From: Planctomycetaceae bacterium
GTDB taxonomy: Bacteria > Planctomycetota > Phycisphaerae > Phycisphaerales > SM1A02
DNA length: 64,000 bases
Reading direction: 5' to 3'
Assembly: GCA_947490615.1 (NCBI GenBank)
Contig: CANLHK010000001.1
Coordinates: forward strand, 124,001-188,000
A program made the translations under genes and the position numbers. The notes under the pieces were generated by a model, which was given only the letters and a program-made list of their open reading frames with translations, was not told the origin of the DNA and searched no databases. Every line of letters begins with the position of its first letter. Position 1 is the stretch's first letter. This document shows positions 1-64,000 of this stretch, piece after piece.

Positions 1-181
1 CGACCGATGCGCAGCACATCTCCGCGACTGAGCTGAACCGGAGGACGATCCGGCATCTCCACGAATCGCAACTCAAGAGCGGGCGGATGTTGGACGGTCT
101 GCGGCACGCGGAGATAGTACCGTTGCCGCGCGTGCGCTCCTTGGCCGCGAGCATCGCCCGGCCATGCTTGGACGGTGTGAC
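1..181 (-). CDS. possible N-terminal part of an unidentified protein running off the left edge
   Basis: The minus strand is open in one frame from about position 299 to position 1. From 179 downward it reads like real protein (for example RYYLRVPQTVQ, then ALELRFVEMPDRPP and GDVLRIGR) with good codon choice. No ATG/GTG/TTG start is visible in that frame near the end of the DUF2339 gene, so the true start is unknown and a rarer start or a spurious frame is possible. If real it would be the gene directly downstream of DUF2339 in the same direction. Function unknown. Confidence 0.25.
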
Positions 182-2737
182 TCAGGCAGCTCCCGCGCTT
201 CGACGAGAGCTCTTGGCGTAAATGTATCCCGTTCCCACGAGCACCAGTCCTGTCACGAGGAGAAGAGCAATGCGCACAAGGAGCGTGGTTTCCGCGAGCT
301 CAATGAAGTAGAGCCGCACCACGAGGAAGAGCAGCGCTGCGAGTCCTGCCCAACGCAACGGTGGAACGGCTTGTCGAAAGCCAACCAGAAGCGCTCCCAC
401 GCCGAACCCGCCCATCCACGAAACTGCGACCGCTGAACCCATTGGTGTTCCGAAGAGTTCCGCCAGAATGATCGTGCCAAGCGGTGCGATCGAGCAAGAC
501 GCGACGACGACGGCGGCTTGGTGTCGCCACGCGCCTGCTTCACCGAGGCGACGCGTCGCTCCAACGGCCGTCAGCAGAGAAGCACCCATGACCAATACCG
601 CCACCAACAGACCGTCGAGCTCGAGGGAAGTGCTTGGTGCCTGCTGGAAAAACCGCAAGTATCCGAAGAGCACTCCGACAAGGACAGCGACCAGCGAGAC
701 GATCATGCCTCCGTCGACCACGCGCGGCCGACGCCACAGTGAACCAACGAGGATCGCCACCAAACCCGCCGCGGCGAGCGTGGTCGCGACGGCGATGGAA
801 GCCTGAAGCCCGCTCGTCCCTCGGCCCAGACTCTCCGTGCAGGCGATCACTGCCAGCCCACCAGCGGCGATGCACATCAACGGCAAGACGAGCATGGTGC
901 GCACCGAGCCAAGAGCAGCATGCATCGCGATATGACACACAATCGGCAGACCGATGGCAAACACAAAGACCAAAGCAGGCACATCGCACTCAGTCCTACC
1001 AAGTCCTGCTGCGCGCGGCACACGCTCGGACAGCGTGAGCCACAACGCCGCGCCGAAACACCACAGAAGCATGGAGATCAGCACGGTCAGAAGCCGCGCC
1101 CGAGGAATCCACGCGACCACTGCAGCAGGCAGGATCAACGCGAGACAGGCGAAACGACTCTGAAAGAGCACGGCGCTCACGGCGACCCACAATCCCGTGC
1201 AGGGGATCATCAAGGCCGCAGCAGCGACCCGCGTGCGCGCCATCGACACACCGACAAAGAGCAGACACGAAGCCGCGATCAAACCAAGGTACGAGGCACT
1301 CCAATGGATCTCGATGGCGTCGGCGCTTGAAAACGGCAATGAGAACGAAACATCCACAGTTGCCACGCGACGCTGCGCGACAACCGCCAAGGCTGTGATC
1401 GCACCAATCCAACCCATCACGGCGCCTACAGCATCCAACGCGCGACTCTTCACTCTGCGTGAGAGCACGATCGCTGCGATGGCCGTGGCCAGAACGAGCG
1501 CGCCCTTCAGAGCGTCGGTGACGAGAAACGCCAGTCCGCCGACGCCGAGTGCCAGTGCCAGTGCTGCGGCAGTGCGTGAGAGATCCGAGCACGCTTCGGA
1601 ACTCGCCCGCGTTGATTGGTCCAGTTCGGCTGCGTCATGCGGATCGTCGACGGGCATGACGAACCCACGCAGGAACATCGACTGCGCGAAGAGGAGCGCG
1701 CCGACGACGCTCGGTAGAAACTCGATCACAGAGATCGATCCAGCGGCCGTCGTCCACGATCCAACTTCAACCAGCGCCATCAGAGAAGACGCCACACAGA
1801 GCACGAAGATGTTCGATCGCCGCGCGATGCCGCGAAGCGCGCACAGGGTCGCATCGCCCGCGATGATCGCCCACCAGACCAGGGCGTATCCGCAGGCTTC
1901 GATGGGATTCCGCGTGGCTGCAAGAGCCACGATGCCGAGCAAGATCGTGGCGACCAGCGCAAAGATGCGCACAGGTGCAAACTTGCGGCTGCCCAAGATG
2001 TGCATCGCCAGACCCGTCGCTAAGGCGAGCGTGAGTAAGAGCACCGCCAGTCGTGGCTCATCGCGGTAGAGGCCGACAGCGGGCGGGATCCCAAAGAAAC
2101 CAAGCAACGCCACGATGCCCACAGCCGCAGATCCGCTGCGCACGCTCCACCACGCGCCAAAGACGCCTGCACCACCTGCGATGAGCGCGCCCGTGGCGGG
2201 ACCAAAGATCTGCAGCGTAAATACACCGAGCGCCGTGCTCACCATGATCGCGCCAATGCCTGCGCCATCGAGCCCGATGGCGGTTCCAGGAACGCCGCGA
2301 CGACGGACGAACTCTCCCGCTGCCAACAGCAAGAGGCCCAGACCAACGCCAAGCATGAAGCGCGCGAGCGGTCCGATCCGTCCGATCAGCCCGATCTCGA
2401 TGGCGTAGTGCACGAGGTAACCGATGGCCACCAGCACGACGATCGCACCAATGATCGGCACCACCCGTCGACCGATGAACTGCTCGATGGACTGGCTCGG
2501 TTGCTCTGTGGTCGCGGTCGGCGGTTTGCCAGCCCACGGCGGTGGAGGCAGAGCCGAGGGTGATGGCGAAGGCGGTGGTGGTGGAGTGGGCGCGGTCGTC
2601 GGAGGCGCTGATCGCGGCGGCTCGTAGGCTGCGAGTCTTGCTGAGAGTGCGCTGACTTCCGCACGCAACAACGCGTTCTCACGCGCCAAGTCCTGCACGC
2701 GGTCGCTGTCGGCGGCGGGAGATCCCTCGTCTGCCAT
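182..2737 (-). CDS. DUF2339-family polytopic membrane protein
   Basis: 851 residues from the ATG at 2737. An in-frame ATG at 2821 would overlap the upstream kynA gene and adds only low-quality residues, so the later start is preferred. The N-terminus is a short coiled coil (about residues 10-42, DLARENALLRAEVSALSARL) followed by a proline-rich linker. After that comes a long run of twenty or more hydrophobic segments. The first of these (VVPIIGAIVVLVAIGYLVHY), followed by arginine/glycine-rich turns (GEFVRRRGVPGTAIGLDGAG), is the usual DUF2339 opening. The family is an inner-membrane protein of unknown function found widely in Gram-negatives. Neighbour kynA is 59 bases upstream. Confidence 0.85.
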   Translation of the reverse strand: MADEGSPAADSDRVQDLARENALLRAEVSALSARLAAYEPPRSAPPTTAPTPPPPPSPSPSALPPPPWAGKPPTATTEQPSQSIEQFIGRRVVPIIGAIVVLVAIGYLVHYAIEIGLIGRIGPLARFMLGVGLGLLLLAAGEFVRRRGVPGTAIGLDGAGIGAIMVSTALGVFTLQIFGPATGALIAGGAGVFGAWWSVRSGSAAVGIVALLGFFGIPPAVGLYRDEPRLAVLLLTLALATGLAMHILGSRKFAPVRIFALVATILLGIVALAATRNPIEACGYALVWWAIIAGDATLCALRGIARRSNIFVLCVASSLMALVEVGSWTTAAGSISVIEFLPSVVGALLFAQSMFLRGFVMPVDDPHDAAELDQSTRASSEACSDLSRTAAALALALGVGGLAFLVTDALKGALVLATAIAAIVLSRRVKSRALDAVGAVMGWIGAITALAVVAQRRVATVDVSFSLPFSSADAIEIHWSASYLGLIAASCLLFVGVSMARTRVAAAALMIPCTGLWVAVSAVLFQSRFACLALILPAAVVAWIPRARLLTVLISMLLWCFGAALWLTLSERVPRAAGLGRTECDVPALVFVFAIGLPIVCHIAMHAALGSVRTMLVLPLMCIAAGGLAVIACTESLGRGTSGLQASIAVATTLAAAGLVAILVGSLWRRPRVVDGGMIVSLVAVLVGVLFGYLRFFQQAPSTSLELDGLLVAVLVMGASLLTAVGATRRLGEAGAWRHQAAVVVASCSIAPLGTIILAELFGTPMGSAVAVSWMGGFGVGALLVGFRQAVPPLRWAGLAALLFLVVRLYFIELAETTLLVRIALLLVTGLVLVGTGYIYAKSSRRSAGAA

Positions 2738-2796
2738 GGGGGCAGCATGACGCGATGCCGATCGCGACGCAAGCCGCTCAGTTCCAAGACTCCGAC

Positions 2797-3594
2797 CTAC
2801 AGGCTCGTACGAATCGCCCAAAGATCAGGAAAGAGCGGCGTAAACAGGGTCGTTCGCAAGTATGCGGCGCCAGGACTGCCGCCCGTCCCCTGCTTGAATC
2901 CGATGGTGCGCTCGACCATCTTCACATGGCGATAGCGCCATTCTTGCACGCCTTCGTCGAGATCGACAAGCAGCTCGCAAATCGATCGCTCGGTCGGATG
3001 CCCGCGATAGATCGCTAGGAGCGTCGCCTGAAACGCGGGACTCTCGGCGATCGGCGTCGTGACATCGCGTTGCAACACCTCATTGGGAATGGCGTGACCG
3101 CGATCGGCGAGGAAGCGCGCGAAGGCATCCCACAGTGTCGGCTTGGGCCACCGCGCTTCGATCATCTTGCGCTCATGTGAGCCTTCAGGGTTGTGCGCAA
3201 GCACGCGCGGATTCTTGTTGCCCAGCAGAAACTCAAACTCGCGGAACTGCCAACTCTGGAAGCCGCTCGAGCTCGAAAGAAAACTGCGAAAGCTCAAGAA
3301 CGAGACGGGAGTCATCGTCTCCAGCACATCGATCTGCTGCACCATCGTCTTGAGGATGGTGAGCATCCGCTTGAGGGTCGCACCAGCCTGCACGGAATCA
3401 CCCGCAACCAACAACCGCGCGAAATGATCGCCCTCATGGAGCTGCTGCTTGAACCACAACTCATAGACCTGGTGGATGATGATGAAGAGCATCTCATCGT
3501 GCTCGGGACCCTTGCCTGAAGGGTCGACCGAAGCAGGCGCCTGCAGCGTGAGCAGCTCGGGGACTTTGAGATAGCTTCCGTAAGTGGTCTGCAT
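2797..3594 (-). CDS. kynA: tryptophan 2,3-dioxygenase
   Basis: 265 residues, a little shorter than typical bacterial TDO (about 280). It opens L-tryptophan's indole ring to N-formylkynurenine with a haem cofactor. The early block GPEHDEMLFIIIHQVYELWF (about 29-48) carries the substrate-side histidine. The C-terminal block RYRHVKMVERTIG (from about residue 220) holds the proximal haem histidine at about 223 and runs into the conserved GTGGSPG loop. The ATG at 3594 gives the family's usual N-terminus (TYGSYLKVPELL). No other kynurenine-pathway gene is nearby, so it probably serves tryptophan breakdown alone. Confidence 0.95.
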   Translation of the reverse strand: MQTTYGSYLKVPELLTLQAPASVDPSGKGPEHDEMLFIIIHQVYELWFKQQLHEGDHFARLLVAGDSVQAGATLKRMLTILKTMVQQIDVLETMTPVSFLSFRSFLSSSSGFQSWQFREFEFLLGNKNPRVLAHNPEGSHERKMIEARWPKPTLWDAFARFLADRGHAIPNEVLQRDVTTPIAESPAFQATLLAIYRGHPTERSICELLVDLDEGVQEWRYRHVKMVERTIGFKQGTGGSPGAAYLRTTLFTPLFPDLWAIRTSL

Positions 3595-3621
3595 CCGCGC
3601 AGCGTAGCGAAGTGCGCTGTT

Positions 3622-6600
3622 TCAGCGTCCGCCAACGACCAAGGGCTTGCGGATCTCGAGCCGACCCTCATGGAGGTCCCACTCGATTTCCTGCGCAGAG
3701 AGCGGTGTTGGCGTGTTGGCAAAGACCACAGTGACCGCGCGACCAGGCGCGGCCTTCAGCGTGGCGATGCCTGTGCGAACCGAGTACTCGAACTCTTCGC
3801 ACTCCACATCCTGCGCGGGCGTGCGAATGAAGACCCGACCAACTCCCTTGACGCCGAGAAGGTCGGCAGGACCACCAAGATCGACACCAGCCGTCGCTGC
3901 CGTTCCCACTCCAGGGCCATCCTTGGTTCGCGACTTCGTCTCATCGCTTCGACGCACCGTGGCTTCGAGCGCATCACAGCGCATCGAGAAGCGATCGGCG
4001 TCGCGTACTCCTGCATGCAACAACTCAACGCCATCGTGCATGCGGACAAGGAAGCGGTCGTCGACGATGTGCTCGAGCGCCATCCGTTGCGTCCAGTTGA
4101 ATCGCGTCGTTCCTTCGGCGCCGAGTGCGATCGCTGTGTCGCTGCGCACAGGACGCTTCGCTTCATCGCTCAAGAGCGGGATGTTCACCAAGAGCGCACC
4201 AACTCCGACGACGAGCCCTTCACGAGAGATCATGTCGTATTCAATGTGCTCGCCCGTCACGCGAAACACCCGCGGCTCGCCCGTGTGCGCAGCGTCTGGC
4301 CAGAGTCGACTCTCGATGCGAGCATCGCCGCGAGCAAGGAAGTGCTTCAGCGCGCGCGGCGTGTCAGCGTTGGCCTTCGTCGATCCGTCCGACGCCTTCG
4401 CAGCAGCCTTTCCCGCGGAGGGATCGGGCCCATGGCCGAGGATCACCGACTTCGCGTCGACGGCGTCCGTCGCGAGCGCACTGGGACGACTGCGCAGTTG
4501 CACATCGCCACGAATGTCGATGGTGCCATCGTCGGCAGAGGCCTCCTGGTACTCGAGTCCTTCGGTCCACGACGCGTCGAGTGAGGTCGCCACGGTTGGA
4601 TCGGGACGATCGATGCGGCCGCTTCCCACCGTGATCGGTTCGCGATACGCGCGGAATCGGCCAGGGCCTTCACTGCGCGCGGCGTGCGTCGCGTCATCAA
4701 AGCGAAGGTCACGCAGGTTGTCAGCGATGATGTTCGATCGCACGATCGCGACGCTGTCCTTCTCGCCGATCAATCGCAACTTCCGCTCGAGAGCGTTGCC
4801 AGTCAAGGAATCGGCGAAGACTCGCGCTCCCTCACCAAGAAGAACTTGCACGCCGCCCGTCGCCTCGACGGCGGCGACATCGATCGCGGGATCCGTCGTG
4901 GGGGCCGCGGCCTCGCGCTTCTCCGCAAAGGTCACGAGAAGGTCTTCGGTCCAGATGGTTTGCCGCGCGTCTTTCGCTTCGACGGCACCGCGCGCGACGA
5001 GTTTGCGCGGAATCGCATCGCCCTTCTCTGTCACGCCCAGGGCCAATTCCAGGCGCTGCGCCTGCATCGAGCCCGCAGCACCGAGTTGCCGCACCGTGGT
5101 CCCACCATCGGCGATGATCGAATCGACGCGTTCGCGCTCCACGGCGTTGAATCCAACTTCAAGCGTCTGCGAAGCAAGTTCAAATTGCTTGCCAAACACA
5201 TCCACGCCACCTTCAAAGCGCGCGTGCGAGATGCGGGAGTCATCCGCGCCACCAGTGAACTGAAGATCCACGCCGCCCTTCCAAGTGATCTCAATCTCCT
5301 GATGAGTCGCATCAAAGCGCGGAGTCGTCGGGGCAGGTTGAGGTGGATCCAAGACAAGTGCGACCGCAGCGGGATCGGACGAGACCAGAAGCCGCGCTGC
5401 GTCAGGCGTGATCGATGGAGCAATCTGCAACCACGCGACATCTCCTGCTGCACCTCGTGCAAGGGCCATGCGACCAGGACCGTCGAGTCGTCCGACACCA
5501 GTGCTGAAACTCGCCCAGAAGCGTGAAGCCTCCATGCGAAGGCGCGCGTTGGCGACCACGAGTGGTCCGTGCTCAGAGCCCTCCGCGTCAACGCGTTCAT
5601 CGAGCACGCTGTAACGGAGGCGCGAACAGGTGACTTGGGTGTGACTCTTGCCGTCATGGAGTTCGACGCGCGAACCAAGCACATCAAAACGAATGTCGTC
5701 ACGCGTCTTGAGCGCGTCGGCAGCGTCTACAACAGGAACCATTTCGAGTCGGCCGCCAAACGACACCGTCACGCTGTCGTCGGTGTTTGGATTGGAAGTC
5801 GGCGCATCCTGCGGAAGCGCGAAAGCCAACGCGCTGACCACGGAAGCGGGAGTGGGCGCCAAAGTGCTGAGCCACGACGATGACGGTGCGCCCACGCCGA
5901 CTGGCGTGAACGCGAGCGCGTCGAGCCCCTGCGATTCGAGGCTAAAGATCGCGATGAGTTCGTCGCCACGAATCGTGCTCACCACGCCGCCACGAGTGCG
6001 CACCACCAGGACGCCGCCAGTCAGGACGAGTCTGTAGAAACGCGTTGGTTCGGCGGCCGCGGGTTTCGGTGTGACGATGACGGGTGGTGCGGCGGAAGGC
6101 GCGATGTTGGAAGGCGAGAGGTCGGGTTCGTCGGCCGTCGTTTGCGGCGTGGTCTGCAACTCGTGATTCGCCGAAGCTCCGCCATCGGTCGCCGTCGAAT
6201 CAGGCACCAACGGCTGCACAGGATTGATCAGGAGATCATCAGGCGTTGCCGCCGCGTTGCTCGCTGCAGCTCGACGCTTGGCGGCCAAGGCCCGCGCGCT
6301 GCGATCGATGCGAATCGGCTCGAGCGCGCGATCGACGAGCAATCGTTCGACACCCGCGCCATCCGAGTCCAAGACCAGCGTGAGTCCTTCACCCGCAAAG
6401 CTTCCAGCGTCGGTCTCAATGCGGACGGCGCGATCGCATCGAACCTCACCAGCGATGCCATCAAACTGCGCGGTGTCGGCATTGATGGTCATCGAGGGCC
6501 TGTCGAGAAGCACATCGACTTGACGATTCTCGCTCGGCTTGAACAGCCGGATCTCGACATCACCTTCGAGCACGCCCGATTCAAGCGCGCGATGCGGCAC

Positions 6601-7062
6601 GCTCACCACGCCGTCACGGGCAACGAGCGTGAGGACACGACCATCGCGCAGGTAGAAGCGCGCGCGTGGCTCACTCATCTGGAGCTTCTGCCCGCCGAGC
6701 GGCTCCAATCTTCCTGCGCTGTATTGCTGCGCAAGACGGCCGGTTTCATCGGCGACCTGCACCCACGCGCCGTCCGCGAGTTTGATCGCGGTCTGGTCGG
6801 AGAGCGAGCCGCCTGCGTTGCGCAACTCTTCGGCACTGGCAAACTGCGGAGCGAGCAACGACGGCGCGTCACTCAATCGACTCGACTGCTTGCGTGGCGT
6901 CGTGCCTTGGTCGAGGTTCATCGCCGCCACGATCAGGAGAATCGCAAGCGCTCCCGCAGGAACGGCGAAGACCAGCCCGCGGCGGTGGCGAAGAAAGAGT
7001 CGGAGGCGTTCACCGTTGCGCAGCGGGCGCGGTGGCGCCTGAACTTCGCGCGGACGCATCAC
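3622..7062 (-). CDS. very large LptC/LptA (OstA-like) LPS-transport family protein
   Basis: 1146 residues, against about 190 for LptC and 185 for LptA. It has a basic N-terminus, one membrane anchor (about residues 30-48, LVFAVPAGALAILLIVAAMN), then many repeated beta-strand units typical of the OstA/LptA jelly-roll, for example DTAQFDGIAGEVRCDRAV at about 200. The units are separated by Ala/Pro-rich linkers. The start (GTG at 7062, or the ATG next to it at 7059) overlaps the kdsC stop, and kdsC-lptC-lptA is the classical E. coli order. I infer a periplasm-spanning LPS bridge that fuses LptC and LptA roles. The repeats are visible, but the exact family assignment is inference. lptB lies separately at 22157-22891. 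Confidence 0.7.
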   Translation of the reverse strand: MMRPREVQAPPRPLRNGERLRLFLRHRRGLVFAVPAGALAILLIVAAMNLDQGTTPRKQSSRLSDAPSLLAPQFASAEELRNAGGSLSDQTAIKLADGAWVQVADETGRLAQQYSAGRLEPLGGQKLQMSEPRARFYLRDGRVLTLVARDGVVSVPHRALESGVLEGDVEIRLFKPSENRQVDVLLDRPSMTINADTAQFDGIAGEVRCDRAVRIETDAGSFAGEGLTLVLDSDGAGVERLLVDRALEPIRIDRSARALAAKRRAAASNAAATPDDLLINPVQPLVPDSTATDGGASANHELQTTPQTTADEPDLSPSNIAPSAAPPVIVTPKPAAAEPTRFYRLVLTGGVLVVRTRGGVVSTIRGDELIAIFSLESQGLDALAFTPVGVGAPSSSWLSTLAPTPASVVSALAFALPQDAPTSNPNTDDSVTVSFGGRLEMVPVVDAADALKTRDDIRFDVLGSRVELHDGKSHTQVTCSRLRYSVLDERVDAEGSEHGPLVVANARLRMEASRFWASFSTGVGRLDGPGRMALARGAAGDVAWLQIAPSITPDAARLLVSSDPAAVALVLDPPQPAPTTPRFDATHQEIEITWKGGVDLQFTGGADDSRISHARFEGGVDVFGKQFELASQTLEVGFNAVERERVDSIIADGGTTVRQLGAAGSMQAQRLELALGVTEKGDAIPRKLVARGAVEAKDARQTIWTEDLLVTFAEKREAAAPTTDPAIDVAAVEATGGVQVLLGEGARVFADSLTGNALERKLRLIGEKDSVAIVRSNIIADNLRDLRFDDATHAARSEGPGRFRAYREPITVGSGRIDRPDPTVATSLDASWTEGLEYQEASADDGTIDIRGDVQLRSRPSALATDAVDAKSVILGHGPDPSAGKAAAKASDGSTKANADTPRALKHFLARGDARIESRLWPDAAHTGEPRVFRVTGEHIEYDMISREGLVVGVGALLVNIPLLSDEAKRPVRSDTAIALGAEGTTRFNWTQRMALEHIVDDRFLVRMHDGVELLHAGVRDADRFSMRCDALEATVRRSDETKSRTKDGPGVGTAATAGVDLGGPADLLGVKGVGRVFIRTPAQDVECEEFEYSVRTGIATLKAAPGRAVTVVFANTPTPLSAQEIEWDLHEGRLEIRKPLVVGGR

Positions 7063-7601
7063 CGCGACACTCCGACCTTGGGTGCGGGATGATCAGGATC
7101 GAAGTGGCGCACCGCTTCAAGCCAGCGTCCTTGACCCTTCAAGATGTGTTCGACGGCATCACGCACGGCGCCAGCGCCACCAGGACGCTCGGTGACGAAG
7201 GCCGCGACTTCGAGCACTTCAGGCGACGCATCACGGACCGCGATGGGAAATCCACAGGCGCGCAAGATGGGGAGATCGGGAAGGTCATCGCCGATCATCG
7301 CGGCCTCGCACGCGGCGATCCCCGTCTCCTGCAAGAGCGTCGTAAACGCGCGGCCCTTCTCCTTCGACCCGCTGATCACATGACGCACGCCAAGCTCGCG
7401 CAGTCGATGCCGCAGCGCCATGCCGTCGCGTCCGGTGATCACCGCGAGCTCAAGCCCCAACTTCGACCACATACGCAAGGCGGCGCCGTCGCGGACATAG
7501 AAACGCTTCTGCTCGTGCCCCGCGTCATCGATGGAGATGCCGCCGTCGGTGAGGACACCATCGACATCGAGACAGAGCAATTTGATGCGTGAAAGCGACA
7601 C
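7059..7601 (-). CDS. kdsC: KdsC-family HAD phosphatase (KDO 8-phosphate phosphatase)
   Basis: 180 residues, normal length. It is a C0-type HAD phosphatase with no cap domain. The DxD motif LCLDVDGVLTDGG is at residues 9-21 (Asp12 nucleophile, Asp14), the ITGRDG threonine loop follows, then the SGSKEKGRAF lysine motif at about 80, and GDDLPDLPIL at about 105 carries the Mg-binding acids. It is predicted to release phosphate from 3-deoxy-D-manno-octulosonate 8-phosphate for LPS inner core. The start is GTG at 7601. Its stop overlaps the start of the LptC-like gene (GTGATG), so the two are translationally coupled, which supports a role in LPS. Confidence 0.9.
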   Translation of the reverse strand: MSLSRIKLLCLDVDGVLTDGGISIDDAGHEQKRFYVRDGAALRMWSKLGLELAVITGRDGMALRHRLRELGVRHVISGSKEKGRAFTTLLQETGIAACEAAMIGDDLPDLPILRACGFPIAVRDASPEVLEVAAFVTERPGGAGAVRDAVEHILKGQGRWLEAVRHFDPDHPAPKVGVSR

Positions 7602-7627
7602 GCGGCGAGTGTACCCGCACCTGCGGT

Positions 7628-8644
7628 TTACGACGCGAGGATGGCCAGGCCCAAGGAGAAGTAGAGCGCGGTCGTTGCCGTGTCGGCGACGACGAGTGTG
7701 ACAGGACCCGCTGCGACGCTTGGATCAAGTCGCAGCGCATGGAGCACGATGGGGACTCCTCCGCCCGCGATCGACGCGAACACCATGCTTGTTGCGACCG
7801 CGGCGAACATCGTGAACGCGCTCAACGCTGGATCACCGCCGTTACTTGTCCAAAACAGTGTGACGCCCGCGACGATCGCACCACAACTGACACCGAGCAT
7901 GAGTGCTGCCAAGGCCTCGGTGCGCAAGAGGCGCAGCGCGTGACCGAGGCCGTGTTTTTCCTGATCGCCACCCACCGTCAGCGTGACCGCTTGCATGGCG
8001 ATGCTCTCACCAAGCGTGAGCACCAACGGGAGGAAGAACGCCAGCAGCACGACCTCTTTGAGCAAGTCTTCGAAGCGCCAGGCAATGATCGCGCAGAGGA
8101 TTCCGCCGCCAACATTGCACAAGAGCCACGGCATGCGCATGCGGAAGCTCTCGAACGCCGTCATCGAGTCGACATGCCCGAGGTCGAGTCCGAGCGTCTG
8201 AAAGACCTGGCGAACGCGATCTCGCTCGGCGCGCTCGAGTTGCTCGCGCGCGTACTGCTCCACATCGATCGCACCCACGAGTCGCCCCTCGCGATCGACC
8301 ACGGGAAGCGCCAACAGACGGCGCTTGCGGAAGACTTCGAGCGCGTCGTCGAGCGACATGTCAATCGGAATCGTGGTGAGCTCGCCGCGCATCACATCGC
8401 CGATGCGCTCGCTGGGATTCGAGAAGAGCAGCGCCCGCGTAGGGACTTGACCGACAAGGCGGTCGTCGTCGTCAAGCGCATAGACATAGACCACAGGATG
8501 ATCGATGGCGCGCCGTCGAAGTTCCTCGAGCGCTTCGCCGATGGTCTGGTTGACATTGACCGCGGTTTGCACCGAGCGAATGCCATGCAACACGGGTACC
8601 GCAAGTCTGGAGTTCGAACTTGAGCGCGACGACCTCGAAAGCAT
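7628..8644 (-). CDS. MgtE-type magnesium transporter lacking the MgtE_N domain
   Basis: 338 residues from the ATG at 8644, placed 13 bases after the stop of the CPBP gene. The frame is open further upstream, but there it only shadows that gene. Two CBS domains (about residues 25-145: VNQTIGEALEELRR and DMSLDDALEVFRKRRLLALPVVD) precede an SLC41/MgtE membrane domain of five helices. That domain includes the pore-type motif FFLPLVLTLGESIAMQA and later TTALYFSLGLAIL. Standard MgtE (about 450 residues) has an extra N-terminal superhelical domain that seals the channel at high Mg2+. It is absent here, so gating may depend on the CBS pair alone. Confidence 0.85.
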   Translation of the reverse strand: MLSRSSRSSSNSRLAVPVLHGIRSVQTAVNVNQTIGEALEELRRRAIDHPVVYVYALDDDDRLVGQVPTRALLFSNPSERIGDVMRGELTTIPIDMSLDDALEVFRKRRLLALPVVDREGRLVGAIDVEQYAREQLERAERDRVRQVFQTLGLDLGHVDSMTAFESFRMRMPWLLCNVGGGILCAIIAWRFEDLLKEVVLLAFFLPLVLTLGESIAMQAVTLTVGGDQEKHGLGHALRLLRTEALAALMLGVSCGAIVAGVTLFWTSNGGDPALSAFTMFAAVATSMVFASIAGGGVPIVLHALRLDPSVAAGPVTLVVADTATTALYFSLGLAILAS

Positions 8645-8657
8645 CGCGGCAGCGTAC

Positions 8658-9479
8658 TCAGGAGTCGACGGAGGCGGACGGACCCGCCGCCGCCGCGAAG
8701 ACCGCGGAGCCAATGTCATAGAAGGCATGCGCTCCGACGACGATGCCAAATCCACGCACGACATAAAGCACGCCGAAGTACACCCCCGCCGCAAGGAAGA
8801 AGACCACGCGCGAAGGAACCAGCGCGCCCGAAGCATCGCGCAACGGGTGGTAGGCCACGAACGCCAACGCCGCCAAACCGACGGCGGCCACCGTCGCAGA
8901 TGTCCGCGTGGTCTTGAGGAGATCCTCGAGCAGCACAAGGATGATCCCAATCAGTCCCATGCGAAAGAGCAGCTCTTCGTAGATCCCCGCGCCGATCGAG
9001 ACGGCAACCTTGGCGCCAAACGAGAGCGACTCGAAGTCCACGCCGCTTGCAGCCGCAGCGGGAATCCGCAGCGCCGCCTGCGAAAAGACGAGAAGTGGAA
9101 GGGCCAAAATGATGCTCTCGCTCCACATCAGCCCGACCACGGCCGAATCGACTTTCCATGGCCTGCGTTCAATCGTGTGCCAGATCAAGAGGATCGCGAC
9201 CACGAGCACACCAGGAAGCCAGAGCCCGACGGTGCCGAGCTCGAACGCACCAAAGAGACTGAGGATCCATCGGTGCGCCTCGTTGGTGATGACCGCGCCG
9301 TCGGCGCCGCGCAGCGCGATGGCGAGGAGCAGTTCGTAGCCCACTAAGAGCGGGATGAGAAACAGCAAGACCGCCAAGGGTGCGCGCGAGGCCTCAAGAT
9401 ACGAGCCCAAAAAAGAAGTCCCGCCCTTCGCGGAAGTCGCGCGGGCGGGTTTGATCTTCTTTCGGGTTGGCTTGGCCAT
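8658..9479 (-). CDS. CPBP-family intramembrane metalloprotease
   Basis: 273 residues from the ATG at 9479; the frame upstream of this only shadows rpsT. A lysine/arginine-rich N-terminal tail (about residues 1-20) is followed by about eight membrane helices. The CPBP/Abi active-site motifs are all present: paired glutamates with arginine in YEELLFR (E168, E169, R173), FVAYHPLRD (H211) and HAFYDIG (H251, D255). This is the Rce1/CAAX-protease-like fold; bacterial members process membrane proteins or peptides, but the substrate here is unknown. It sits between rpsT and the Mg2+ transporter, all on the minus strand. Confidence 0.88.
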   Translation of the reverse strand: MAKPTRKKIKPARATSAKGGTSFLGSYLEASRAPLAVLLFLIPLLVGYELLLAIALRGADGAVITNEAHRWILSLFGAFELGTVGLWLPGVLVVAILLIWHTIERRPWKVDSAVVGLMWSESIILALPLLVFSQAALRIPAAAASGVDFESLSFGAKVAVSIGAGIYEELLFRMGLIGIILVLLEDLLKTTRTSATVAAVGLAALAFVAYHPLRDASGALVPSRVVFFLAAGVYFGVLYVVRGFGIVVGAHAFYDIGSAVFAAAAGPSASVDS

Positions 9480-9561
9480 GCGTCGTTGCGGCGGGTTCAG
9501 TGGTCTTTCAAGCGTTCGGATCGAACGGCGAGGACCGCCACACGCAGCTCGTGGGCAAGGC

Positions 9562-9831
9562 CTACTTCTTGGTGAGCGCTGCGAGCTTGGCAGCCATGCG
9601 GCTCTTGCGGCGCGACGCGGTGTTCTTGTGGATCGTTCCCGTGGCGGCGACCTTGTCGATGGTGCGCACGGCAATGCGCATGGCCTTTTCGGCCGCGACT
9701 GCGTCACCTGCGGTGAGCGCCTTGAGGAACTCGCCTGCAGCGTCCTTGACGCGACGCTTGCGCCACGCGTTGCGCGACTGGAGCTTGGAGGTCTGGCGGA
9801 CACGCTTCTTGGCTGATTCGGTATTTGGCAC
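9562..9831 (-). CDS. rpsT: 30S ribosomal protein S20
   Basis: 89 residues beginning at a GTG (9831) with a good ribosome binding site (AGGAA seven bases upstream). The longer frame upstream has no ATG that would give an S20-like start. The sequence is classic S20: VPNTESAKKRVRQTSK at the start, RNAWRKRRVKDAAGEF in the middle, and HKNTASRRKSRMAAKLAAL at the C-terminus, all strongly basic helices that bind 16S rRNA. S20 genes often start with a weak non-ATG codon used for autogenous control, and the GTG here fits that. The gene is monocistronic-looking with a 267-base upstream region. Confidence 0.95.
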   Translation of the reverse strand: MPNTESAKKRVRQTSKLQSRNAWRKRRVKDAAGEFLKALTAGDAVAAEKAMRIAVRTIDKVAATGTIHKNTASRRKSRMAAKLAALTKK

Positions 9832-9964
9832 GGTCGTTCCTGTCGCAGTCGGTGCTCGGACTCCAGGCCGCTTCGGTCGGTCGGATCGGGGATCATGCCG
9901 ACTTTGCTTGCGGTTTGCAAGTCGCCACCCGTCGATTGGGCGGACCACACGATGGGGAGGGAAA

Positions 9965-9979
9965 CCCGCGCTGCGCGGG
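9965..9979 (-). promoter_or_regulatory. strong hairpin in the upstream region of rpsT
   Basis: CCCGCG-CTG-CGCGGG forms a perfect 6-bp stem with a 3-base loop about 130 bases upstream of the rpsT start. Read on the minus strand it is followed by TTTCCC, too weak for a confident terminator. It may be a leader structure or nothing. The rest of 9832-10098 holds no gene I can support; a second weak hairpin (CTTGC...GCAAG, about 9905-9919) is also there. Confidence 0.3.
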
Positions 9980-10040
9980 AGATTGCGCGACGCCATCGTT
10001 CGCCACTCCACCACCGTTTGCCCCAACGGCGCGCACTCTC

Positions 10041-10062
10041 GAATTCCTGATGAATTCCTGAG
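10041..10062 (+). repeat. 11-base tandem duplication upstream of the FIST gene
   Basis: GAATTCCTGAT is followed at once by GAATTCCTGAG, an almost perfect tandem repeat ending 36 bases before the FIST start. Two adjacent identical half-sites could be an operator, but no regulator is known. Confidence 0.35.
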
Positions 10063-10098
10063 AACCTCTGTGGTGGTTCGCCTTCTCCGCATACGTTT

Positions 10099-11332
10099 AT
10101 GTTTGTGCCTGCCGCACCGCACCTCGCCACCCGAACCGTCCTTTCGGAACTCCCCGATACTTGGAAGGCTGCGCATGCACTCCGCAGCGAACTCGAAGCG
10201 GGCTCGCGCATCCGCCCCGACCTCCTCGTGGTCCTCGGAAGCACCCATCATCGCGCGCTGTTCTCGGACGCGTTGCGCATGCTGCGCGCTGCGATTCATC
10301 CCGTTCATCTTTTGGCCTGCACGACTGAGAGCGTGATCGTGAACGATCGTGAGATTGATCAAGGTCCCGCCTTGGCAGCCATGGCGCTGAATCTCCCTGG
10401 CGTGGTCATGAAGCCGTTCACCTTTGGACTCTCCGACGGTCCGCCATCAGTGTGGAGCGATGGGTTCATCCGCGAGCGCGTGGCGCTTCCGCCTGACCAC
10501 GGCGCCCTGCCGCACCGCGGGATCTTGATGTTCGCCGATCCGTTTTCGATCAACGCCGCGCAGGCGTGCGCGGCGATCCAGCGCGCAGCGGGTCGCACGG
10601 GAATGCGCATCACGGGAGGAGTCACCAGCGGCGCCTCCGCCGTTGGTCTCGATGTGCTTGCGGCGGACCGTTCCATCGTCCACAGCGGCATCGTTGGACT
10701 CTCCATCTTTGGCGGCGTGGAGCTCGACCATCGGCTCGCCGAAGGGTGCGCTCCGATTGGTGCGCCCATGGTGGTGACTGCGATCAAGGGCAAGGAGATC
10801 GTCGAACTCAGCGGAATCCCCGCGCTCGCCGCCGCCGCACAATCTCGGCGACCGATTGGCTCCGCGCGCGCGCGAGCTCCTCAAGCACGGGCTCATACTT
10901 GGTGTGGCATCGGGCGAGTCCGACGAACGATTTGAGCTTCGCGACTGCGCGCTTCGGACCGTCACGGCGGTCGACCACGAGGCCGACACCTTCACGGTCG
11001 ACGAAATCGTTCCCGTTGGGAGCGATGTCCAGTTCTACATCCGCGACCCCGTGACCGCCGCCGAGAATCTCGATGAAGTCCTTCAGGACCACGCGGAGTG
11101 CACGAACCCTGCAGGCGCGCTGCTGTTCGCCTGCCACAAGCGAGGCCCGCAGTTCTTCGACGAGCCGAATCGCGACGCGCGGATTGTCTCCAAGGCGTTG
11201 AACAGCGCCCCTCTCCTCGGTTGCCAGTGTGCTGGCGTCATCGGAGGCACCCAGGGCAGTGCGACGGTGCGGTGCTACTCGGCCTCAGCGACACTCCTGC
11301 GCGAACCGCACTCGACGGGTGCGGGAGCGTGA
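10099..11332 (+). pseudogene. FIST-domain sensory protein interrupted by a frameshift
   Basis: The first frame (10099-10935) encodes a FIST N domain (GSRIRPDLLVVLGS, ITGGVTSGASAVGLDV, SGIVGLSIFGGVELDH) and then decays into arginine-rich nonsense after GIPALAAAA at about 10840. The homologous C-terminal half continues in the +1 frame from about 10838 (LGDRLAPRARELLKHGLILG) to 11332, with FIST_C features (FYIRDP, ALLFACHKRG, LLGCQCAGVIGG). The shift maps to the GCCGCCGCCGCAC stretch around 10827-10840. One extra base there would explain it. Joined, the product would be about 410 residues, normal for FIST proteins, which bind small ligands such as amino acids. It is either a recent pseudogene or a sequencing error. 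Confidence 0.75.
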
Positions 11333-11383
11333 GCCACGCCGCGCGGCCTTTGGTTGCGTGAAGCGACTCGCTACCCTGCCTCG

Positions 11384-13078
11384 ATGGCACTCGGTGCAAT
11401 CCTCCTCTCCCAAGGGCTCGTGACCGACGAGCAGCTCGAGCAAGCGCTGCGCGAACAGGCCGCTGCAGGAGAACGGCTCGAGCAGACGCTCGCGCGACTT
11501 GGCTTTGCCAGAACCGAACAGGTCATGCGCGCGCTCGCCGACGAGTTGGCGATGCCCTTTCTTCGCCTCGATGAAACCGAAATCGACGAAGAAGCCGTGC
11601 GCGCCGTACCGCCGCGACTGGTCTTCAAACTCCGTGCGATTCCCGTGCGTTTCGACAGCGGTCGGCTTGTCGTCGCCACGAGCGACCCGCTGCGGCTCGA
11701 CGCCTTTGATCAACTGCGCATGGCCGCAGGCATGCCCGTGACGCTGGTTGTTGCCGACGATGAGGACATCGGCATCCAAATCCGCAGCCGCTTTGGCGTG
11801 GCGGGTGATGTGCTCGAAGCTCTTGGCGCTGGTGACGCACCGACACTCGAAGGCAAGGCCGAGTCTTCCGAAACCGACACCGCCAGCCAAGCAAGCGTCG
11901 TGCGACTGGTGAATGACCTGCTCTTCGAAGCGATTCGTGAGCGCGCTACCGACATCCACATCGAGCCCTACGAGACCGAGCTTCATGTGCGCTATCGCAT
12001 CGACGGCATCATGAGCGATGCGGGCGTGCCCCCAACGATTCATCGTTTTCGAAACGCGATCGTGAGTCGCCTCAAGATCATGGCGAGTCTCAACATCGCC
12101 GAGAAGCGTCGTCCGCAAGATGGACGCATCACGCTCAAGCAACGAATTCCTGGGCAAAAGATGCAGGAATACGACTTGCGTCTCTCGGTGATTCCCATGC
12201 TCTACGGCGAAGGCGTGGTGCTGCGCATCCTCTCCAAAAGCGCAGTGCTGGTCGGCCTTGATGAACTCGGCATGCCCGAGGGAATTCGCACGCGCTGGCT
12301 CGACCTCGTCACGCGTCCACACGGCATCGTGTTGGTGACGGGACCAACGGGCAGCGGAAAGTCGACGACGCTCTACGCGTCGCTCAAGCAGATCGTCACG
12401 GGCGAAGTGAAGGCGATCACCGTCGAAGACCCCGTCGAATACCACGTGACGGGCGTGAACCAGATTCAGGTGAACCACCAGGTTGGACTCGACTTCGCGG
12501 CGGGCTTGCGCGCGATCCTGCGTCACGATCCCGACATCATCATGATCGGCGAAATCCGCGACGCCGAGACGGCCAACGCAGCGGTGCAGGCCTCGCTCAC
12601 AGGGCACCTCGTGCTTTCGACGATGCACACCAATGACTCCTGTGGCGCCGCGACACGATTGCTCGACATGGGCGTCGAACCGTTTCTTGTGGCGAGCACC
12701 GTCGAAGGCGTCCTTGCGCAACGACTACTCCGACGCGTCTGCCGATCGTGCGCCGTGACGCGGCCTCCACGCGACGGCGAGCTTCCGCGCGATTTCCTTG
12801 TCGGCCCCCTGCTCACTTCAGATGGGCTGGTGGCGGAATCGGTCGGCTGCCGCGAGTGCCGCGGATCGGGTTTCCGCGGTCGAATCGGCTGCTACGAATT
12901 GCTCACCGTCGATGAGCTTTCCCGTGCCGAGATCATGAAACGGGCCAGTTCGAGCGCCGTCGAGATCGCCGCACGCAAGGGTCAAAACCTCACGGCGCTG
13001 CGGGAATCTGCGGCAGAACTGGTGGCACGGCGCGTCACGACAGCCTCCGAAGCGCTCGCGGCTGTGAAGACGGCGTGA
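11384..13078 (+). CDS. GspE/PilB-family secretion or pilus assembly ATPase
   Basis: 564 residues from the ATG at 11384; a TTG at 11354 would add ten unlikely residues. Domains in order: MshEN/GspE N-domain (LGAILLSQGLVTDEQLEQAL at the start, then FLRLDETEIDEEAV), linker, and the RecA-like ATPase. The ATPase has Walker A GPTGSGKST (about 320-328), Walker B DIIMIGEIRD (about 384), a His box STMHTNDSCGA, and a C-terminal tetracysteine zinc motif (CRSCAV...CRECRG, about 451-500). It drives type II secretion or type IV pilus assembly at the inner membrane. No pilin, pilC or secretin gene is adjacent, so which machine it serves is unclear. Confidence 0.93.
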   Translation: MALGAILLSQGLVTDEQLEQALREQAAAGERLEQTLARLGFARTEQVMRALADELAMPFLRLDETEIDEEAVRAVPPRLVFKLRAIPVRFDSGRLVVATSDPLRLDAFDQLRMAAGMPVTLVVADDEDIGIQIRSRFGVAGDVLEALGAGDAPTLEGKAESSETDTASQASVVRLVNDLLFEAIRERATDIHIEPYETELHVRYRIDGIMSDAGVPPTIHRFRNAIVSRLKIMASLNIAEKRRPQDGRITLKQRIPGQKMQEYDLRLSVIPMLYGEGVVLRILSKSAVLVGLDELGMPEGIRTRWLDLVTRPHGIVLVTGPTGSGKSTTLYASLKQIVTGEVKAITVEDPVEYHVTGVNQIQVNHQVGLDFAAGLRAILRHDPDIIMIGEIRDAETANAAVQASLTGHLVLSTMHTNDSCGAATRLLDMGVEPFLVASTVEGVLAQRLLRRVCRSCAVTRPPRDGELPRDFLVGPLLTSDGLVAESVGCRECRGSGFRGRIGCYELLTVDELSRAEIMKRASSSAVEIAARKGQNLTALRESAAELVARRVTTASEALAAVKTA

Positions 13079-13158
13079 CGCGCAAGCCGCGCATGGTGCG
13101 GGCGAAGGCCCCGCGCGCGGCGTCGGCTTGGTCGTTGCCGCCTCGCTTGCACGGCATC

Positions 13159-13194
13159 GTGCAACCGAACTTGCAACCGAACCTGCAACCAAGG
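13159..13194 (+). repeat. three tandem 12-base repeats in the leader of the coiled-coil gene
   Basis: GTGCAACCGAAC, TTGCAACCGAAC and CTGCAACCAAGG follow each other without gaps, about 70 bases upstream of the start at 13265. The 12-base phase is close to a helical turn, so they could be stacked protein-binding sites. No known motif recognised. Confidence 0.45.
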
Positions 13195-13264
13195 TCGATT
13201 GACGCGCGGAAGGAAAGTTCCCATACTTCCCCCCTTCGGGCCTAGGGCTCATGGAGATATGAAG

Positions 13265-14626
13265 ATGTCGTCTCGATCTGGCGGTTCTACAGGTGTGTTG
13301 GTTGCTCTCGTTGTGTTTGTGGTCCTCTCTGTGGGACTCCTCACAACCTCCATCGTCCTGTACGCCGGCAAGTCCGATGCAGAGACCAAGGAGAGCCAGG
13401 CTCGCGCCGAGCTCAACAGCTTCATCTCAGCCGAGGAGCGCGGCCGCTCCGAGACCCAAGCTCTCAAGAACAACGCTGGCGGCAACAGCCTCTTCTCCTA
13501 CCTTGCGGAGCAGACTGCGCAGACTGGCGACTTCGTGATGAGCAACCGCGGCGCTAATCTCGCCGACATGCGCTCGGCACTCTCACTCGGTGAGAAGGAC
13601 ACGGTGAAGGACGCGATGCGCAAGCTCCAGCAAGAGCGCGACGCGCGCACCCAGGAAGCTGGCGCACTCAAGAGCCGCGCCAACGAGCTCACCAAAGAAA
13701 TCGACACGCTCAAGGAGCAACTCGCAACCTCCGAGAAGACGCGCACCGAGGCCGTGAACGCAATCTCCAAGTCGATCTCCTCGTTCAGCGATGCCGCCAA
13801 CGGTTACCGCAGCGAGTTTGACACCGCCAAGGCCGCGCTCGATCAAGCGCGCGCCGACATGGCCACCCGCTTCGACAGCGAAACCGGTGCGCTCCAAGGC
13901 GAGATCGACACGCTCCGTTCCGAGCGTTCCATCCTCGACTCCCGTATCGCCGCGCTGCAGCGCAAGGTCGAGAGCTCCTCGGCGAAGGCTGCGAATCCAG
14001 CCGCGCTCGTCGATGCCCATGTGGTTGGCTACGAGGCTAAGACGGGCACCGTCTTCATCGACATCGGCACCAACCGTCGCGTTGCTGCGGGCATGACCTT
14101 CGAAGTCTTTGATGACGCCGCAGGCATCACTGCTTCCGCACAGTCGGGCAATCGCGGCAAGGCGAGCATCCAGGTGGTCAAGGTCGGTGACACCACTTCG
14201 ACCTGCCGCATCCTCCGTGGATCGGGCAGCCGCCCAATCGTGAAGGACGATGTCGCCGCCAACGCGGTCTTCAATCCTGACTACCGCTTCAAGTTCCTCG
14301 TGCACGGCAAGTTCGACACCAACAACGACGGCAAAGCCACCACGGGCGAAGCCGACTACATCAAGAGCCGCATCAAGGAATGGGGCGGCGATGTGACCGA
14401 GAGCGACGCGCTTTCGGGCGACCTCGACTTTGTTGTGCTTGGCGTGCAGCCACCGCTTCCTTCGCCGCTCCCAAGCGACGCGACTGAGGCGCAAACGCTC
14501 GCCTACACCGAGCAGCGCAACGCGCGCGAACTCTACGACAGCCTCTTCCGCACCTCCGCCGACGCCGAGATCCCCGTCCTCAACTGGACGCGCTTCGAAA
14601 CGCTGACTGGAACGGTCAACCGCTAA
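13265..14626 (+). CDS. membrane-anchored coiled-coil protein with a BRCT-like C-terminus, unknown function
   Basis: About 453 residues. The ATG at 13265 sits 8 bases after GGAG and is preferred; 13259 is also possible. One N-terminal membrane helix (about residues 10-33, TGVLVALVVFVVLSVGLLTT) leaves the rest outside the cytoplasm. Long heptad-type coiled coils cover about 100-260. They are followed by a small beta domain (AHVVGYEAKTGTVFIDIGTN) and a C-terminal segment, IKSRIKEWGGDVTESDALSG then DLDFVVLG, which resembles a BRCT fold by pattern only. No family name recognised. It is the first gene of a plus-strand run with the LpxL-like gene 14 bases downstream, suggesting an envelope role. Confidence 0.8.
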   Translation: MSSRSGGSTGVLVALVVFVVLSVGLLTTSIVLYAGKSDAETKESQARAELNSFISAEERGRSETQALKNNAGGNSLFSYLAEQTAQTGDFVMSNRGANLADMRSALSLGEKDTVKDAMRKLQQERDARTQEAGALKSRANELTKEIDTLKEQLATSEKTRTEAVNAISKSISSFSDAANGYRSEFDTAKAALDQARADMATRFDSETGALQGEIDTLRSERSILDSRIAALQRKVESSSAKAANPAALVDAHVVGYEAKTGTVFIDIGTNRRVAAGMTFEVFDDAAGITASAQSGNRGKASIQVVKVGDTTSTCRILRGSGSRPIVKDDVAANAVFNPDYRFKFLVHGKFDTNNDGKATTGEADYIKSRIKEWGGDVTESDALSGDLDFVVLGVQPPLPSPLPSDATEAQTLAYTEQRNARELYDSLFRTSADAEIPVLNWTRFETLTGTVNR

Positions 14627-14640
14627 GCGGTCAACGGCGC

Positions 14641-15723
14641 GTGACGCTCGCCATCGAACTCACCCAGTACGCGGCGGCCCGAACGGTCGCCGCGCTGCTT
14701 TCACCGTTCGATCCCGATCAAAACCTTGAAACCGCGCGCCTGGTCGGGCGCCTCTATTCGCGCTGCGCAGGCAAACGCCGCGAACGCGCGCGCGCTGGAG
14801 TGGCGCGCGCGTTTCCTACGCTGGACCTCGAGACGCAGCGCGCCATCGTCGACAGTTCGATCGGTCACATGTTCGGACTCTTCATGGTGGACGCGTTCGC
14901 GATGCCGCGGACCATCGGCCATGAGAACTGGCAAGATCGCATCGACTTCGAGCACGCGCGCAAGTCGATCAAGCATCTCATCGACGACAAGCCCTGCATC
15001 TTCCTCACGGGCCACATCGGAAACTGGGAGCTGCTCGGGTACGCCTTGGCGCTCATGGGCTTCAACATGACGGCGCTCGCGCGGCCGCTGGATAATCGGT
15101 TTCTCAACGATTGGCTGCTTGGCGTGCGGCAGAAGACTGGACTCAAGGTCATCACCAAGTGGGGAGCGGTTGAGGAACTTGAGCGCGTCATCGACGCAGG
15201 CGGCAAGATCGGATTCATCGCCGATCAGAATGCAGGTGGCGACGGACTGTTCGTGCCGTTCTTCTCGCGCTTGGCCTCGACCTACAAATCGATCCCGCTC
15301 TTGGCGATGCGCTACCAACTCCCGATTGTCTGCGGTTACGCGCGACGGATCGATGGTTCGTTCCGTTATGAAGTGCGCGTCGACGATGTGATCGAGCCCA
15401 GTGATTGGGCTGACCTCGAAGACCCGATGCTCTACATTGGGGCACGGTTCAATCGCGCACTGGAGTTCATGGTTCGGCAGAGTCCTGAGCAGTACCTGTG
15501 GATCCATCGGCGCTGGAACTCGCGTCCCAAGCATGAGCGCGAGGGGAAACCGATGCCCGCACGGATGGAAGCCAAGTTGGCATCACTCCCTTGGATGACT
15601 CCTGCGCTTCTCAATGAACTCCAGAAGCCGATCGACGCGCCCGTTGAGCCTGGCGCCCTCGATCTGCCTGGAGTTCCGCAAGCGCTCGACACCCGCTATC
15701 GTCCGAATCGGGCACCTTTCTAG
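14641..15723 (+). CDS. LpxL/HtrB-like lipid A (lysophospholipid) acyltransferase
   Basis: 360 residues from a GTG start 14 bases after the preceding stop. It is a member of the LPLAT/HtrB family that adds a secondary acyl chain to lipid A or a related lipid at the inner face of the inner membrane. The catalytic H-x4-E motif is in LTGHIGNWELLGYAL. The later family motif ADQNAGGDGLFVPFFSR and the C-terminal LWIHRRWNSRP are both present. There is a 60-residue extension beyond the usual end. Together with kdsC, lptB and the LptC-like gene this supports an LPS outer membrane. Confidence 0.88.
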   Translation: MTLAIELTQYAAARTVAALLSPFDPDQNLETARLVGRLYSRCAGKRRERARAGVARAFPTLDLETQRAIVDSSIGHMFGLFMVDAFAMPRTIGHENWQDRIDFEHARKSIKHLIDDKPCIFLTGHIGNWELLGYALALMGFNMTALARPLDNRFLNDWLLGVRQKTGLKVITKWGAVEELERVIDAGGKIGFIADQNAGGDGLFVPFFSRLASTYKSIPLLAMRYQLPIVCGYARRIDGSFRYEVRVDDVIEPSDWADLEDPMLYIGARFNRALEFMVRQSPEQYLWIHRRWNSRPKHEREGKPMPARMEAKLASLPWMTPALLNELQKPIDAPVEPGALDLPGVPQALDTRYRPNRAPF

Positions 15724-15750
15724 GGCTTCTCGAACGGTGTCCTGCCGTCG

Positions 15751-16158
15751 GTGTGCGGAACTTCCCCATTGGCCAATCGCTTTACCAACCGCTGCATCGC
15801 CATCGTCGACGACGATCCCGACATCTTGCAGTCGATTGAGCTCGCGTTCCGCCACGAGGGCGCGCGCACGGTGACGGCCAGTGACGGACTCGGTGCGCTG
15901 CATCTCGTACGCGAGGCGCGGCCTGATCTCGTCATCCTCGACATGATGCTGCCGCGCAGTTCGGGATTGCTCGTGCTTGAGAAGCTCCACGAAGAGAAGT
16001 GCGAGATCGCCATCATCATGCTCACCGCCAATCAAGGGAAGCGGCATCGTGAGTTTGCCCTTGGTCTTGGTGCTCGTGCCTATTTGACCAAACCCGTCTC
16101 GCTCGGACGCTTGCTCGAGACCGCCGTCGCACTGATCCCTCCGATTTCAAGTGCCTGA
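15751..16158 (+). CDS. single-domain response regulator (CheY-like receiver)
   Basis: 135 residues from a GTG at 15751; a TTG at 15769 is an alternative and there is no ATG at the right place. A receiver domain fills the protein: acidic pocket IVDDDPDI, phospho-acceptor Asp in LVILDMMLPRSSG, the switch residue in IIMLTANQ and the conserved lysine in AYLTKPVS. No output domain follows, so it probably acts by protein contact like CheY or Spo0F. No histidine kinase is adjacent; the nearest is the flagellar one at 54782-55906. It lies 27 bases after the acyltransferase gene. Confidence 0.88.
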   Translation: MCGTSPLANRFTNRCIAIVDDDPDILQSIELAFRHEGARTVTASDGLGALHLVREARPDLVILDMMLPRSSGLLVLEKLHEEKCEIAIIMLTANQGKRHREFALGLGARAYLTKPVSLGRLLETAVALIPPISSA

Positions 16159-16194
16159 CGCGCTATCATCGCGCCCCACTCTGCAACCGCTGCC

Positions 16195-16629
16195 ATGCTG
16201 GCTGACCTCTACATCCTCCAACAACCGCGAGCGCGCACCGAAGGAGGCGGGCTCGTCCCGCTTGGATCGCGCACAGAGGTCGTCGCGTTTTTTCGCACCA
16301 TGAACACCGCGGTCGAACGCGATGGCACCGACATCCTCTATGGCCCTGGCATCCGCGTGGAGCTTCCGCCCATGCAGGATCCGGTGATGCAGCTCACCAT
16401 CACGGTGACCGAAGACGAGCTCTTTCACATCCTCTTCTTTGGCACCGCCAACGAGCCGCGCGGAAGACTGCTACGAGCCACCCTGGCCAAGGGTTGGAGG
16501 TTCTTCGATCCTGTGCGTTCGGAGTATGTCCCGCCATTTCATGATGGCGATGAGGACGACAGTCCTGCGGGGAGCCCGCTGAGCCGCAGCGCCTACGGCG
16601 ACGATGACGACGACGACGACGACGACTGA
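16195..16629 (+). CDS. small unknown protein with a poly-aspartate tail
   Basis: 144 residues, no family recognised. An alpha/beta-looking body (LADLYILQQPRARTEG, VVAFFRTMNTAVERDG, MQLTITVTEDELFHILFFG, WRFFDPVRSEYVPPF) ends in an acidic linker and nine consecutive aspartates encoded by a GAC/GAT repeat (16600-16626). There is no signal peptide or membrane helix, so it is likely cytoplasmic. The acidic tail may bind cations or basic partners, as in DNA mimics, but that is speculation. It sits in a run of short plus-strand genes between the receiver protein and another small gene 39 bases downstream. Confidence 0.7.
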   Translation: MLADLYILQQPRARTEGGGLVPLGSRTEVVAFFRTMNTAVERDGTDILYGPGIRVELPPMQDPVMQLTITVTEDELFHILFFGTANEPRGRLLRATLAKGWRFFDPVRSEYVPPFHDGDEDDSPAGSPLSRSAYGDDDDDDDDD

Positions 16630-16668
16630 GCGCGCGTCGAGTTCCTTGGCCGCAAGCGTGAGCGCCGC

Positions 16669-17037
16669 ATGAACCTTCCATTCCAAGCCGAGTGTGCGAC
16701 GACGGCGCAATCCTTGTGCGACGCTGTCCTCCGTGCACTCGACTATCGAGGCGATGTCACGATTGAGACGCGGGACGGTCGAGTGATCGTCGGCTACCTC
16801 TTCGATGCATCGCTCGAGCCCGCCGACCGCGCGACACTGCGCCTCCTCCCGAGCGATGGGTCGCCGCGCATTGCCCTTCCGTTGGCGGAGGTTTCCAACA
16901 TTGCGTGCACAGGTCGGGACACCGCGAGCGGCCGCAGTTGGGAGAGTTGGCTCAAGCGCTCCGCCGCCAAACGCGCGGCCAACGAGAGTGCCAACATCGA
17001 GTCGGAGCCGCTCGACGCCCCTTCTGGGCTCGCCTGA
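16669..17037 (+). CDS. small unknown protein, SH3/Sm-like beta barrel predicted
   Basis: 122 residues from the ATG at 16669. The central part, YRGDVTIETRDGRVIVGYLF then TLRLLPSDGSPRIALPLAEV, has the alternating strand pattern of a small beta barrel, the kind often seen in Sm-like or SH3-like proteins, followed by a basic helix (SWESWLKRSAAKRAANES). No named family recognised and no catalytic residues evident. It is cytoplasmic by composition and cotranscribed in appearance with its upstream neighbour. Confidence 0.7.
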   Translation: MNLPFQAECATTAQSLCDAVLRALDYRGDVTIETRDGRVIVGYLFDASLEPADRATLRLLPSDGSPRIALPLAEVSNIACTGRDTASGRSWESWLKRSAAKRAANESANIESEPLDAPSGLA

Positions 17038-17235
17038 GGCCGTGTCCAATCGCGAAAAACTCGGGGGGCCCGTCCTGTATCGGGGGCGCTCCAACCGCCT
17101 CATGGTGCGTCAGGTTCTCGGCCGCCGCCGTTGCGGCCGCTTCGGCTTGCCCAACCCCCCGTTCATTGGCATGATCCCCCTTCTGGAATCGCTTTCGTGC
17201 ACGATCCCGTGCCGATCACCTCAACAGCAGTTCTC

Positions 17236-17490
17236 ATGGCCAACCTTGGATCGTCGTCCGTGACCACCGAAACCACCCTTGCAGCGCTTGGCGAAGCGCG
17301 GGCAGTCTTGGTGGAACTCGAGCTCAGCAAGTCGATCGTCGAGCACAAGCTCGCGGAAGACCGCCGGCAAGACCCGATTCGACAGGTCACCGGGGCGAGC
17401 AGCCTAGATGCTGCGATTGAGTCGACGCGCAGCCTGATCCGTCTCCTTGAGACGACCTCGGCGCTTGCGGAAGATGCCGAGCGCGTCTGA
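17236..17490 (+). CDS. 84-residue helical protein of unknown function
   Basis: Starts at the ATG 17236; the frame upstream of that is open but reads as non-coding. The product is almost entirely helical ([40 protein letters not shown]), suggesting a small coiled coil or helical hairpin. It ends 6 bases before the convergent CapD-type gene. The 198 bases upstream (17038-17235) hold no feature I can support. No family recognised. Confidence 0.55.
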
Positions 17491-17495
17491 GGCTC

Positions 17496-18989
17496 TTAGG
17501 CGGCGGTGATCGCCGCGCTGGCCGTTGCCAGACCGACGGGCCCCTCTGGAACCAACCCACGAATCAAGGCGGCGACCTTCTCGCCATCACGGCTGAGCCG
17601 CCCTGAAGCAAGCGACTCGATCATCCGCGTCACCCACACAGCGTCTGGAGTCGGAAGCCCCCAGATGCGAATGTCGGGATGACGCGACTCGCGGATCGTT
17701 TCCGCGTCAAGCGCGAGTTCCTCAAAGAGCTTCTCACCAGGACGCGCCCCTGTGAAGGTCACGGCGATGTCGCCATGCTGCGCGATACGAGGGCGTAGCC
17801 CTTCACTGCGATCGGGGAAGACCGCGTTCAATCCATGCATGGCAATGAAGCGCTCCACGATGTCGACGATGCGCAGCGGCGCGCCCATGTCGAGCACGAA
17901 GACTTCGCCACTCATCGCCGAACGATCGGTCAGCGCCGCTGCCTGGATCACCAGACTCGCGGCTTCAGGGATCGACATGAAGTAGCGCGTCATGCGCGGA
18001 TCGGTCACGGTCACAGGCCCGCCGTCGGCGATCTGCTTCTTCCAAGTCTCGAGTGCCGAGCCCGAGCTCCCGAGCACATTGCCAAAGCGCACGAGTGAGC
18101 ACGCGGTACTCGAGGTGCGATTCACATGTTGGATGTAGAGCTCTGCAAGACGCTTCGTCGAACCCATGATCGAAGTTGGGTTCACGGCTTTGTCGGTCGA
18201 GACCATCACAAAACGCTCGCATCCCACGGCAATCGCAGCGTCCACAGCGCTCTTGGTGCCAAAGACATTGTTCTCGATGGCGAGCCGCGGATGGTCTTCC
18301 ATCATCGGCACATGCTTGTGCGCTGCGGCGTGAAAGACGATGTCGGGTTCTTCCTCGCGGAAGAGTTCGAGGGTGCGCTGCGCGTCCACGACATCGTGGA
18401 GCGCCGCACGACGCGCGAGAGTTGGAAAGCGTCGGGCGATCTGACGGTCGATTTCAAAGAGTGCGTTCTCGCTGCGCTCTACGAACACGAGCTTGGCGGG
18501 ACCAAAGCGCGCGATGATGCGACAGAGTTCACTGCCGATGGATCCTCCCGCGCCCGTCACGAGCACGGTGCGTCCACCAACCACCGCGCGAATCGACGCT
18601 TCATCGACGGGGCGTGGCGCGCGTCCAAGGAGACGCTGCAAGTCGACATCGACCTCGGTGCGCGGACCCACACCAGCGAGTTGGTCGGACAGCGCGGGCA
18701 TGAATCGATCTGCCACACCGAGTCGTCGCAACCGCGTACGAATCGTTACGAGCAAATCCGCCATCGATGCGGGCAGCGTGATGAGCGCGAGCGCAGGCTG
18801 CCGCGTCGCACAAATCGACTCGAGCTCTTCGAGCGAGCCAAGGATCGGCGAGCCCGCGCCCGCCGCGCACGGTGCACCGACATGGACTTGTCCAAGCACC
18901 ACAGGCGCGTCAGGGAGCAGCGCGAGTTGACGCTCGAGCAGCTCACAAGTCGGGGCGGGGCCGATGAGGATCGCAGTGGTCGACGACAT
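17496..18989 (-). CDS. CapD/WbpM-type UDP-N-acetylglucosamine 4,6-dehydratase
   Basis: 497 residues. It lacks the N-terminal membrane helices of WbpM, having instead a soluble Rossmann-like region (residues 1-130) before the catalytic domain. The NAD-binding glycine motif VTGAGGSIGSEL is at about 144-155. The catalytic stretch STDKAVNPTSIMGSTKR (264-280) carries the modified Ser-Met-Lys triad typical of this subfamily. FGNVLGSSGSALETWKKQI, then GGPVTVTDPRMTRYFMSI and ARPGEKLFEEL complete the family signatures. It makes a 4-keto-6-deoxy sugar nucleotide for surface polysaccharide or for glycan decoration of flagella. It is divergent from galE. Confidence 0.92.
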   Translation of the reverse strand: MSSTTAILIGPAPTCELLERQLALLPDAPVVLGQVHVGAPCAAGAGSPILGSLEELESICATRQPALALITLPASMADLLVTIRTRLRRLGVADRFMPALSDQLAGVGPRTEVDVDLQRLLGRAPRPVDEASIRAVVGGRTVLVTGAGGSIGSELCRIIARFGPAKLVFVERSENALFEIDRQIARRFPTLARRAALHDVVDAQRTLELFREEEPDIVFHAAAHKHVPMMEDHPRLAIENNVFGTKSAVDAAIAVGCERFVMVSTDKAVNPTSIMGSTKRLAELYIQHVNRTSSTACSLVRFGNVLGSSGSALETWKKQIADGGPVTVTDPRMTRYFMSIPEAASLVIQAAALTDRSAMSGEVFVLDMGAPLRIVDIVERFIAMHGLNAVFPDRSEGLRPRIAQHGDIAVTFTGARPGEKLFEELALDAETIRESRHPDIRIWGLPTPDAVWVTRMIESLASGRLSRDGEKVAALIRGLVPEGPVGLATASAAITAA

Positions 18990-19029
18990 GAGGAACGACT
19001 TCGGTTGGAGTTCGGTCTGTACGGTCTGT

Positions 19030-19046
19030 GCGGGTTGGGAACCCGC
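19030..19046 (-). promoter_or_regulatory. perfect hairpin in the capD-galE divergent region
   Basis: GCGGGTT-GGG-AACCCGC is a perfect 7-bp stem with a 3-base loop, 41 bases upstream of the CapD-type start codon. No T-run follows on either strand, so it is more likely a leader structure or protein site than a terminator. The rest of the 182-base divergent region presumably holds both promoters; none is clear enough to mark. Confidence 0.4.
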
Positions 19047-19171
19047 AGGAGGGCTATCGGCCTGTTCGGTGCCCCACTTGCAGCCAATTCGCGCTTCCCC
19101 GCTTCCCGTGCGAGGATCGGAGGAAAAGCCTCAGACCCTCCGAATCGATTCTCCGATAGATCGTGCTCACC

Positions 19172-20194
19172 ATGCGCTTCCTCGTCACCGGCGGTGCCGG
19201 CTACATCGGATCCCACGCCTGCCTTCGTCTCCTCGACGACGGGCATGTCGTGACCGTGGTGGACAACCTCGTGCGCGGACACCGTGGGGCCGTCGACGCC
19301 CTCCGCGCCGCTGGAGGCGCACGGCTGGCCTTCCTCGAGGCCGATCTTGCTGACACCGCGACGCTGGAACGCGCGCTTCGCGACGACCGCATCGACACCG
19401 TGCTTCACTTTGCTGGCTTGACCAATGTCGGCGAGAGCATGGAGCAGCCGCTCGAGTATCACCGCACCAACTGCGCTGGGGGAATCTCCCTCCTGCAGGC
19501 GATGAAGACGACTGGGGTGCGGCGGATCATCTTCTCGTCGACGGCCGCGACCTACGGCGAGCCGCCACAGAGTGCGATGCCGCTCACCGAGTCAACGCCG
19601 CAATGCCCGATCAATCCCTACGGACGGTCGAAGCTCCAGTTTGAAGAAGTGCTGCGCGGCGAATGCGCTGCGCTCAAGGAGTCGAGCCCGCTGGCCGCGA
19701 TCGCGCTGCGCTACTTCAATGTGGCTGGTGCGGATGCGAAAGAGCGCGTTGGCGAAGACCATCGACCCGAGACACATCTCATTCCGATCTGTCTGCAAGT
19801 GGCGCTCGGCGCGCGGCCGCACCTCACGATCTACGGCAACGACTACGAGACGCCTGATGGCACTTGCGTGCGCGACTATGTGCATGTCGAGGATCTTGTC
19901 GATGCGCATCTGGCTGCGCTCACGGCGCTGACTCCTGCGCAGTTCCGCTGTTGGAATGTCGGCATCGGACGCGGCTACTCCGTGCGCGCAGTCCTTGAGA
20001 GTTGCCGCCGCGTGACGGGACACGCGATTCCTGCGATCGATGGCCCGCGTCGTGCAGGTGATCCTGCGGCGCTCTACGCCGATCCCACGGCGATCATGCG
20101 CGATATGCATTGGCGCGCGCAGTGGACCGACTTGGATCGCATTGTGTCGAGCGCGTGGAAATGGATGCGCGCTCATCCGCGCGGCTACGCGTAA
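19172..20194 (+). CDS. galE: UDP-glucose 4-epimerase
   Basis: 340 residues from the ATG at 19172; a GTG nine bases earlier is possible. It is a short-chain dehydrogenase fold with NAD motif VTGGAGYIGSHACLRLLDDG at the start, the SSTAATYGEPP block with the catalytic serine/threonine, and Y-x3-K in NPYGRSKLQF (Tyr150, Lys154). Later GalE signatures are GNDYETPDGTCVRDYVHVED and YADPTAIMRDMHW. It interconverts UDP-glucose and UDP-galactose for polysaccharide and LPS sugars. It is paired divergently with the CapD-type dehydratase, consistent with a surface sugar role. Confidence 0.95.
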   Translation: MRFLVTGGAGYIGSHACLRLLDDGHVVTVVDNLVRGHRGAVDALRAAGGARLAFLEADLADTATLERALRDDRIDTVLHFAGLTNVGESMEQPLEYHRTNCAGGISLLQAMKTTGVRRIIFSSTAATYGEPPQSAMPLTESTPQCPINPYGRSKLQFEEVLRGECAALKESSPLAAIALRYFNVAGADAKERVGEDHRPETHLIPICLQVALGARPHLTIYGNDYETPDGTCVRDYVHVEDLVDAHLAALTALTPAQFRCWNVGIGRGYSVRAVLESCRRVTGHAIPAIDGPRRAGDPAALYADPTAIMRDMHWRAQWTDLDRIVSSAWKWMRAHPRGYA

Positions 20195-20212
20195 TCACCG
20201 AGCGTCGCGCAC

Positions 20213-20842
20213 TCAGAATTCGATCGAGAGCGCGAGCGACACCGAGAGCGCGTCGATGCCAGGATTCTGCTCACCGGTTTGGGCGTTCGAGAGATGCAGC
20301 CAACCGATGCGCGCGGAGAACTCGCTGTCGGCATCGATAGGAAAACTCATGCCGACTGCAGCGCGCGGCGTGAAGCTCGTCGTGGTCGCTTCACTGGGAA
20401 CGGGTGCAGAGAACCCCGCGAAACCCACACCGAGTTCCGCAAAAAGACTGTGCCTCTCGGTGCGATGGAAATGCCAACGCATCAAGACGCCGCCTCCTCC
20501 ACCGAGCGCGTTGTCGTTGGTCTGGTTGACGGCCATCGCTTCGATGAACACGCCGACGGAAAGGTCGTCGGCTACGAACCAATTCATGCAGACGCCGATG
20601 GCACCGATCGCGGTCCCGTTGAAGTCACGAGCGTAGGTGATGTACGGTTCAAGCGGCGTCTCGTCGGCGTTGCCTGCGTCAGCAGTTGGCGCGGCGCTCG
20701 AGGACTCGGCCTGAAGATCCAAAGAAAAGAGCGTCGGCTCCTCCCCTGTTGGATCGAAGCGGAAGGCATCACCCCGCGCCCTTTCCGCGACGGTGAGCAG
20801 CAGAGTTGTGAGCATCAACGCAAGAGGCAAAGGGCGAGGCAT
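20213..20842 (-). CDS. PagL-like lipid A 3-O-deacylase / acyloxyacyl hydrolase
   Basis: 209 residues from the ATG at 20842, which opens a signal peptide (PLPLALMLTTLLLTVAERA, then GDAF). The rest alternates short strands as an eight-stranded outer-membrane beta barrel. The C-terminal signature WLHLSNAQTGEQNPGID carries the PagL catalytic His-x-Ser pair (about H183 and S185), followed by a final aromatic SIEF as in barrel proteins. PagL removes the 3-O-linked acyl chain of lipid A in the outer leaflet. Short length and conserved motif make this convincing despite low overall similarity. It is convergent with galE. Confidence 0.8.
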   Translation of the reverse strand: MPRPLPLALMLTTLLLTVAERARGDAFRFDPTGEEPTLFSLDLQAESSSAAPTADAGNADETPLEPYITYARDFNGTAIGAIGVCMNWFVADDLSVGVFIEAMAVNQTNDNALGGGGGVLMRWHFHRTERHSLFAELGVGFAGFSAPVPSEATTTSFTPRAAVGMSFPIDADSEFSARIGWLHLSNAQTGEQNPGIDALSVSLALSIEF

Positions 20843-20859
20843 GGGCGCATGATCGTCGC

Positions 20860-20875
20860 TGGCACGGGATTCGCA
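20860..20875 (+). promoter_or_regulatory. sigma-54-type promoter sequence with no plus-strand gene
   Basis: TGGCACGGGATTCGCA matches TGGCACG-N4-TTGC with the GG and GC dinucleotides at correct spacing. It points right, into the region antisense to the Nudix gene; transcription would begin near 20886. It could be chance, or drive an antisense or small RNA. Confidence 0.3.
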
Positions 20876-20947
20876 AGCCGAACGAATCCCGCGGATGATG
20901 ACGCGCACTCCCGATCGCGGATCAATGGGCGGCGCGCCGCCGCAGCG

Positions 20948-21430
20948 CTAGCCGAGTCGCTCTGCCAACGCGCGATTGATCGCAGCATTGGCCTTTGGCC
21001 ATGGGAAGTGCGCGAGCTCGTCGACGCCGATCCACCGGACCTCGCTCGCTCCCAATGCTTGCGGCATGGCGTTCGGCTTCACCTCTGCGATGTAGGCGTG
21101 CAAACGCACCGAGGGCGCTCCCTCAGGCTCCTCTGCCGCGGGTTCCACGACCGCGAGGAGGCACGGCGCGCTGAGGAAGGCATCGGCGGTGAGTCCGACC
21201 TCCTCCTCGACCTCCCGACGAGCCGCGGCCTCGGGTTGCTCGCCGAGTTCGATCTTCCCGCCAGGGAACTCCCAGAGCCCTCCGAGGACTGCCGAGGCGT
21301 GCCGACGGGCAACGAGGAGCTCGGTGCGGCCATCCACTTTTCGGTAGAGCGCCGCGAGCGAGACCTCGAGGCAAGGCAGCGTCCGAGACCCACCGCCGTT
21401 ACTGGTCACGACGCCCGCGTCTGCACTCAT
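20948..21430 (-). CDS. Nudix hydrolase, MutT-like
   Basis: 160 residues. The ATG at 21430 has GGAG six bases upstream, so it is preferred to the ATG at 21442. The Nudix box is intact in GGKIELGEQPEAAARREVEE followed by EVGL (consensus GX5EX7REUXEEXGU). The context WEFPGGKIE and the C-terminal VRWIGVDELAHFPWPKANA resemble MutT/8-oxo-dGTP diphosphatase proteins that cleanse oxidised nucleotides, although substrate cannot be read from sequence. It lies between the PagL-like gene and a possible 58-residue frame. Confidence 0.88.
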   Translation of the reverse strand: MSADAGVVTSNGGGSRTLPCLEVSLAALYRKVDGRTELLVARRHASAVLGGLWEFPGGKIELGEQPEAAARREVEEEVGLTADAFLSAPCLLAVVEPAAEEPEGAPSVRLHAYIAEVKPNAMPQALGASEVRWIGVDELAHFPWPKANAAINRALAERLG

Positions 21431-21451
21431 AAACCACTCCAAACCATGGGC

Positions 21452-21628
21452 TTAGCCTGCTTCATCCACTGCCAGACAATCCGACAAGATGTCGTTCGCC
21501 GCGGCGGACTCAACTCGGTACCGTGCATCGCGCACGCAGAGGAGTGCTTTCGCAAGAGAGCTTCCCGCGCGAGCACACGCCACATCATCGAATTCAGGAC
21601 TTGTGACTCCTCGTGAGTCGCGATCCAC
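21452..21628 (-). CDS. possible 58-residue protein of unknown function
   Basis: A GTG at 21628 opens a frame with reasonable codon bias (GVTSPEFDDVACARAGSSLA and SAAANDILSDCLAVDEAG) filling the gap between the PEGA lipoprotein and the Nudix gene. A longer version from an ATG at 21742 would overlap the PEGA gene by 52 bases. No homologue recognised. The start codon lies in the base of the strong hairpin at 21626-21661. It could equally be non-coding. Confidence 0.3.
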   Translation of the reverse strand: MDRDSRGVTSPEFDDVACARAGSSLAKALLCVRDARYRVESAAANDILSDCLAVDEAG

Positions 21629-21668
21629 CGTCCGGAGCGAGTCGGAGCGCGCCGGACGGTGTGTTTTT
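21626..21668 (+). terminator. terminator-like hairpin with T-run, plus orientation
   Basis: CACCGTCCGG pairs perfectly with CCGGACGGTG (10 bp, 16-base loop with 3 further pairs) and is followed on the plus strand by TGTTTTTGG. Flanking genes are both on the minus strand, where no T-run follows. It would therefore terminate an unannotated plus-strand transcript, or be a leader structure for the minus-strand frame at 21452-21628. Confidence 0.4.
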
Positions 21669-21689
21669 GGAGTGTGCACACGCACGGCC

Positions 21690-22154
21690 TCACGGCGTTG
21701 TCGATTCGGAGGGCTGGGGTGCAGGGACGCCCGCCTCAGCACTCAACGGGCGCTCACTGAGCAGCTGCTCACGCATGCGCTCAGCACGGTCGGCAAGCGC
21801 AGGCAGAGAGTCGTTGCGGAGGCGCAGCGTAAACCGCCAGCGCGTCGTGCTGCTTGCATGGACAGGCAACACCTCTGCAAACAGATCCAGCGGAGGCTGG
21901 TCCCACAGCGGGCCGTCGACCGTCGCGGAAGTCACGATCGGCTCGTAGCCCTCCTTCTCGATGCGAAGGTCATAGACACCATCGTGCGTGATCGAGAGGT
22001 CGAGCGGCGTGCGTCCAAGCTGCGCGTCGTTGAGCCAGACCAATGCGCCCGCTGGCTCAGTGTCGATCCAGATGCGCCGCTCGACGCAACCGCCCAAGGT
22101 GAAAGTACCGAGCACGGCAACAGAGCAGCAGATGTGCGCTTTGAACTCGCGCAT
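21690..22154 (-). CDS. PEGA-domain lipoprotein
   Basis: 154 residues with a short lipoprotein signal (CCSVAVLGTFTLGGC, lipobox LGGC, Cys at about 23). A PEGA domain follows: RIWIDTEPAGALVWLNDAQL, then GRTPLDLSITHDGVYDLRIEKEGYEP. PEGA modules are small beta domains on exported proteins, thought to bind surface polymers. A hydrophilic C-terminal tail (ALADRAERMREQLLSERPLS) is helical and proline-rich at the end. It starts only 2 bases after lptB, so it is probably cotranscribed with it and may be linked to envelope assembly. Confidence 0.85.
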   Translation of the reverse strand: MREFKAHICCSVAVLGTFTLGGCVERRIWIDTEPAGALVWLNDAQLGRTPLDLSITHDGVYDLRIEKEGYEPIVTSATVDGPLWDQPPLDLFAEVLPVHASSTTRWRFTLRLRNDSLPALADRAERMREQLLSERPLSAEAGVPAPQPSESTTP

Positions 22155-22156
22155 GG

Positions 22157-22891
22157 TCAGTCGAACTCGTCGCCGCGGAAGGTGGAAGCAAGGTACGCCT
22201 CGCGCACCGTTGGATCGTTGATGATCTGTCGCGGCGTGCCTTCGCGAAGATTCTGGCCTTCGTGGACGATGTAGGCGCGATCGCAGATCCGCAAGGTCTG
22301 CTGCACATTGTGATCGGTCACCAGCATGGCGATGCCGTCGTCGGCAAGGCGGCGCACTTCCACTTGAAGTTCTTCGACGGTGTGCGGATCGACCGCCGCG
22401 AACGGCTCATCGAGCAGCATGAGCTTGGGACGCGTGACGAGAGCGCGCGCGATTTCCAAGCGCCGACGCTCGCCGCCCGAGCACGTGCGAGCCTCATCTT
22501 TGGCCTTGCCGACCAGACCAAACTGCTCGAGCAGTTCACGCGCGCGCACTCGACGCTGCTCACGACTGAGCGCTTGCGTTTCGAGCACGGCGAGCAAGTT
22601 TTCTTCGCAGGTCAAGCGCTGGAACACACTCGGCTCCTGCGAGAGATAGCCCATGCCGAGGAGCGCGTGGCGATACATCGGCTCATCGGTGACATCCTTG
22701 CCGTCAAAGTGCACGCTGCCGCCCTCGGGCGTGATCATGCCGATGGCCATGCGGAAACTTGTGGTCTTGCCAGCACCGTTGCGTCCAAGGAGTCCGACGA
22801 CCTCGCCCGCATTGACCTCAAACGAAACGCCATTGACGACGCGTCGCCCTGCATAGGCCTTGACGAGATGCTGAGCTTCGAGGAGCGCCAC
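22157..22891 (-). CDS. lptB: LPS export ABC transporter ATP-binding protein
   Basis: 244 residues from a GTG at 22891; the frame upstream of it belongs to the DUF4870 gene. Walker A GRNGAGKTT (36-44), Q-loop YLSQEPSVFQRLTCEENLLA (82-101), signature CSGGERRRLEIARAL (137-151) and Walker B LMLLDEPFAAVDP (157-169) are all present. The sequence GLLGRNGAGKTTSFRMAIGM and the QEPSVFQRLT motif are diagnostic for LptB rather than other ABC proteins. It energises extraction of LPS from the inner membrane with LptFG. The kdsC and LptC-like genes are 15 kb away rather than adjacent as in E. coli. Confidence 0.93.
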   Translation of the reverse strand: MALLEAQHLVKAYAGRRVVNGVSFEVNAGEVVGLLGRNGAGKTTSFRMAIGMITPEGGSVHFDGKDVTDEPMYRHALLGMGYLSQEPSVFQRLTCEENLLAVLETQALSREQRRVRARELLEQFGLVGKAKDEARTCSGGERRRLEIARALVTRPKLMLLDEPFAAVDPHTVEELQVEVRRLADDGIAMLVTDHNVQQTLRICDRAYIVHEGQNLREGTPRQIINDPTVREAYLASTFRGDEFD

Positions 22892-22914
22892 GGTCGCAGT
22901 GTAACTGCGCTCGA

Positions 22915-23349
22915 TCAGCCGAGCACGCGCAGCAACATGGGGTAGCGGAAGATCTCGCATCCCGCAGCAGCCACGGCGCCGCGCACCACCGCGACGAGCC
23001 AGATCGGAAACCAAGGGACGAACGCGAGCCAGCCGATGCACGGAACCAACAGCAACACGAGCATGGTGATCTGCGCATTGAGGACTTCGCGCCCGTGATC
23101 GTCGACGAAGGGGCTGCGCGCACGCGTCGCGAGCCACAACACCAACGGTGCGAAGGGCGCGAACGGACCCACCAGCACAATGGCCAGCGGCCAGAGATGC
23201 ATCGCCACGACGATGACCCGATCGGCGTCGGTCGCCCGCAGATCGCGGACGCGACCATTGGGATCGAGCCGCCAACGCTCGAGCGCGCCCAGGGCGCTTC
23301 GGGCAGCTGCGGTGGTGGTTGGGCCAGAGTGAGGCATCGTGGAACTCAT
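22915..23349 (-). CDS. DUF4870 (Tic20-like) membrane protein
   Basis: 144 residues from the ATG at 23349; 23337 is an alternative. It has an N-terminal soluble stretch, then three to four membrane helices: VIVVAMHLWPLAIVLVGPFA, FAPLVLWLATRAR, and ITMLVLLLVPCIGWLAFVPW. FVDDHGREVLNAQITMLVLL is the hallmark of DUF4870, where a helix follows the VxxHGREALNFQ-type motif. Function unknown in the family. The gene precedes lptB by 23 bases. Confidence 0.82.
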   Translation of the reverse strand: MSSTMPHSGPTTTAAARSALGALERWRLDPNGRVRDLRATDADRVIVVAMHLWPLAIVLVGPFAPFAPLVLWLATRARSPFVDDHGREVLNAQITMLVLLLVPCIGWLAFVPWFPIWLVAVVRGAVAAAGCEIFRYPMLLRVLG

Positions 23350-23451
23350 CGGGCGCAAGACTCAAGAGTCGATCGTCAGATCGCGTCGGCAAGGACAGAC
23401 GCGGCGACGGTTCGGAAACCCATACCCGTACTTTCCGTGCGCGCGAACCAA

Positions 23452-24759
23452 TCAGACATCCGCGGCTTCAGTGCCAGGGCGCGGACGATCATTGAGCACT
23501 TCTTCTCGAAGCAGAATGGCAATCCGATCAATCTTGGTCGGCGTCGCGGCGAGGATCTCGAAGGTCGCTTCGGGCGTGTGGTCCTGCTCACCCTTGGTTG
23601 GAACCCGTCCAAACCGATCGAGCAGGAATCCAGCGATCGTGTCAAAGTCGCCCTCTTCGGGAAGCGAAATCCCCAGCCGATCGTTGATCTCTGAGATGGG
23701 CACCCGACCGTCGGCTTCGTAGCGCGTGGTCCCGAGGCGTTCGAGCACGGGCGGCAGCTCATGCTGCGCCTCATGCTCATCGTGGATCTCGCCCACGATT
23801 TCTTCGATCACATCCTCGATGGTGCAGAGCCCGCTGGTTCCGCCGTACTCATCGACGACCACGGCCATGTGCACTTCGCTGCGCTGGAAATCGCGGAGCA
23901 GTTCGCCGATTGGCTTCGTCTCAGGAACCCGTAACGGCTCGCGCAGCAGCGTGCGCAAGTTGAAGTCGGCCGCTGCGGCGCCGAAGTAGCGCACGAGATC
24001 GCGGACATACAAGATCCCCACGATCTCATCCACGCTCTCCGAGTAAACAGGGATTCGTGAGTGACTGTTCGCGCCGATCTTGGAGCGCACCGCCGCGAGA
24101 TCATCGGAGAGCTCGATCGCCTCGATGTCGGTGCGCGGCGTCATGACGCTCGCCACCGTCGTCTGCCCAAAGACCACGGCGCGTTGCAGGAGCGTGGCCG
24201 CGACGGGATCGATTTCGCCTTCGCGCTTGCGATCCTCGATGGAGTTCAGCAGCTCTTCCTCATGCTCATCTTCACGAAGATTCGCTCCCGTGAGGCGGCG
24301 CACTACTTCATCCACAAAGCCAACGGCCGCGAGCAATGGGCCGACGACGATGAGACTCAGTCGAATGAAGCCCAGACTCGACGCGATGATCGGATAGGTC
24401 GCGTGCCGCGCGATGGCACTCGACAGAACGCTGGTGAAGAACCAGACCAGCGCCACCGAAATGACTGCGGTGGCGCTGAGTCCCCGCAGCGTGATGCGCG
24501 CGGAGTCGCCAAACCCCTCGATCGAGACCAGCACAAACGCGAAGATGGTGACGCGCCCAACCGTGCGAAAGAACGCGACCGCGTGCGACGCTTCGAGCAG
24601 GCGCTCGAGCAACCAGCGGCCGCGATCGAGAATGCCTCGGGATTCGAGTTCGCTCTCCAAACCCGAGTGACTCGCCTGCACCATGGCGAGGTTGAGCGCC
24701 GAGAAGAAACTCGTGGCAGCAACGGTCAGAGTGATGGCAAGAAGCAGGTACGGAGTCAC
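23452..24759 (-). CDS. CNNM/CorC-family (HlyC) transporter with CBS pair
   Basis: 435 residues from a GTG at 24759, 7 bases after the ybeY stop. Order: DUF21/CNNM membrane domain with four helices (about 1-140, LLLAITLTVAATSFFSALNL), acidic helical linker, CBS pair (SVMTPRTDIEAIEL and GILYVRDLVRYF to GGTSGLCTIEDVIEEIVGEI), and a CorC_HlyC domain at the C-terminus (ISEINDRLGISLPEEGDFDT). It is likely a Mg2+/Co2+ exporter or regulator. YbeY and a CorC-type protein are neighbours in many bacteria, which supports the call. Confidence 0.92.
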   Translation of the reverse strand: MTPYLLLAITLTVAATSFFSALNLAMVQASHSGLESELESRGILDRGRWLLERLLEASHAVAFFRTVGRVTIFAFVLVSIEGFGDSARITLRGLSATAVISVALVWFFTSVLSSAIARHATYPIIASSLGFIRLSLIVVGPLLAAVGFVDEVVRRLTGANLREDEHEEELLNSIEDRKREGEIDPVAATLLQRAVVFGQTTVASVMTPRTDIEAIELSDDLAAVRSKIGANSHSRIPVYSESVDEIVGILYVRDLVRYFGAAAADFNLRTLLREPLRVPETKPIGELLRDFQRSEVHMAVVVDEYGGTSGLCTIEDVIEEIVGEIHDEHEAQHELPPVLERLGTTRYEADGRVPISEINDRLGISLPEEGDFDTIAGFLLDRFGRVPTKGEQDHTPEATFEILAATPTKIDRIAILLREEVLNDRPRPGTEAADV

Positions 24760-24766
24760 GGCAAGA

Positions 24767-25285
24767 TCAGTGCATTGGTCCCAGCGGCGGTTGCCGAACC
24801 TTGGCAGCGTACACCGAACCGAAACCACCCGCGCAGAGGATCCGATCCTCATGGGCGTGGATCACCAGCGCAGAGGCCTCGGTGTCGTCGGTCAAACCAC
24901 AGGCGTGCAAGGTCCCGTGCACGGCATAGAGCAAGATCTCCTGCTCGATGGCGTGACCCCGAAGGGTCGCCTCTCGCATCGCTACTTCGACACTGATGAT
25001 GAGATCGACTTCGATGCGTCCATCGACTGCTGCTCCATCGTGTCCAGGGAAGCTCAACACATCGGTAGTGCCTTGGACACCCGAGTAGCGCTGGTGCAGA
25101 GCGGACATCGCGGCGTCACCAACCAAGAGCGCATCGACGCGCAGGACCTTCTGTGGAAAGTGCGGCAAGAGCGCGCGCATCAAAGTCGACAGCGCCTGAC
25201 GATCGACCGCAGCAAGACAACCTTCACCTGCGTGAAACTCGACGCTTGGCTCCGCACTCGGTGCTGCGGCGTCGCCTTGGGTCAT
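24767..25285 (-). CDS. ybeY: endoribonuclease YbeY
   Basis: 172 residues. The zinc/catalytic motif is in AVHGTLHACGLTDDTEA: two histidines of the H-x3-H pair are kept, but the third ligand, normally His in GYDH, is Asp. Upstream RYSGVQGTTDVLSFPG and GRIEVDLIISVEVA are conserved YbeY blocks. It is a single-strand RNase required for 16S rRNA 3'-end maturation and ribosome quality control. It has an extended C-terminus (about 25 residues). Its ATG overlaps the nuoF stop by 4 bases (ATGA), so it is translationally coupled to the nuo genes. Confidence 0.9.
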   Translation of the reverse strand: MTQGDAAAPSAEPSVEFHAGEGCLAAVDRQALSTLMRALLPHFPQKVLRVDALLVGDAAMSALHQRYSGVQGTTDVLSFPGHDGAAVDGRIEVDLIISVEVAMREATLRGHAIEQEILLYAVHGTLHACGLTDDTEASALVIHAHEDRILCAGGFGSVYAAKVRQPPLGPMH

Positions 25286-26643
25286 CGAACGACCGTCAGA
25301 GGAATCCCGCCAACCGCCACGGCGACCGAGTACGGCTTCACGCGCGACTCGAACTCACCGCGGAACTTGTTGACGATCGTGCGGATCGCCCAGTTGTTTC
25401 CATCCGCGAGTCCACAGATCGTGGTGCCAGGGCTGAGACCCATCGAGCCGGCGATTTCCAAGAGGAGATCGAGGTCCTTGGTCGTGCCACCACCAAGCTC
25501 GATTCGCGTGATGAGCTTGTAGATCCAGCCCGCACCCTCACGACAAGGCGTGCACTGCCCGCACGATTCGTTCTTGAAGAAGCGCGCGATGTTGCGCGCG
25601 ACCGCGACCATGTCGGTGTCTTCATCAAAGATCGTCGGACACGCGGTGCCGAGACCCATGACATCGCAGCGTCGACCGATGTCGAAGTCCATCGGCGCGT
25701 CGTACTGGTCGGTGCCAAGGATGCCCATCGACACTCCGCCAGCAATCGCGCCCTTGAACTTCTTGCCGCCGCGCATGCCGAGGCAGAACTTCTCAACGAG
25801 CTGGCGAAGCGGAATGCCCAGATCGCACTCGTAGGTCCCGGGGCGCGTGACATGACCCGAGACACCCATGAGCTTTGGGCCGTAGCTGGGCGCCCCGCCG
25901 ATGTTGCTCTCGCAGCCGAGGCCCTTCCACCACGCGAGTCCGCGCTCGACGATGGGACTCACGGCGGCGAGTGTTTCAACATTGTTCACAATGGTCGGAC
26001 GGCCAAACAGGCCTTTCACCGCAGGAAATGGCGGCTTCAGTCGTGGCCAACCGCGGCGACCTTCGATCGCTTCAAGAAGACCCGTCTCTTCGCCGCAGAT
26101 GTACGCGCCCGCGCCGCGATGCACGAAGCACTCGACAGCGAACTTCGATTTGCCTCGCAGTAAGCCCTGCTTGCCGAAGATGCCCTTGGCGTACGCCTCT
26201 TGGATCGCCTTCTCCATGACCTTGGCTTGATGGTGATACTCGCCGCGAATAAAGAAGTACGCGGTGTCGAGCTGGCAGGCGTGGCACGCGATGGCGATGC
26301 CTTCAAGGATGATGTGCGGGTCGTAGTCGCAGAGCAGTCGATCTTTGAAAGTGCCTGGCTCGGCCTCGTCGCAGTTGATGCAGAGGTAGCGACGACCACC
26401 ATCGGGTGGCGGAAGGAAGGTCCACTTCAGACCGCAGGAGAAGCCCGCGCCGCCGCGGCCGCGCAGATTCGCGTCCTTGATGAGATTCACGATCTCGGCG
26501 CTCGGCATATCGAGCGCCTTCTCGAGTGCGGAGTAGCCACCTGTCGCGATGAACTCGTCGATGCCGACGGTCTTGCGCGCCTTCGCCTCTCCGTAGGGGA
26601 AGGTCGGGATCCGCTTGGTCAGGATGGGTTCAGTCATCGGCAT
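25282..26643 (-). CDS. nuoF: NADH-quinone oxidoreductase subunit F
   Basis: 453 residues, normal length. FMN/NADH-binding glycines are in NLRGRGGAGFSCGLKW (about 58-75) and the nucleotide site in GAGAYICGEETGLLEAIEG (about 180). The C-terminal 4Fe-4S motif is NESCGQCTPCREG with a distant fourth cysteine (TTICGLAD). It oxidises NADH at the tip of complex I and passes electrons from FMN to N3. The start is at 26643 or the ATG at 26637. A 92-residue unknown gene precedes it and ybeY overlaps its end. Confidence 0.96.
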   Translation of the reverse strand: MPMTEPILTKRIPTFPYGEAKARKTVGIDEFIATGGYSALEKALDMPSAEIVNLIKDANLRGRGGAGFSCGLKWTFLPPPDGGRRYLCINCDEAEPGTFKDRLLCDYDPHIILEGIAIACHACQLDTAYFFIRGEYHHQAKVMEKAIQEAYAKGIFGKQGLLRGKSKFAVECFVHRGAGAYICGEETGLLEAIEGRRGWPRLKPPFPAVKGLFGRPTIVNNVETLAAVSPIVERGLAWWKGLGCESNIGGAPSYGPKLMGVSGHVTRPGTYECDLGIPLRQLVEKFCLGMRGGKKFKGAIAGGVSMGILGTDQYDAPMDFDIGRRCDVMGLGTACPTIFDEDTDMVAVARNIARFFKNESCGQCTPCREGAGWIYKLITRIELGGGTTKDLDLLLEIAGSMGLSPGTTICGLADGNNWAIRTIVNKFRGEFESRVKPYSVAVAVGGIPLTVVR

Positions 26644-26650
26644 GGTGAGT

Positions 26651-26929
26651 TCACTGGGATCGCTGGTCTTGGCTTGGCTGCGAGGGATCGAAGATCACCT
26701 CGTCGATGATGGTGCGACGGTAGAGGTACTCACCGCGCCGCACTTCCTGCACTTTCCGTCCGACTTCGCGTGACTGCGCGTCGGTAGGTTCTTCTGCCGG
26801 CACGACCGGCCCCTTCTCCTCCTCAAGCTCATTGGCGAGGTTCCGAAAGAACCCCTCCATGTTGCGCAGGAGCGAAGGCGGCTCCTTGCGACGCTGTCCG
26901 CCGCGATCTCCGTCGCGCGGGTCGGACAT
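26651..26929 (-). CDS. small hydrophilic protein between nuoE and nuoF, unknown
   Basis: 92 residues, very charged: RRKEPPSLLRNMEGFFRNLA, NELEEEKGPVV, VGRKVQEVRRGEYLYRRTII, DEVIFDP. No cysteine cluster, signal peptide or membrane helix. Its ATG shares the A of the nuoE stop codon (TGATG), so translation is coupled. Placement between two complex I peripheral-arm subunits suggests an assembly or accessory factor. This is inference from context only. Confidence 0.75.
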   Translation of the reverse strand: MSDPRDGDRGGQRRKEPPSLLRNMEGFFRNLANELEEEKGPVVPAEEPTDAQSREVGRKVQEVRRGEYLYRRTIIDEVIFDPSQPSQDQRSQ

Positions 26930-27492
26930 CAGTGACCCCCGCCGCTGCGCGCCTCGTCAATCCCGGCGCTGCACGCCTCATCAATGAGGGTGTCGATCTT
27001 GGCGATGGTCAGATTTTCGTGGAGTTTCTCGTTCAAGAGCGCCACCGGTGCGGTGTCGCAAGAACCGAGGCACTCAAGCGCGAGCAGCGTGAACTTGCCG
27101 TCGGCGGTCGTCTGGTGCGGTTCGATCCCAAGGCGCGTGCGGACATGATCAAGGAGCTTCTGATGACCGCAGACTTCGCAGGCGATCGACTGGCAGATGC
27201 CAATGACGCACTTGCCGACGGGCTCGGTGTGAAACTCTTCGTAGAAGGTCACGGTGTCCAGGACTTCCGCGGGCGAGATCCCGAGGAACGAGCTGACCTC
27301 CACCATCGCCTGGTAGGGAATGTGGCGGTACTCGTGCTGAAGATCGTGAAGGATCGGCAGCAGCGCGCCCTGCTTGGTGGCGTAGCGCGGCAGCATCACG
27401 CTGGTCCAGCGCTCCAGCATCGCACTGGTGCAATACGGCGTGGCGCGCGTAGGAATCTTGGTCGTGGCGGAAGGCTTCGTCGTCCAACTCAT
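26929..27492 (-). CDS. nuoE: NADH-quinone oxidoreductase subunit E
   Basis: 187 residues from the ATG at 27492, with AGGAG seven bases upstream. It is a thioredoxin-fold 2Fe-2S subunit (cluster N1a). Ligand cysteines occur as C-x4-C in GICQSIACEVCG and C-x3-C in ALECLGSCDTAPV. The preceding SSFLGISPAEVLDTVTFYEE block is typical NuoE. About 25 extra N-terminal residues are rich in threonine. It is encoded 76 bases downstream of nuoD and coupled to the small gene before nuoF. Confidence 0.95.
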   Translation of the reverse strand: MSWTTKPSATTKIPTRATPYCTSAMLERWTSVMLPRYATKQGALLPILHDLQHEYRHIPYQAMVEVSSFLGISPAEVLDTVTFYEEFHTEPVGKCVIGICQSIACEVCGHQKLLDHVRTRLGIEPHQTTADGKFTLLALECLGSCDTAPVALLNEKLHENLTIAKIDTLIDEACSAGIDEARSGGGH

Positions 27493-27568
27493 GCAGGTCT
27501 CCTGATTGCTCGCGCTCGTGTTTCGCCTCGTGGCGCACTCTCAACACCGTTTCCACTTTGCTTTGCGA

Positions 27569-28858
27569 TCAGCGGTCCAACTCCGCGGCGATGATGTTGA
27601 GACTTCCGAGCACCGCCACCATGTCGGCGAGTTGGTGCCCTTCGATCATCTTGGGGAAGATCTGGTAGTTGATGAAGCACGGCGGCCGCGTTCGCGCGCG
27701 GAACGGGTACTTGGTGCCGTCGGCAACGAGGTAATAGCCGAGTTCACCGTTGGGACTCTCGATGGCGCCATAGGTCTCACCGATCGGCGTGTCGAAGCCG
27801 CGGTTGTGCATGTAGAGCTCGAAGAGCTGGATGACGCCTTCGATGGTGCCGTAAACCTCGGACTTCTCAGGTACGCGAAGCTTGCCATCGGCCACGGCGT
27901 TGATCGAACCGCCAGGAAGATTGTCGATGAGCTGGTCGATGATCTTCACCGACTGCCGAATCTCTTCGAGACGCACGAGGTAGCGCGAGAGGCTGCACCC
28001 TGCGCTGGCCACGGCGATCGAGAACTTCACGCGCTCGGCGCCCTCGCCATCCCAGTTGTCGGCGTAGCAGAGGTATGGATCGTCCTTGCGCAGATCGCGA
28101 CGCACACCAGCAGCGCGCGCATTGGGACCCGTGATGCTCCATTGAATCGCATCGTCACGCGTAATCGCGCCGACGCCATCAAGACGGTCGACAAAGATGC
28201 GGTTGCGGTTGCAGAGCGTCTCAAGATCGGTGATCGCCTTGGGCAGACGCACATCGATGAAGCTGCGAATCATCCGCTTGAAGACTTCGTCGTCGGCAAG
28301 ATCACGCCACGCGCCGCCGACGCGCGTCCAGTCGGGATGGAAGCGCTGTCCCGACACATACTCAATGATGTCGTAGATGAACTCGCGCTCATTGAAGCCA
28401 TAGAGGAAGCCCGTGAACGCGCCAAGGTCGAGCGCCGCGGCGCCGACACAGAGCAAGTGGTTCTGGATGCGACCGAGTTCGCACATGATGGTGCGCAACA
28501 CCTTGGCACGCGGAGTCAGTTCGATGCCGAACAGCTTCTCGACGGCGTGGTGCCACGCGATGTCATTCACGATCGGCGAGACATAGTCCATCCGACTGAC
28601 CGTGCAGACATACTGGTTGTAGTCGTGGTGCTCGCCAAGCTTCTCGAACCCTGAGTGCAGGTAGCCGATGTGCGGCGTGCAGCGGGCAATGCGCTCACCA
28701 TCGAGCTCGAGCACCAGACGCAGCGTCGTGTGCGTCGCAGGGTGCTGCGGACCGAAGTTCAGCACCCAACGGTCGGGCGCCTGGATGTGATCCTTGAGGT
28801 AATCGGTGTCCTCGACGTCGAGGCCAAAGCCCTCGCCAGGAGTCAGGGTGTACGGCAT
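27569..28858 (-). CDS. nuoD: NADH-quinone oxidoreductase subunit D
   Basis: 429 residues. The 49-kDa subunit lining the quinone pocket: VLNFGPQHPATHTTLRLVLE (about 33-52) holds the conserved HPATH loop, PHIGYLHSGFEKLGEHHDYN follows, and ESPNGELGYYLVADGTKYPF is the C-terminal hydrogenase-like block. It starts with a long N-terminal extension similar to other bacterial NuoD. It is the first gene of a D-E-orf-F cluster; nuoABC, G-N are not in the window, so complex I genes are split. Confidence 0.96.
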   Translation of the reverse strand: MPYTLTPGEGFGLDVEDTDYLKDHIQAPDRWVLNFGPQHPATHTTLRLVLELDGERIARCTPHIGYLHSGFEKLGEHHDYNQYVCTVSRMDYVSPIVNDIAWHHAVEKLFGIELTPRAKVLRTIMCELGRIQNHLLCVGAAALDLGAFTGFLYGFNEREFIYDIIEYVSGQRFHPDWTRVGGAWRDLADDEVFKRMIRSFIDVRLPKAITDLETLCNRNRIFVDRLDGVGAITRDDAIQWSITGPNARAAGVRRDLRKDDPYLCYADNWDGEGAERVKFSIAVASAGCSLSRYLVRLEEIRQSVKIIDQLIDNLPGGSINAVADGKLRVPEKSEVYGTIEGVIQLFELYMHNRGFDTPIGETYGAIESPNGELGYYLVADGTKYPFRARTRPPCFINYQIFPKMIEGHQLADMVAVLGSLNIIAAELDR

Positions 28859-28933
28859 AGGGGGCGGAGTATAAGTGAGGGACGCAGCGCGGGGAGGCTT
28901 GGCCAGCGCAGAGTTCGCGAGGCTTTCTGCTCG

Positions 28934-29587
28934 CTAGAACGCACCAGGTCGCAGGTACGGATTCGTCGTGCGCTCGTGGGCAATCGTGGTCGACTCGCCG
29001 TGCCCTGGATGGATGGCGGTGTCGTCAGGCAAGTGCAGGAGCACTTCATGGAGACTGTGGTGCATCGCGTCGCGATCGCTCGTTGGAAAGTCGATCCGCC
29101 CCATGGAGCCTTCGAACAGCGTGTCCCCAACGATGGCGACCTTCGCCTCGGGGCACCAGAGCGTGATGCCACCAGGCGAGTGCCCTGGAGTGTGGAGGAC
29201 GCGAAAGTAGAACTGGCCGAGTTCGAGCATCTCGCCGCCATCAAGGCAGGCATCGGGCGGCGGCGCGCTGACTCCTGGAGGAATGAAGGCACTGAGATTG
29301 AGGTTGGGATCCTCGTTGAACTCCTTCTCGGCGCGATGGCAGAGCGTGTTCACGGGTCCAAGCCGCAAGCGCATCGCGGCGAGCCCTGCGACATGATCGC
29401 AGTGGCAGTGCGTCAAAATGCAGAGTGACGGCTTGAGCCCCCGCTTCTCGATGAAGTCGAGCATGGACTGTGGTTGGTAGGAACAGTCGATGATCCAACA
29501 GCTCTTGCTGCTGTCCGCATCGTCGCGGACGACATAGCAATTGGTCTGAAAGTCACCGAGCACAAAGCGGTCCATCGCGAGAGCCAT
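28934..29587 (-). CDS. metallo-beta-lactamase-fold hydrolase, glyoxalase II-like
   Basis: 217 residues from the ATG at 29587; a far longer frame upstream is only a shadow of the HEAT gene on the other strand. Motifs: H-x-H-x-DH in LTHCHCDHVAG (H60, H62, D64, H65), then LHTPGHSPGGITLW, VAIVGDTLFEGSMGRID (bridging Asp) and IHPGHGESTTI. The GDTLF...GR pattern and LGDFQTNCYVV start are those of the hydroxyacylglutathione hydrolase-like group. Substrate unknown. It is divergent from the HEAT lipoprotein gene. Confidence 0.92.
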   Translation of the reverse strand: MALAMDRFVLGDFQTNCYVVRDDADSSKSCWIIDCSYQPQSMLDFIEKRGLKPSLCILTHCHCDHVAGLAAMRLRLGPVNTLCHRAEKEFNEDPNLNLSAFIPPGVSAPPPDACLDGGEMLELGQFYFRVLHTPGHSPGGITLWCPEAKVAIVGDTLFEGSMGRIDFPTSDRDAMHHSLHEVLLHLPDDTAIHPGHGESTTIAHERTTNPYLRPGAF

Positions 29588-29647
29588 CGGAACAGCGTAC
29601 CCATCGAAACCAAACGCGCGGTCGCGGAGATTCGCTACGCTCCCGCC

Positions 29648-30538
29648 ATGCGATTGCTCGCGGAACTTCACAGCACGCGCGCGGCCTTCGCTGCGCTCTT
29701 GACGAGTGCGCTCGTGGGGACGGGCTGTGACACGATGTCTTCGGATCTCTCGCAGTTCTCCCAGACTTTCGTGCCGCCAAGCCCCGCGCAAGCCGCGCGT
29801 TGGGCTGCCGATCCCAACGACCGCGAGAACGCGCGTCGAGGAACCATCCTCTTGGCCAACGCGCCATGGGGTGGGACCGAGGTCTACCTCAAGATGTATC
29901 GCCTCTATGCCGCTGATGCGCTCGATCCGTTGGTGCGCGCCGCAGCGTTGCAAGCGCTCGGTCGTCACGGCGATGCCAGTGATGCGGTGCTCGTGGCCAA
30001 GAGTCTCACGAGTCCCTTTCGACAAGTGCGACTCGCTGCCGCACGGTCGCTTCAGCGACTGCACGATCCTGCGGTGGCCGACACGCTCTGGCCGCGACTG
30101 ATCGATCCCGACGAAGACGCTGATGTGCGCATTGAAATCGCCATCGCGCTCGGGCAGTATCCAACACCCGCGGTCTTCAACGCACTCGTGGCGTCGTTGT
30201 CTCAGCGCGATCTCGCGGTGAACATCGCCGCCGTCGATTCGCTGCGCATGCTGACGGGCCAAGGCTTCGGCATCGATGAAGATGCGTGGCTGACCTATCT
30301 GGCTTCCGCACCCGAGCCGCTGCTCACCGCGCCGAACTACCTCTATCCGACCTTCATCCGCGAACTCGACATCTGGGACACGCTGGTCTTCTGGGATCCC
30401 GTCGTCCTCGAGACTCCTGATGTTCCCATCGGCATGAAAGTCCTCGGCGTGCGCCGCACGAGTGATCTCGCCTCTGACGCTTCCGTGCCAGCATCCGCGA
30501 CAGCGCCCGCGGAATCTCCCGTGGACACGAAGAGGTGA
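29648..30538 (+). CDS. HEAT-repeat lipoprotein-like protein
   Basis: 296 residues from the ATG at 29648. An N-terminal signal (AAFAALLTSALVGTGC) resembles a lipoprotein signal, although the residues before Cys are not an ideal lipobox. The central region has helical pairs typical of HEAT/PBS-lyase repeats: LDPLVRAAALQALGRHGDAS, RQVRLAAARSLQRLHDPAVA, DADVRIEIAIALGQYPTPAV and LAVNIAAVDSLRMLTGQGFG. Such solenoids bind protein partners. The C-terminal end is low complexity. Its stop overlaps the next gene's GTG start by 4 bases. Confidence 0.8.
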   Translation: MRLLAELHSTRAAFAALLTSALVGTGCDTMSSDLSQFSQTFVPPSPAQAARWAADPNDRENARRGTILLANAPWGGTEVYLKMYRLYAADALDPLVRAAALQALGRHGDASDAVLVAKSLTSPFRQVRLAAARSLQRLHDPAVADTLWPRLIDPDEDADVRIEIAIALGQYPTPAVFNALVASLSQRDLAVNIAAVDSLRMLTGQGFGIDEDAWLTYLASAPEPLLTAPNYLYPTFIRELDIWDTLVFWDPVVLETPDVPIGMKVLGVRRTSDLASDASVPASATAPAESPVDTKR

Positions 30539-31545
30539 GCGCTCCCGCTCACAGCATGATTCGCTGCGCAGTCGCGGCGGACAGTCGAGTCGAGATCGCG
30601 TCGCGTCCGCGGCCAAGTCGTGGCAGCGACGACGCGATGGTGCTCGTCCGTCCCACACTCGCACTGCTCACGCCACTCGAGCGTGAAGTCGCGCGCGGAG
30701 TTGGATCACCCGTTGCTGGCGTGCGCATTCTTGGTACTTCCTGCGTCGGAGTGATTGAGGAGTCCGCAGCGACCTCGGGCGCATGCACCAAAGGATCACG
30801 CGTGGCGATCCAACCCGTCTTCTCCTGCGGACAGTGCTCGCACTGCCGTGGCGGGTTGGCCATGCACTGCGCGAAACGCACGATTCTCGGCTTCGATGAT
30901 GCAACGGGCGCGTTGTCGGAACTCATCGCGGTGCCCGCCGCAGCATGCACACCGATCGGAAAGGAACTCGACGACGAGCGCGCTGTCTTTGCCAGCATGC
31001 TCTCGCGCGCACTCGAAGCGGTCCGACGCGGCGGCGTCAACAAAGAGACCTACGCCAGCGTGCTTGGCGACGACATCCTCGCGGTGCTCACCACACTCGT
31101 GGCACTCGAAGAGAACCAACTCGCGCGCCTGGTGGCAACTCACGAATCCACCCTGCGCGTGGGCGAACAGCTGCGCATCCGCCATCGCGCGCTGGCCGAC
31201 ACTGGACGGCGCGGCGATCAGGAACTGGTGATCGACACGACGGGATCCGCAGAAACGATTGCCGCCGCGTCGCGGATGGTTCGGCCGCGCGGCCATGTCG
31301 TGGTCGCGGGGATCTATGCGCGCTCCGCCATTGCCGTTGATCTCTCACAGATCGCGCTCGACGAAATCGAGATTCATGGTTCTGGCTTCGGTCCGCTTTC
31401 TGGCGCGCTCGAGCGACTCACGCGTCGGACCATTGATCCATCCCCATTGCTGTCGCGGCGCATCGCTCTCGCCGACACCGCCAAGGGCGTGGCGATGCTT
31501 GCCGAGCCAAGCGTCTTCTCGGTGTTGGTGCAGGTCACGCGATGA
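30535..31545 (+). CDS. medium-chain alcohol dehydrogenase-like protein with degraded active site
   Basis: 336 residues, GTG start overlapping the HEAT gene. The structural-zinc loop is intact (QPVFSCGQCSHCRGGLAMHC) and the MDR fold is recognisable, ending in the substrate-domain ALDEIEIHGSGFGPLSGALE. The usual catalytic-zinc cysteine (GICGTD motif) is replaced by LALLTPLEREVARG. The GxGxxG dinucleotide motif is also unclear (ASVLGDDILAVLTTLVALEE). A sequence-wise non-catalytic paralogue, or one using different chemistry, is likely. Its stop overlaps the MATE gene start. Confidence 0.78.
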   Translation: MSAPAHSMIRCAVAADSRVEIASRPRPSRGSDDAMVLVRPTLALLTPLEREVARGVGSPVAGVRILGTSCVGVIEESAATSGACTKGSRVAIQPVFSCGQCSHCRGGLAMHCAKRTILGFDDATGALSELIAVPAAACTPIGKELDDERAVFASMLSRALEAVRRGGVNKETYASVLGDDILAVLTTLVALEENQLARLVATHESTLRVGEQLRIRHRALADTGRRGDQELVIDTTGSAETIAAASRMVRPRGHVVVAGIYARSAIAVDLSQIALDEIEIHGSGFGPLSGALERLTRRTIDPSPLLSRRIALADTAKGVAMLAEPSVFSVLVQVTR

Positions 31546-33116
31546 GCGAACTGCCGCGCGAGAATGACGATCGCTCCGACAAACCACCCGCCGAGCCGAG
31601 CTGGGTGCGCAGCGCTGCGTCACCCGAAGACCCGATGTCGCTCGCGAGTGCGACCATCGAACAGGAAGCGATTCCTGACGACGAAGGAGTCATCCGTGCT
31701 GGTCGCCTTGCCGGCAAGAGCATGACGCAAGCGATCTGGATCCTGGCGATTCCCGTGCTGCTGCAGCAGACTCTTGCTGCGTGCGTCGGGTTCGTCGACA
31801 AGCTCCTCGCTGGAAATCTTCCCACCGACATCGCGCGCGCTGCGATGGATGGTGTCGGCATCGGCAGCTTCGTGGGTTGGTTCATCGGCATCGCCATGAC
31901 AGGACTCGGTGTCGGCGGTCAGGCGATCATCGCACGGTCGATGGGGTCAGGTGATCTCCGTGAGGGCAGTCGCGCACTGGGACAGTCGATGCTGCTCTCA
32001 CTGGTGTGGGGCGTACTTGTCGCGGTGGTGATGTGGTTGCTCGCGGAACCGCTGGCGCGCTTCTCCAACCTCTCGCCCGAAGCAACGCGCGATTGCGTGA
32101 CCTTCGTGCAGACTCTGTCCCTTGGCATTCCCTTCTGCGGCGTCATGATGGTCGGTGGCATGTGCCTGCACGGAGCAGGCGAAGCGCACAAGCCCTTTCA
32201 GATCGCGGTATGGGTCAACATCGTCAACTGCGTCGCCTCGTGGCTCATTTCGGGCGTCGAGATCCAGGCGTTTGGCACGGTCATCCCCAATCCATCGCCA
32301 CTCGATCCGCACGAATGGGGCGTCGCAGGCATCGCAGCAGGAAGCGCCTTGGCCTATGTCGTCGGCGCTGGTCTCACTTGGCGCGTCCTGCAACAAGGCG
32401 TGAAGGACCTGCGCCTTGAGACGGCAACGCTCAAACCCGAACGCGACATGACGCGTCGCATCGTGCGCGTCGGTGTGCCGAATTTCTTCGAAGGCCTCGC
32501 GATGTGGACGGTGAATCTCCTCGTCCTGGGATTCATCGGAAAAGCCGCAGAAATGGGCCTCGGAACCACAACCAAAGAAGGTCTCGTCGGCGCCCACATC
32601 ATCACCGTGCAGTGGGAAGCGTTCTCGTTTCTTCCTGGATTTGCCATGGGGACCGCCGCAGGCGCGCTCGCTGGGCAATACCTCGGCGCGGGCAGCGCGC
32701 GCAAAGCCCGTGAGGCAATCTGGCGTTGCACCCTCATCGGCATGGTGATCATGGGAACGATGGGTGGCGTGTTCATGCTCTTTGGTGAAGGGCTCACGCG
32801 GATCATCTCTTCCGATCCCGTGCATATCGCGATCGTTCCCAAGTTGCTCTTGGCGGCAGGAAGCTTTCAACTCTTCTTTGCTCTAGCGATGGTGGTGCGC
32901 AACGGACTGCGTGGCGTCGGCGACACCACTTGGATCCTCGGCATCACCGTGTTCGGCTGTTACGCGATTCGACTTCCCTTGGCGTGGTACCTCGGCATTC
33001 ACCTTGGACTCGGGCTCGTGGGAATCTGGTGGGCTCTCATGGTGGAACTGGCCATTCGCGGCTCGATGTTCCTCGCGCGCTTCTGGTTTGGCCCATGGGA
33101 CCGCTTGAAGGTGTGA
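31542..33116 (+). CDS. MATE-family efflux transporter
   Basis: 524 residues, ATG overlapping the previous stop by 4 bases. About 60 hydrophilic N-terminal residues precede twelve membrane helices arranged as two similar halves. The first half opens TQAIWILAIPVLLQQTLAAC and has GLGVGGQAIIARSMGSGDLR. The second half has RRIVRVGVPNFFEGLAMWTV and FAMGTAAGALAGQYLGAGSA. The paired (G)AxxxIARxxGAGD-like loops are the MATE signature. It exports cationic or lipidic compounds using Na+ or H+. It is the last gene of the HEAT/dehydrogenase/MATE unit. Confidence 0.92.
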   Translation: MSELPRENDDRSDKPPAEPSWVRSAASPEDPMSLASATIEQEAIPDDEGVIRAGRLAGKSMTQAIWILAIPVLLQQTLAACVGFVDKLLAGNLPTDIARAAMDGVGIGSFVGWFIGIAMTGLGVGGQAIIARSMGSGDLREGSRALGQSMLLSLVWGVLVAVVMWLLAEPLARFSNLSPEATRDCVTFVQTLSLGIPFCGVMMVGGMCLHGAGEAHKPFQIAVWVNIVNCVASWLISGVEIQAFGTVIPNPSPLDPHEWGVAGIAAGSALAYVVGAGLTWRVLQQGVKDLRLETATLKPERDMTRRIVRVGVPNFFEGLAMWTVNLLVLGFIGKAAEMGLGTTTKEGLVGAHIITVQWEAFSFLPGFAMGTAAGALAGQYLGAGSARKAREAIWRCTLIGMVIMGTMGGVFMLFGEGLTRIISSDPVHIAIVPKLLLAAGSFQLFFALAMVVRNGLRGVGDTTWILGITVFGCYAIRLPLAWYLGIHLGLGLVGIWWALMVELAIRGSMFLARFWFGPWDRLKV

Positions 33117-33146
33117 CCGTTTGAAAGTGTGAGCCTGCTGCAGCGC

Positions 33147-34055
33147 TCAGGTCAGTCGGAGCGCGGTCGCCACCGCCACCGTCGCGACGAAGTAGCCAGC
33201 GATGGTGAGGCTGATGGCAATGATCTGCACTTTGATGCTCTCACTCTCGAAGGTCCGTCCCATGACCTGAATGGACTGCAAGCCCCACCAGAGCAGGCCA
33301 AGCGTGGGTCCGCAGCACGGAACCAATCCGACCACCGCTAATGCTCCTGAGGAATAGGCCACCAGTTCGTAGGCGCGCCCGAAACCAAGGGGCTGCCCCT
33401 TTCGTTTGAGAAACGAGACGAACAACGCAGGAAGCCCGGTGAGCAGCACCGTAGCCAATGCGATGCCCGCCATCATCGCCACGCCACTCACCGCGCCCCA
33501 CGCGCTGCCCGCCCCAAAGCCACTGAAACGGGGCGCGCCACCAAAGCCACCGAAGGCCAGCGCGACGATCGCGGGAAACGCAAACCCAACCACCCCGCAG
33601 ATCGCCAGATTGATCAGCAGAAATCCAGCGGCTCGTCGCGGTTCTGGAGGACGAACCAGGAGTGGCACGAGACGCTTGGAGTCGGTGAAACCGAGCTTCG
33701 CCGTCAACCACCAGCGCTTCACGATTCCGTCGGTGCCACTGGAGATCCACGGCACATCGACCCGTTGCATGGCGAACGCTTCCGCGCGCTCGTCGTGGGG
33801 ACGCACGACACACTCGTTCATCGTGATCGTCCGCGCACACTGGACACAGCTGAAGATGGCTGGCTCAAGATGCCCTTCCCGACTCGTGCCGTAGTAGGCC
33901 GTGTCGCATCCTGGGCAGCAGAAGCGAACCTTGCCGCGCTCGAAAGAAAAATCGCTGGGTTGGTAGGGCGCGCCGCACTCGCTGCACACACGCGCGCTCG
34001 GCTCAGCAGGCGCGGGCTGGTTCCAGAGGACATGATCGCATTGTCGGCATCGCAT
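33147..34055 (-). CDS. zinc-ribbon membrane protein, Yip1-like
   Basis: 302 residues. The N-terminal 85 residues hold three Cys-x2-Cys knuckle pairs (MRCRQCDHVLW, RVCSECGAPYQ, VRFCCPGCDTAYYG, FSCVQCARTIT), consistent with two zinc ribbons. A soluble spacer leads to four or five membrane helices (LLINLAICGVVGFAFPAIVA, AIALATVLLTGLPALFVSFL, KRKGQPLGFGRAYELVAYSS), with the Yip1-type FxxxYxxxxYxS-like motif and GLVPCCGPTLGLLWWGLQSI. Function unknown. It is convergent with the MATE gene. Confidence 0.75.
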   Translation of the reverse strand: MRCRQCDHVLWNQPAPAEPSARVCSECGAPYQPSDFSFERGKVRFCCPGCDTAYYGTSREGHLEPAIFSCVQCARTITMNECVVRPHDERAEAFAMQRVDVPWISSGTDGIVKRWWLTAKLGFTDSKRLVPLLVRPPEPRRAAGFLLINLAICGVVGFAFPAIVALAFGGFGGAPRFSGFGAGSAWGAVSGVAMMAGIALATVLLTGLPALFVSFLKRKGQPLGFGRAYELVAYSSGALAVVGLVPCCGPTLGLLWWGLQSIQVMGRTFESESIKVQIIAISLTIAGYFVATVAVATALRLT

Positions 34056-34111
34056 GAGGAGTGCTTCGCAGTTCGCGACCGATCATTCCACCTTCAGCGT
34101 CAGCAAACGAT

Positions 34112-34981
34112 TCAGTCTTCGGGTGCTTCCGAAGCAACGCGGTTGCGGAACTCGGCGATGAGTCGACGGGTGACTGAACCCACCTTGCCTTCGCCAATCG
34201 TCTCACCGTCAATCGAGCTCACGCCGATGATCTCAGCGGCCGTACCTGTGAGGAAGACCTCGTCGGCGGTAAAGAGATCTTCGAGTCGAATCATCCGCTC
34301 TTCGACAGCAATCCCGCAGGCGGGCGCAATCTCGTTCATCACGAAGAGCCGCGTCACGCCGTTCAGAATGCCCGCACTCACGGGCGGCGTCACGATGCGC
34401 GCGCCGCGAATGAAGAAGATGTTGTCGCCCGTGCATTCAGCGACCTGACCCTCGAGGTTGAGCATGATCGCTTCGTGCACCCCTGCTTCAATCGCCTCGA
34501 CCTTGGCCAGGATGTTGTTCAGGTAGTTCAGGCTCTTGATCGAAGGATCGAGGCACTCGATTGGAATGCGTGGCCGCTTGGCAACGATCACGGGCATGCC
34601 CGTCTCATACATCTCAGCGGGATAGAGCTGGATGCGATCGACGATGACGATCGTGCAGGGCTTGGGGCAGGTGAACGGACTCAAACCCAATGGACCTGCA
34701 CCACGAGTCACCACCAGTCGGATGTACGCATCCTTCAGACCATTGGCGGCGACGGTCTCGCGCACAGCGCGTTCAATCTCTCGCCGCGTGTAGTGCATGG
34801 TGAGATGAATCGACTTGGCGCTGAGCTCGAGGCGCTCAAGGTGACTCGCAAGTTTGAAGATGCGCCCGTTGTAGACGCGGATCCCCTCAAAGACGCCATC
34901 GCCATAGAGGAGCCCGTGGTCATAGACCGGAACCACTGCGTGCTGCTTGTCCACCAAATGACCATCAAGCCAAACTTTCAT
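34112..34981 (-). CDS. ilvE: branched-chain amino acid aminotransferase
   Basis: 289 residues from the ATG at 34981; the longer frame shadows rpoN. It is a fold-type IV PLP enzyme: VWLDGHLVDKQHAVVPVYDH at the start, LLYGDGVFEGIRVYNG, LDPSIKSLNYLNNILAKVEA carrying the PLP lysine (K in SIKSLNYL), and VAECTGDNIFFIRG. The IKSLNYLNN pattern favours IlvE over D-amino acid transaminase or aminodeoxychorismate lyase. It makes Ile, Leu and Val from 2-oxo acids. Situated 103 bases downstream of rpoN. Confidence 0.92.
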   Translation of the reverse strand: MKVWLDGHLVDKQHAVVPVYDHGLLYGDGVFEGIRVYNGRIFKLASHLERLELSAKSIHLTMHYTRREIERAVRETVAANGLKDAYIRLVVTRGAGPLGLSPFTCPKPCTIVIVDRIQLYPAEMYETGMPVIVAKRPRIPIECLDPSIKSLNYLNNILAKVEAIEAGVHEAIMLNLEGQVAECTGDNIFFIRGARIVTPPVSAGILNGVTRLFVMNEIAPACGIAVEERMIRLEDLFTADEVFLTGTAAEIIGVSSIDGETIGEGKVGSVTRRLIAEFRNRVASEAPED

Positions 34982-35084
34982 GCGCGTCTCCAAAGGGGCG
35001 CGCAGTGTAACGATGGCGTGTCGGCCTGCAGACGCACCGTGGCTTCGAAGGCGGGGCCGCGCGAACTCCTGCACGAACGGCTCT

Positions 35085-36587
35085 TCAGTGTCGCTTGCGC
35101 AGCGGACCCGAGAGAATGCCGAGTTGATCGCGGTACTTGACCACGGTGCGGCGCGCGATGGTGATCCCGCGCTTCTCAAGCGCCTCAGCAATCTCGCGAT
35201 CGGAGAGCGGCTTCGCCTTGTCTTCGCCGTCAACGACTTCCTTGACGACGGCCTTCACCGCATTCCACGACATCTCCTCGCCGTCGGCGTTCTCCGTGCC
35301 GAGCGAGAAGAACGGGCGCATGGGAACCAACCCGCGCGGCGTTTGCATCCACTTCTCACTCACGGCGCGTGAGACGGTCGCCACATGGATGCCGAGCATC
35401 TCAGCGACCTCAACCATGGGAAGCGGCTTGAGGTGTTGCGGCCCTTGTTCAAACCACTCGCGTTGACGCGCGAGCACCACGCGAACCACACGCATGAGCG
35501 TGGTGTTGCGCTGCTCGACGGCCTCGATGATCGATCGCGCGGCGCGCACGCTTTCGGCCACAAAACTGCGCGCCTTCGCGTCGAGTTCGATCTCCTTCAT
35601 CATCGCCTCGTAGTCGGGCGAGACGCGGACGCGCGGCAGGAGTTCATCGGCCAGTCGCGCGGTGTAGTCGGCGGACTCGGGGTCATACTCCACGACGACA
35701 TCAGGAATGATGAGCGTCGACTCGGGCGGCACCAGTTCGCGCCCTGGGCTCGGGTCGAGACGCCTGAGGAACGCGCGTGCTGCATCAAGCCGCTCGGCGC
35801 TCCACCCAGTCTTGTCGCGAATCTTGGGGATGCGATTTTGCAGGATGTCGTCGTAGTAGGTGCCGAGCAACTCGATCGCATCGCCCCACGCTTCGGCACG
35901 GTCGAGATCGGTCTCTGCGTCGAGGTAGAGGCGCGCCTCAATCAAGAGAGCCTCGCGCACACTCGTCGCGCCGATGCCACGCGGCTCAAGTTCCGCTTGC
36001 AGACGCGTCAACGCGGATTGCAAAGTAGCGAGCGCCCAATCGCAACCTTGCAGGTGCGCACTCTGCTCGCGAATCGTCTCAAGCGGCGTCTGCATGAGCC
36101 CGTCATCGTCGATGTATTCGATGATGCGAGCACCCGCGGCGCGCACACCAGGGTCGTGCACTTCGGCAAAACTCCACTGTTCCAGCAGTTGATCGACCAA
36201 GCTCGCTCCACGAGAGGGCGCGTTGGCCATCGCGTCCATCTTGGCGTCGCGCTCACCAGTGTTGCGCACGGCGCGGCGTGAGTCGCCATCCGAATTCCAT
36301 TGGTCGCCGTACTGACGCTCCATCCGACGGAGCCGCTCGAACTCATCGGATCCACCACCCTGCGGCGAATCCTCGCGACCCGTCTCGCGCCTGCGCTCGG
36401 TGTCCTCGGAAGAGCCAGGCAGGACCAGTTCGAGTGCGATGTTCTTCTCGACCTCTAGCTCAAGCCGCTCCTGAAGTTCCATCGCGTTCAGCTGCAGGAT
36501 TTCTGCCGATTGAATGAGCTTCGGCGACAGACCCATGGTCTGACCGAGCTTCATTCCTTGCGATGTTTCGAAGCGCATCCCTGCCAT
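35085..36587 (-). CDS. rpoN: RNA polymerase sigma-54 factor
   Basis: 500 residues from the ATG at 36587 with AGAGGAA seven bases upstream. Region I (GLSPKLIQSAEILQLNAMEL) binds activators; the acidic region II is short (about 80-140). The core-binding domain follows, then the HTH (HVATVSRAVSEKWMQTPRGL), and at the C-terminus the RpoN box ARRTVVKYRDQLGI, which reads the -24 element. The window also contains sigma-54 promoter sequences at 58966-58982 and 52245-52260 and an activator at 53172-54767, so this sigma factor very probably drives the flagellar locus. Confidence 0.96.
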   Translation of the reverse strand: MAGMRFETSQGMKLGQTMGLSPKLIQSAEILQLNAMELQERLELEVEKNIALELVLPGSSEDTERRRETGREDSPQGGGSDEFERLRRMERQYGDQWNSDGDSRRAVRNTGERDAKMDAMANAPSRGASLVDQLLEQWSFAEVHDPGVRAAGARIIEYIDDDGLMQTPLETIREQSAHLQGCDWALATLQSALTRLQAELEPRGIGATSVREALLIEARLYLDAETDLDRAEAWGDAIELLGTYYDDILQNRIPKIRDKTGWSAERLDAARAFLRRLDPSPGRELVPPESTLIIPDVVVEYDPESADYTARLADELLPRVRVSPDYEAMMKEIELDAKARSFVAESVRAARSIIEAVEQRNTTLMRVVRVVLARQREWFEQGPQHLKPLPMVEVAEMLGIHVATVSRAVSEKWMQTPRGLVPMRPFFSLGTENADGEEMSWNAVKAVVKEVVDGEDKAKPLSDREIAEALEKRGITIARRTVVKYRDQLGILSGPLRKRH

Positions 36588-36743
36588 GGAACTTCCTCTC
36601 GAACGGCCCACACGATCGTGGGTGGTTGTTTGAATGCTATCGCCACCTCGCTTTGGAGAAGCCAAGGGACGAAGCTCGATTTCGAGTTTCGAGGCGTTTT
36701 TCGGTGGAGTCGCAGGAGATGGTGCGCTCGCGCGACACCGCGA

Positions 36744-37370
36744 CTACAACCGCGTCCGCCCCATGAGCGCATCGCCAATCACAGCGGGATTCGCATATTC
36801 GAGCTGAGATCCGCTGGGAAGTCCACGCGCCAAGCGCGTTGAGCGAATGCCCCGCTCACCAGCCTCGCGGGCGATCCAGAGCGCCGTGGTATCCCCTTCG
36901 ATGTCGGGATTCAGACCAAGGATGATCTCACTGACCGCAGCGGCGCGCGCGTTTTTCTCGGGGTGATCCAACCGTCCGAGCAGCGCATCAAGGGTGATTC
37001 CCTCTGGTCCCACCCCAGCAAGAGGATCAAGTCGTCCAAGAAGCACGTGGTAGACCCCGCGGTAGAGCCCCGTGTTTTCCATCACCAACAGATCCTTGGG
37101 TTGCTCGACCACGAGCACCGTCGAAGCATCACGACGCGGATCCGCGCAGATCGGGCAGGGATCGCTGTCCGCAAGACTCCAGCAGACGCCGCAGTGCTTG
37201 ACCTTTCGCTTGACATCCTCAACAGCCTGCGCAAGTTCCATCGCTTCGGCGGGAGATTGCCGCAGCACATGAAACGCCAGACGCTCGGCGCTGCGACGAC
37301 CGATGCCTGGCATCGCAGCAAACGCATCAATCAGACGACGGACGGATTCTGGATAGGCGGCGTTGGACAT
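36744..37370 (-). CDS. recR: recombination protein RecR
   Basis: 208 residues from the ATG at 37370. HhH region MPGIGRRSAERLAFHVL, a C4 zinc finger in KHCGVCWSLADSDPCPICAD, and the Toprim domain (VLVVEQPKDLLVMENTGLYR, then EIILGLNPDIEGDTTALWIA) are all present. It works with RecFO to load RecA at gaps. It lies in the classic dnaX-ybaB-recR order, 66 bases after ybaB. Confidence 0.96.
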   Translation of the reverse strand: MSNAAYPESVRRLIDAFAAMPGIGRRSAERLAFHVLRQSPAEAMELAQAVEDVKRKVKHCGVCWSLADSDPCPICADPRRDASTVLVVEQPKDLLVMENTGLYRGVYHVLLGRLDPLAGVGPEGITLDALLGRLDHPEKNARAAAVSEIILGLNPDIEGDTTALWIAREAGERGIRSTRLARGLPSGSQLEYANPAVIGDALMGRTRL

Positions 37371-37436
37371 GGCAGAGTTCAAAGTGGTGCGTCGGCGGGT
37401 GGCACGCAACGCTCAGTGGCCAACAGTCTGGTTCAT

Positions 37437-37808
37437 TCAGCCGAGTTGCTCGAGAAGTTGCGTTGGAAGATCAACACCCGCCTCCTTGGCGGCGCGTCCA
37501 AGTTCCTCCGCGATGCGCGCGCGCGCGCTGCTCAGCGCATCGTTCGTCGCGTCCGCCACCATGCGATTGGCGTACGCCGCATCCGCGGCTGAACCCGTCG
37601 CGATACCGCGCAACACCGAAGGATCGAGCGTGACCGATTCGATGCGCAGGTCACAGGTCGCGATCACGCGCACCGCGCCGCCGCCCGCAGCGCCGTGCAC
37701 TTTCGTGCTGGCTAAACGCTCACGCACTTCCGCGAGTTTTGCCTGCAAACGCGGCAAATCCTTGAGCATCCCCGCCATCTGTGTTGCTGCCTTGAGCTTG
37801 TCAAACAC
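37437..37808 (-). CDS. ybaB: YbaB/EbfC nucleoid-associated protein
   Basis: 123 residues from a GTG at 37808 with a strong GGAGG five bases upstream; an ATG nine codons earlier lacks this site. Helical N-terminus (MAGMLKDLPRLQAKLAEVRE), central strands (GAVRVIATCDLRIESVTLDP), then helical C-terminus with ANRMVADATNDALSSARARI. It binds DNA as a dimer. Position between dnaX and recR is conserved across bacteria. Confidence 0.93.
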   Translation of the reverse strand: MFDKLKAATQMAGMLKDLPRLQAKLAEVRERLASTKVHGAAGGGAVRVIATCDLRIESVTLDPSVLRGIATGSAADAAYANRMVADATNDALSSARARIAEELGRAAKEAGVDLPTQLLEQLG

Positions 37809-37831
37809 CTGAACCTCCTCGCGTGGATTGC

Positions 37832-39736
37832 TCACTCGGGCTGATCAAACTCCATCGTATCGACGCTGCTTCGTTCGTCGCGACCAACCGTATCGCCCTC
37901 GGCTGCTTCGGGCGCACTCGGCGCGTTGCTGGGCTTGAGCTCTTGACTGAAACGCGGAGTCACCGACACCACGGTCGCGTCAAGCAGTTCCGCAGCGCGT
38001 CGGACCAATGGATCCTGTCGAACGCTCGGATCGTCGACGGCCATGGCGCGCGGAGCCTCGACCGCCTTCTCCAAGGCCGAGAGGTCAAGCTTGATGCGGA
38101 CGGGCCTTCCCGCGACGCGAGAGAGCAGCGCGGCGATCGGCTCAGAGTTCGAGGCAAGGAAACTTCCTGAGTGCGGATCGAGCAGCGCGACGGTGGCGCT
38201 TCCGTCCGCCCACGCAGTGACCTCAAAGAGGTCCGTCATGGCGCGATCACGCGGACTGCGCTCTGCGACTTCTTCGAGTCGCGCGCGAAGTTCTTCGAGC
38301 GTCACGACGCGTGGGGGTGACGCGACGGCAACGGGGACACTCACCTTCGGTTCGAGCGTCGCATGCACAGCTGAGACGGTTGTCTGGACGGCCGGAGCCC
38401 CGCCACCGTTGGCCTCCCGCTGGGGCCCCGTCGCGACGCGCGCGGCGGGGTTACCTGCTTTTTTTGAGTCGGCCCCGCCACCACCCGCGAGCAAACTCGC
38501 CCCGCTGCTAAATCTCGTCGACAGGGCCAATCGCGCGAGGCACGCGTCGTAGAGCGCGCGCGGCGCACTCGAACCACGCGCATTGCGCGCCGTCGCATCG
38601 CAGAGGGCAATCGCGTGCGCGCAGAAGGCAGCGTCGGTCTGCGCCGCGAGCCCAGAAACGCGCGCGCGCATACTCGCGGCAACTTCGAGCAACTCACTCT
38701 CGCTGCCGACGGCCGAGGCGACCAACACCCAGCGCAGTCGTTCGGCGAGCAATTCCAACGCTTGTTCCACACCACTGCCGCGCTCGAGCAACCGTGCGCC
38801 ATGAGTCAGCGCGTCAGCGATGCGCTCGCTCACACACGCGTCCACGATGTCAAGCAGGATCTCGTCGTCGGGCAAACCAAAGACCTGCTCAAGCACGGCG
38901 CCATCAATGCGACCCGACGCCGAAGCGAGCAGACGATCAAGAAGCGAGAGGCCATCGCGCATCGAGCCGTTGGCCAATCGCGCCACGGCGAGCAGGACTT
39001 CTTCCGTGACCTCGATCCCTTCACCTGAGGCGACGGCGCCAAGGTGCGCGGCGATCTGCTTGGTGGGGATGTTGCGGAAATCAAAGCGCTGGCAGCGCGA
39101 CTGAATCGTCTGCGGAACCTTGTGCGGTTCGGTGGTGCAGAGGATGAACTTCACATGCGACGCCGGCTCCTCCATGGTCTTGAGCAGCGCGTTGAACGCT
39201 GGCGTCGTGAGCATGTGGACTTCGTCGATGATGTAGATGCGGTAGCGTCCACGCGTCGGCGCGAGGCTGGCGCCTGCAATCAGATCGCGCGCATCGTCGA
39301 TGCCGCGGTTGGACGCGCCGTCAATCTCGATGACATCCAGATCCTCGCCGCGCAGAATCGCATCGCCGATGGCGTCCGCCTGCGACAGCGTGCTGTCGCG
39401 GTTCAACGCGCGCGCAAAGATGCGCGCCATCGAGGTCTTGCCAACGCCGCGCGTACCGCAGAAGAGGTAGGCGTGGGCAGTTCGCCCCTTCTCGATCGCG
39501 TTCTGGAGCGTCCGCGCGATCGGCTCCTGACCAACGACTTCACCAAAGTCGCGCGATCGATACCGCCGCGCGAGCACGGTGTAGGCCTTGCCAGGCGCGA
39601 CCGCCGCGGTGGTGGCCGTCGCGGTAGCCTTTGCATCGGCGCGGCCGCTTCCACCGAACATTTCGCCCGCTGCTTCACCGACGAGCAGAGACTCGCTGTG
39701 CGCGGGAGCTGGAGTTTTTGCGCGTTCCTTCGCCAT
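37832..39736 (-). CDS. dnaX: DNA polymerase III subunit tau (and frameshifted gamma)
   Basis: 634 residues as tau. An N-terminal extension (about 50 residues) precedes the clamp-loader AAA+ domain: YRSRDFGEVVGQEPI, Walker A CGTRGVGKTS (93-102), Walker B YIIDEVHMLT (about 173), and LCTTEPHKVPQTIQSRCQRF with the arginine-finger SRC motif. The usual four-cysteine zinc module after Walker A is absent (RALNRDSTLSQADAIGDAIL). Domain III and a proline/alanine linker lead to the tau-specific C-terminus. At residues 424-426 the codons TCA AAA AAA create a -1 slippery site that would give a 428-residue gamma. An SRP RNA gene lies just upstream. Confidence 0.95.
   Translation of the reverse strand: MAKERAKTPAPAHSESLLVGEAAGEMFGGSGRADAKATATATTAAVAPGKAYTVLARRYRSRDFGEVVGQEPIARTLQNAIEKGRTAHAYLFCGTRGVGKTSMARIFARALNRDSTLSQADAIGDAILRGEDLDVIEIDGASNRGIDDARDLIAGASLAPTRGRYRIYIIDEVHMLTTPAFNALLKTMEEPASHVKFILCTTEPHKVPQTIQSRCQRFDFRNIPTKQIAAHLGAVASGEGIEVTEEVLLAVARLANGSMRDGLSLLDRLLASASGRIDGAVLEQVFGLPDDEILLDIVDACVSERIADALTHGARLLERGSGVEQALELLAERLRWVLVASAVGSESELLEVAASMRARVSGLAAQTDAAFCAHAIALCDATARNARGSSAPRALYDACLARLALSTRFSSGASLLAGGGGADSKKAGNPAARVATGPQREANGGGAPAVQTTVSAVHATLEPKVSVPVAVASPPRVVTLEELRARLEEVAERSPRDRAMTDLFEVTAWADGSATVALLDPHSGSFLASNSEPIAALLSRVAGRPVRIKLDLSALEKAVEAPRAMAVDDPSVRQDPLVRRAAELLDATVVSVTPRFSQELKPSNAPSAPEAAEGDTVGRDERSSVDTMEFDQPE
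38426..38465 (-). promoter_or_regulatory. dnaX -1 ribosomal frameshift cassette
   Basis: On the mRNA strand: slippery A AAA AAA (38465-38459, zero frame TCA AAA AAA), 8-base spacer GCAGGTAA, then a hairpin at 38450-38426 with arms CCCCG-C-CGCG and CGCG-A-CGGGG around a 5-base loop. After slipping back one base the frame reads AGC AGG TAA, stopping at 38451. This is the E. coli dnaX arrangement that makes gamma and tau in parallel. Confidence 0.8.
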
Positions 39737-39781
39737 CGATACTCGGCGGCTCCGTCACTCTTGCGATCGTGGTGGCAGACT

Positions 39782-39911
39782 TCTGGAGCCGCGGAAGACG
39801 GCCAGGCGACCGTCGGCTCGGACCGAAACGCTTATGGCTGCTGCGGTCAAGCCCTGACCAGATTCACGGCCGACCCGCCCGCCGGGCCCGGCCGTCTTCT
39901 GCGGCTCCAGA
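39782..39911 (-). ncRNA. ffs: bacterial signal recognition particle RNA (small, 4.5S-type)
   Basis: Minus-strand RNA of about 130 bases. Its ends form a 22-base inverted repeat with one mismatch (39782-39803 against 39890-39911), the closing helix. Inside, the conserved helix-8 core reads CTGGTCAGG (39862-39854) then GCTTGACCGC then AGCAGCCATAAGCG, matching the universal GGTCAGG...AGCAGCC SRP motif exactly in spacing (24 bases). The apical loop is TGAC-like instead of GGAA. It is placed 45 bases upstream of dnaX in the same orientation, as in many bacteria. With Ffh it targets membrane proteins to the translocon. Confidence 0.85.
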
Positions 39912-39963
39912 GGGCGAGATGGTAGCGATTCGGACGATGCGCGCGAACCGTAGAATCGCGGCC

Positions 39964-41208
39964 ATGACTGACGACGGCACCGAGCGCGAAGTGACTTCTG
40001 GTCTCGGCACGCGGACCCAAGCGCGAAGCGGCGCGAGCGAGAGTACGCGACTCATCCTTCTGGTCGCTCGACTTCTCTTCATCGCGCTGGTCTTGGCAAC
40101 GCCAGCGCTCGTGGTGGCGAGCCGCACGGGCGCAGCGGATCCGTTTCGATTCTCCACGGTCCTTGGGCTCACGCTTGCAACAGGCGCGCTCGGATTGATC
40201 GTGGTCGTCGTCGATGCGATGACGCCCAACAAGCGCCTCGCCTCGATCTTCGGCGTCTACATCGGTCTCTGCCTTGGTCTTGTTGGCGCGTTCGCGTTCG
40301 GCACGCTGCTCAACTCGATCGTGCAAGAGTGGGACTTGAAGGGCACCGCGGTCGCGAACTACTTCGACCTTGCCAAAGTTTCGGTCGGTCTGATCCTTTG
40401 CTACCTCGCCGTGTCGGTGGTGATGACCACGAAGGACGACTTCCGACTCATCATCCCCTATGTCGAGTTTCGCAAGCAGAATCGCGGCGTCGCGCCCATG
40501 GTGCTCGACACCAGCGCGTTGATCGACGGCCGCATTGTCGAGCTCTCGGAGTCGGGCGCGCTCGACGCGACCTTCATCATCGTGCAGCCAGTGATCGACG
40601 AGTTGCAAACGCTTTCTGACAGCGCCGACAAAGGCAAACGCGCTCGTGGTCGACGCGGGCTCGACATCATCGCGCGCATGCAGGCGAGTAACCGCATCGA
40701 TCTCTCGATTGAGGATGTGCCACTCGACGCAGCGTCGGTCGATCGCGGACTTGTCGAATACGCCAGCGTGCACGGCTATCGCGTGGTCACCACCGATACA
40801 GGACTGACCAAGGTCGGCGAGATTGCGGGCGTGGTGACGGTGAACATCAACCGCATCGCGGGCGCCATGCGCGCCCATGCACTCACGGGTGATCGGCTCG
40901 AACTCGAACTGACTCGTGTGGGAGAGAATCCAACGCAGGGCGTTGGTCATCTTCCCGATGGCACGATGGTGGTCGTCGAAGGTGCTGCTGCCAAGGTCGG
41001 GACGACCGCCGTAATCGTGGTGACCAACGCGCTCACCACGGGCGCAGGACGCATGCTGTTTGCGCGGCTCGATGAGACACCCGCGGAGGCAGGGTCGGCA
41101 GCGAGCATGGCCTCACGCGCCATGGCGCAGCCGAAGCATCGTGAAGGCGCACCGCCACGCGATGGCGATGAGCCCCGCGCAAGCGCGCGCAATCCGCGAC
41201 GCAGTTAG
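39964..41208 (+). CDS. PIN/TRAM-domain membrane ribonuclease-like protein (YacL type)
   Basis: 414 residues from the ATG at 39964; the frame upstream runs across the SRP RNA. About 30 hydrophilic residues precede four membrane helices (LLVARLLFIALVLATPALVV, GLTLATGALGLIVVVVDAM, IFGVYIGLCLGLVGAFAFGT, SVGLILCYLAVSVVM). Then a PIN nuclease domain starts at VLDTSALIDGRIVELSESG (about 180; acidic Asp182) with further acids in QPVIDELQTLSDSADKGKRA and VTTDTGLTKVGEIAG. A TRAM-like C-terminal barrel follows (VGHLPDGTMVVVEGAAAKVG). YacL-type proteins are thought to act on RNA at the membrane. Confidence 0.9.
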   Translation: MTDDGTEREVTSGLGTRTQARSGASESTRLILLVARLLFIALVLATPALVVASRTGAADPFRFSTVLGLTLATGALGLIVVVVDAMTPNKRLASIFGVYIGLCLGLVGAFAFGTLLNSIVQEWDLKGTAVANYFDLAKVSVGLILCYLAVSVVMTTKDDFRLIIPYVEFRKQNRGVAPMVLDTSALIDGRIVELSESGALDATFIIVQPVIDELQTLSDSADKGKRARGRRGLDIIARMQASNRIDLSIEDVPLDAASVDRGLVEYASVHGYRVVTTDTGLTKVGEIAGVVTVNINRIAGAMRAHALTGDRLELELTRVGENPTQGVGHLPDGTMVVVEGAAAKVGTTAVIVVTNALTTGAGRMLFARLDETPAEAGSAASMASRAMAQPKHREGAPPRDGDEPRASARNPRRS

Positions 41209-41217
41209 AAGCGCTGA

Positions 41218-42978
41218 TCAGCGACCGAGCACGAGCAACTGGTTGATGAGTTCGTCGGTCGTCGTGATGACGCGACTCGCTGCCGAGTAGCCCGTGCTCG
41301 CCAGAATCATGTTGATGAACTCCTGCGAGAGATCGACATTCGAGAGTTCGAGCGCGCCTCCCACGAGTCGACCTGTACCGAAGTCGCGCGGCTTGGCGAT
41401 CAGCGGCGTTCCCGAGTTGGGTCCAGTGCGGAAGAGGTTGTCACCCGCATCGACGAGACCCTCTGGATTCGAAAACTTCGCCAAGGAGATCTGCCCGATG
41501 GTGCGGGTGAGGCCGTTGGTGAACGAACCCGAGATACGGCCGTCCTCACCGATCGAGAAGTTGGAGAGCGTGCCGATCGAACTTCCATCCTGGAAGACGG
41601 CCGCGAGATTCGACGCGCTGTCGGTCAAGCTCGACACCGAATCGGTGCCCGAGTTGAAGTCCATGTTCACGGTGAGCGGACTGACGGCGCCGTTGGCGCG
41701 CGTGAGTGAGAACGCCTGGTTTGTCGCGTTGGTGAAACGACCCGTCGCGTCGAAGGTCACTTCGCCAAGACCGATGAGCCGCTGGAGCGCATCGTTGTCG
41801 TTGGACTCCGCGACAAACTGCCAAGTGGTTCCGCCTGAGGCACTGGTCTGCTGCAGCGAGAAGCTCAAGTCAATCGTGAGCGGCGTGCCGAGCGAGTCGT
41901 ACACAACGAAGCTGGTGCGCACGCTTTCGCCATTGGCTGCGTTGGACTTTTGCAGCACCAGCGGCTGACCGCTTCCAGATCCTGGCGTGCTCACCACGAA
42001 GTCGGCGGTCTCGAGCGCGAGATCCTGCACGGTTCCTTCGTTGCCTGTGATGACGAGTTGTCCAAGCGCGTTGATCGTCGCGTTGCCGCCGAGATTGGAG
42101 GCCGCGCCGACCGCGGAGTTGTCGAGACCCAGCACTTCTTCGAGGAAGTCGGTGAGGTCACCCATGGTGACGCCGTTGGCGTCAGCACCAGCAACGGCCG
42201 TCGCACTGAACGCGAAGACCTTGGTACCGAGATCCTTGCCGCCCTTCTCGATACCTGAGAGCGTGAGGATCTTGGGATTCACGCTTGAGTCAAAGGCGAG
42301 CACCGCACCACCCGCACCATCGGACATGTAGATGTCAGTCGTGGTGATGTCCGTGGTCGCATCGATGGGCGTCGTCATCCCCGCGTCGGTGTACCAGGCG
42401 CGTCCCGCATGCACGGAACCCGTGGTTCCGATGTTGCCCGAGGCGTTGAGGTTGCCGTTGAAGATGACATTGCGGCTCGCCTCGGCGAGCGTGAGTGTGC
42501 CCACGGGAACCGTGAGGGAAACCAGATCGCCTTCGATCACATTGAACTGGTCATCGACGCCAAACCCAAGCACGCGCGCACCCGACTGGGTGACCAGTTC
42601 GTTCTGCGGATTGCGCACGAAGTTGCCCGCACGGGTGAAGTGTCGCGTGCCCGCAACATCGACGATGAAGAAGCCGTCGCCTTCGATGGCGACATCGGTG
42701 GCGACACCGGTCGCGCCGATGGCGCCGTTGTTGAAGTTGCGTTGCGTTCCCGCGACCGTCACGCCGAGGCCGATTTGCCCAGGATTCGTGCCGCCTGAGT
42801 TGGCACCAGGCGCTGTACCCAGCGTGAAGTTGCGACTGAAGGTCGGCGTGAACTGCATGCGGTTGCTCTTGAACGCCGTCGTGTTCACATTCGAGATGTT
42901 GTTACCGATGACATCAAGACGCCGCGAGTTGGAAATCAAACCCGAGAGGCCAGTGAAGAGTGCGGTGGTACTTGCCAT
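41218..42978 (-). CDS. flgE: flagellar hook protein FlgE
   Basis: 586 residues, in the range for hooks with an expanded middle domain. The N-terminal rod/hook signature (ALFTGLSGLISNSRRLDVIG, then NNISNVNTTAFKSNRMQF) and the C-terminal one (VDLSQEFINMILASTGYSAA, SRVITTTDELINQLLVLG) form the coiled-coil D0. GDGFFIVDVAGTRHFTRAGN is the usual FlgE/F/G strand. A large variable insert occupies about 200-420. GAGGA lies eight bases before the ATG. Last gene of the flagellar locus, ending beside the convergent PIN gene. Confidence 0.95.
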   Translation of the reverse strand: MASTTALFTGLSGLISNSRRLDVIGNNISNVNTTAFKSNRMQFTPTFSRNFTLGTAPGANSGGTNPGQIGLGVTVAGTQRNFNNGAIGATGVATDVAIEGDGFFIVDVAGTRHFTRAGNFVRNPQNELVTQSGARVLGFGVDDQFNVIEGDLVSLTVPVGTLTLAEASRNVIFNGNLNASGNIGTTGSVHAGRAWYTDAGMTTPIDATTDITTTDIYMSDGAGGAVLAFDSSVNPKILTLSGIEKGGKDLGTKVFAFSATAVAGADANGVTMGDLTDFLEEVLGLDNSAVGAASNLGGNATINALGQLVITGNEGTVQDLALETADFVVSTPGSGSGQPLVLQKSNAANGESVRTSFVVYDSLGTPLTIDLSFSLQQTSASGGTTWQFVAESNDNDALQRLIGLGEVTFDATGRFTNATNQAFSLTRANGAVSPLTVNMDFNSGTDSVSSLTDSASNLAAVFQDGSSIGTLSNFSIGEDGRISGSFTNGLTRTIGQISLAKFSNPEGLVDAGDNLFRTGPNSGTPLIAKPRDFGTGRLVGGALELSNVDLSQEFINMILASTGYSAASRVITTTDELINQLLVLGR

Positions 42979-42999
42979 GACGAAAGTCCTCAGAGTGGT

Positions 43000-43503
43000 T
43001 CACGCGCTGGCGCGATGAGCGCGCGAGGCGTCGAGATGCATGGATTCAAACTGCTCGGCAATCTCACGCGGCGGAAGCGCGCGTGGGCCGACGGGACGAA
43101 GGGCGAAGGTGGCGCTCTCACCGCGCACGGCGATGGCAGCTTCCACCTCTTCAAGCACGAAGTCGTCGCGCGTCTCAAGGCGCTCGAGTCGGCGCGCCTC
43201 AACATCGGCGATGAAGGTGCGACCTTCGGCAACGACGACGGCGCGGCGAGCGCCGCGGGCCTGCGCGAGGTCGAGCGCGCGGGCGATGTGGGCAAGGGTC
43301 GCGGACTCCAGACTGGCGCCGTCGGCAAGCACAGGTTCACGCGCGCTCTCGACTCCACCCTCGCGGGCAAGTTCAAAGAGCTCTGTGAACTCGCCATCGG
43401 CCACCGAAACGCGTCCCGACGCAACGCGCTCAGCATTCGAAGCTGCCGTGGGGCGCACGGCAGGCTCAAGGCGGCGGAGGAGTTGGCGCGGATCAATGGA
43501 CAT
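43000..43503 (-). CDS. flagellar operon protein, TIGR02530-like
   Basis: 167 residues. Core LADGASLESATLAHIARALD then LAQARGARRAVVVAEGRTFI then ADVEARRLERLE resembles the small flagellar operon protein found after flgD in other bacteria, in which a helix is followed by strands ending in FIVxxxxRxV. Assignment is by pattern and position (between flgD and flgE), not certain. The C-terminus (PPREIAEQFESMHLDASRAH) is helical. Function of the family is unclear; it is a candidate hook-assembly helper. Confidence 0.6.
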   Translation of the reverse strand: MSIDPRQLLRRLEPAVRPTAASNAERVASGRVSVADGEFTELFELAREGGVESAREPVLADGASLESATLAHIARALDLAQARGARRAVVVAEGRTFIADVEARRLERLETRDDFVLEEVEAAIAVRGESATFALRPVGPRALPPREIAEQFESMHLDASRAHRASA

Positions 43504-43534
43504 CGGAACGGCTCAGCAGATCGCTCGGCGAAAC

Positions 43535-44011
43535 TCAGGGTGTCGTGGGCGGAGTCACTGGCGGAGTCACTGGAGGAGTGACAGGCGGCGTGACCGGCTG
43601 CTGATCGATGAACTCCACATTGTCCATCGGGATGATCCAACCGTTGTCGAGGAGGAGGGCGACTTCATCACCCGTGCGAGCAACGCTGCGCACTGTGCCA
43701 CCAACGCGCTCGGCGTCTGCGGTCAATCCAGCAACGCGCTTGCCGATCAGACCACCTGCAGTCGAAAGTTGATTCTGCGAGACGATGCTCTGCAGGCGAT
43801 TGGAGAGCTCAATGTCGCTCTCGATCGAACGAATCGAGTTGAGTTGGTCGAGGAGCGCGCCCGAGTCGTTGGGCTTGAAGGGATCTTGATTGGAGAGCTC
43901 GGTGAAGATGATCTTGATGAACTCTTCGCTCGAGAGATCGTTGAAGCGACTCGCCGTACCTGAGGTCGCTCCGCTTGAACCTGAACCAGACAAAGCATTG
44001 ATCGCACTCAT
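43535..44011 (-). CDS. flgD: flagellar hook-capping protein FlgD with a VTPP tail
   Basis: 158 residues, shorter than typical FlgD (about 220) because the C-terminal Ig-like domain is missing. N-terminal cap region: LSSEEFIKIIFTELSNQDPF then KPNDSGALLDQLNSIRSIES, diagnostic for FlgD. A short beta domain (GLIGKRVAGLTADAERVGGT, VALLLDNGWIIPMDNVEFID) is followed by four VTPP repeats at the C-terminus. It is the scaffold that caps the growing hook. An AAGGAG site precedes the ATG. Confidence 0.9.
   Translation of the reverse strand: MSAINALSGSGSSGATSGTASRFNDLSSEEFIKIIFTELSNQDPFKPNDSGALLDQLNSIRSIESDIELSNRLQSIVSQNQLSTAGGLIGKRVAGLTADAERVGGTVRSVARTGDEVALLLDNGWIIPMDNVEFIDQQPVTPPVTPPVTPPVTPPTTP
43548..43595 (-). 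repeat. four 12-base tandem repeats encoding the FlgD VTPP tail
   Basis: Plus-strand units GGCGGAGTCACT (x2), GGAGGAGTGACA and GGCGGCGTGACC encode VTPP four times in flgD. In-frame 12-base units allow length change without frameshift. Confidence 0.7.
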
Positions 44012-44041
44012 GGCATCACTCCTTGCGTTGCCGCAAACTCA

Positions 44042-45700
44042 TCAACCCACACGGCGCATCGGGTCCGTCCTCCGCGCCGTCACACCGTCAAGAACACCCG
44101 CGAATCCGCGCGTTGTGTTCCGCCCGACCGCATCCGTGCGATCGCGGCCTGTGCGTGGCTCGCCATCACGGCGTCCACGACTCTCACCACCCGCGGCGTC
44201 CTGCCGCGTAGAGCTGCGCTCACGACCATCCCGCCCGTCGCTCCTCGCATCGGCGCCTTCCTGGCGCGCGTCGCTTCCGCCTTGCGCTGTGTTCAGGGTC
44301 GCGGATTCCGTTCCGCGACCACCGTGCACCGAGATGCGCTCGACGGAGAGACCTTGGGATTCGAGTCGTTCACGCAGCATGCCGAGGTTCGCTTCAAGCA
44401 AGACCCGTGCCTCGGGGCTGGCGGCTGTGAAGTCGGCAACAACCGCCCCTTGATTGATCTGCAGTTCGATGCGCAGCTGGCCAAGCGCTGGAGGCTCGAG
44501 GCGCATCGTGATCGCGCCACCGCGCTGGTTGGCGAGAAGTCCGATGCCTTTGGCCGCGAGTTGGGTCGCGGGATGCGGTTGATTGTCGAGGAGCGCCGAG
44601 CGCGCTGCGTCCGAGTTTCCACCCGCAGTTCCTGCGTCAAACGCGCCAAATGATCCCCCATTGGCGCCGTCACGCGAGGCGACAGGCATGACGGCTTGGT
44701 TCGACACGCTCCCCGTCGCTGCGGGACGCGCTTGATCCGCGGCAGCGGAACCGCCTCCGTGCAATTCGAGTGTTCCGTCTTTGAGCTGCTTCGAGACGCG
44801 ATCGCGCGCGATAGTTCCTTCGACTTCCGCTAGGCGCGCCGCAACAGGATCGGCCCCACTTGAGCCCACGGACTGCTGTGCGAAGGTCACGCCTTCAAGC
44901 CGACCTGATCCGTCGGTGTCCGACGATCCTGCATTGGTCGGCACTGATGTTGATGCTGTCGGCGTCGCGGAAGAGGACGCCAGAGCAGACTCGCGTGTCA
45001 GGCGCGAGTTTGCGGCGTCAATGTTCGTTCCAGCCGACTCTGCGGCATTCGCGGTGTTCTGCGCGGCTGTGCCGTTGTTGGCCGCTGCCGCAGCGGAGTT
45101 CGCGGTGACCCGAGCGTCGACGCGCGCGCCTGGACCACTGCCGTCAGGGGACGCAGCCGCACCAAGCGCTCCTGACGCTGCGCTCGATCCCGCGCCAAGA
45201 ATCGTTGAGGCGATCGAAGCGGTTCCCTGCGGTGATGCCACGGCAGATGCACGCGCCCGCTCGGTGGATGGAGCCGTCTCCGCCTTTGCGTCTGTGACCT
45301 CAGGATTGGATTCGTCCGCCACTTGATCGGTTGTTTGGCCGGACGATTCTTCGCCGGCAGCGTCCGAAAGTGCGCGCTCTTCGCGTCGATCGGCCGAGGT
45401 CTGCGCGACCGCGTCGTCACGAGCATCCTCGTGTGAGTCCGCGCGCTCTTCCGCGCGCTGCTCTTCGCGCTGCGCTTGGTCGGCGTTGGCTTCGTTGCGA
45501 CTCTGCTGACGAGCCTCACTCGGCCGCGACTCACTAGAGCGCGCTGGCTCTTGCTCTCGAGCGTGGCCGCTCAGGAGATCACGGAAGGTCGAGTCCTCGG
45601 TTCGCCTGCGCGGCCCGTGCTCCCGTGGCTGGGCTGTTTCCAGTTGGAGAGGCCGCGGGGCGGGCAGTTTCGGCACGAGGTTGGGCAGGATCGACGGCAT
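44042..45700 (-). CDS. fliK: flagellar hook-length control protein FliK
   Basis: 552 residues from the ATG at 45700. The N-terminus (STFRDLLSGHAREQ) has the usual FliK opening and there is no later start before it. This makes the gene overlap the upstream MotE-like gene by 122 bases in another frame. A long Ala/Asp/Glu/Ser-rich disordered ruler fills about 50-400. The C-terminal switch domain ITMRLEPPALGQLRIELQIN, then GAVVADFTAASPEARVLLEA and RERLESQGLSVERISVHGG, is diagnostic. It sets hook length and switches export substrate class. Ends in a basic, Arg/Asp-rich tail. Confidence 0.9.
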   Translation of the reverse strand: MPSILPNLVPKLPAPRPLQLETAQPREHGPRRRTEDSTFRDLLSGHAREQEPARSSESRPSEARQQSRNEANADQAQREEQRAEERADSHEDARDDAVAQTSADRREERALSDAAGEESSGQTTDQVADESNPEVTDAKAETAPSTERARASAVASPQGTASIASTILGAGSSAASGALGAAASPDGSGPGARVDARVTANSAAAAANNGTAAQNTANAAESAGTNIDAANSRLTRESALASSSATPTASTSVPTNAGSSDTDGSGRLEGVTFAQQSVGSSGADPVAARLAEVEGTIARDRVSKQLKDGTLELHGGGSAAADQARPAATGSVSNQAVMPVASRDGANGGSFGAFDAGTAGGNSDAARSALLDNQPHPATQLAAKGIGLLANQRGGAITMRLEPPALGQLRIELQINQGAVVADFTAASPEARVLLEANLGMLRERLESQGLSVERISVHGGRGTESATLNTAQGGSDARQEGADARSDGRDGRERSSTRQDAAGGESRGRRDGEPRTGRDRTDAVGRNTTRGFAGVLDGVTARRTDPMRRVG

Positions 45701-46394
45701 TGGGGCGCTCCGCGCGGGCCTCGCTCTCGAGACCCAGCATGCGGAGCCGTTCAAGCAATTCCGTTGCCACCTTGGTTTCGTCGTCCCCCTTGAAGCTCTT
45801 CAGGAGGTTGGCTGACTTGCCCGCCGACATCGCGTCGAGGTAGGCGACCGCCGTCTCGGTCTTGCCAGTCTTCACCAGTTCAAGGATCCAGAGTCGCGCT
45901 TGCTTGGGCGGCATCGACTCGATCAAGCGCACCGCCTTGCGGAACTGCTCGTCGGTTTCCCGCTGTTTTTCAGCAGCAATCGACTCTTCCCAGCCACTCT
46001 TGCGATTCTCAAACGCGGTGATCTCCTGCGCGAGTTTGGTGATCTCGGAATCCACGGCGAGTTTGCGCACGCGCAATTGCTCCATCTTCTCGCGCATCAG
46101 AATCTGCAGGCGCTCTTCGTTGCGCGCTGAACTGCCCGAGCGTTCCTCACTGGTCAGTGGAATCTGCCCGAGTTGGAATTCGCGATCGAGGCCCTCCTTC
46201 CGCGCGTCCTCGTCGGCCTGCGCTTGCCCACGCGCGGCGACTTCCTGCGCGATGGGCTGCAGGAACATGGCGCGCAGACGGCTCAGACGATCGCTGTCGA
46301 TCCGCCCAGTCCCGACAAGCCAGCCAAGGAACCCGAGCACCGCGAGAAGATGCGCGATGGCGAGCACGAGCAGAAGTTTGAAGAAGGCGTTCAT
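45579..46394 (-). CDS. MotE-like membrane-anchored coiled-coil flagellar protein
   Basis: 271 residues. N-terminal membrane helix (about 5-28, FKLLLVLAIAHLLAVLGFLG), coiled coil (about 80-160, EERLQILMREKMEQLRVRKL), then a FliG/MgtE_N-like helical domain (RLIESMPPKQARLWILELVK then GKTETAVAYLDAMSAGKSAN). MotE-type proteins sit beside fliJ/fliK and aid stator or export function. The C-terminal Ala/Pro tail is what overlaps fliK. Its ATG overlaps the fliJ stop by 4 bases. Confidence 0.78.
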   Translation of the reverse strand: MNAFFKLLLVLAIAHLLAVLGFLGWLVGTGRIDSDRLSRLRAMFLQPIAQEVAARGQAQADEDARKEGLDREFQLGQIPLTSEERSGSSARNEERLQILMREKMEQLRVRKLAVDSEITKLAQEITAFENRKSGWEESIAAEKQRETDEQFRKAVRLIESMPPKQARLWILELVKTGKTETAVAYLDAMSAGKSANLLKSFKGDDETKVATELLERLRMLGLESEARAERPNAVDPAQPRAETARPAASPTGNSPATGARAAQANRGLDLP

Positions 46395-46870
46395 GGCAAG
46401 TGTTCCTGCTGCAATCCTGTGTCGAGGGGGCCGCGATGAGGCGCGCGATTGGCCGCGATCTCGTCGAGTGCGCCCTGTTCGCTGCGCTGTTGCGTGAGGT
46501 TGAAGGCAGCTTCTCGTCGCTCACGAAGCAGCTCGATGGTGCGTCGCGCGCGCGCGGCCTCCACCGCCTCGAGTCGCGCCTTGGCGATGCCCTTCTCCAT
46601 TCCGGCGATTTCCAACACGGTGCGCTGCGCCTTGCGAAAGAGGCCGACTCCTGCCGACGCGTGATGCCGCAGGCTTGCTGGGTCGATCGCACCGACGAGT
46701 TGCGCGCGCCACGCCTCACGGCCTGCAGCGATTTCCGATTGGCGAACCCGCAACGACTCTTCGAGTTCGCGACGCTTGCGCTCGATAGCGGCCAGGGCGC
46801 GACGCTTGGCCGCCTCTTCGTCTTGTCGATGCTCGAGCACGCGTTGGAGTGCGAAGCGAAAGCGCGCCAT
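46391..46870 (-). CDS. fliJ: flagellar export chaperone-like protein FliJ
   Basis: 159 residues, almost all helical coiled coil: MARFRFALQRVLEHRQDEEA, KRRALAAIERKRRELEESLR, ALFRKAQRTVLEI-type motif in GLFRKAQRTVLEIAGMEKGI. The opening FRFALQRVLEHR is the FliJ signature. It links FliI ATPase to the FlhA gate, resembling the ATP synthase gamma subunit. It lies 3 bases after fliI. Confidence 0.9.
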   Translation of the reverse strand: MARFRFALQRVLEHRQDEEAAKRRALAAIERKRRELEESLRVRQSEIAAGREAWRAQLVGAIDPASLRHHASAGVGLFRKAQRTVLEIAGMEKGIAKARLEAVEAARARRTIELLRERREAAFNLTQQRSEQGALDEIAANRAPHRGPLDTGLQQEHLP

Positions 46871-46873
46871 CGA

Positions 46874-48226
46874 TTACGCCCTCCCCGCTTGTGGTGCACG
46901 GCGGCCCGCGGTTTCGGCGGCGATCGACAGTTCAACAAGCGAGCGCAACGAACGAGGAAACTCAGCGCGCTCGGTCGCACCTTGGCGTAGAAACGCGTCG
47001 ATCGCAGGCTTCATGGCAATCGCCGCGTCGACATCGGGGTTCGACCCTTTGGCGTAGGCGCCGATTTGAATGAGCTCCTCAGCCTCGCGATACGCACCGA
47101 GCAGGCGCATGACATGACGGCGCGCGGCAAGATGATTTTGGTCGGACACTTGATCCGCGACACGCGAGATCGATGAGAGTACATCGATCGCGGGATAGTG
47201 CACACGCTCGGCGAGCCGACGCGACAACACGATGTGGCCGTCGAGAATGCCCTTGGCTGCGTCGGCAATGGGTTCGGTCATGTCGTCACCTTCGACAAGC
47301 ACCGTGTAGAACCCCGTGATCGAACCGCCGCCTTGAATGGCTCCCGCACGCTCAAGAAGTCGCGGCAACATCGAGAAGACGCTTGGCGTGAATCCCTTGG
47401 TGGCGGGTGCTTCACCTGCGGACAAGCCGATCTGCCGCTGCGCCTGGGCAAACCGCGTGATCGAGTCGAGCATGAGCAACACATCGAGGCCCTGATCACG
47501 AAAGAACTCGGCAACGCTGCACGCGACGCTGGCCGCGCGCACGCGCATGAGCGGACTCTCATCACCTGTGGCGACGACCACCACCGAACGGCGCAGTCCC
47601 TCAGGACCAAGCACATGCTCGATGAACTCGGGCACTTCGCGGCCGCGCTCGCCGATCAATCCAATCACATTGACCTGCGCGCTGGTTCCGCGCGCGATCG
47701 AACCAAGCAGCGTGCTCTTGCCGACACCAGGACCCGCGAAGATCCCCATGCGCTGTCCCTTGCCGATGGTGAGCGCCGCGTCGATCGCGCGCACACCTGT
47801 CGGCAGAACTTCGCGCACGACTCCGCGCGCCAACGGACTGGTCCGCGCTGGCCAGAGCGGTTGGGCAGATCCAGCATGAATCGGCCCCTTGTCGTCGAGC
47901 GGATGTCCCAGCGCATCCACGACGCGTCCAAGCCACGCTTCGCTGACCCCAACCGTCGGAAACGGTTGCTCCGCCACCACGCGGACACCGCTCGAAACAC
48001 CGTCGGCTTCTGTCAGCAACATGACGAGACTTCGCGTGCCATCGAAACCGACGACTTCGCCGCGCGGCGCTTCGGCACGATGCGGTACCAGCACGCGGAC
48101 CAAGCTGCCAACAGGAAGCGGAAGTTGATCGACCGTGAGCACGAGGCCACGCACGCTGCGCACAGTTCCAGCAATCTCACGCGGCTCGATGGCGCGAATC
48201 GCAGGCGCGATAGCAGCGAGTTTCAT
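46874..48226 (-). CDS. fliI: flagellum-specific ATPase FliI
   Basis: 450 residues, normal. N-terminal beta barrel then the F1-type ATPase: Walker A GIFAGPGVGKSTLLGSIARG (about 161-180), VIGLIGERGREVPEFIEHVL, Walker B VLLMLDSITRFAQAQRQIGL, and GSITGFYTVLVEGDDMTEPI followed by DGHIVLSRRLAE. It powers delivery of export substrates to the flagellar type III gate. Its ATG overlaps the fliH stop by 4 bases. Confidence 0.96.
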   Translation of the reverse strand: MKLAAIAPAIRAIEPREIAGTVRSVRGLVLTVDQLPLPVGSLVRVLVPHRAEAPRGEVVGFDGTRSLVMLLTEADGVSSGVRVVAEQPFPTVGVSEAWLGRVVDALGHPLDDKGPIHAGSAQPLWPARTSPLARGVVREVLPTGVRAIDAALTIGKGQRMGIFAGPGVGKSTLLGSIARGTSAQVNVIGLIGERGREVPEFIEHVLGPEGLRRSVVVVATGDESPLMRVRAASVACSVAEFFRDQGLDVLLMLDSITRFAQAQRQIGLSAGEAPATKGFTPSVFSMLPRLLERAGAIQGGGSITGFYTVLVEGDDMTEPIADAAKGILDGHIVLSRRLAERVHYPAIDVLSSISRVADQVSDQNHLAARRHVMRLLGAYREAEELIQIGAYAKGSNPDVDAAIAMKPAIDAFLRQGATERAEFPRSLRSLVELSIAAETAGRRAPQAGRA

Positions 48227-48990
48227 GCGCTCGCTCCCGCGTCAGGAGATCCCTCGGCGCCGCCGCGCGGATCTGGATCTTGACTGCTTCCAAGAAGTCC
48301 TTCGCGCATCCGACGGAACTGCGTTTCAATGCGCGCATCGACGCTGCCTTCACTCGAGCGAATCACGCAACCGCCGCGCGCTATTCCATCGCGTGTTGTG
48401 AGTGACACCGCCGCGCCCTCGGGAAGCGCTGCGCGCAGCGACGGCATGGCCTCTTCCACGATCGCGCGATCGTCGGGCGCGACCTCGATGGCCACGCGCG
48501 TCGCACGACTGAACAGCTCCACCGCGGACTGCACCGAGCGCGCGACCACAGTGGGATCCGCCTCGACATGCTCGCGCACGATGCTCTGCGCAATGGCGAT
48601 GGCGATTCCCGCAAGCTCGCGCTCGGCGCCACGCATCGCCTCCTCACGGACGCTCATCCAGCGGGTGAACTCGCTGCTAAACGCCTGTTCGATCGCCGTG
48701 AGCGCAGCCGCGTGTTCGGCGCGCGCTGCGGCATGACCTTCCTGCGCGCCCTTGGATCGCCCCTCTTGAACACCTTTGGCGAGTCCTTCAACTTCACCCT
48801 TGGCCAAGCCTTCACGCCGCGCGTCGGCGCGCAGGCGTTCCGACTCGCGCTGCGCCTCCGCCACGAGGCGCGCAGCTTCGGCGCGCGCATCGGCCAACGC
48901 GCGCTCGGCGTTGGCGCGAAGATCGCCAAGGTTGAGCACGCCGCCGGTGACGGCGCCCACGCGTGAAGATGATTGCTTGAGCACAGCCAT
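48223..48990 (-). CDS. fliH: flagellar assembly protein FliH
   Basis: 255 residues. A long alanine/glutamate/arginine helix with glycine-rich heptads (GLAKGEVEGLAKGVQEGRSK, the GxxxG stator helix) and the globular C-terminal V-ATPase-E-like domain (AIAIAQSIVREHVEADPTVV, DDRAIVEEAMPSLRAALPEG, GGCVIRSSEGSVDARIETQF). It regulates FliI and docks it to FliN. Followed by overlapping fliI; 15 bases after fliG. Confidence 0.92.
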   Translation of the reverse strand: MAVLKQSSSRVGAVTGGVLNLGDLRANAERALADARAEAARLVAEAQRESERLRADARREGLAKGEVEGLAKGVQEGRSKGAQEGHAAARAEHAAALTAIEQAFSSEFTRWMSVREEAMRGAERELAGIAIAIAQSIVREHVEADPTVVARSVQSAVELFSRATRVAIEVAPDDRAIVEEAMPSLRAALPEGAAVSLTTRDGIARGGCVIRSSEGSVDARIETQFRRMREGLLGSSQDPDPRGGAEGSPDAGASA

Positions 48991-49005
48991 GTTGCGGGAC
49001 TCGCG

Positions 49006-50046
49006 TTAGACCACCACATCCTGCGCGCCACCGCGACCCGAAATGATGATGTCGCCCGACTCCTCGAGCCTGCGCACGATGTCGACAATGCGCTGTTGCG
49101 CCGCTTCGACATCGCTGATGCGCACAGGGCCCATGAACTCCATGTCTTCGCGAATCGACTCGGCGGCACGCGACGACATGTTGGCGAGAATCTTGGTCTT
49201 GAGCGTTTCCGACGCGGTCTTGAGCGCGAGGCAGAGTTCGTCGTTCTCGACTTCCTTGAGCACGGACTGGATGCCCTTGTCGTTGACATGGTTGATGTCT
49301 TCGAACACGAACATGCGGCGGCGAATCTCTTCGACGAGTTCAGGATCTTCGCTCTCAACGCCCTGCATGATCGAACGCTCCGTCGAGCGGTCGACGAGGT
49401 TGAGAATCTCGGCGACGGTTTCCACACCGCCGACCTTCTCGCTCGAGGTGCCGATCATGTTGGAAAGCCTGCTTTCGAGCGCGGTTTCGACTTCACGGAT
49501 GACCTCGGGATTGGTCTGCTCCATGTTGGCGACGCGCCGCACCACTTCGATCTGCTTGGCTGGCGGCAGTCCAATCAGGATCTCGCTGGCCTTGTGATGT
49601 GGAAGATGACTGACGATCAGCGCGATGGTCTGTGGGTGCTCTTCCTGAATGAAGGTGAGCAAGTTCTCGCTCTCGGCCTTTTGCAAGAACGAGAACGGCG
49701 TGCGCTGCACCTGCGTCTGAATCTGCTGAATCACCTTCTCCGCGGTCTTGGGATCGAGCGAGTTCTTCAGGAGAGTGCGGGCGTACTCAAGTCCGCCTTC
49801 ACGCACATAGCCCTGTGCCATGGCCAGCGAATAGAACTCACTGATGACCTGCTGCCCAAGTTCCTTGGGAACATCGCCCAGTGACGCCAGCGCGCGCGTG
49901 ACTTCTTCGACGATATCGGTGGGCATCTCCTTGAGCAACTTGCCCGCACTGTCGGCATCGAGCAGCAACAACAGAATCGCGCTCTTGAGCGTGCCGTCGA
50001 CTTCGTCGATCGACCTAGGGAGTTTGGTGCCTGGGCGATATGCCAT
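49006..50046 (-). CDS. fliG: flagellar motor switch protein FliG
   Basis: 346 residues. Middle armadillo domain and the C-terminal domain are clear: FLQKAESENLLTFIQEEHPQ, TIALIVSHLPHHKASEILIG (EHPQ motif), and the torque helix region IRRRMFVFEDINHVNDKGIQ (charged residues facing the stator), ending in IVDIVRRLEESGDIIISGRG. It forms the rotor ring that meets MotAB and sets rotation direction. Confidence 0.96.
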   Translation of the reverse strand: MAYRPGTKLPRSIDEVDGTLKSAILLLLLDADSAGKLLKEMPTDIVEEVTRALASLGDVPKELGQQVISEFYSLAMAQGYVREGGLEYARTLLKNSLDPKTAEKVIQQIQTQVQRTPFSFLQKAESENLLTFIQEEHPQTIALIVSHLPHHKASEILIGLPPAKQIEVVRRVANMEQTNPEVIREVETALESRLSNMIGTSSEKVGGVETVAEILNLVDRSTERSIMQGVESEDPELVEEIRRRMFVFEDINHVNDKGIQSVLKEVENDELCLALKTASETLKTKILANMSSRAAESIREDMEFMGPVRISDVEAAQQRIVDIVRRLEESGDIIISGRGGAQDVVV

Positions 50047-50079
50047 CGGGTAGTCCTCGGAATCAAGCGTCGTGAGAGG

Positions 50080-51720
50080 TCAGGCTGGTGTGCGCATCCA
50101 GCGCCGAAGAATTCCTGCAATCTCCGCAGGATCACGGTCGGCAAGCCCATTGAGTTGCTTGAGCATCTGGGCGCGACGAAGACTTTCGTCGTCGAGCTCC
50201 ATGCCCTCGAGCGCAGGCGACGCTTCATCGGCCTCGCCGACGATCTCGGCATCGTCGCTTTCGAGCTTCGGCGGCACACCCGCGAGCTCTTCGGCGGTCG
50301 GAAGGTCTTCACGCGCCGAGGCCTTCTTGGCGATGTTGAACATGAAGAAGAGACTCACGATCGCGAGGATGCCGAGGCCGATGGGCTTGATGAGACCGTT
50401 GCCATCGGTCGAGGCGTAGCGCACCAGTTCATCACTGAACGGTCGCTCCACGGGTTGCTCGGCAAAGTCGTAATCCCAAGTCACCTCGACAGAGCCCTTC
50501 TTGGCGCCCTCGGCCACATCGGTGGCAATGAGTGGCTCAATGAGTTTCTTGATGCGCGCGATCTCGGCGTCGCGAATCGGCGAAATCGCGGCCTCGTCAG
50601 GCAGTTTCGCCTCGGCGCCCGCGGCGGGCGGATTGCTGCGCAGCCAGATCTGCTCAAAGTGGCGCAGCGGAACGGCAATGCTCGCGTCGATCTTCACCGC
50701 GTAGCCCGTCTTGTCCTTCTCAGTGATCTGCGTGCCCGGCCATTGCGGCTGGTACTTGTTGTCGCTGCGCTCGATCGTGCTCTGCGAACCCGACGAAGCT
50801 GGCGGGCCAATCGCGAGTCCCGTGTTGGGAACCACACCAGGCTCGCGCTGCGCCGACGCGCCCTTGGATTCGCTCGAAGAACTCGTCTCACTCAACGGGG
50901 CCGACACGGGCTCCTTGTAGTCGATGGTCTGCTTGGTGCGATCAGTGGTGACGACCTGCGCGTTCACCGCGATGCGCACTCCAGGAATCGACGCCAGCAC
51001 CGTGGCGATGTCCGAGCGCACTTTTTCCGCGTGCTTCTGCGACTGTTCAAGATTCTCGCCGCTCGACACGCCCCTGCCGAAACTGGTGCGATAGGCCTGC
51101 GCGCCATCGGTCACCGCCACGAACTCAGGCTTCATGCCCTCTTGCGTGCCCGCAACCATCGACGCGATCGAGTCCACTTGATCCTGCGTGAGCGCGCCCG
51201 TGCGCATCGAGACTGTGACGCTCGCATTCCGAGTGCTGCGCGCGTTTCCCAACGGCGTCGTCGAGCGTGGCGCGATGATGACCGTGGCGCTCTTCACATT
51301 GGCGAAGCTGGCGATCGCCTTCGAGAGCACGGTCTGCACCGCCAACATGTAACGCTGGCGACGCTCCGACTCGGGCGCGAAGGGATCCGACGGAACCAAC
51401 TTGTCCCAGTCGATCTCTCCGCCACCGCCCTGCTGCATGAACCCCGCCACGAGATCCGCATGCGCGTTCACGGGCACCATGAGCTTGCCGTTCTTCTCTT
51501 CGTACTCGACACCGCGCGTGGCGAGGAACTGCCGCGCCTCGTCGTAGGCCGTGGGCATCACCGCAAAAGGGATGGTGTCGGTCCGCGCGCTCCACTGCGC
51601 CACAAGAAACAGCGCCAGCGCCACGATGACCGTGAGGCTTCCCGCGAGCAACTTGGCAGAGGGAGGAAGACCCGCAAGACGAGTCCTGGCCAATTCAAGG
51701 ATTGAGCTGAGTGCCTGCAC
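50080..51720 (-). CDS. fliF: flagellar MS-ring protein FliF
   Basis: 546 residues. First membrane helix at about 24-43 (AGSLTVIVALALFLVAQWSA), RBM1-3 ring-building domains (VILSFANV-like FANVKSATVIIAPRSTTPLG, then ARSTRNASVTVSMRTGALTQ), second helix at about 455-475 (IGLGILAIVSLFFMFNIA), and a C-terminal FliG-binding tail (SLRRAQMLKQLNGLADRDPA then EIAGILRRWM). Divergent variant, as expected in planctomycetes, but domain order is standard. A 168-base gap separates it from fliE. Confidence 0.93.
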   Translation of the reverse strand: MQALSSILELARTRLAGLPPSAKLLAGSLTVIVALALFLVAQWSARTDTIPFAVMPTAYDEARQFLATRGVEYEEKNGKLMVPVNAHADLVAGFMQQGGGGEIDWDKLVPSDPFAPESERRQRYMLAVQTVLSKAIASFANVKSATVIIAPRSTTPLGNARSTRNASVTVSMRTGALTQDQVDSIASMVAGTQEGMKPEFVAVTDGAQAYRTSFGRGVSSGENLEQSQKHAEKVRSDIATVLASIPGVRIAVNAQVVTTDRTKQTIDYKEPVSAPLSETSSSSESKGASAQREPGVVPNTGLAIGPPASSGSQSTIERSDNKYQPQWPGTQITEKDKTGYAVKIDASIAVPLRHFEQIWLRSNPPAAGAEAKLPDEAAISPIRDAEIARIKKLIEPLIATDVAEGAKKGSVEVTWDYDFAEQPVERPFSDELVRYASTDGNGLIKPIGLGILAIVSLFFMFNIAKKASAREDLPTAEELAGVPPKLESDDAEIVGEADEASPALEGMELDDESLRRAQMLKQLNGLADRDPAEIAGILRRWMRTPA

Positions 51721-51804
51721 GCGGTGGCCTCCATGCCGTTGCGTAGAAACGCCGTCCTGGCGTCACGCTGTCAGAGAAGCCTCATCGGCAAGGATGTGTT
51801 TCAG

Positions 51805-51818
51805 GCAGCAAAAGCTGC
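51805..51818 (-). promoter_or_regulatory. intercistronic hairpin between fliE and fliF
   Basis: GCAGC-AAAA-GCTGC, a perfect 5-bp stem with a 4-base loop, lies in the 168-base space between fliE and fliF. A second 5-bp stem (ACGCC...GGCGT) is near 51749-51763. No T-run follows, so they may be mRNA processing or stability elements. No small gene is evident in the gap. Confidence 0.3.
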
Positions 51819-51888
51819 GGGTGTGCGCGTCAAGAGTGCGCAGTTTCCGCCCCTCCCTCAAGAGGAGCTGCGGCCGCGTCCATTCGCG

Positions 51889-52185
51889 TCAGACGCGGAT
51901 GTTCTTGACCTCGTCGTACGCTCCGACCACCTTGTTCTGCAAGGCGACGAGCATGCGGAAGGCGGAGTCCGCCTTCTGGGTGGCGATCATGACGCCTTCG
52001 ATGTCGTCCCGCTGACCAGTGAGCAGATCGTTGGTCGCTTGCGACGCATCCTGCTGCATTTCGTTGACTTTCCGCAGCTCGTCCCGCAGCTCCTGCTTGA
52101 AGTCCGCACCGCCCGAAACCGCTGGACGCGCCTGGGCAGGCAGTTGGGGGTTCACGCGGGAGACGAATCCAAGTGGATCGATCAT
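51889..52185 (-). CDS. fliE: flagellar hook-basal body protein FliE
   Basis: 98 residues, ATG at 52185 with GAGG five bases upstream. Helical C-terminus with the FliE signature: DASQATNDLLTGQRDDIEGV then MIATQKADSAFRMLVALQNK and VVGAYDEVKNIRV. It joins the MS ring to the rod. It is preceded by a sigma-54 promoter in the flgC-fliE gap, so it probably heads a transcription unit with fliFGHIJ. Confidence 0.93.
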   Translation of the reverse strand: MIDPLGFVSRVNPQLPAQARPAVSGGADFKQELRDELRKVNEMQQDASQATNDLLTGQRDDIEGVMIATQKADSAFRMLVALQNKVVGAYDEVKNIRV

Positions 52186-52244
52186 GGCAGCCTCGTTTCT
52201 TCGCGCGGAGCAACGGCCGCGCGGTGATTTCTCGATGGGCTCTC

Positions 52245-52260
52245 AGCATACGCCGTGCCA
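52245..52260 (-). promoter_or_regulatory. sigma-54 promoter upstream of fliE
   Basis: Minus strand TGGCACGGCGTATGCT matches TGGCACG-N4-TTGCW with only the first T of TTGC changed; GG and GC are correctly spaced. Predicted start near 52234, about 49 bases before the fliE ATG. It sits in the 111-base gap after flgC. Confidence 0.75.
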
Positions 52261-52296
52261 CGCGACGGCGCGGAGGCGACGCGGAGCCAATTCGCC

Positions 52297-52695
52297 TTAG
52301 GCAATGATCCGCAGCGCGGCGTCGAACATCGCCTTGCTCGCGCCGATGGCCGCGAGGTTGGCGTCGTAGGCGCGGCTGGCGAGCATGGCATTGGCCTGCT
52401 GACTCACAGGCTCAATATCGGGGTACCAGATGTTGCCGCCCTTATCGCTGTTGGGGTCGTTGGGCGCGTAGACCGCCCGAAAGGCGCGGCGCGGCGTGAT
52501 CGCTGCGACATGCACCCCAAATTCCTCGCCACTCTCAGGATCGCCCGTGGCAAACTCCACCACGCGCTCCGAGAAGGCTGTCGGCGACTTCGGGTCGACG
52601 CGCACCTCCGCGTTGGCGAGGTTGGCCGCGATGGCATCCAACCGAGTGCGCTGCGCGACGAGGGCGGAAGTGGAGATGTCGAGAAGTCCAAACAT
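52297..52695 (-). CDS. flgC: flagellar basal-body rod protein FlgC
   Basis: 132 residues. N-terminal rod signature LLDISTSALVAQRTRLDAIA, then NLANAEVR, and C-terminal GGNIWYPDIEPVSQQANAML with ASRAYDANLAAIGASKAMFD (Y-D-x-N helix). One of the proximal rod subunits. It lies 32 bases after flgB. Confidence 0.94.
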   Translation of the reverse strand: MFGLLDISTSALVAQRTRLDAIAANLANAEVRVDPKSPTAFSERVVEFATGDPESGEEFGVHVAAITPRRAFRAVYAPNDPNSDKGGNIWYPDIEPVSQQANAMLASRAYDANLAAIGASKAMFDAALRIIA

Positions 52696-52727
52696 GGGTC
52701 AGGTCCTTGAGATGGCACTCACTGCGA

Positions 52728-53153
52728 TCACGGTCGCTCTCGGATCGCAACATTGATCAGTTCAAACTGGTGACGAAGAAGCTGCGACGCAGCACGAAAC
52801 GCGTTCACATTCTCAGTGAGGTGCTGCATCGCGCGCTCAAGACTGCGGTCGTTCCCATCGTGGAAGAGGATGTTGTCGGCTAAGACTTCAGGCTTGAGCT
52901 CCACGCCCGAGTCGGAGAACGCCACGGGAGCCGAGTCCTCAAACGCCAGTCCGCCCTGCGCGTCAACGCGGCCCTCGTCGAGCGCCTCCTTCAACGCACC
53001 CTGAAAGGCGCGCGGATCGACATCAGTCGGTCGGTAGCCAGGCGTCTCCGCATTCGCGAGGTTGGCCACAAGAAGCCGCTGGCGTGCGGCCATGAACTGC
53101 ATCGAGCGCTCGAGTGCAGGCAGTGAACTGTTGCCGAGGAAACCGTCGATCAT
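52728..53153 (-). CDS. flgB: flagellar basal-body rod protein FlgB
   Basis: 141 residues. N-terminus LPALERSMQFMAARQRLLVA then NLANAETPGYRPTDVDPRAF is the FlgB rod motif; the C-terminus (RSLERAMQHLTENVNAFRAA, SQLLRHQFELINVAIRERP) is the helical D0 partner. It begins 18 bases after the NtrC-type activator stop, so activator and rod genes are in one operon. Confidence 0.94.
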   Translation of the reverse strand: MIDGFLGNSSLPALERSMQFMAARQRLLVANLANAETPGYRPTDVDPRAFQGALKEALDEGRVDAQGGLAFEDSAPVAFSDSGVELKPEVLADNILFHDGNDRSLERAMQHLTENVNAFRAASQLLRHQFELINVAIRERP

Positions 53154-53171
53154 GGCGTGATCCTGCGTCGT

Positions 53172-54767
53172 TCAGAGTTCCTGCGGAACGAGGGACTCTT
53201 CCTTCCACTTCTTGAGTTTGAGGCCGAGCGTGCGCACGCCAATGCCGAGTGCCTTGGCGCTCTTCTGGCGATGTCCGCGATTGCGCTCGAGCGTGGCGAC
53301 GATCGAGCGACGCTCAATCTCATCGAGCTTCATCGCGCCATCGCAGACGAGGCTGGCCATGCCCGTTCCATCACCGACGGGCGCGCTCGCGCCAGTCGCG
53401 CCGTGCAGGGCAGCCGCAGCGTAGGTCTCCACGATCGGACTCTCGGCGATCTGAATACCGACGCGCGGCAATCGCGAGAGCGCGCCGTTGGTGTGCGAAC
53501 CCGTCACCGAACCATTCAAGCGAGCCTGCGCGCTCTGGGCCATACCGCCTAGTGACGCGGCGATGAATCCCGCGGGCGCGGGCACATCATTGGCGGTGAG
53601 CCACGGCGCGACGAGTTCGGCCGAGATGATCTCGCTGCCTGCGAGGACCGCGGCGCGCTCGCAAAGATTCTGCAACTCACGCACATTGCCTGGCCAGGTG
53701 TATTGCTCAAACAGGGCAAGCGCATCCTTGGACAGCTTCTTGCGCTTGCCTCCCTCGCGATCTGCGACAAGGCCGAGGAAATGCTCCGAGAGCTCGGCAA
53801 TGTCGCAGACGCGATCGCGCAGCGCTGGCATGCGGATGGGCAGGACGTTGAGACGGAAGTAGAGGTCGCTGCGGAAACTCCCAGCATCGACCTCACGCAC
53901 GAGGTCACGGTTGGTCGTGGCCACGATGCGAACATCGGCTCGTTGTGGAACGCTCGAGCCAACGCGTTCAAAGCTCTTCTCCTGCAAGACGCGCAACAAC
54001 TTGGCCTGCAGTTCGGGCGGAATCTCGCTGATCTCATCAAGCAGCAGCGTGCCCCCGTCGGCAAGTTCGAAGCGTCCCTTGCGGAGCCGATCGGCACCTG
54101 TGAAGGCGCCCTTTTCGTGTCCGAAGAGTTCGCTCTCAAGAAGAGAGGTCGACAGCGCCGCACAGTTGATCGCGAGAAAGGGTCCCGAGGCGCGGGGACT
54201 GCTCTCATGAATCGCGCGGGCGGCGACTTCCTTGCCTGTTCCAGATTCACCCGTAATCAGCGCGGTTCCATGGCTCGCAGCAATGGGTGCGAGATTGGCT
54301 TTCAGCGCTTCCATGACTGGGCCCGAACCGATCATGCGGTGACTTTGGGCGCGACGCGTCTGCGGCGCGGCGTTGGCGCGAAGGACCTGGTTCTCGCGCA
54401 AGAGGCGGGCATGTTCGAGGGCGCGTTCGGTGCTGATCGAGAGCTCGTCTCCCGAAAACGGCTTGGTCACATAGTCAAACGCGCCAAGCTTCATCGCTTC
54501 GACGGCGGTCTCGACCGATCCGAACGCCGTCATGAAGACGACGGGCAACTCAGCGTCGATCTTGCGGATCTCCGCGAGCAGCTCAAGGCCGTTCATCCCT
54601 GGCATCTGCAGATCCGTGACGACGCATTCGGGTCGCTTATCGAGGATCCGTGTGAGCGCGGACGCCCCATCGGAGGCGGTGACCACCAGATGCCCTTTGC
54701 GACTCAGGATTGCCGCGACGCTGTCGCGCATCAGTTCCTTGTCATCGACGACGAGAATTCTGCCCAT
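53172..54767 (-). CDS. sigma-54-dependent response regulator (FlrC/NtrC type)
   Basis: 531 residues from the ATG at 54767 with GGAG nine bases upstream; an ATG six codons earlier is less well placed. Receiver domain with Asp52 in VVTDLQMPGMNG and the TKPF lysine at about 102. AAA+ domain with Walker A ITGESGTGKE (171-180), the sigma-54 contact loop HEKGAFTGADR (218-227), Walker B in GGTLLLDEI and RFRLNVLPIRMP-type sensor (LYFRLNVLPIRMPALRDR). A long linker leads to a Fis-type HTH (ERRSIVATLERNRGHRQKSA then KALGIGVRTLGLKLKKWKEE). It activates sigma-54 flagellar promoters. The stop of the kinase gene lies 15 bases upstream of its start. Confidence 0.95.
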   Translation of the reverse strand: MGRILVVDDKELMRDSVAAILSRKGHLVVTASDGASALTRILDKRPECVVTDLQMPGMNGLELLAEIRKIDAELPVVFMTAFGSVETAVEAMKLGAFDYVTKPFSGDELSISTERALEHARLLRENQVLRANAAPQTRRAQSHRMIGSGPVMEALKANLAPIAASHGTALITGESGTGKEVAARAIHESSPRASGPFLAINCAALSTSLLESELFGHEKGAFTGADRLRKGRFELADGGTLLLDEISEIPPELQAKLLRVLQEKSFERVGSSVPQRADVRIVATTNRDLVREVDAGSFRSDLYFRLNVLPIRMPALRDRVCDIAELSEHFLGLVADREGGKRKKLSKDALALFEQYTWPGNVRELQNLCERAAVLAGSEIISAELVAPWLTANDVPAPAGFIAASLGGMAQSAQARLNGSVTGSHTNGALSRLPRVGIQIAESPIVETYAAAALHGATGASAPVGDGTGMASLVCDGAMKLDEIERRSIVATLERNRGHRQKSAKALGIGVRTLGLKLKKWKEESLVPQEL

Positions 54768-54781
54768 AGCGAAAAACTCCT

Positions 54782-55906
54782 TCATCCAGCGTTGGCGTGG
54801 ATGCTTGAACCGTTGTCTGTTGTTGCGCGCATCGGCGCGACAGACTTCTGAACTGTGCTCTTGCCTGAACCGTGCAACGAACCTGCATCCACCCCACCGC
54901 CGTTGATTCGGCGACGCACTGCGTCACCAAGCGACACTCCATCGGCTGCATCGAGTCGAGCGTGCGCCAGCGGAAATGAGAGTTCGAGTCGCGCGCCACG
55001 ACGACCATCGACTTCACGCCGCGCCTCGCGGCATTCAGTCATTCCTCCGTGCGCGTCGACGATGCGATGCACGATTGCGAGGCCAAGACCAGTCCCCTCT
55101 TCGCGCGTCGTGAAGAAGGGATTGAAGATGCGGGTGCGCGCTGCTTCAGGAATACCCGCGCCAGAGTCCTCGACGGCCAACACCACGAAGGCGCGGCGCG
55201 AGCCGTCCGCCACCCGCAGTTGCTGCGAGCTCGCCGAAAGAGTGATCTCGCGCACCCGTGCATCGCGCATCGCTTCGACGCTGTTGCGAACGAGGTTGGA
55301 CACCGCTTGAGCCACCAACGCGCCGTCACCAGCAAACGCGCAGTCGCCGACGACCTCGCAGCGAATCGTCACGCGCTCCTTGGCCAGCAGCGCTTCGCAG
55401 TCCCCGATGCTGAGATCGAAGATCTCTCGCGCACTCGTCGGAGTCGCCTGTACCCGCGTGTCGCGCGCGAAGCTCAGCACATCGCGGACGATGCGATCGA
55501 GTCGATGCGCGGCACGGCGGATCTTCTCCACGCTCGCCACACTCCCAGGACGGTCCGCGACATCCTCCTGCAACATCTCCGCATGGAGCGCGATCGCGCC
55601 GAGCGGATTGCGGATCTCATGCGCGATGCCTGCGGCCATTTCTCCGAGTGCCGCAAGTGAGCGTGAGCGACGGAGTCGCTCGTTGGCTTCCGCGAGTTCA
55701 CCCTGCAACCGTTCGACTTGCGACTGGAGGGCGACATGTGTCTCTTGCAGTCGCGCCGTCGCCTCACCAAACGAGCGAACGAACTCCGCGAAGTCCGTGG
55801 TCTCTTGGACAGGCGCGCGTTGCGCGGTCGAGGCGTCGCCTGTCGCTGGAGCCTCGATTTGAAGCACAGACGCTGGGTCTTGTGGCGTGTCGCGCCGGGT
55901 GCCCAT
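54782..55906 (-). CDS. soluble sensor histidine kinase (FlrB/NtrB-like)
   Basis: 374 residues, no membrane helices. N-terminal coiled coil (about 50-85, GEATARLQETHVALQSQVER), dimerisation/phospho-acceptor helix with His96 in MAAGIAHEIRNPLGAIALHA, N-box NLVRNSVEAMRDARV, G1 VEDSGAGIPEAA and G2 EEGTGLGLAIVHRIVDAHGG. The C-terminal 40 residues are low complexity. Lack of a sensor domain fits FlrB/FleS-like kinases that read flagellar assembly state. Its start shares one base with the FlgN-like stop. Confidence 0.93.
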   Translation of the reverse strand: MGTRRDTPQDPASVLQIEAPATGDASTAQRAPVQETTDFAEFVRSFGEATARLQETHVALQSQVERLQGELAEANERLRRSRSLAALGEMAAGIAHEIRNPLGAIALHAEMLQEDVADRPGSVASVEKIRRAAHRLDRIVRDVLSFARDTRVQATPTSAREIFDLSIGDCEALLAKERVTIRCEVVGDCAFAGDGALVAQAVSNLVRNSVEAMRDARVREITLSASSQQLRVADGSRRAFVVLAVEDSGAGIPEAARTRIFNPFFTTREEGTGLGLAIVHRIVDAHGGMTECREARREVDGRRGARLELSFPLAHARLDAADGVSLGDAVRRRINGGGVDAGSLHGSGKSTVQKSVAPMRATTDNGSSIHANAG

Positions 55907-56370
55907 CAGCCCCTCCGATCAGTAAAGCGCGGATTCTCCGCGCGGCTTGGGGCGTAGGCGCGATGGGCCGCGCGACCACTGTCGGCTCGAGCGATCTCCG
56001 TGCGGGCGGTGCGGCGTCGAGACGAGAGTTCGCCGACAAATGCTGCGTCCGCAGCCTCGATTTCGGCGAGCAGCTCTACAAATCTCTTGGCGGCGGTCTT
56101 GAACTCCTCCGACTCGTCTCCGCGCGTCGCGGAAGCGAGGTCGGTGAGGATGCGCCACTCCTGGTCGAAGGAACGCATCGAGGTGAGGCAGGACTCACGA
56201 GCCGCGAGATGCGCATGCAACACTTCTTCGGCCTCGCCTTGACCCATCTCTCCACGCGCTGCCGCGTCGATGGCGAACAAAACTTCGGTTTGTCGATGCG
56301 AAAGCGCGCGCATGGCCTGGGCGCTGGCGAGGCGAGTGGCGGCGATTTCCAGCAGACGCTTGCTGCTCAT
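55906..56370 (-). CDS. small helical flagellar-operon protein, FlgN-like
   Basis: 154 residues from the ATG at 56370. All-helical: ATRLASAQAMRALSHRQTEV, LFAIDAAARGEMGQGEAEEV, ESEEFKTAAKRFVELLAEIE. Two helical hairpins of this size and placement resemble FlgN-type export chaperones for hook-associated proteins, but sequence similarity alone does not prove it. The end is basic and disordered. The ATG overlaps the TPR gene stop by 4 bases and the stop shares a base with the kinase start (TGATG), so this is a tightly coupled unit. Confidence 0.6.
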   Translation of the reverse strand: MSSKRLLEIAATRLASAQAMRALSHRQTEVLFAIDAAARGEMGQGEAEEVLHAHLAARESCLTSMRSFDQEWRILTDLASATRGDESEEFKTAAKRFVELLAEIEAADAAFVGELSSRRRTARTEIARADSGRAAHRAYAPSRAENPRFTDRRG

Positions 56371-58934
56371 GGTTGATGCTCCTCGGGCGCGTCGTTTGGT
56401 GAGTGTGTCGTTGCACCGCTCGCTGAGACAGATCGAATCGGCGGATGGTTGCGCAGCCAGGTCTTCCATTCCTCACGCGAGAAGACACTGCCCATGGCAA
56501 GATCCTCTTCGGGAAGGCTCTCGATGCGACGCAGGGCGCGAAGATGCGCGGTCTGGGCGCGCTTGGTTTCGCCGAGGAGATCAGCGGCATTGACGATCTG
56601 CACCAAGGCAAGAAGGCTCGCCGCGTGCTCGGGGAACTTTCGATCCACCGATTCGAGGAGATCGATCGCTTCTTGGTACTCGCCGCGATCAAACGCACAC
56701 TGCCCGCGCTGCAGGTAGGCGTTGCGGAGCTTGTCGACATCCTTGAAGGCACGACCGCTGCCCTCGAGCACGATCTTCCGCGCTTCCAATCCTTCGATGG
56801 CGCGCTGGAAGGCTCGCTGCGCATCGTGGGCTCGATCGCTTCCAAGTCGAGAGACTTCGGTGCGCCGCGAGGCGGTGAGATCCTCTTGCTTGGATTCCTC
56901 CATCGCCGCGCGTGCCATCGCCTGCAGACTTTCACCCAAGCGGAATTGGCGCCCGCCCGCCTCAGGACTCTCTGGATCGCGCTCGAGCAACTCAGACAGC
57001 CGCATGGCGCTGCGCACGAAGTCGCCGTTCTCAAACGAGAGTCGTGCCGAGAGATCAAGCGCCTCGCGATACTGCGCGCTGTCGGCGCTGTGTCCCGCCT
57101 CGCCACCGAGAATGCGCTCGAGTTCCGCCTGCGCGCGCGCACGCTGGGCGAGATCGTTGCGCCCAAGTTCGGCCAAGGCGCGGCATCGAGGCATAGCCAC
57201 CCGCGGATCACTCGGCGACGAAGCAGCGGCGCGCTCGTAGGCCAAGAGCGCCTCGGCAACATGGCCTTCGCCAAAGAGAATGTCGCCGATGCGAATCATG
57301 CGCTCGGCGCGCTTGCCATGGCGTTGGGGAAGTTCATCGATCGATGACTCGAAGTGCTCGAGCGCGAGCCCCTTCTCGCTTGCGCAGTCGAAACTGTCCG
57401 CAGCGCTGAAGTGCAATTCGGATCGCTCTTCCGCCGAGAGCGACTTCGCGTCGTCGGTCAGCATGTAGGCGCGGTAGCTCTCGCCCGCGAGCTTGAAGGC
57501 AATGTTGATGTCGGCGCGGACTCCGCGCTCCATCTCATCGGGGCTTCCGACACGCTCGACCTCAGCGTCACGCATCGCGCGCGCCTGGTGCGCGGCACTT
57601 TCGGCCAGCGTAATGAGCGCCCTCGCACCCAAAGACCCTCGATCGTCCACGCGCTTGGCCAACTGCGCGAGCGCAATGGCGTCCTCATAGGCTGGTTCAC
57701 CAAGCGCTGCAAAAGCCAGATCGTTGAGCAGTGCGAGCATCTCGGTCGCGAGCTGCGGCGGAAGCGCGCCATCGTCGTGCAGATCCAACAGTGTTGTGAA
57801 GTCTCGACGAGAGTCTTCGTCCATGCCCAACAGCGTGCGCACATGCGCGCGCGCAAGGAGAAGTCCGAGTTTGAGATCGCCAGGATGCTCGTCAAGGACT
57901 GCGCGATCGAGTATTGCATGCGCATCATCGAGACGACCCAACTCGATCTTGGTGCGACCGAGCGCGAGATCAATCTCACCAGCAAGGACCGACGAGTGCT
58001 TGGCGGACGCGCGGGCGTGCTCGAGTTCGCGTTCGGCGTCCTCGAACTCACGCTGCTGCCGCATGCCCTCACCCAGCAGATAGGTCAGCTCAGCGAGTTG
58101 CTGCGCGCTGACGAGGTCGCCGCTACCCGTGGCCAACTCGGCAAGGCGAAGTTCCCGCTGCAAGCGCGTGCTGCTGGCTTCCGGATGTCCGCCCCCGAGA
58201 CTGGTGCGCGCGGCGAGCGCCGTTGCCCACGCGCGGTCCTCCGCGACGATGCGCGGTTCGGCGCGGAATGCTTCGTAGGCATGGAAGAAGTCTTCAACCT
58301 TGCGCGCATCGGCGCCAGCGCGCAGCGCGTCGTAGGCATCCTGCAGTTGACTCCGCGCCAATCGCGTGGCCAAGCGACGCGCTTGCTCACGATCACCCGC
58401 GCGTTCTGCTGCGGCGATCGCTTCCGCATCACGATGACTTCCAACAAGCGCCGTGCGATGCCGCTCATCTTGCGCGAAGTTCAGCGTCGCGCCGAGTTTC
58501 ATCGCTTCGTCGTAACGCGCTGCCACGGCTTCAAACTCAGCTTGGGTGGGCGAGCTCACCGTTTGAAGTTGTGCGGCCGCGAGATCGGCGCGGGCGAGCG
58601 CGAATCGCCCCAAAAACTCCTCTGGCGCCTGAGAGAGATGCGGCGCGATGACATCCTCGAGAATCTGATGGGTGATCGAGAGCTCATGTTTCTCGAGTTG
58701 TTCCACCGCCTGCCCGAGCGCTTCGTCCCACTGGTTCGGCGCCTTGTGTGCCTTCGAATACCAGAAGGCTCCTGCAACCCCAAGGAGACCGACGACGAGG
58801 AGTGGCAACTGCCACGCTTCGCGCAAGAGCGCGGACAACCCTGCGGGTGTGAGCGAAGCCGCGCGAGGCGCGGCAGCAGGCGGTGCCGCGTTCGCAGCGG
58901 GTGCGCCAGAGTTGGATGCGGCTTTCTCAGGCAT
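56367..58934 (-). CDS. large TPR-repeat membrane protein heading the flagellar operon
   Basis: 855 residues from the ATG at 58934 (GGAAGGA lies 14 bases before). Ala/Pro-rich cytoplasmic tail (about 1-40), one membrane helix (about 49-68, LPLLVVGLLGVAGAFWYSKA), then an extended solenoid of TPR-like helical pairs: LPQRHGKRAERMIRIGDILF, GEGHVAEALLAYERAAASSP, and near the end NAYLQRGQCAFDRGEYQEAI then DLLESVDRKFPEHAASLLAL. No enzyme motif. A sigma-54 promoter lies immediately upstream, and the next gene overlaps. It may be a scaffold linking assembly state to the kinase. Function unknown. Confidence 0.85.
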   Translation of the reverse strand: MPEKAASNSGAPAANAAPPAAAPRAASLTPAGLSALLREAWQLPLLVVGLLGVAGAFWYSKAHKAPNQWDEALGQAVEQLEKHELSITHQILEDVIAPHLSQAPEEFLGRFALARADLAAAQLQTVSSPTQAEFEAVAARYDEAMKLGATLNFAQDERHRTALVGSHRDAEAIAAAERAGDREQARRLATRLARSQLQDAYDALRAGADARKVEDFFHAYEAFRAEPRIVAEDRAWATALAARTSLGGGHPEASSTRLQRELRLAELATGSGDLVSAQQLAELTYLLGEGMRQQREFEDAERELEHARASAKHSSVLAGEIDLALGRTKIELGRLDDAHAILDRAVLDEHPGDLKLGLLLARAHVRTLLGMDEDSRRDFTTLLDLHDDGALPPQLATEMLALLNDLAFAALGEPAYEDAIALAQLAKRVDDRGSLGARALITLAESAAHQARAMRDAEVERVGSPDEMERGVRADINIAFKLAGESYRAYMLTDDAKSLSAEERSELHFSAADSFDCASEKGLALEHFESSIDELPQRHGKRAERMIRIGDILFGEGHVAEALLAYERAAASSPSDPRVAMPRCRALAELGRNDLAQRARAQAELERILGGEAGHSADSAQYREALDLSARLSFENGDFVRSAMRLSELLERDPESPEAGGRQFRLGESLQAMARAAMEESKQEDLTASRRTEVSRLGSDRAHDAQRAFQRAIEGLEARKIVLEGSGRAFKDVDKLRNAYLQRGQCAFDRGEYQEAIDLLESVDRKFPEHAASLLALVQIVNAADLLGETKRAQTAHLRALRRIESLPEEDLAMGSVFSREEWKTWLRNHPPIRSVSASGATTHSPNDAPEEHQP

Positions 58935-58965
58935 CGCGAATCTCAGAATCCTTCCGAGCGTGCTT

Positions 58966-58982
58966 TCGCACATCCCGTGCCA
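58966..58982 (-). promoter_or_regulatory. sigma-54 promoter at the head of the flagellar locus
   Basis: Minus strand TGGCACGGGATGTGCGA: full TGGCACG, N4 = GGAT, then GTGC in place of TTGC; GG and GC correctly spaced. Predicted start near 58956, about 22 bases before the TPR gene ATG (58934), leaving room for its ribosome binding site GGAAGGA. Downstream genes are all flagellar or regulatory. Confidence 0.8.
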
Positions 58983-59094
58983 TTCCTTGGCGCGGGGGGA
59001 CACAAGCTGCCAGCGTGAACAGAATCCGCAACGGCAAGAGTCCCGTTCGGATCATCGGCAGGCGCGGGGAGAATCCTCAAAAGGCAAAAAGTGC

Positions 59095-60804
59095 TCAGCC
59101 CGGGCGGTTCTCGCCGCCGCCGTCCGCTTCGTCGCGGGCGGCTCCCGCAGCGTCTGCCTCCTCGGCGTCGACGACTGCGGTTCCCGTGATCATTTCTGCG
59201 GGTCCGTCACCACGAGGATGGAGGAGCGCGAGCAGCATGACGGCGGGACTGGTCACGGTGATTGCGCTGAGCAGCGCACGGAGCAGCCGCCGCGAGACGG
59301 GCGCTGGTCCGCCGCGCGCCGCGATGATCCGCAGTCCGACCAGCCTCTTCCCCATCGACCTCCCAAAGAGGACATCGCCCACCGAAGCGACAAACCACCC
59401 GACGCTGAAGACAATCACCGCTGGGATGGTCGTCTCGAGATTGGGCGAAAACGCTGGGATTTGCAGCAGATCCATCGGTGTGCCGCGGACAAAGAACCAG
59501 ACGACCACCATGCCAGGAAGCATGTCAATGAGCATGGCTGACGCGCGGCGGAAGAGACTCGCCCCTCGAATCGTGCGCGCGTGCAAGGGAACCGCTGAGG
59601 GAACGAGGACGCGTCCCTCGAGGTAGGCGTCTGACCCAAAGATGACCGCGGACAGCAGCAACGCCACCGAGAGCACACCGATGATCGGAAGGTGCATCCA
59701 AGTGGCTGAGCTGAACCCTGGAGGAAGGAACTCGACGGCCGCCTCGGGAAGTTCGGCAGAGAAAGACAACGCCCGCAGCGAAGCGCCGCCGCGAGCTCGG
59801 AGTTCGAGAAGTCTTGCCCGAGCGCCGAGGGGCGCGATCGACCACGGCGCACGCGGCTCAGGAAACTCAGCCCAAGGCTGCACGGCATTCTCACGGAGAA
59901 TCCCAAGGCGGAGCGACGCTGCGTTGCGGTCGGGTGTGAGCACGCGCTCCACGAGCACGGTGCGCTGCGCGACTTCAAAGGCACCGACGACCGCGCGCGG
60001 CGCCACGGCGGCCTCAGCGCGGGTCAGCGGAGTGCTCTCCCACATCTCGTTCTTGTTGCGCCACGCGAGAGTCGCCCGACCGTCCTTGCTTCCGACGGCC
60101 GCCAATACATTTTCGCGGGCGAAGAGCCCCACTGATTCCGAGAGCTCGAGCGGCGGGAGCGGGAGTTCGTTCCACACGGAGCCTGCTCCCGACTCACAAG
60201 GGATCACTCCGAGCCAGTGGAGTTCTGGCGCGCGAGCATCGGCACGCTTGGGTCGAAGCAGGAGCACCAATTGATCGTTGACCAGCGCGGTTGCCCGCAC
60301 CTCACCATCGACGGGCGGAGCGGCAAGAGGCAGCGGACCACCGCGCGGAAAGATCATCCAGCTCGCCGTGACTTCGTTCTTGACCGCAAAGAGACTGAAG
60401 AGGTAAAGCCGACCGCCGCGTTCATCGCGCGTGACGATGACGACGCGCGCGCCATGCGCGGCGATCGCCACTGGTTCCGACGCGAATCGCATCGCCAACC
60501 GCTCCGACGGCTCCGCGTCCTTGATCGTGTGATGCATCAGCGCGTAGCTCGGAACGACGGCCGCACTCTCCCCACTGCTCGCAGCCGCACTCGCCTGAAG
60601 CGACTGCGGATCAACTTGCACAACCCACCAGAGATGTCCGTCACCCGCCGCGGAAAGTGGGATCGTTCCAGGAAGGTCCGCGCGCGCGCGGTGTGTGAGG
60701 AAGAGAGTGAGGAAGAGAGTGAGGAAGAGAGTCAGCAACGCGAGGCCGCACACCGAGAACCTCGCGCGGCGAGAGGCGCGAAGGCGTGTGCAGGCAGACC
60801 TCAC
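59095..60804 (-). CDS. RDD-domain membrane protein with a secreted N-terminal half
   Basis: 569 residues, GTG start overlapping the lipoprotein stop (GTGA). Signal peptide with a tandem LTLF core (LTLFLTLFLTLFLT) is followed by a beta-rich, propeller-like region (about 45-370, LWWVVQVDPQSLQAS, VVIVTRDERGGRLYLFSLFA). After a membrane helix (PIIGVLSVALLLSAVIFGSD) comes an RDD domain: SLFRRASAMLIDMLPGMVVV and VGDVLFGRSMGKRLVGLRII. RDD proteins are thought to move ions or small solutes. A 160-base gap with the sigma-54 promoter separates it from the TPR gene. Confidence 0.82.
   Translation of the reverse strand: MRSACTRLRASRRARFSVCGLALLTLFLTLFLTLFLTHRARADLPGTIPLSAAGDGHLWWVVQVDPQSLQASAAASSGESAAVVPSYALMHHTIKDAEPSERLAMRFASEPVAIAAHGARVVIVTRDERGGRLYLFSLFAVKNEVTASWMIFPRGGPLPLAAPPVDGEVRATALVNDQLVLLLRPKRADARAPELHWLGVIPCESGAGSVWNELPLPPLELSESVGLFARENVLAAVGSKDGRATLAWRNKNEMWESTPLTRAEAAVAPRAVVGAFEVAQRTVLVERVLTPDRNAASLRLGILRENAVQPWAEFPEPRAPWSIAPLGARARLLELRARGGASLRALSFSAELPEAAVEFLPPGFSSATWMHLPIIGVLSVALLLSAVIFGSDAYLEGRVLVPSAVPLHARTIRGASLFRRASAMLIDMLPGMVVVWFFVRGTPMDLLQIPAFSPNLETTIPAVIVFSVGWFVASVGDVLFGRSMGKRLVGLRIIAARGGPAPVSRRLLRALLSAITVTSPAVMLLALLHPRGDGPAEMITGTAVVDAEEADAAGAARDEADGGGENRPG
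60695..60730 (-). repeat. three 12-base tandem repeats in a signal-peptide coding region
   Basis: Plus-strand GTGAGGAAGAGA occurs three times in a row and encodes LFLT/LTLF repeats inside the signal peptide of the RDD-domain protein. Twelve-base units keep the frame, so slippage would change signal length. Confidence 0.75.
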
Positions 60805-61793
60805 GGGTTCGTGCCTGTGGAACTTCCGGGATCCGCGTCGGAGGTGGCGGTAGGCCTGAGCACATGCGCGATCGAATCGGGGTGGAGTTGCGCAATGAGT
60901 TCTTCGAGCACGAAAAAGCGCGGCTTCATGCGCTTGCCCATCGCCACAGGCGCATCAAGGAAGATGCGCGCGTTGAACTTCTCAACCTCGAAGTCCACCT
61001 CGATGCGGCGCGCGACTTGCGGCCAGGCACCTTGCGCGATGTTCTCTGCGCGGGCGCGCTCGTACTCACTGAGCTTCGCGTGCAGGAGCAACCCGCCCTT
61101 GCGGTCGAGGACTCGAATCGAGCTTGGCAGTCCATCGGTGCCAAAGCGCATGCGCGCGGTGAGGCCCTTGAAAGGCTGGTATTCCAGTTCAAATCGCTCG
61201 ACGAGCGGCGCGGTCTCGGGGACCTCAGCCACGCGCAGCAACGACGCGCCTTCGGGAAGTGCTTGCATCCCCGAAAGCGCACGAACGCTCGAGGGCGCGA
61301 GCATGGTGAAGATCAGCGCGCCATCGCCTTCGAGTGCCTGTCCGAGGACGCGCGTCTCGACCGAGTCAAAGATCGTCAGGCTCGTCGGGTCCTTATCGAG
61401 TCGAAAGACCCAACCGCGCGTCCCGTCGCTGCCGACCCACAGGAGGTTGCTGCCCACCTTCGTCGCGCGCAACGCTCCGCGAGCGCCGTGGGTCAGAAAG
61501 ATGTCGGCTTCGCATTGGTCGAAGTGCGCGCCATCGCGATCGCTATAGCGAAGCTCAAGCGACGCACGCGACTCAAAGGTGCCCAGTCGCGACACCCGCT
61601 CGTTCTGACGAGTGATCAACTCGCCAAAGAGCTTCGCGGCAGCCTCGGACTCCTCTTCAAGTTGCTCGGGGGTCTGCTGCGCGCCTGTGATCGATGGGGT
61701 CTGTTCCGACTTCGGCGCGCACGCTGTGATCCACAGCGCCGATGTGGCCAAGGTCATCAAGGCCGCGGCGCGCGCACTCACTCCAGCAGCCAT
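60801..61793 (-). CDS. LolA/LolB-like lipoprotein, unknown role
   Basis: 330 residues from the ATG at 61793; an ATG at 61826 is possible but overlaps the previous gene. Signal ARAAALMTLATSALWITAC with lipobox ITAC. The mature part begins disordered then is strand-rich: RVSRLGTFESRASLELRYSD, NLLWVGSDGTRGWVFRLDKD, LEYQPFKGLTARMRFGTDGL and GLLLHAKLSEYERARAENIA, a half-barrel pattern like LolA/LolB lipoprotein carriers. The similarity is by fold pattern only. Overlaps the RDD gene start. Confidence 0.75.
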   Translation of the reverse strand: MAAGVSARAAALMTLATSALWITACAPKSEQTPSITGAQQTPEQLEEESEAAAKLFGELITRQNERVSRLGTFESRASLELRYSDRDGAHFDQCEADIFLTHGARGALRATKVGSNLLWVGSDGTRGWVFRLDKDPTSLTIFDSVETRVLGQALEGDGALIFTMLAPSSVRALSGMQALPEGASLLRVAEVPETAPLVERFELEYQPFKGLTARMRFGTDGLPSSIRVLDRKGGLLLHAKLSEYERARAENIAQGAWPQVARRIEVDFEVEKFNARIFLDAPVAMGKRMKPRFFVLEELIAQLHPDSIAHVLRPTATSDADPGSSTGTNP

Positions 61794-61812
61794 GAACGAA
61801 GTGCGCGCGGCA

Positions 61813-62376
61813 CTACCACGCACCATCAAGCACCTCACCCAGTTGCTCGGTGACTTCACGCGTGGCAGCATCATCAAGCCGTGGATTGACCACCGAAGTG
61901 GGCAACTCGCCTTCAACGGCGCCGCGGGGAAGCACGAACCATGTCTCGACGCCGCTCGCGTTCTCCGTGCCGACCACGCGCAGAAATCGCTTGCGGACAA
62001 GCAGAAGCATGAGCACAAAGCGGAAGCGGACGCGGTGCGGACGCTCGTCAGAGCCAAGCCGTTCGAAGAGGTCGAGGAGCGTCTGCTCATCGGCAAAGCC
62101 GCGGCGCTTCTCATCGGGAGCTGCGACCTGCGTGCGCCAGTAGGCGACGATCGAGCATGGCCCTTGTGCGGTGGCGATTGGTCCGTGACTCGCGGCGGAA
62201 GCTTGTGCGTCCCAACCCTCCTGCGAGAAATCGAGGCGGCCGAGTGGTGCCGATGGGTCATCGTTGCGCTCAACAAGCGCGACGATGCACACCGCACCTG
62301 GCGCAAGTGGCTTGCCCGTCGAGGCGCACAGTCCCGTCTGTCGGCCGATGTCCCAAGTGGTCGAGATCCTGCTCAT
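61813..62376 (-). CDS. unknown protein with an N-terminal Cys/Arg motif
   Basis: 187 residues from the ATG at 62376; an earlier ATG at 62409 is less likely. The opening DIGRQTGLCASTGKPLAPG has paired cysteine-type character (QTGLCASTGK), then VCIVALVERNDDPSA, LDFSQEGWD, IVAYWRTQVAAPDEKRRGFA, and TLLDLFERLGSDERPHRVRF. The middle holds a hydrophobic VLMLLLVRKRFLRVVG stretch. The pattern suggests a small single-zinc or cap domain. No family recognised. Immediately upstream of the lipoprotein gene in the same direction and divergent from cdaA. Confidence 0.7.
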   Translation of the reverse strand: MSRISTTWDIGRQTGLCASTGKPLAPGAVCIVALVERNDDPSAPLGRLDFSQEGWDAQASAASHGPIATAQGPCSIVAYWRTQVAAPDEKRRGFADEQTLLDLFERLGSDERPHRVRFRFVLMLLLVRKRFLRVVGTENASGVETWFVLPRGAVEGELPTSVVNPRLDDAATREVTEQLGEVLDGAW

Positions 62377-62420
62377 GGAGAGGCGATGATACGGCCAGAT
62401 GCGTATCATCGCGCCCGCTG

Positions 62421-63245
62421 ATGGGATCCATTTCCGACGTCTTCAAGGTGGATGGTCCGCTCGAGATCTTGCTCGAGTTCGGCGTGATTTGGCTGGGCGT
62501 CTACGGGATGTTCCGCTTCCTGCGCGGCACGCGCGGCGCGGGAGTTGTGAAAGGGTTTTTCCTCGTGGCCGTCGCCTTGGCGTTGGTCATTCGAATCTTC
62601 GGCGACGCGACGGACGGATTTGGACGGCTGCGCTTTCTCTTTGATCGCGCCTTCAACCTGATGGCGATCTTGCTCGTGGTTGTCTTCCAACCTGAGCTGC
62701 GTGCGGCCATGGGTCGGCTTGGGCGCGCGCAGTTCTTCGCAGCGCGGCGCGCGAAGGTGTCGGGCCTCGCGGAAGAGATCGCCGATGCAGCGGACTTTCT
62801 CTCGCGCAATCGTTTCGGCGCCCTCATCGTCATCGAGCGACAAATCGGAATCGGTGATCTCGGTGGCGGCACCGAGCTCGATGCGAAAGTCTCAGCCACG
62901 CTTCTTGAGAGCGTGTTTTGGCCGAATTCACCGCTGCACGATCTTGCCGTGGTGATCCGCCACGGACGCGTGCTTGGTGCGGGCGTGCAATTGCCGCTCG
63001 CCGAAGAAGGCTCGATTCCGAGCTCGCTTGGCTCTCGCCATCGCGCCGCCGTCGGAGTCACTCTGGACAACGACTGTCTTGCCGTCGTCGTGAGTGAAGA
63101 GAACGGCGGCATTCGCATCGCCGAGTCGGGCAAGCTTTCGGAGCCCATCCCAAGCAAGTCACTGCGAGAAGAGTTGCTGCGGCGACTCTCGGCGCAGCAG
63201 CCTGGCTTCGTCTTTGATCGTCGCGGCGAAGGGACTCCCGCATGA
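62421..63245 (+). CDS. cdaA: diadenylate cyclase (DisA_N/DAC domain), CdaA type
   Basis: 274 residues from the ATG at 62421. Three membrane helices in the first 100 residues (ILLEFGVIWLGVYGMFRFLR, VVKGFFLVAVALALVIRIFG, FNLMAILLVVVFQPELRAAM). The DAC domain follows: FLSRNRFGALIVIERQIGIG, FWPNSPLHDLAVVIRHGRVL, and LGSRHRAAVG (R206-H207-R208). It makes c-di-AMP from two ATP. The usual DGA motif reads DLA (D174, L175, A176), a notable change of a catalytic-loop glycine. Its stop overlaps the next ATG by 4 bases. Confidence 0.9.
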   Translation: MGSISDVFKVDGPLEILLEFGVIWLGVYGMFRFLRGTRGAGVVKGFFLVAVALALVIRIFGDATDGFGRLRFLFDRAFNLMAILLVVVFQPELRAAMGRLGRAQFFAARRAKVSGLAEEIADAADFLSRNRFGALIVIERQIGIGDLGGGTELDAKVSATLLESVFWPNSPLHDLAVVIRHGRVLGAGVQLPLAEEGSIPSSLGSRHRAAVGVTLDNDCLAVVVSEENGGIRIAESGKLSEPIPSKSLREELLRRLSAQQPGFVFDRRGEGTPA

Positions 63246-64000
63246 GCACGCACGACCACACTGAGCGCGGGTCGCCTGCGGAACACCATCCGCGGCATCA
63301 CCATCGCCACCAACACAAGACGCATGGTGCGCATCATCGGCAGGAGTCGTGGCGCGAGAGGCTCCTCGGGTACGCAACCGTCACCGCGACCGCAGCGTTG
63401 ATCTGGGTCTGGGCCTCGGGACAGACCCGACAGTCCATCGATGTGAGTTTCGCGGTGCACTTCGTCCCAGGGTCGAGCGCGAACCAGTTCGTCGGTCCCG
63501 ACCAGCCCCTCGAAGTGCGGGTCGAATTCAGTGGATCGAAGTCCGCGGTCGATCGCGCGGTGGACGCGTTGAACGGACGCACCATCGACATCCCCGTGGG
63601 AACTTGCGGAGTTCCGAACGAGAGCGGCGGTCACGATGTGGTACTGCGGGATGTCATCGCGCGCCTTCCGCTGATTTCGGAAACAGGCGCGTCGGTGCGC
63701 ACCGTGCAGCCTGCTTCGGCAGCCATCGCTATCGAAGCCGCCGTGCGTCGTGAGGCCGCTGTCACTGCGCACTTTGGCAACGCTCGCACAGCGGGTGAAA
63801 CGGTGATCGACCCAAAGTCGGTTGAGGTCTCCATCCCCGCTGCGCTGGCAGAAAAACTCCCGAGCGCACTCGTGGTGGAAGCAACCTTGACCGCCGAAGT
63901 TCTCGCGCGGCTCGAGCCAGGGCGCCGTCACCAACTCGACGCGCCGCTGGCACTGCCAGCCGAGCTCGCTGCAACCATCGGCCGTGCTCGAATCGAGCCA
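63242..64000 (+). CDS. YbbR-domain protein (CdaR-like), partial at right edge
   Basis: ATG at 63242 overlapping the cdaA stop; open to the window end, at least 253 residues. Histidine-rich cytoplasmic N-terminus (HHPRHHHRHQHKTHGAHH), one membrane helix (about 45-60, YATVTATAALIWVWASG), then repeated beta domains (SIDVSFAVHFVPGSSANQF, PLEVRVEFSGSKSAVDRAVD, ALVVEATLTAEVLARLEPG) of the YbbR type. CdaR-like proteins bind and tune the cyclase from outside the membrane. The cdaA-cdaR order is conserved. The His-rich tail is unusual and may bind metal. Confidence 0.85.
   Translation, partial: MSTHDHTERGSPAEHHPRHHHRHQHKTHGAHHRQESWRERLLGYATVTATAALIWVWASGQTRQSIDVSFAVHFVPGSSANQFVGPDQPLEVRVEFSGSKSAVDRAVDALNGRTIDIPVGTCGVPNESGGHDVVLRDVIARLPLISETGASVRTVQPASAAIAIEAAVRREAAVTAHFGNARTAGETVIDPKSVEVSIPAALAEKLPSALVVEATLTAEVLARLEPGRRHQLDAPLALPAELAATIGRARIEP

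Follow-up and report, generated by a model that had tools for sequence, protein, structure and literature searches.

A predicted programmed -1 ribosomal frameshift signal with a covarying hairpin in a planctomycete dnaX gene

The dnaX locus and its putative recoding element

The window, which is the whole 64-kb stretch of planctomycete DNA analysed here, carries a dnaX gene on its minus strand. The encoded protein belongs to the dnaX family by its TIGR02397 (dnaX_nterm) score of 365 bits, the cut-off being 250, and its match to PF12169 (domain III; 27.7 against a cut-off of 24.4) ends at residue 404. The genes for YbaB/EbfC and RecR come after dnaX (window 36744-37835, minus strand), and the ebfC ORF has a GTG start at 37835, giving a 4-nt overlap with the end of dnaX; dnaX, YbaB/EbfC and RecR form a common cluster. 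The features of the gene are as follows:

37832-39736, minus strand: dnaX, zero frame encoding tau (634 codons, 634 aa), with TIGR02397 and Pfam clamp-loader domains; the ATG at 39736 is the ORF start
38451-39736, minus strand: predicted coding region of gamma (428 aa), in the zero frame as far as the heptamer and in the -1 frame (AGC AGG TAA) beyond it
37832-38458, minus strand: tau-specific part of dnaX, missing from gamma and probably the domain IV-V region, a name taken from its position after domain III
38473-38482, minus strand: G-rich Shine-Dalgarno (SD)-like stretch GGTGGCGGGG, 7 nt upstream of the heptamer, a possible stimulator
38459-38465, minus strand: slippery heptamer A_AAA_AAA, zero-frame phase TCA AAA AAA
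38451-38458, minus strand: 8-nt spacer GCAGGTAA, containing the -1 stop TAA (38451-38453)
38426-38450, minus strand: putative stimulatory hairpin of 25 nt, with 5+4 GC-rich pairs and a 5-nt loop

The zero frame around the site reads ...GAC TCA AAA AAA GCA GGT AAC CCC GCC..., so that a heptamer of the form X_XXY_YYZ lies in phase with a structure 8 nt downstream, which is the anatomy of a -1 programmed ribosomal frameshift (PRF) site. Downstream structures at such sites typically lie 5-9 nt from the heptamer. The hairpin, CCCCG-C-CGCG-CGCGU-CGCG-A-CGGGG, combines its 5+4 pairs with one C.A mismatch and has a folding energy of -15.9 kcal/mol. After a slip, translation in the -1 frame would run through AGC AGG to the stop TAA, the last base of which is 38451, giving a predicted gamma of 428 residues (45.1 kDa, C-terminus ...ADSKKSR) beside a predicted tau of 634 residues (66.7 kDa). 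Downstream of the run, the -1 frame meets a stop at +5 nt and the +1 frame at +115 nt. The original prediction had described the heptamer in the phase TCA AAA AAA, the 8-nt spacer and the 25-nt 5+4 hairpin, all of which agree to the base, and its -1 stop and two product lengths are reproduced on recomputation. The duplex of the G-rich stretch with the anti-SD sequence is calculated at -7.2 kcal/mol, contains interior mismatches and lies in a GC-rich background.

Taken singly, these features are unremarkable. The dnaX site is the sole A7 run of the 64-kb window, both strands counted, where shuffled sequences contain a mean of 1.41, and a -1 stop falls inside the next two codons at 38 of the 630 codon positions of the gene. 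The hairpin alone has a z-score of -1.38, with 19 of 200 shuffles folding as well; single-sequence fold z-scores of this kind are non-significant and were left out of the evidence. The 50-nt downstream fold is ordinary, with a z-score of +0.72 and a rank at the 17th percentile within the gene, a point against the frameshift reading. The window sequence alone is thus not decisive against chance, and the case rests on comparison with relatives.

The free RNA of window positions 38381-38500 (minus strand) is predicted to prefer pairing between the upstream G-rich stretch and the 5' arm of the hairpin, enclosing the slippery site. This capture of the 5' arm predominates in the window gene and in loci L002, L006 and L012, and slightly exceeds half in L011, but the hairpin is retained over the upstream pairing in the other 9 of the 14 genes compared. 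A conserved upstream-downstream RNA switch was rejected on this ground, and the upstream pairing looks incidental.

Conservation and covariation in close relatives

Of 16 genomes searched in the same genus, 13 gave a protein match, and 11 hold the site, since two yield only C-terminal fragments. Both fragments (G003:C79:38-526 and G011:C29:92-547) begin near a contig end, and the GC-rich hairpin region may be the cause of assembly breaks there. In ten of the 11 same-genus loci the A7 run keeps its phase, a -1 stop (TAA or TGA) follows at 5 nt, and an 8-nt spacer separates the run from a hairpin. The exception, L005 (genome G010), has the A7 run but a TAG at +2 and a different downstream fold, and scores 16.5 bits with the covariance model described below. 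In the sister genus g17, the A7 run, the -1 stop (again at 5 nt) and a hairpin are present at all four loci; the hairpin there is longer, its stem is offset by one position in register and it begins within the spacer.

Across the ten genus sequences with the complete element, a 10-pair helix has 95.0% of its cells paired, compared with 38.9-54.0% when one arm is slid, and both-sided changes occur at five of the ten pairs. The covariation score of these sequences was reached by none of 500 shuffles, and the same 10 pairs are predicted by RNAalifold without a supplied structure. When each gene was compared with 1000 synonymous recodings, the hairpin region proved more stable (p<0.05) in 9 of the 14 genes, including that of the window (p 0.032), while the remaining 5 of 14 do not beat recoding at 0.05. 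The original prediction thus withstands the refuting check that it had set on relatives: heptamer, -1 stop and hairpin lie at the same place, with compensatory changes in the stem.

A covariance model was built from the ten genus sequences. In a scan of 41 whole genomes with strict filters, these ten training sites score 58.6-66.5 bits, which follows by construction, and nothing else exceeds 28.3 bits, indicating that the motif is uncommon in those genomes. The model also picks out all four sister-genus elements, which lie outside the training set, at 27.1-36.2 bits. None of the genes with a seven-nucleotide slippery site tried outside g1 and g17 exceeds 19.4 bits (highest, L214), and their hairpins are thus not recognisably the same element.

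Heptamers, long A runs and polarity across the order

A survey of the order, for which the name Phycisphaerales is taken from named relatives, covered 213 dnaX loci: 141 from the window's family, 30 from f2 (the best 30 of 56 genomes with a match), 30 from f6 (the best 30 of 35), 8 from f5 and 4 from f4. Loci were picked by likeness to the window protein, and the proportions are accordingly not those of the order. A total of 203 loci were classified; the other ten comprise three without a site, three of unclear polarity because the sequence ends, and four truncated before the site. The ribosomal and transcriptional survey classes were assigned by run length and heptamer and are not measured mechanisms. 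The first comprises 73 seven-mer genes, with 62 A7, 9 G_GGA_AAA, 1 C_CCA_AAA and 1 G_GGA_AAG; the seven-mers other than A7 were taken from a list of 18 heptamers, and a few may be chance occurrences, the G_GGA_AAG of L022, with its -1 stop 170 nt away, being doubtful. The second is the long-run class, with A9-A12 in the dnaX linker, and accounts for 130 of the 203 classified loci.

The phase of the run distinguishes the two classes. All 62 loci whose longest linker run is exactly seven A have that run in the A_AAA_AAA phase (62 of 62), whereas A9 runs (23) and A10 runs (108) are spread over all three phases. No locus of the 213 has a longest linker A run of exactly six. The downstream sequence differs likewise: the 50-nt fold averages -24 kcal/mol in 71 seven-mer windows and -14 kcal/mol in 130 long-run windows, and its median percentile within its own gene is the 3rd for 39 seven-mer units and the 45th for 74 long-run units, units that are phylogenetically non-independent. 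Upstream SD-like pairing is also stronger in the seven-mer class, averaging -6.6/-6.8 against -3.4/-3.3 kcal/mol, at percentiles of 0.07-0.08 against 0.37-0.38. Seven-mer genes have a GC content of 0.76-0.80 compared with 0.66-0.70 for long-run genes, which explains part of their stronger folding; phase-locking and covariation are not accounted for by GC.

Stop codons in the other frames show a further difference. Among tau-first genes, in which the zero frame encodes tau, both other-frame stops are no more than 75 nt away in 110 of the 111 long-run genes but in only 8 of 21 seven-mer genes, and the median distance of the +1 stop is 7 nt and 103 nt, respectively. (L178 and L180, which have short tau tails, were set tau-first by rule; the run-phase and 50-nt fold counts keep them as gamma-first.) One near stop in the seven-mer class and two in the long-run class fits the assigned mechanisms, because slippage needs both stops and a -1 shift only one. 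To judge by their sequences, the long-run relatives probably use transcriptional slippage of the Thermus type.

The inverted layout, in which the zero frame encodes gamma and the -1 frame tau, occurs in 52 of the 73 seven-mer genes (43 A7, 8 G_GGA_AAA and 1 C_CCA_AAA). In these genes a zero-frame stop lies 0-39 nt past the site and the -1 frame is open for at least 224 nt or to the sequence end, so that normal reading would give gamma, and tau would be made via the shift. A tau C-terminus HMM matches the -1 frame in 44 of the 52 and the zero frame in one (L163, cut by a contig end), and finds no match in any of the three frames at 1e-3 in the other 7. Among relatives, the layout is found in g60, g18, g14, g7 and g20, in one of the two g50 loci and in 26 of the 30 f2 loci read. 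The two g50 loci differ in polarity within one genus, L122 being tau-first with G_GGA_AAA and L144 gamma-first with A7. Gamma-first long-run genes occur in f6 (L265, L268, L271, L272, L276, L277, L279-L281, L284, L286, L287, L289 and L293), among which L271 has an A12 run and its tau C-terminus in the +1 frame. At three g57 loci (L197, L200 and L224) the linker has neither an A run of at least six nor a listed heptamer, and four g57 relatives have A10; the recoding site has apparently been lost in the three.

Inverted dnaX genes as a kind are already in print (Antonov 2013; Atkins 2016). Antonov 2013 (PMC3711429) gives 17 such genes, of which nine carry ten A and were assigned to transcriptional slippage; the layout is also treated in PMC5009743, which mentions E. 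coli-like signals, and the same minority layout is noted in a 2014 motif survey (PMC4066793). It occurs in the window's relatives, but the window gene itself has the opposite, E. coli polarity.

A dnaX tree of 164 loci (LG+G4, SH-aLRT support only, with 58 of 160 inner branches open) joins the window genus to g17 (SH-aLRT 99), then to g61 and g50 (93), and then to g60 (90). All 31 rows of this clade are seven-mer genes; g60 is inverted, g50 has one locus of each polarity, and g61, g17 and g1 are tau-first. The tree requires a minimum of 11 changes of run type, 23 of polarity and 4 of polarity among seven-mer genes, counts that are minima and carry no direction.

Mechanism, product balance and origin

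The window dnaX element is very probably a programmed -1 ribosomal frameshift signal, a prediction from sequence comparison. The phase-locking of A7, the downstream structure, the class-wide enrichment of SD-like sequence and the contrast with long-run genes together make -1 ribosomal frameshifting the most likely mechanism, and this reading, already put forward in the original prediction, is supported by conservation in relatives and by the compensatory changes in the hairpin.

A rival mechanism is slippage during transcription of the A run, known from Thermus dnaX, by which mixed mRNAs would yield gamma. The Thermus thermophilus gene slips on an A9 run to the same outcome of gamma and tau, homopolymeric A lies in the same linker of the window gene, many of its relatives carry A9-A12, and Antonov 2013 (PMC3711429) considered transcriptional slippage arguable for shorter runs as well. 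The scattered phase of the A9-A10 runs would by itself leave ribosomal shifting possible in those genes, because a run of that length contains the heptamer in all frames. The window run, however, has seven A rather than at least nine, which falls short of the nine-nucleotide length at which a large share of genomes show evident anti-slippage selection (PMC1088944). It is phase-locked and accompanied by a hairpin, and it lacks the near stops in both other frames, the +1 stop being 115 nt away. Slippage has no need of phase-locking, a covarying hairpin or a distant +1 stop, and the near pair of stops typical of tau-first long-run genes is present in a minority of tau-first seven-mer genes. Slippage was rejected for the window gene on these grounds and is very unlikely. 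The alternative that heptamer and GC-rich hairpin arose by chance in a linker rich in Gly and Ala, with tau as the only product and no recoding, would suit the weak single-sequence statistics and the one A7 run expected in 64 kb. It is scarcely credible in view of the conservation of the element, its compensatory changes and the phase-locking seen across genera, and inverted relatives without a shift would have no tau.

Under -1 ribosomal frameshifting, a ribosome with two tRNA-Lys on AAA AAA would stall at the hairpin, perhaps assisted by contact of the upstream SD-like sequence with 16S rRNA. A sizeable fraction of ribosomes would then re-pair one base back on A_AAA_AAA, add Ser-Arg and end at the TAA, and the shifted product would be the gamma clamp-loader subunit with domains I-III. 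Unshifted ribosomes would make tau, with its additional C-terminal part, which in E. coli binds the polymerase and the helicase. By analogy, gamma and tau are expected in roughly equal amounts, because the in vitro shift of E. coli ribosomes, about 80% on A AAA AAG, comes very near 50% on A AAA AAA (PMC6787027).

The heptamer A AAA AAA offers the same codons in both frames (PMC6787027), and a long enough pause might let the ribosome settle near 50:50. Tentatively, the slip site may be a self-balancing switch in which a hairpin-induced pause brings gamma and tau to about 1:1 whichever frame has the stop, although the doubts outweigh the support. If true, polarity would be selectively neutral, which would account for the repeated swaps of run type and between gamma-first and tau-first, even within a genus. 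AAA is the second codon of the site in 72 of the 73 seven-mer genes (62 A_AAA_AAA, 9 G_GGA_AAA and 1 C_CCA_AAA), the exception being G_GGA_AAG, and an AAA second codon could give about 1:1 independently of the wobble reading of AAG. The symmetry of G_GGA_AAA is only partial.

A search of an open-access library brought up no account of dnaX frameshifting from a planctomycete; PMC3711429 names planctomycetes once, in a genome table. One bacterial order apparently contains, among close relatives, both recoding mechanisms and both polarities, and these natural variants make the setting of the gamma:tau ratio and the mutual replacement of ribosomal and transcriptional recoding directly testable.

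The E. coli dnaX signal (RF00382) likewise combines a -1 slip at a heptamer with a hairpin, and the window element would work in the same way. The likeness to E. coli drawn in the original prediction holds for this arrangement, but the match is incomplete, as the window heptamer is A_AAA_AAA and not A_AAA_AAG, and the hairpin differs. E. coli has a further stimulator, an SD-like sequence about 10 nt upstream, which the original prediction did not name and which is plausible in the window dnaX. With 150 candidates scored per genome, the RF00382 model matches in none of the 16 genus genomes and does match in the E. coli control; it is absent from the Rfam matches up to E 10 in window 37800-39800, all of which fall below their gathering scores. 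The predicted ribosomal frameshift, supported by covariation, is thus missed by an E. coli-type RNA model. The original prediction had left open independent retention or evolution; independent evolution is favoured and retention less so, because of the minimum of 11 run-type changes on the dnaX tree and the absence of an Rfam match, and the element is probably independent of the E. coli signal in origin. The decoding apparatus also differs, in that the genome of the window has tRNA-Lys with both UUU and CUU anticodons whereas E. coli has one tRNA-Lys (PMC6787027).
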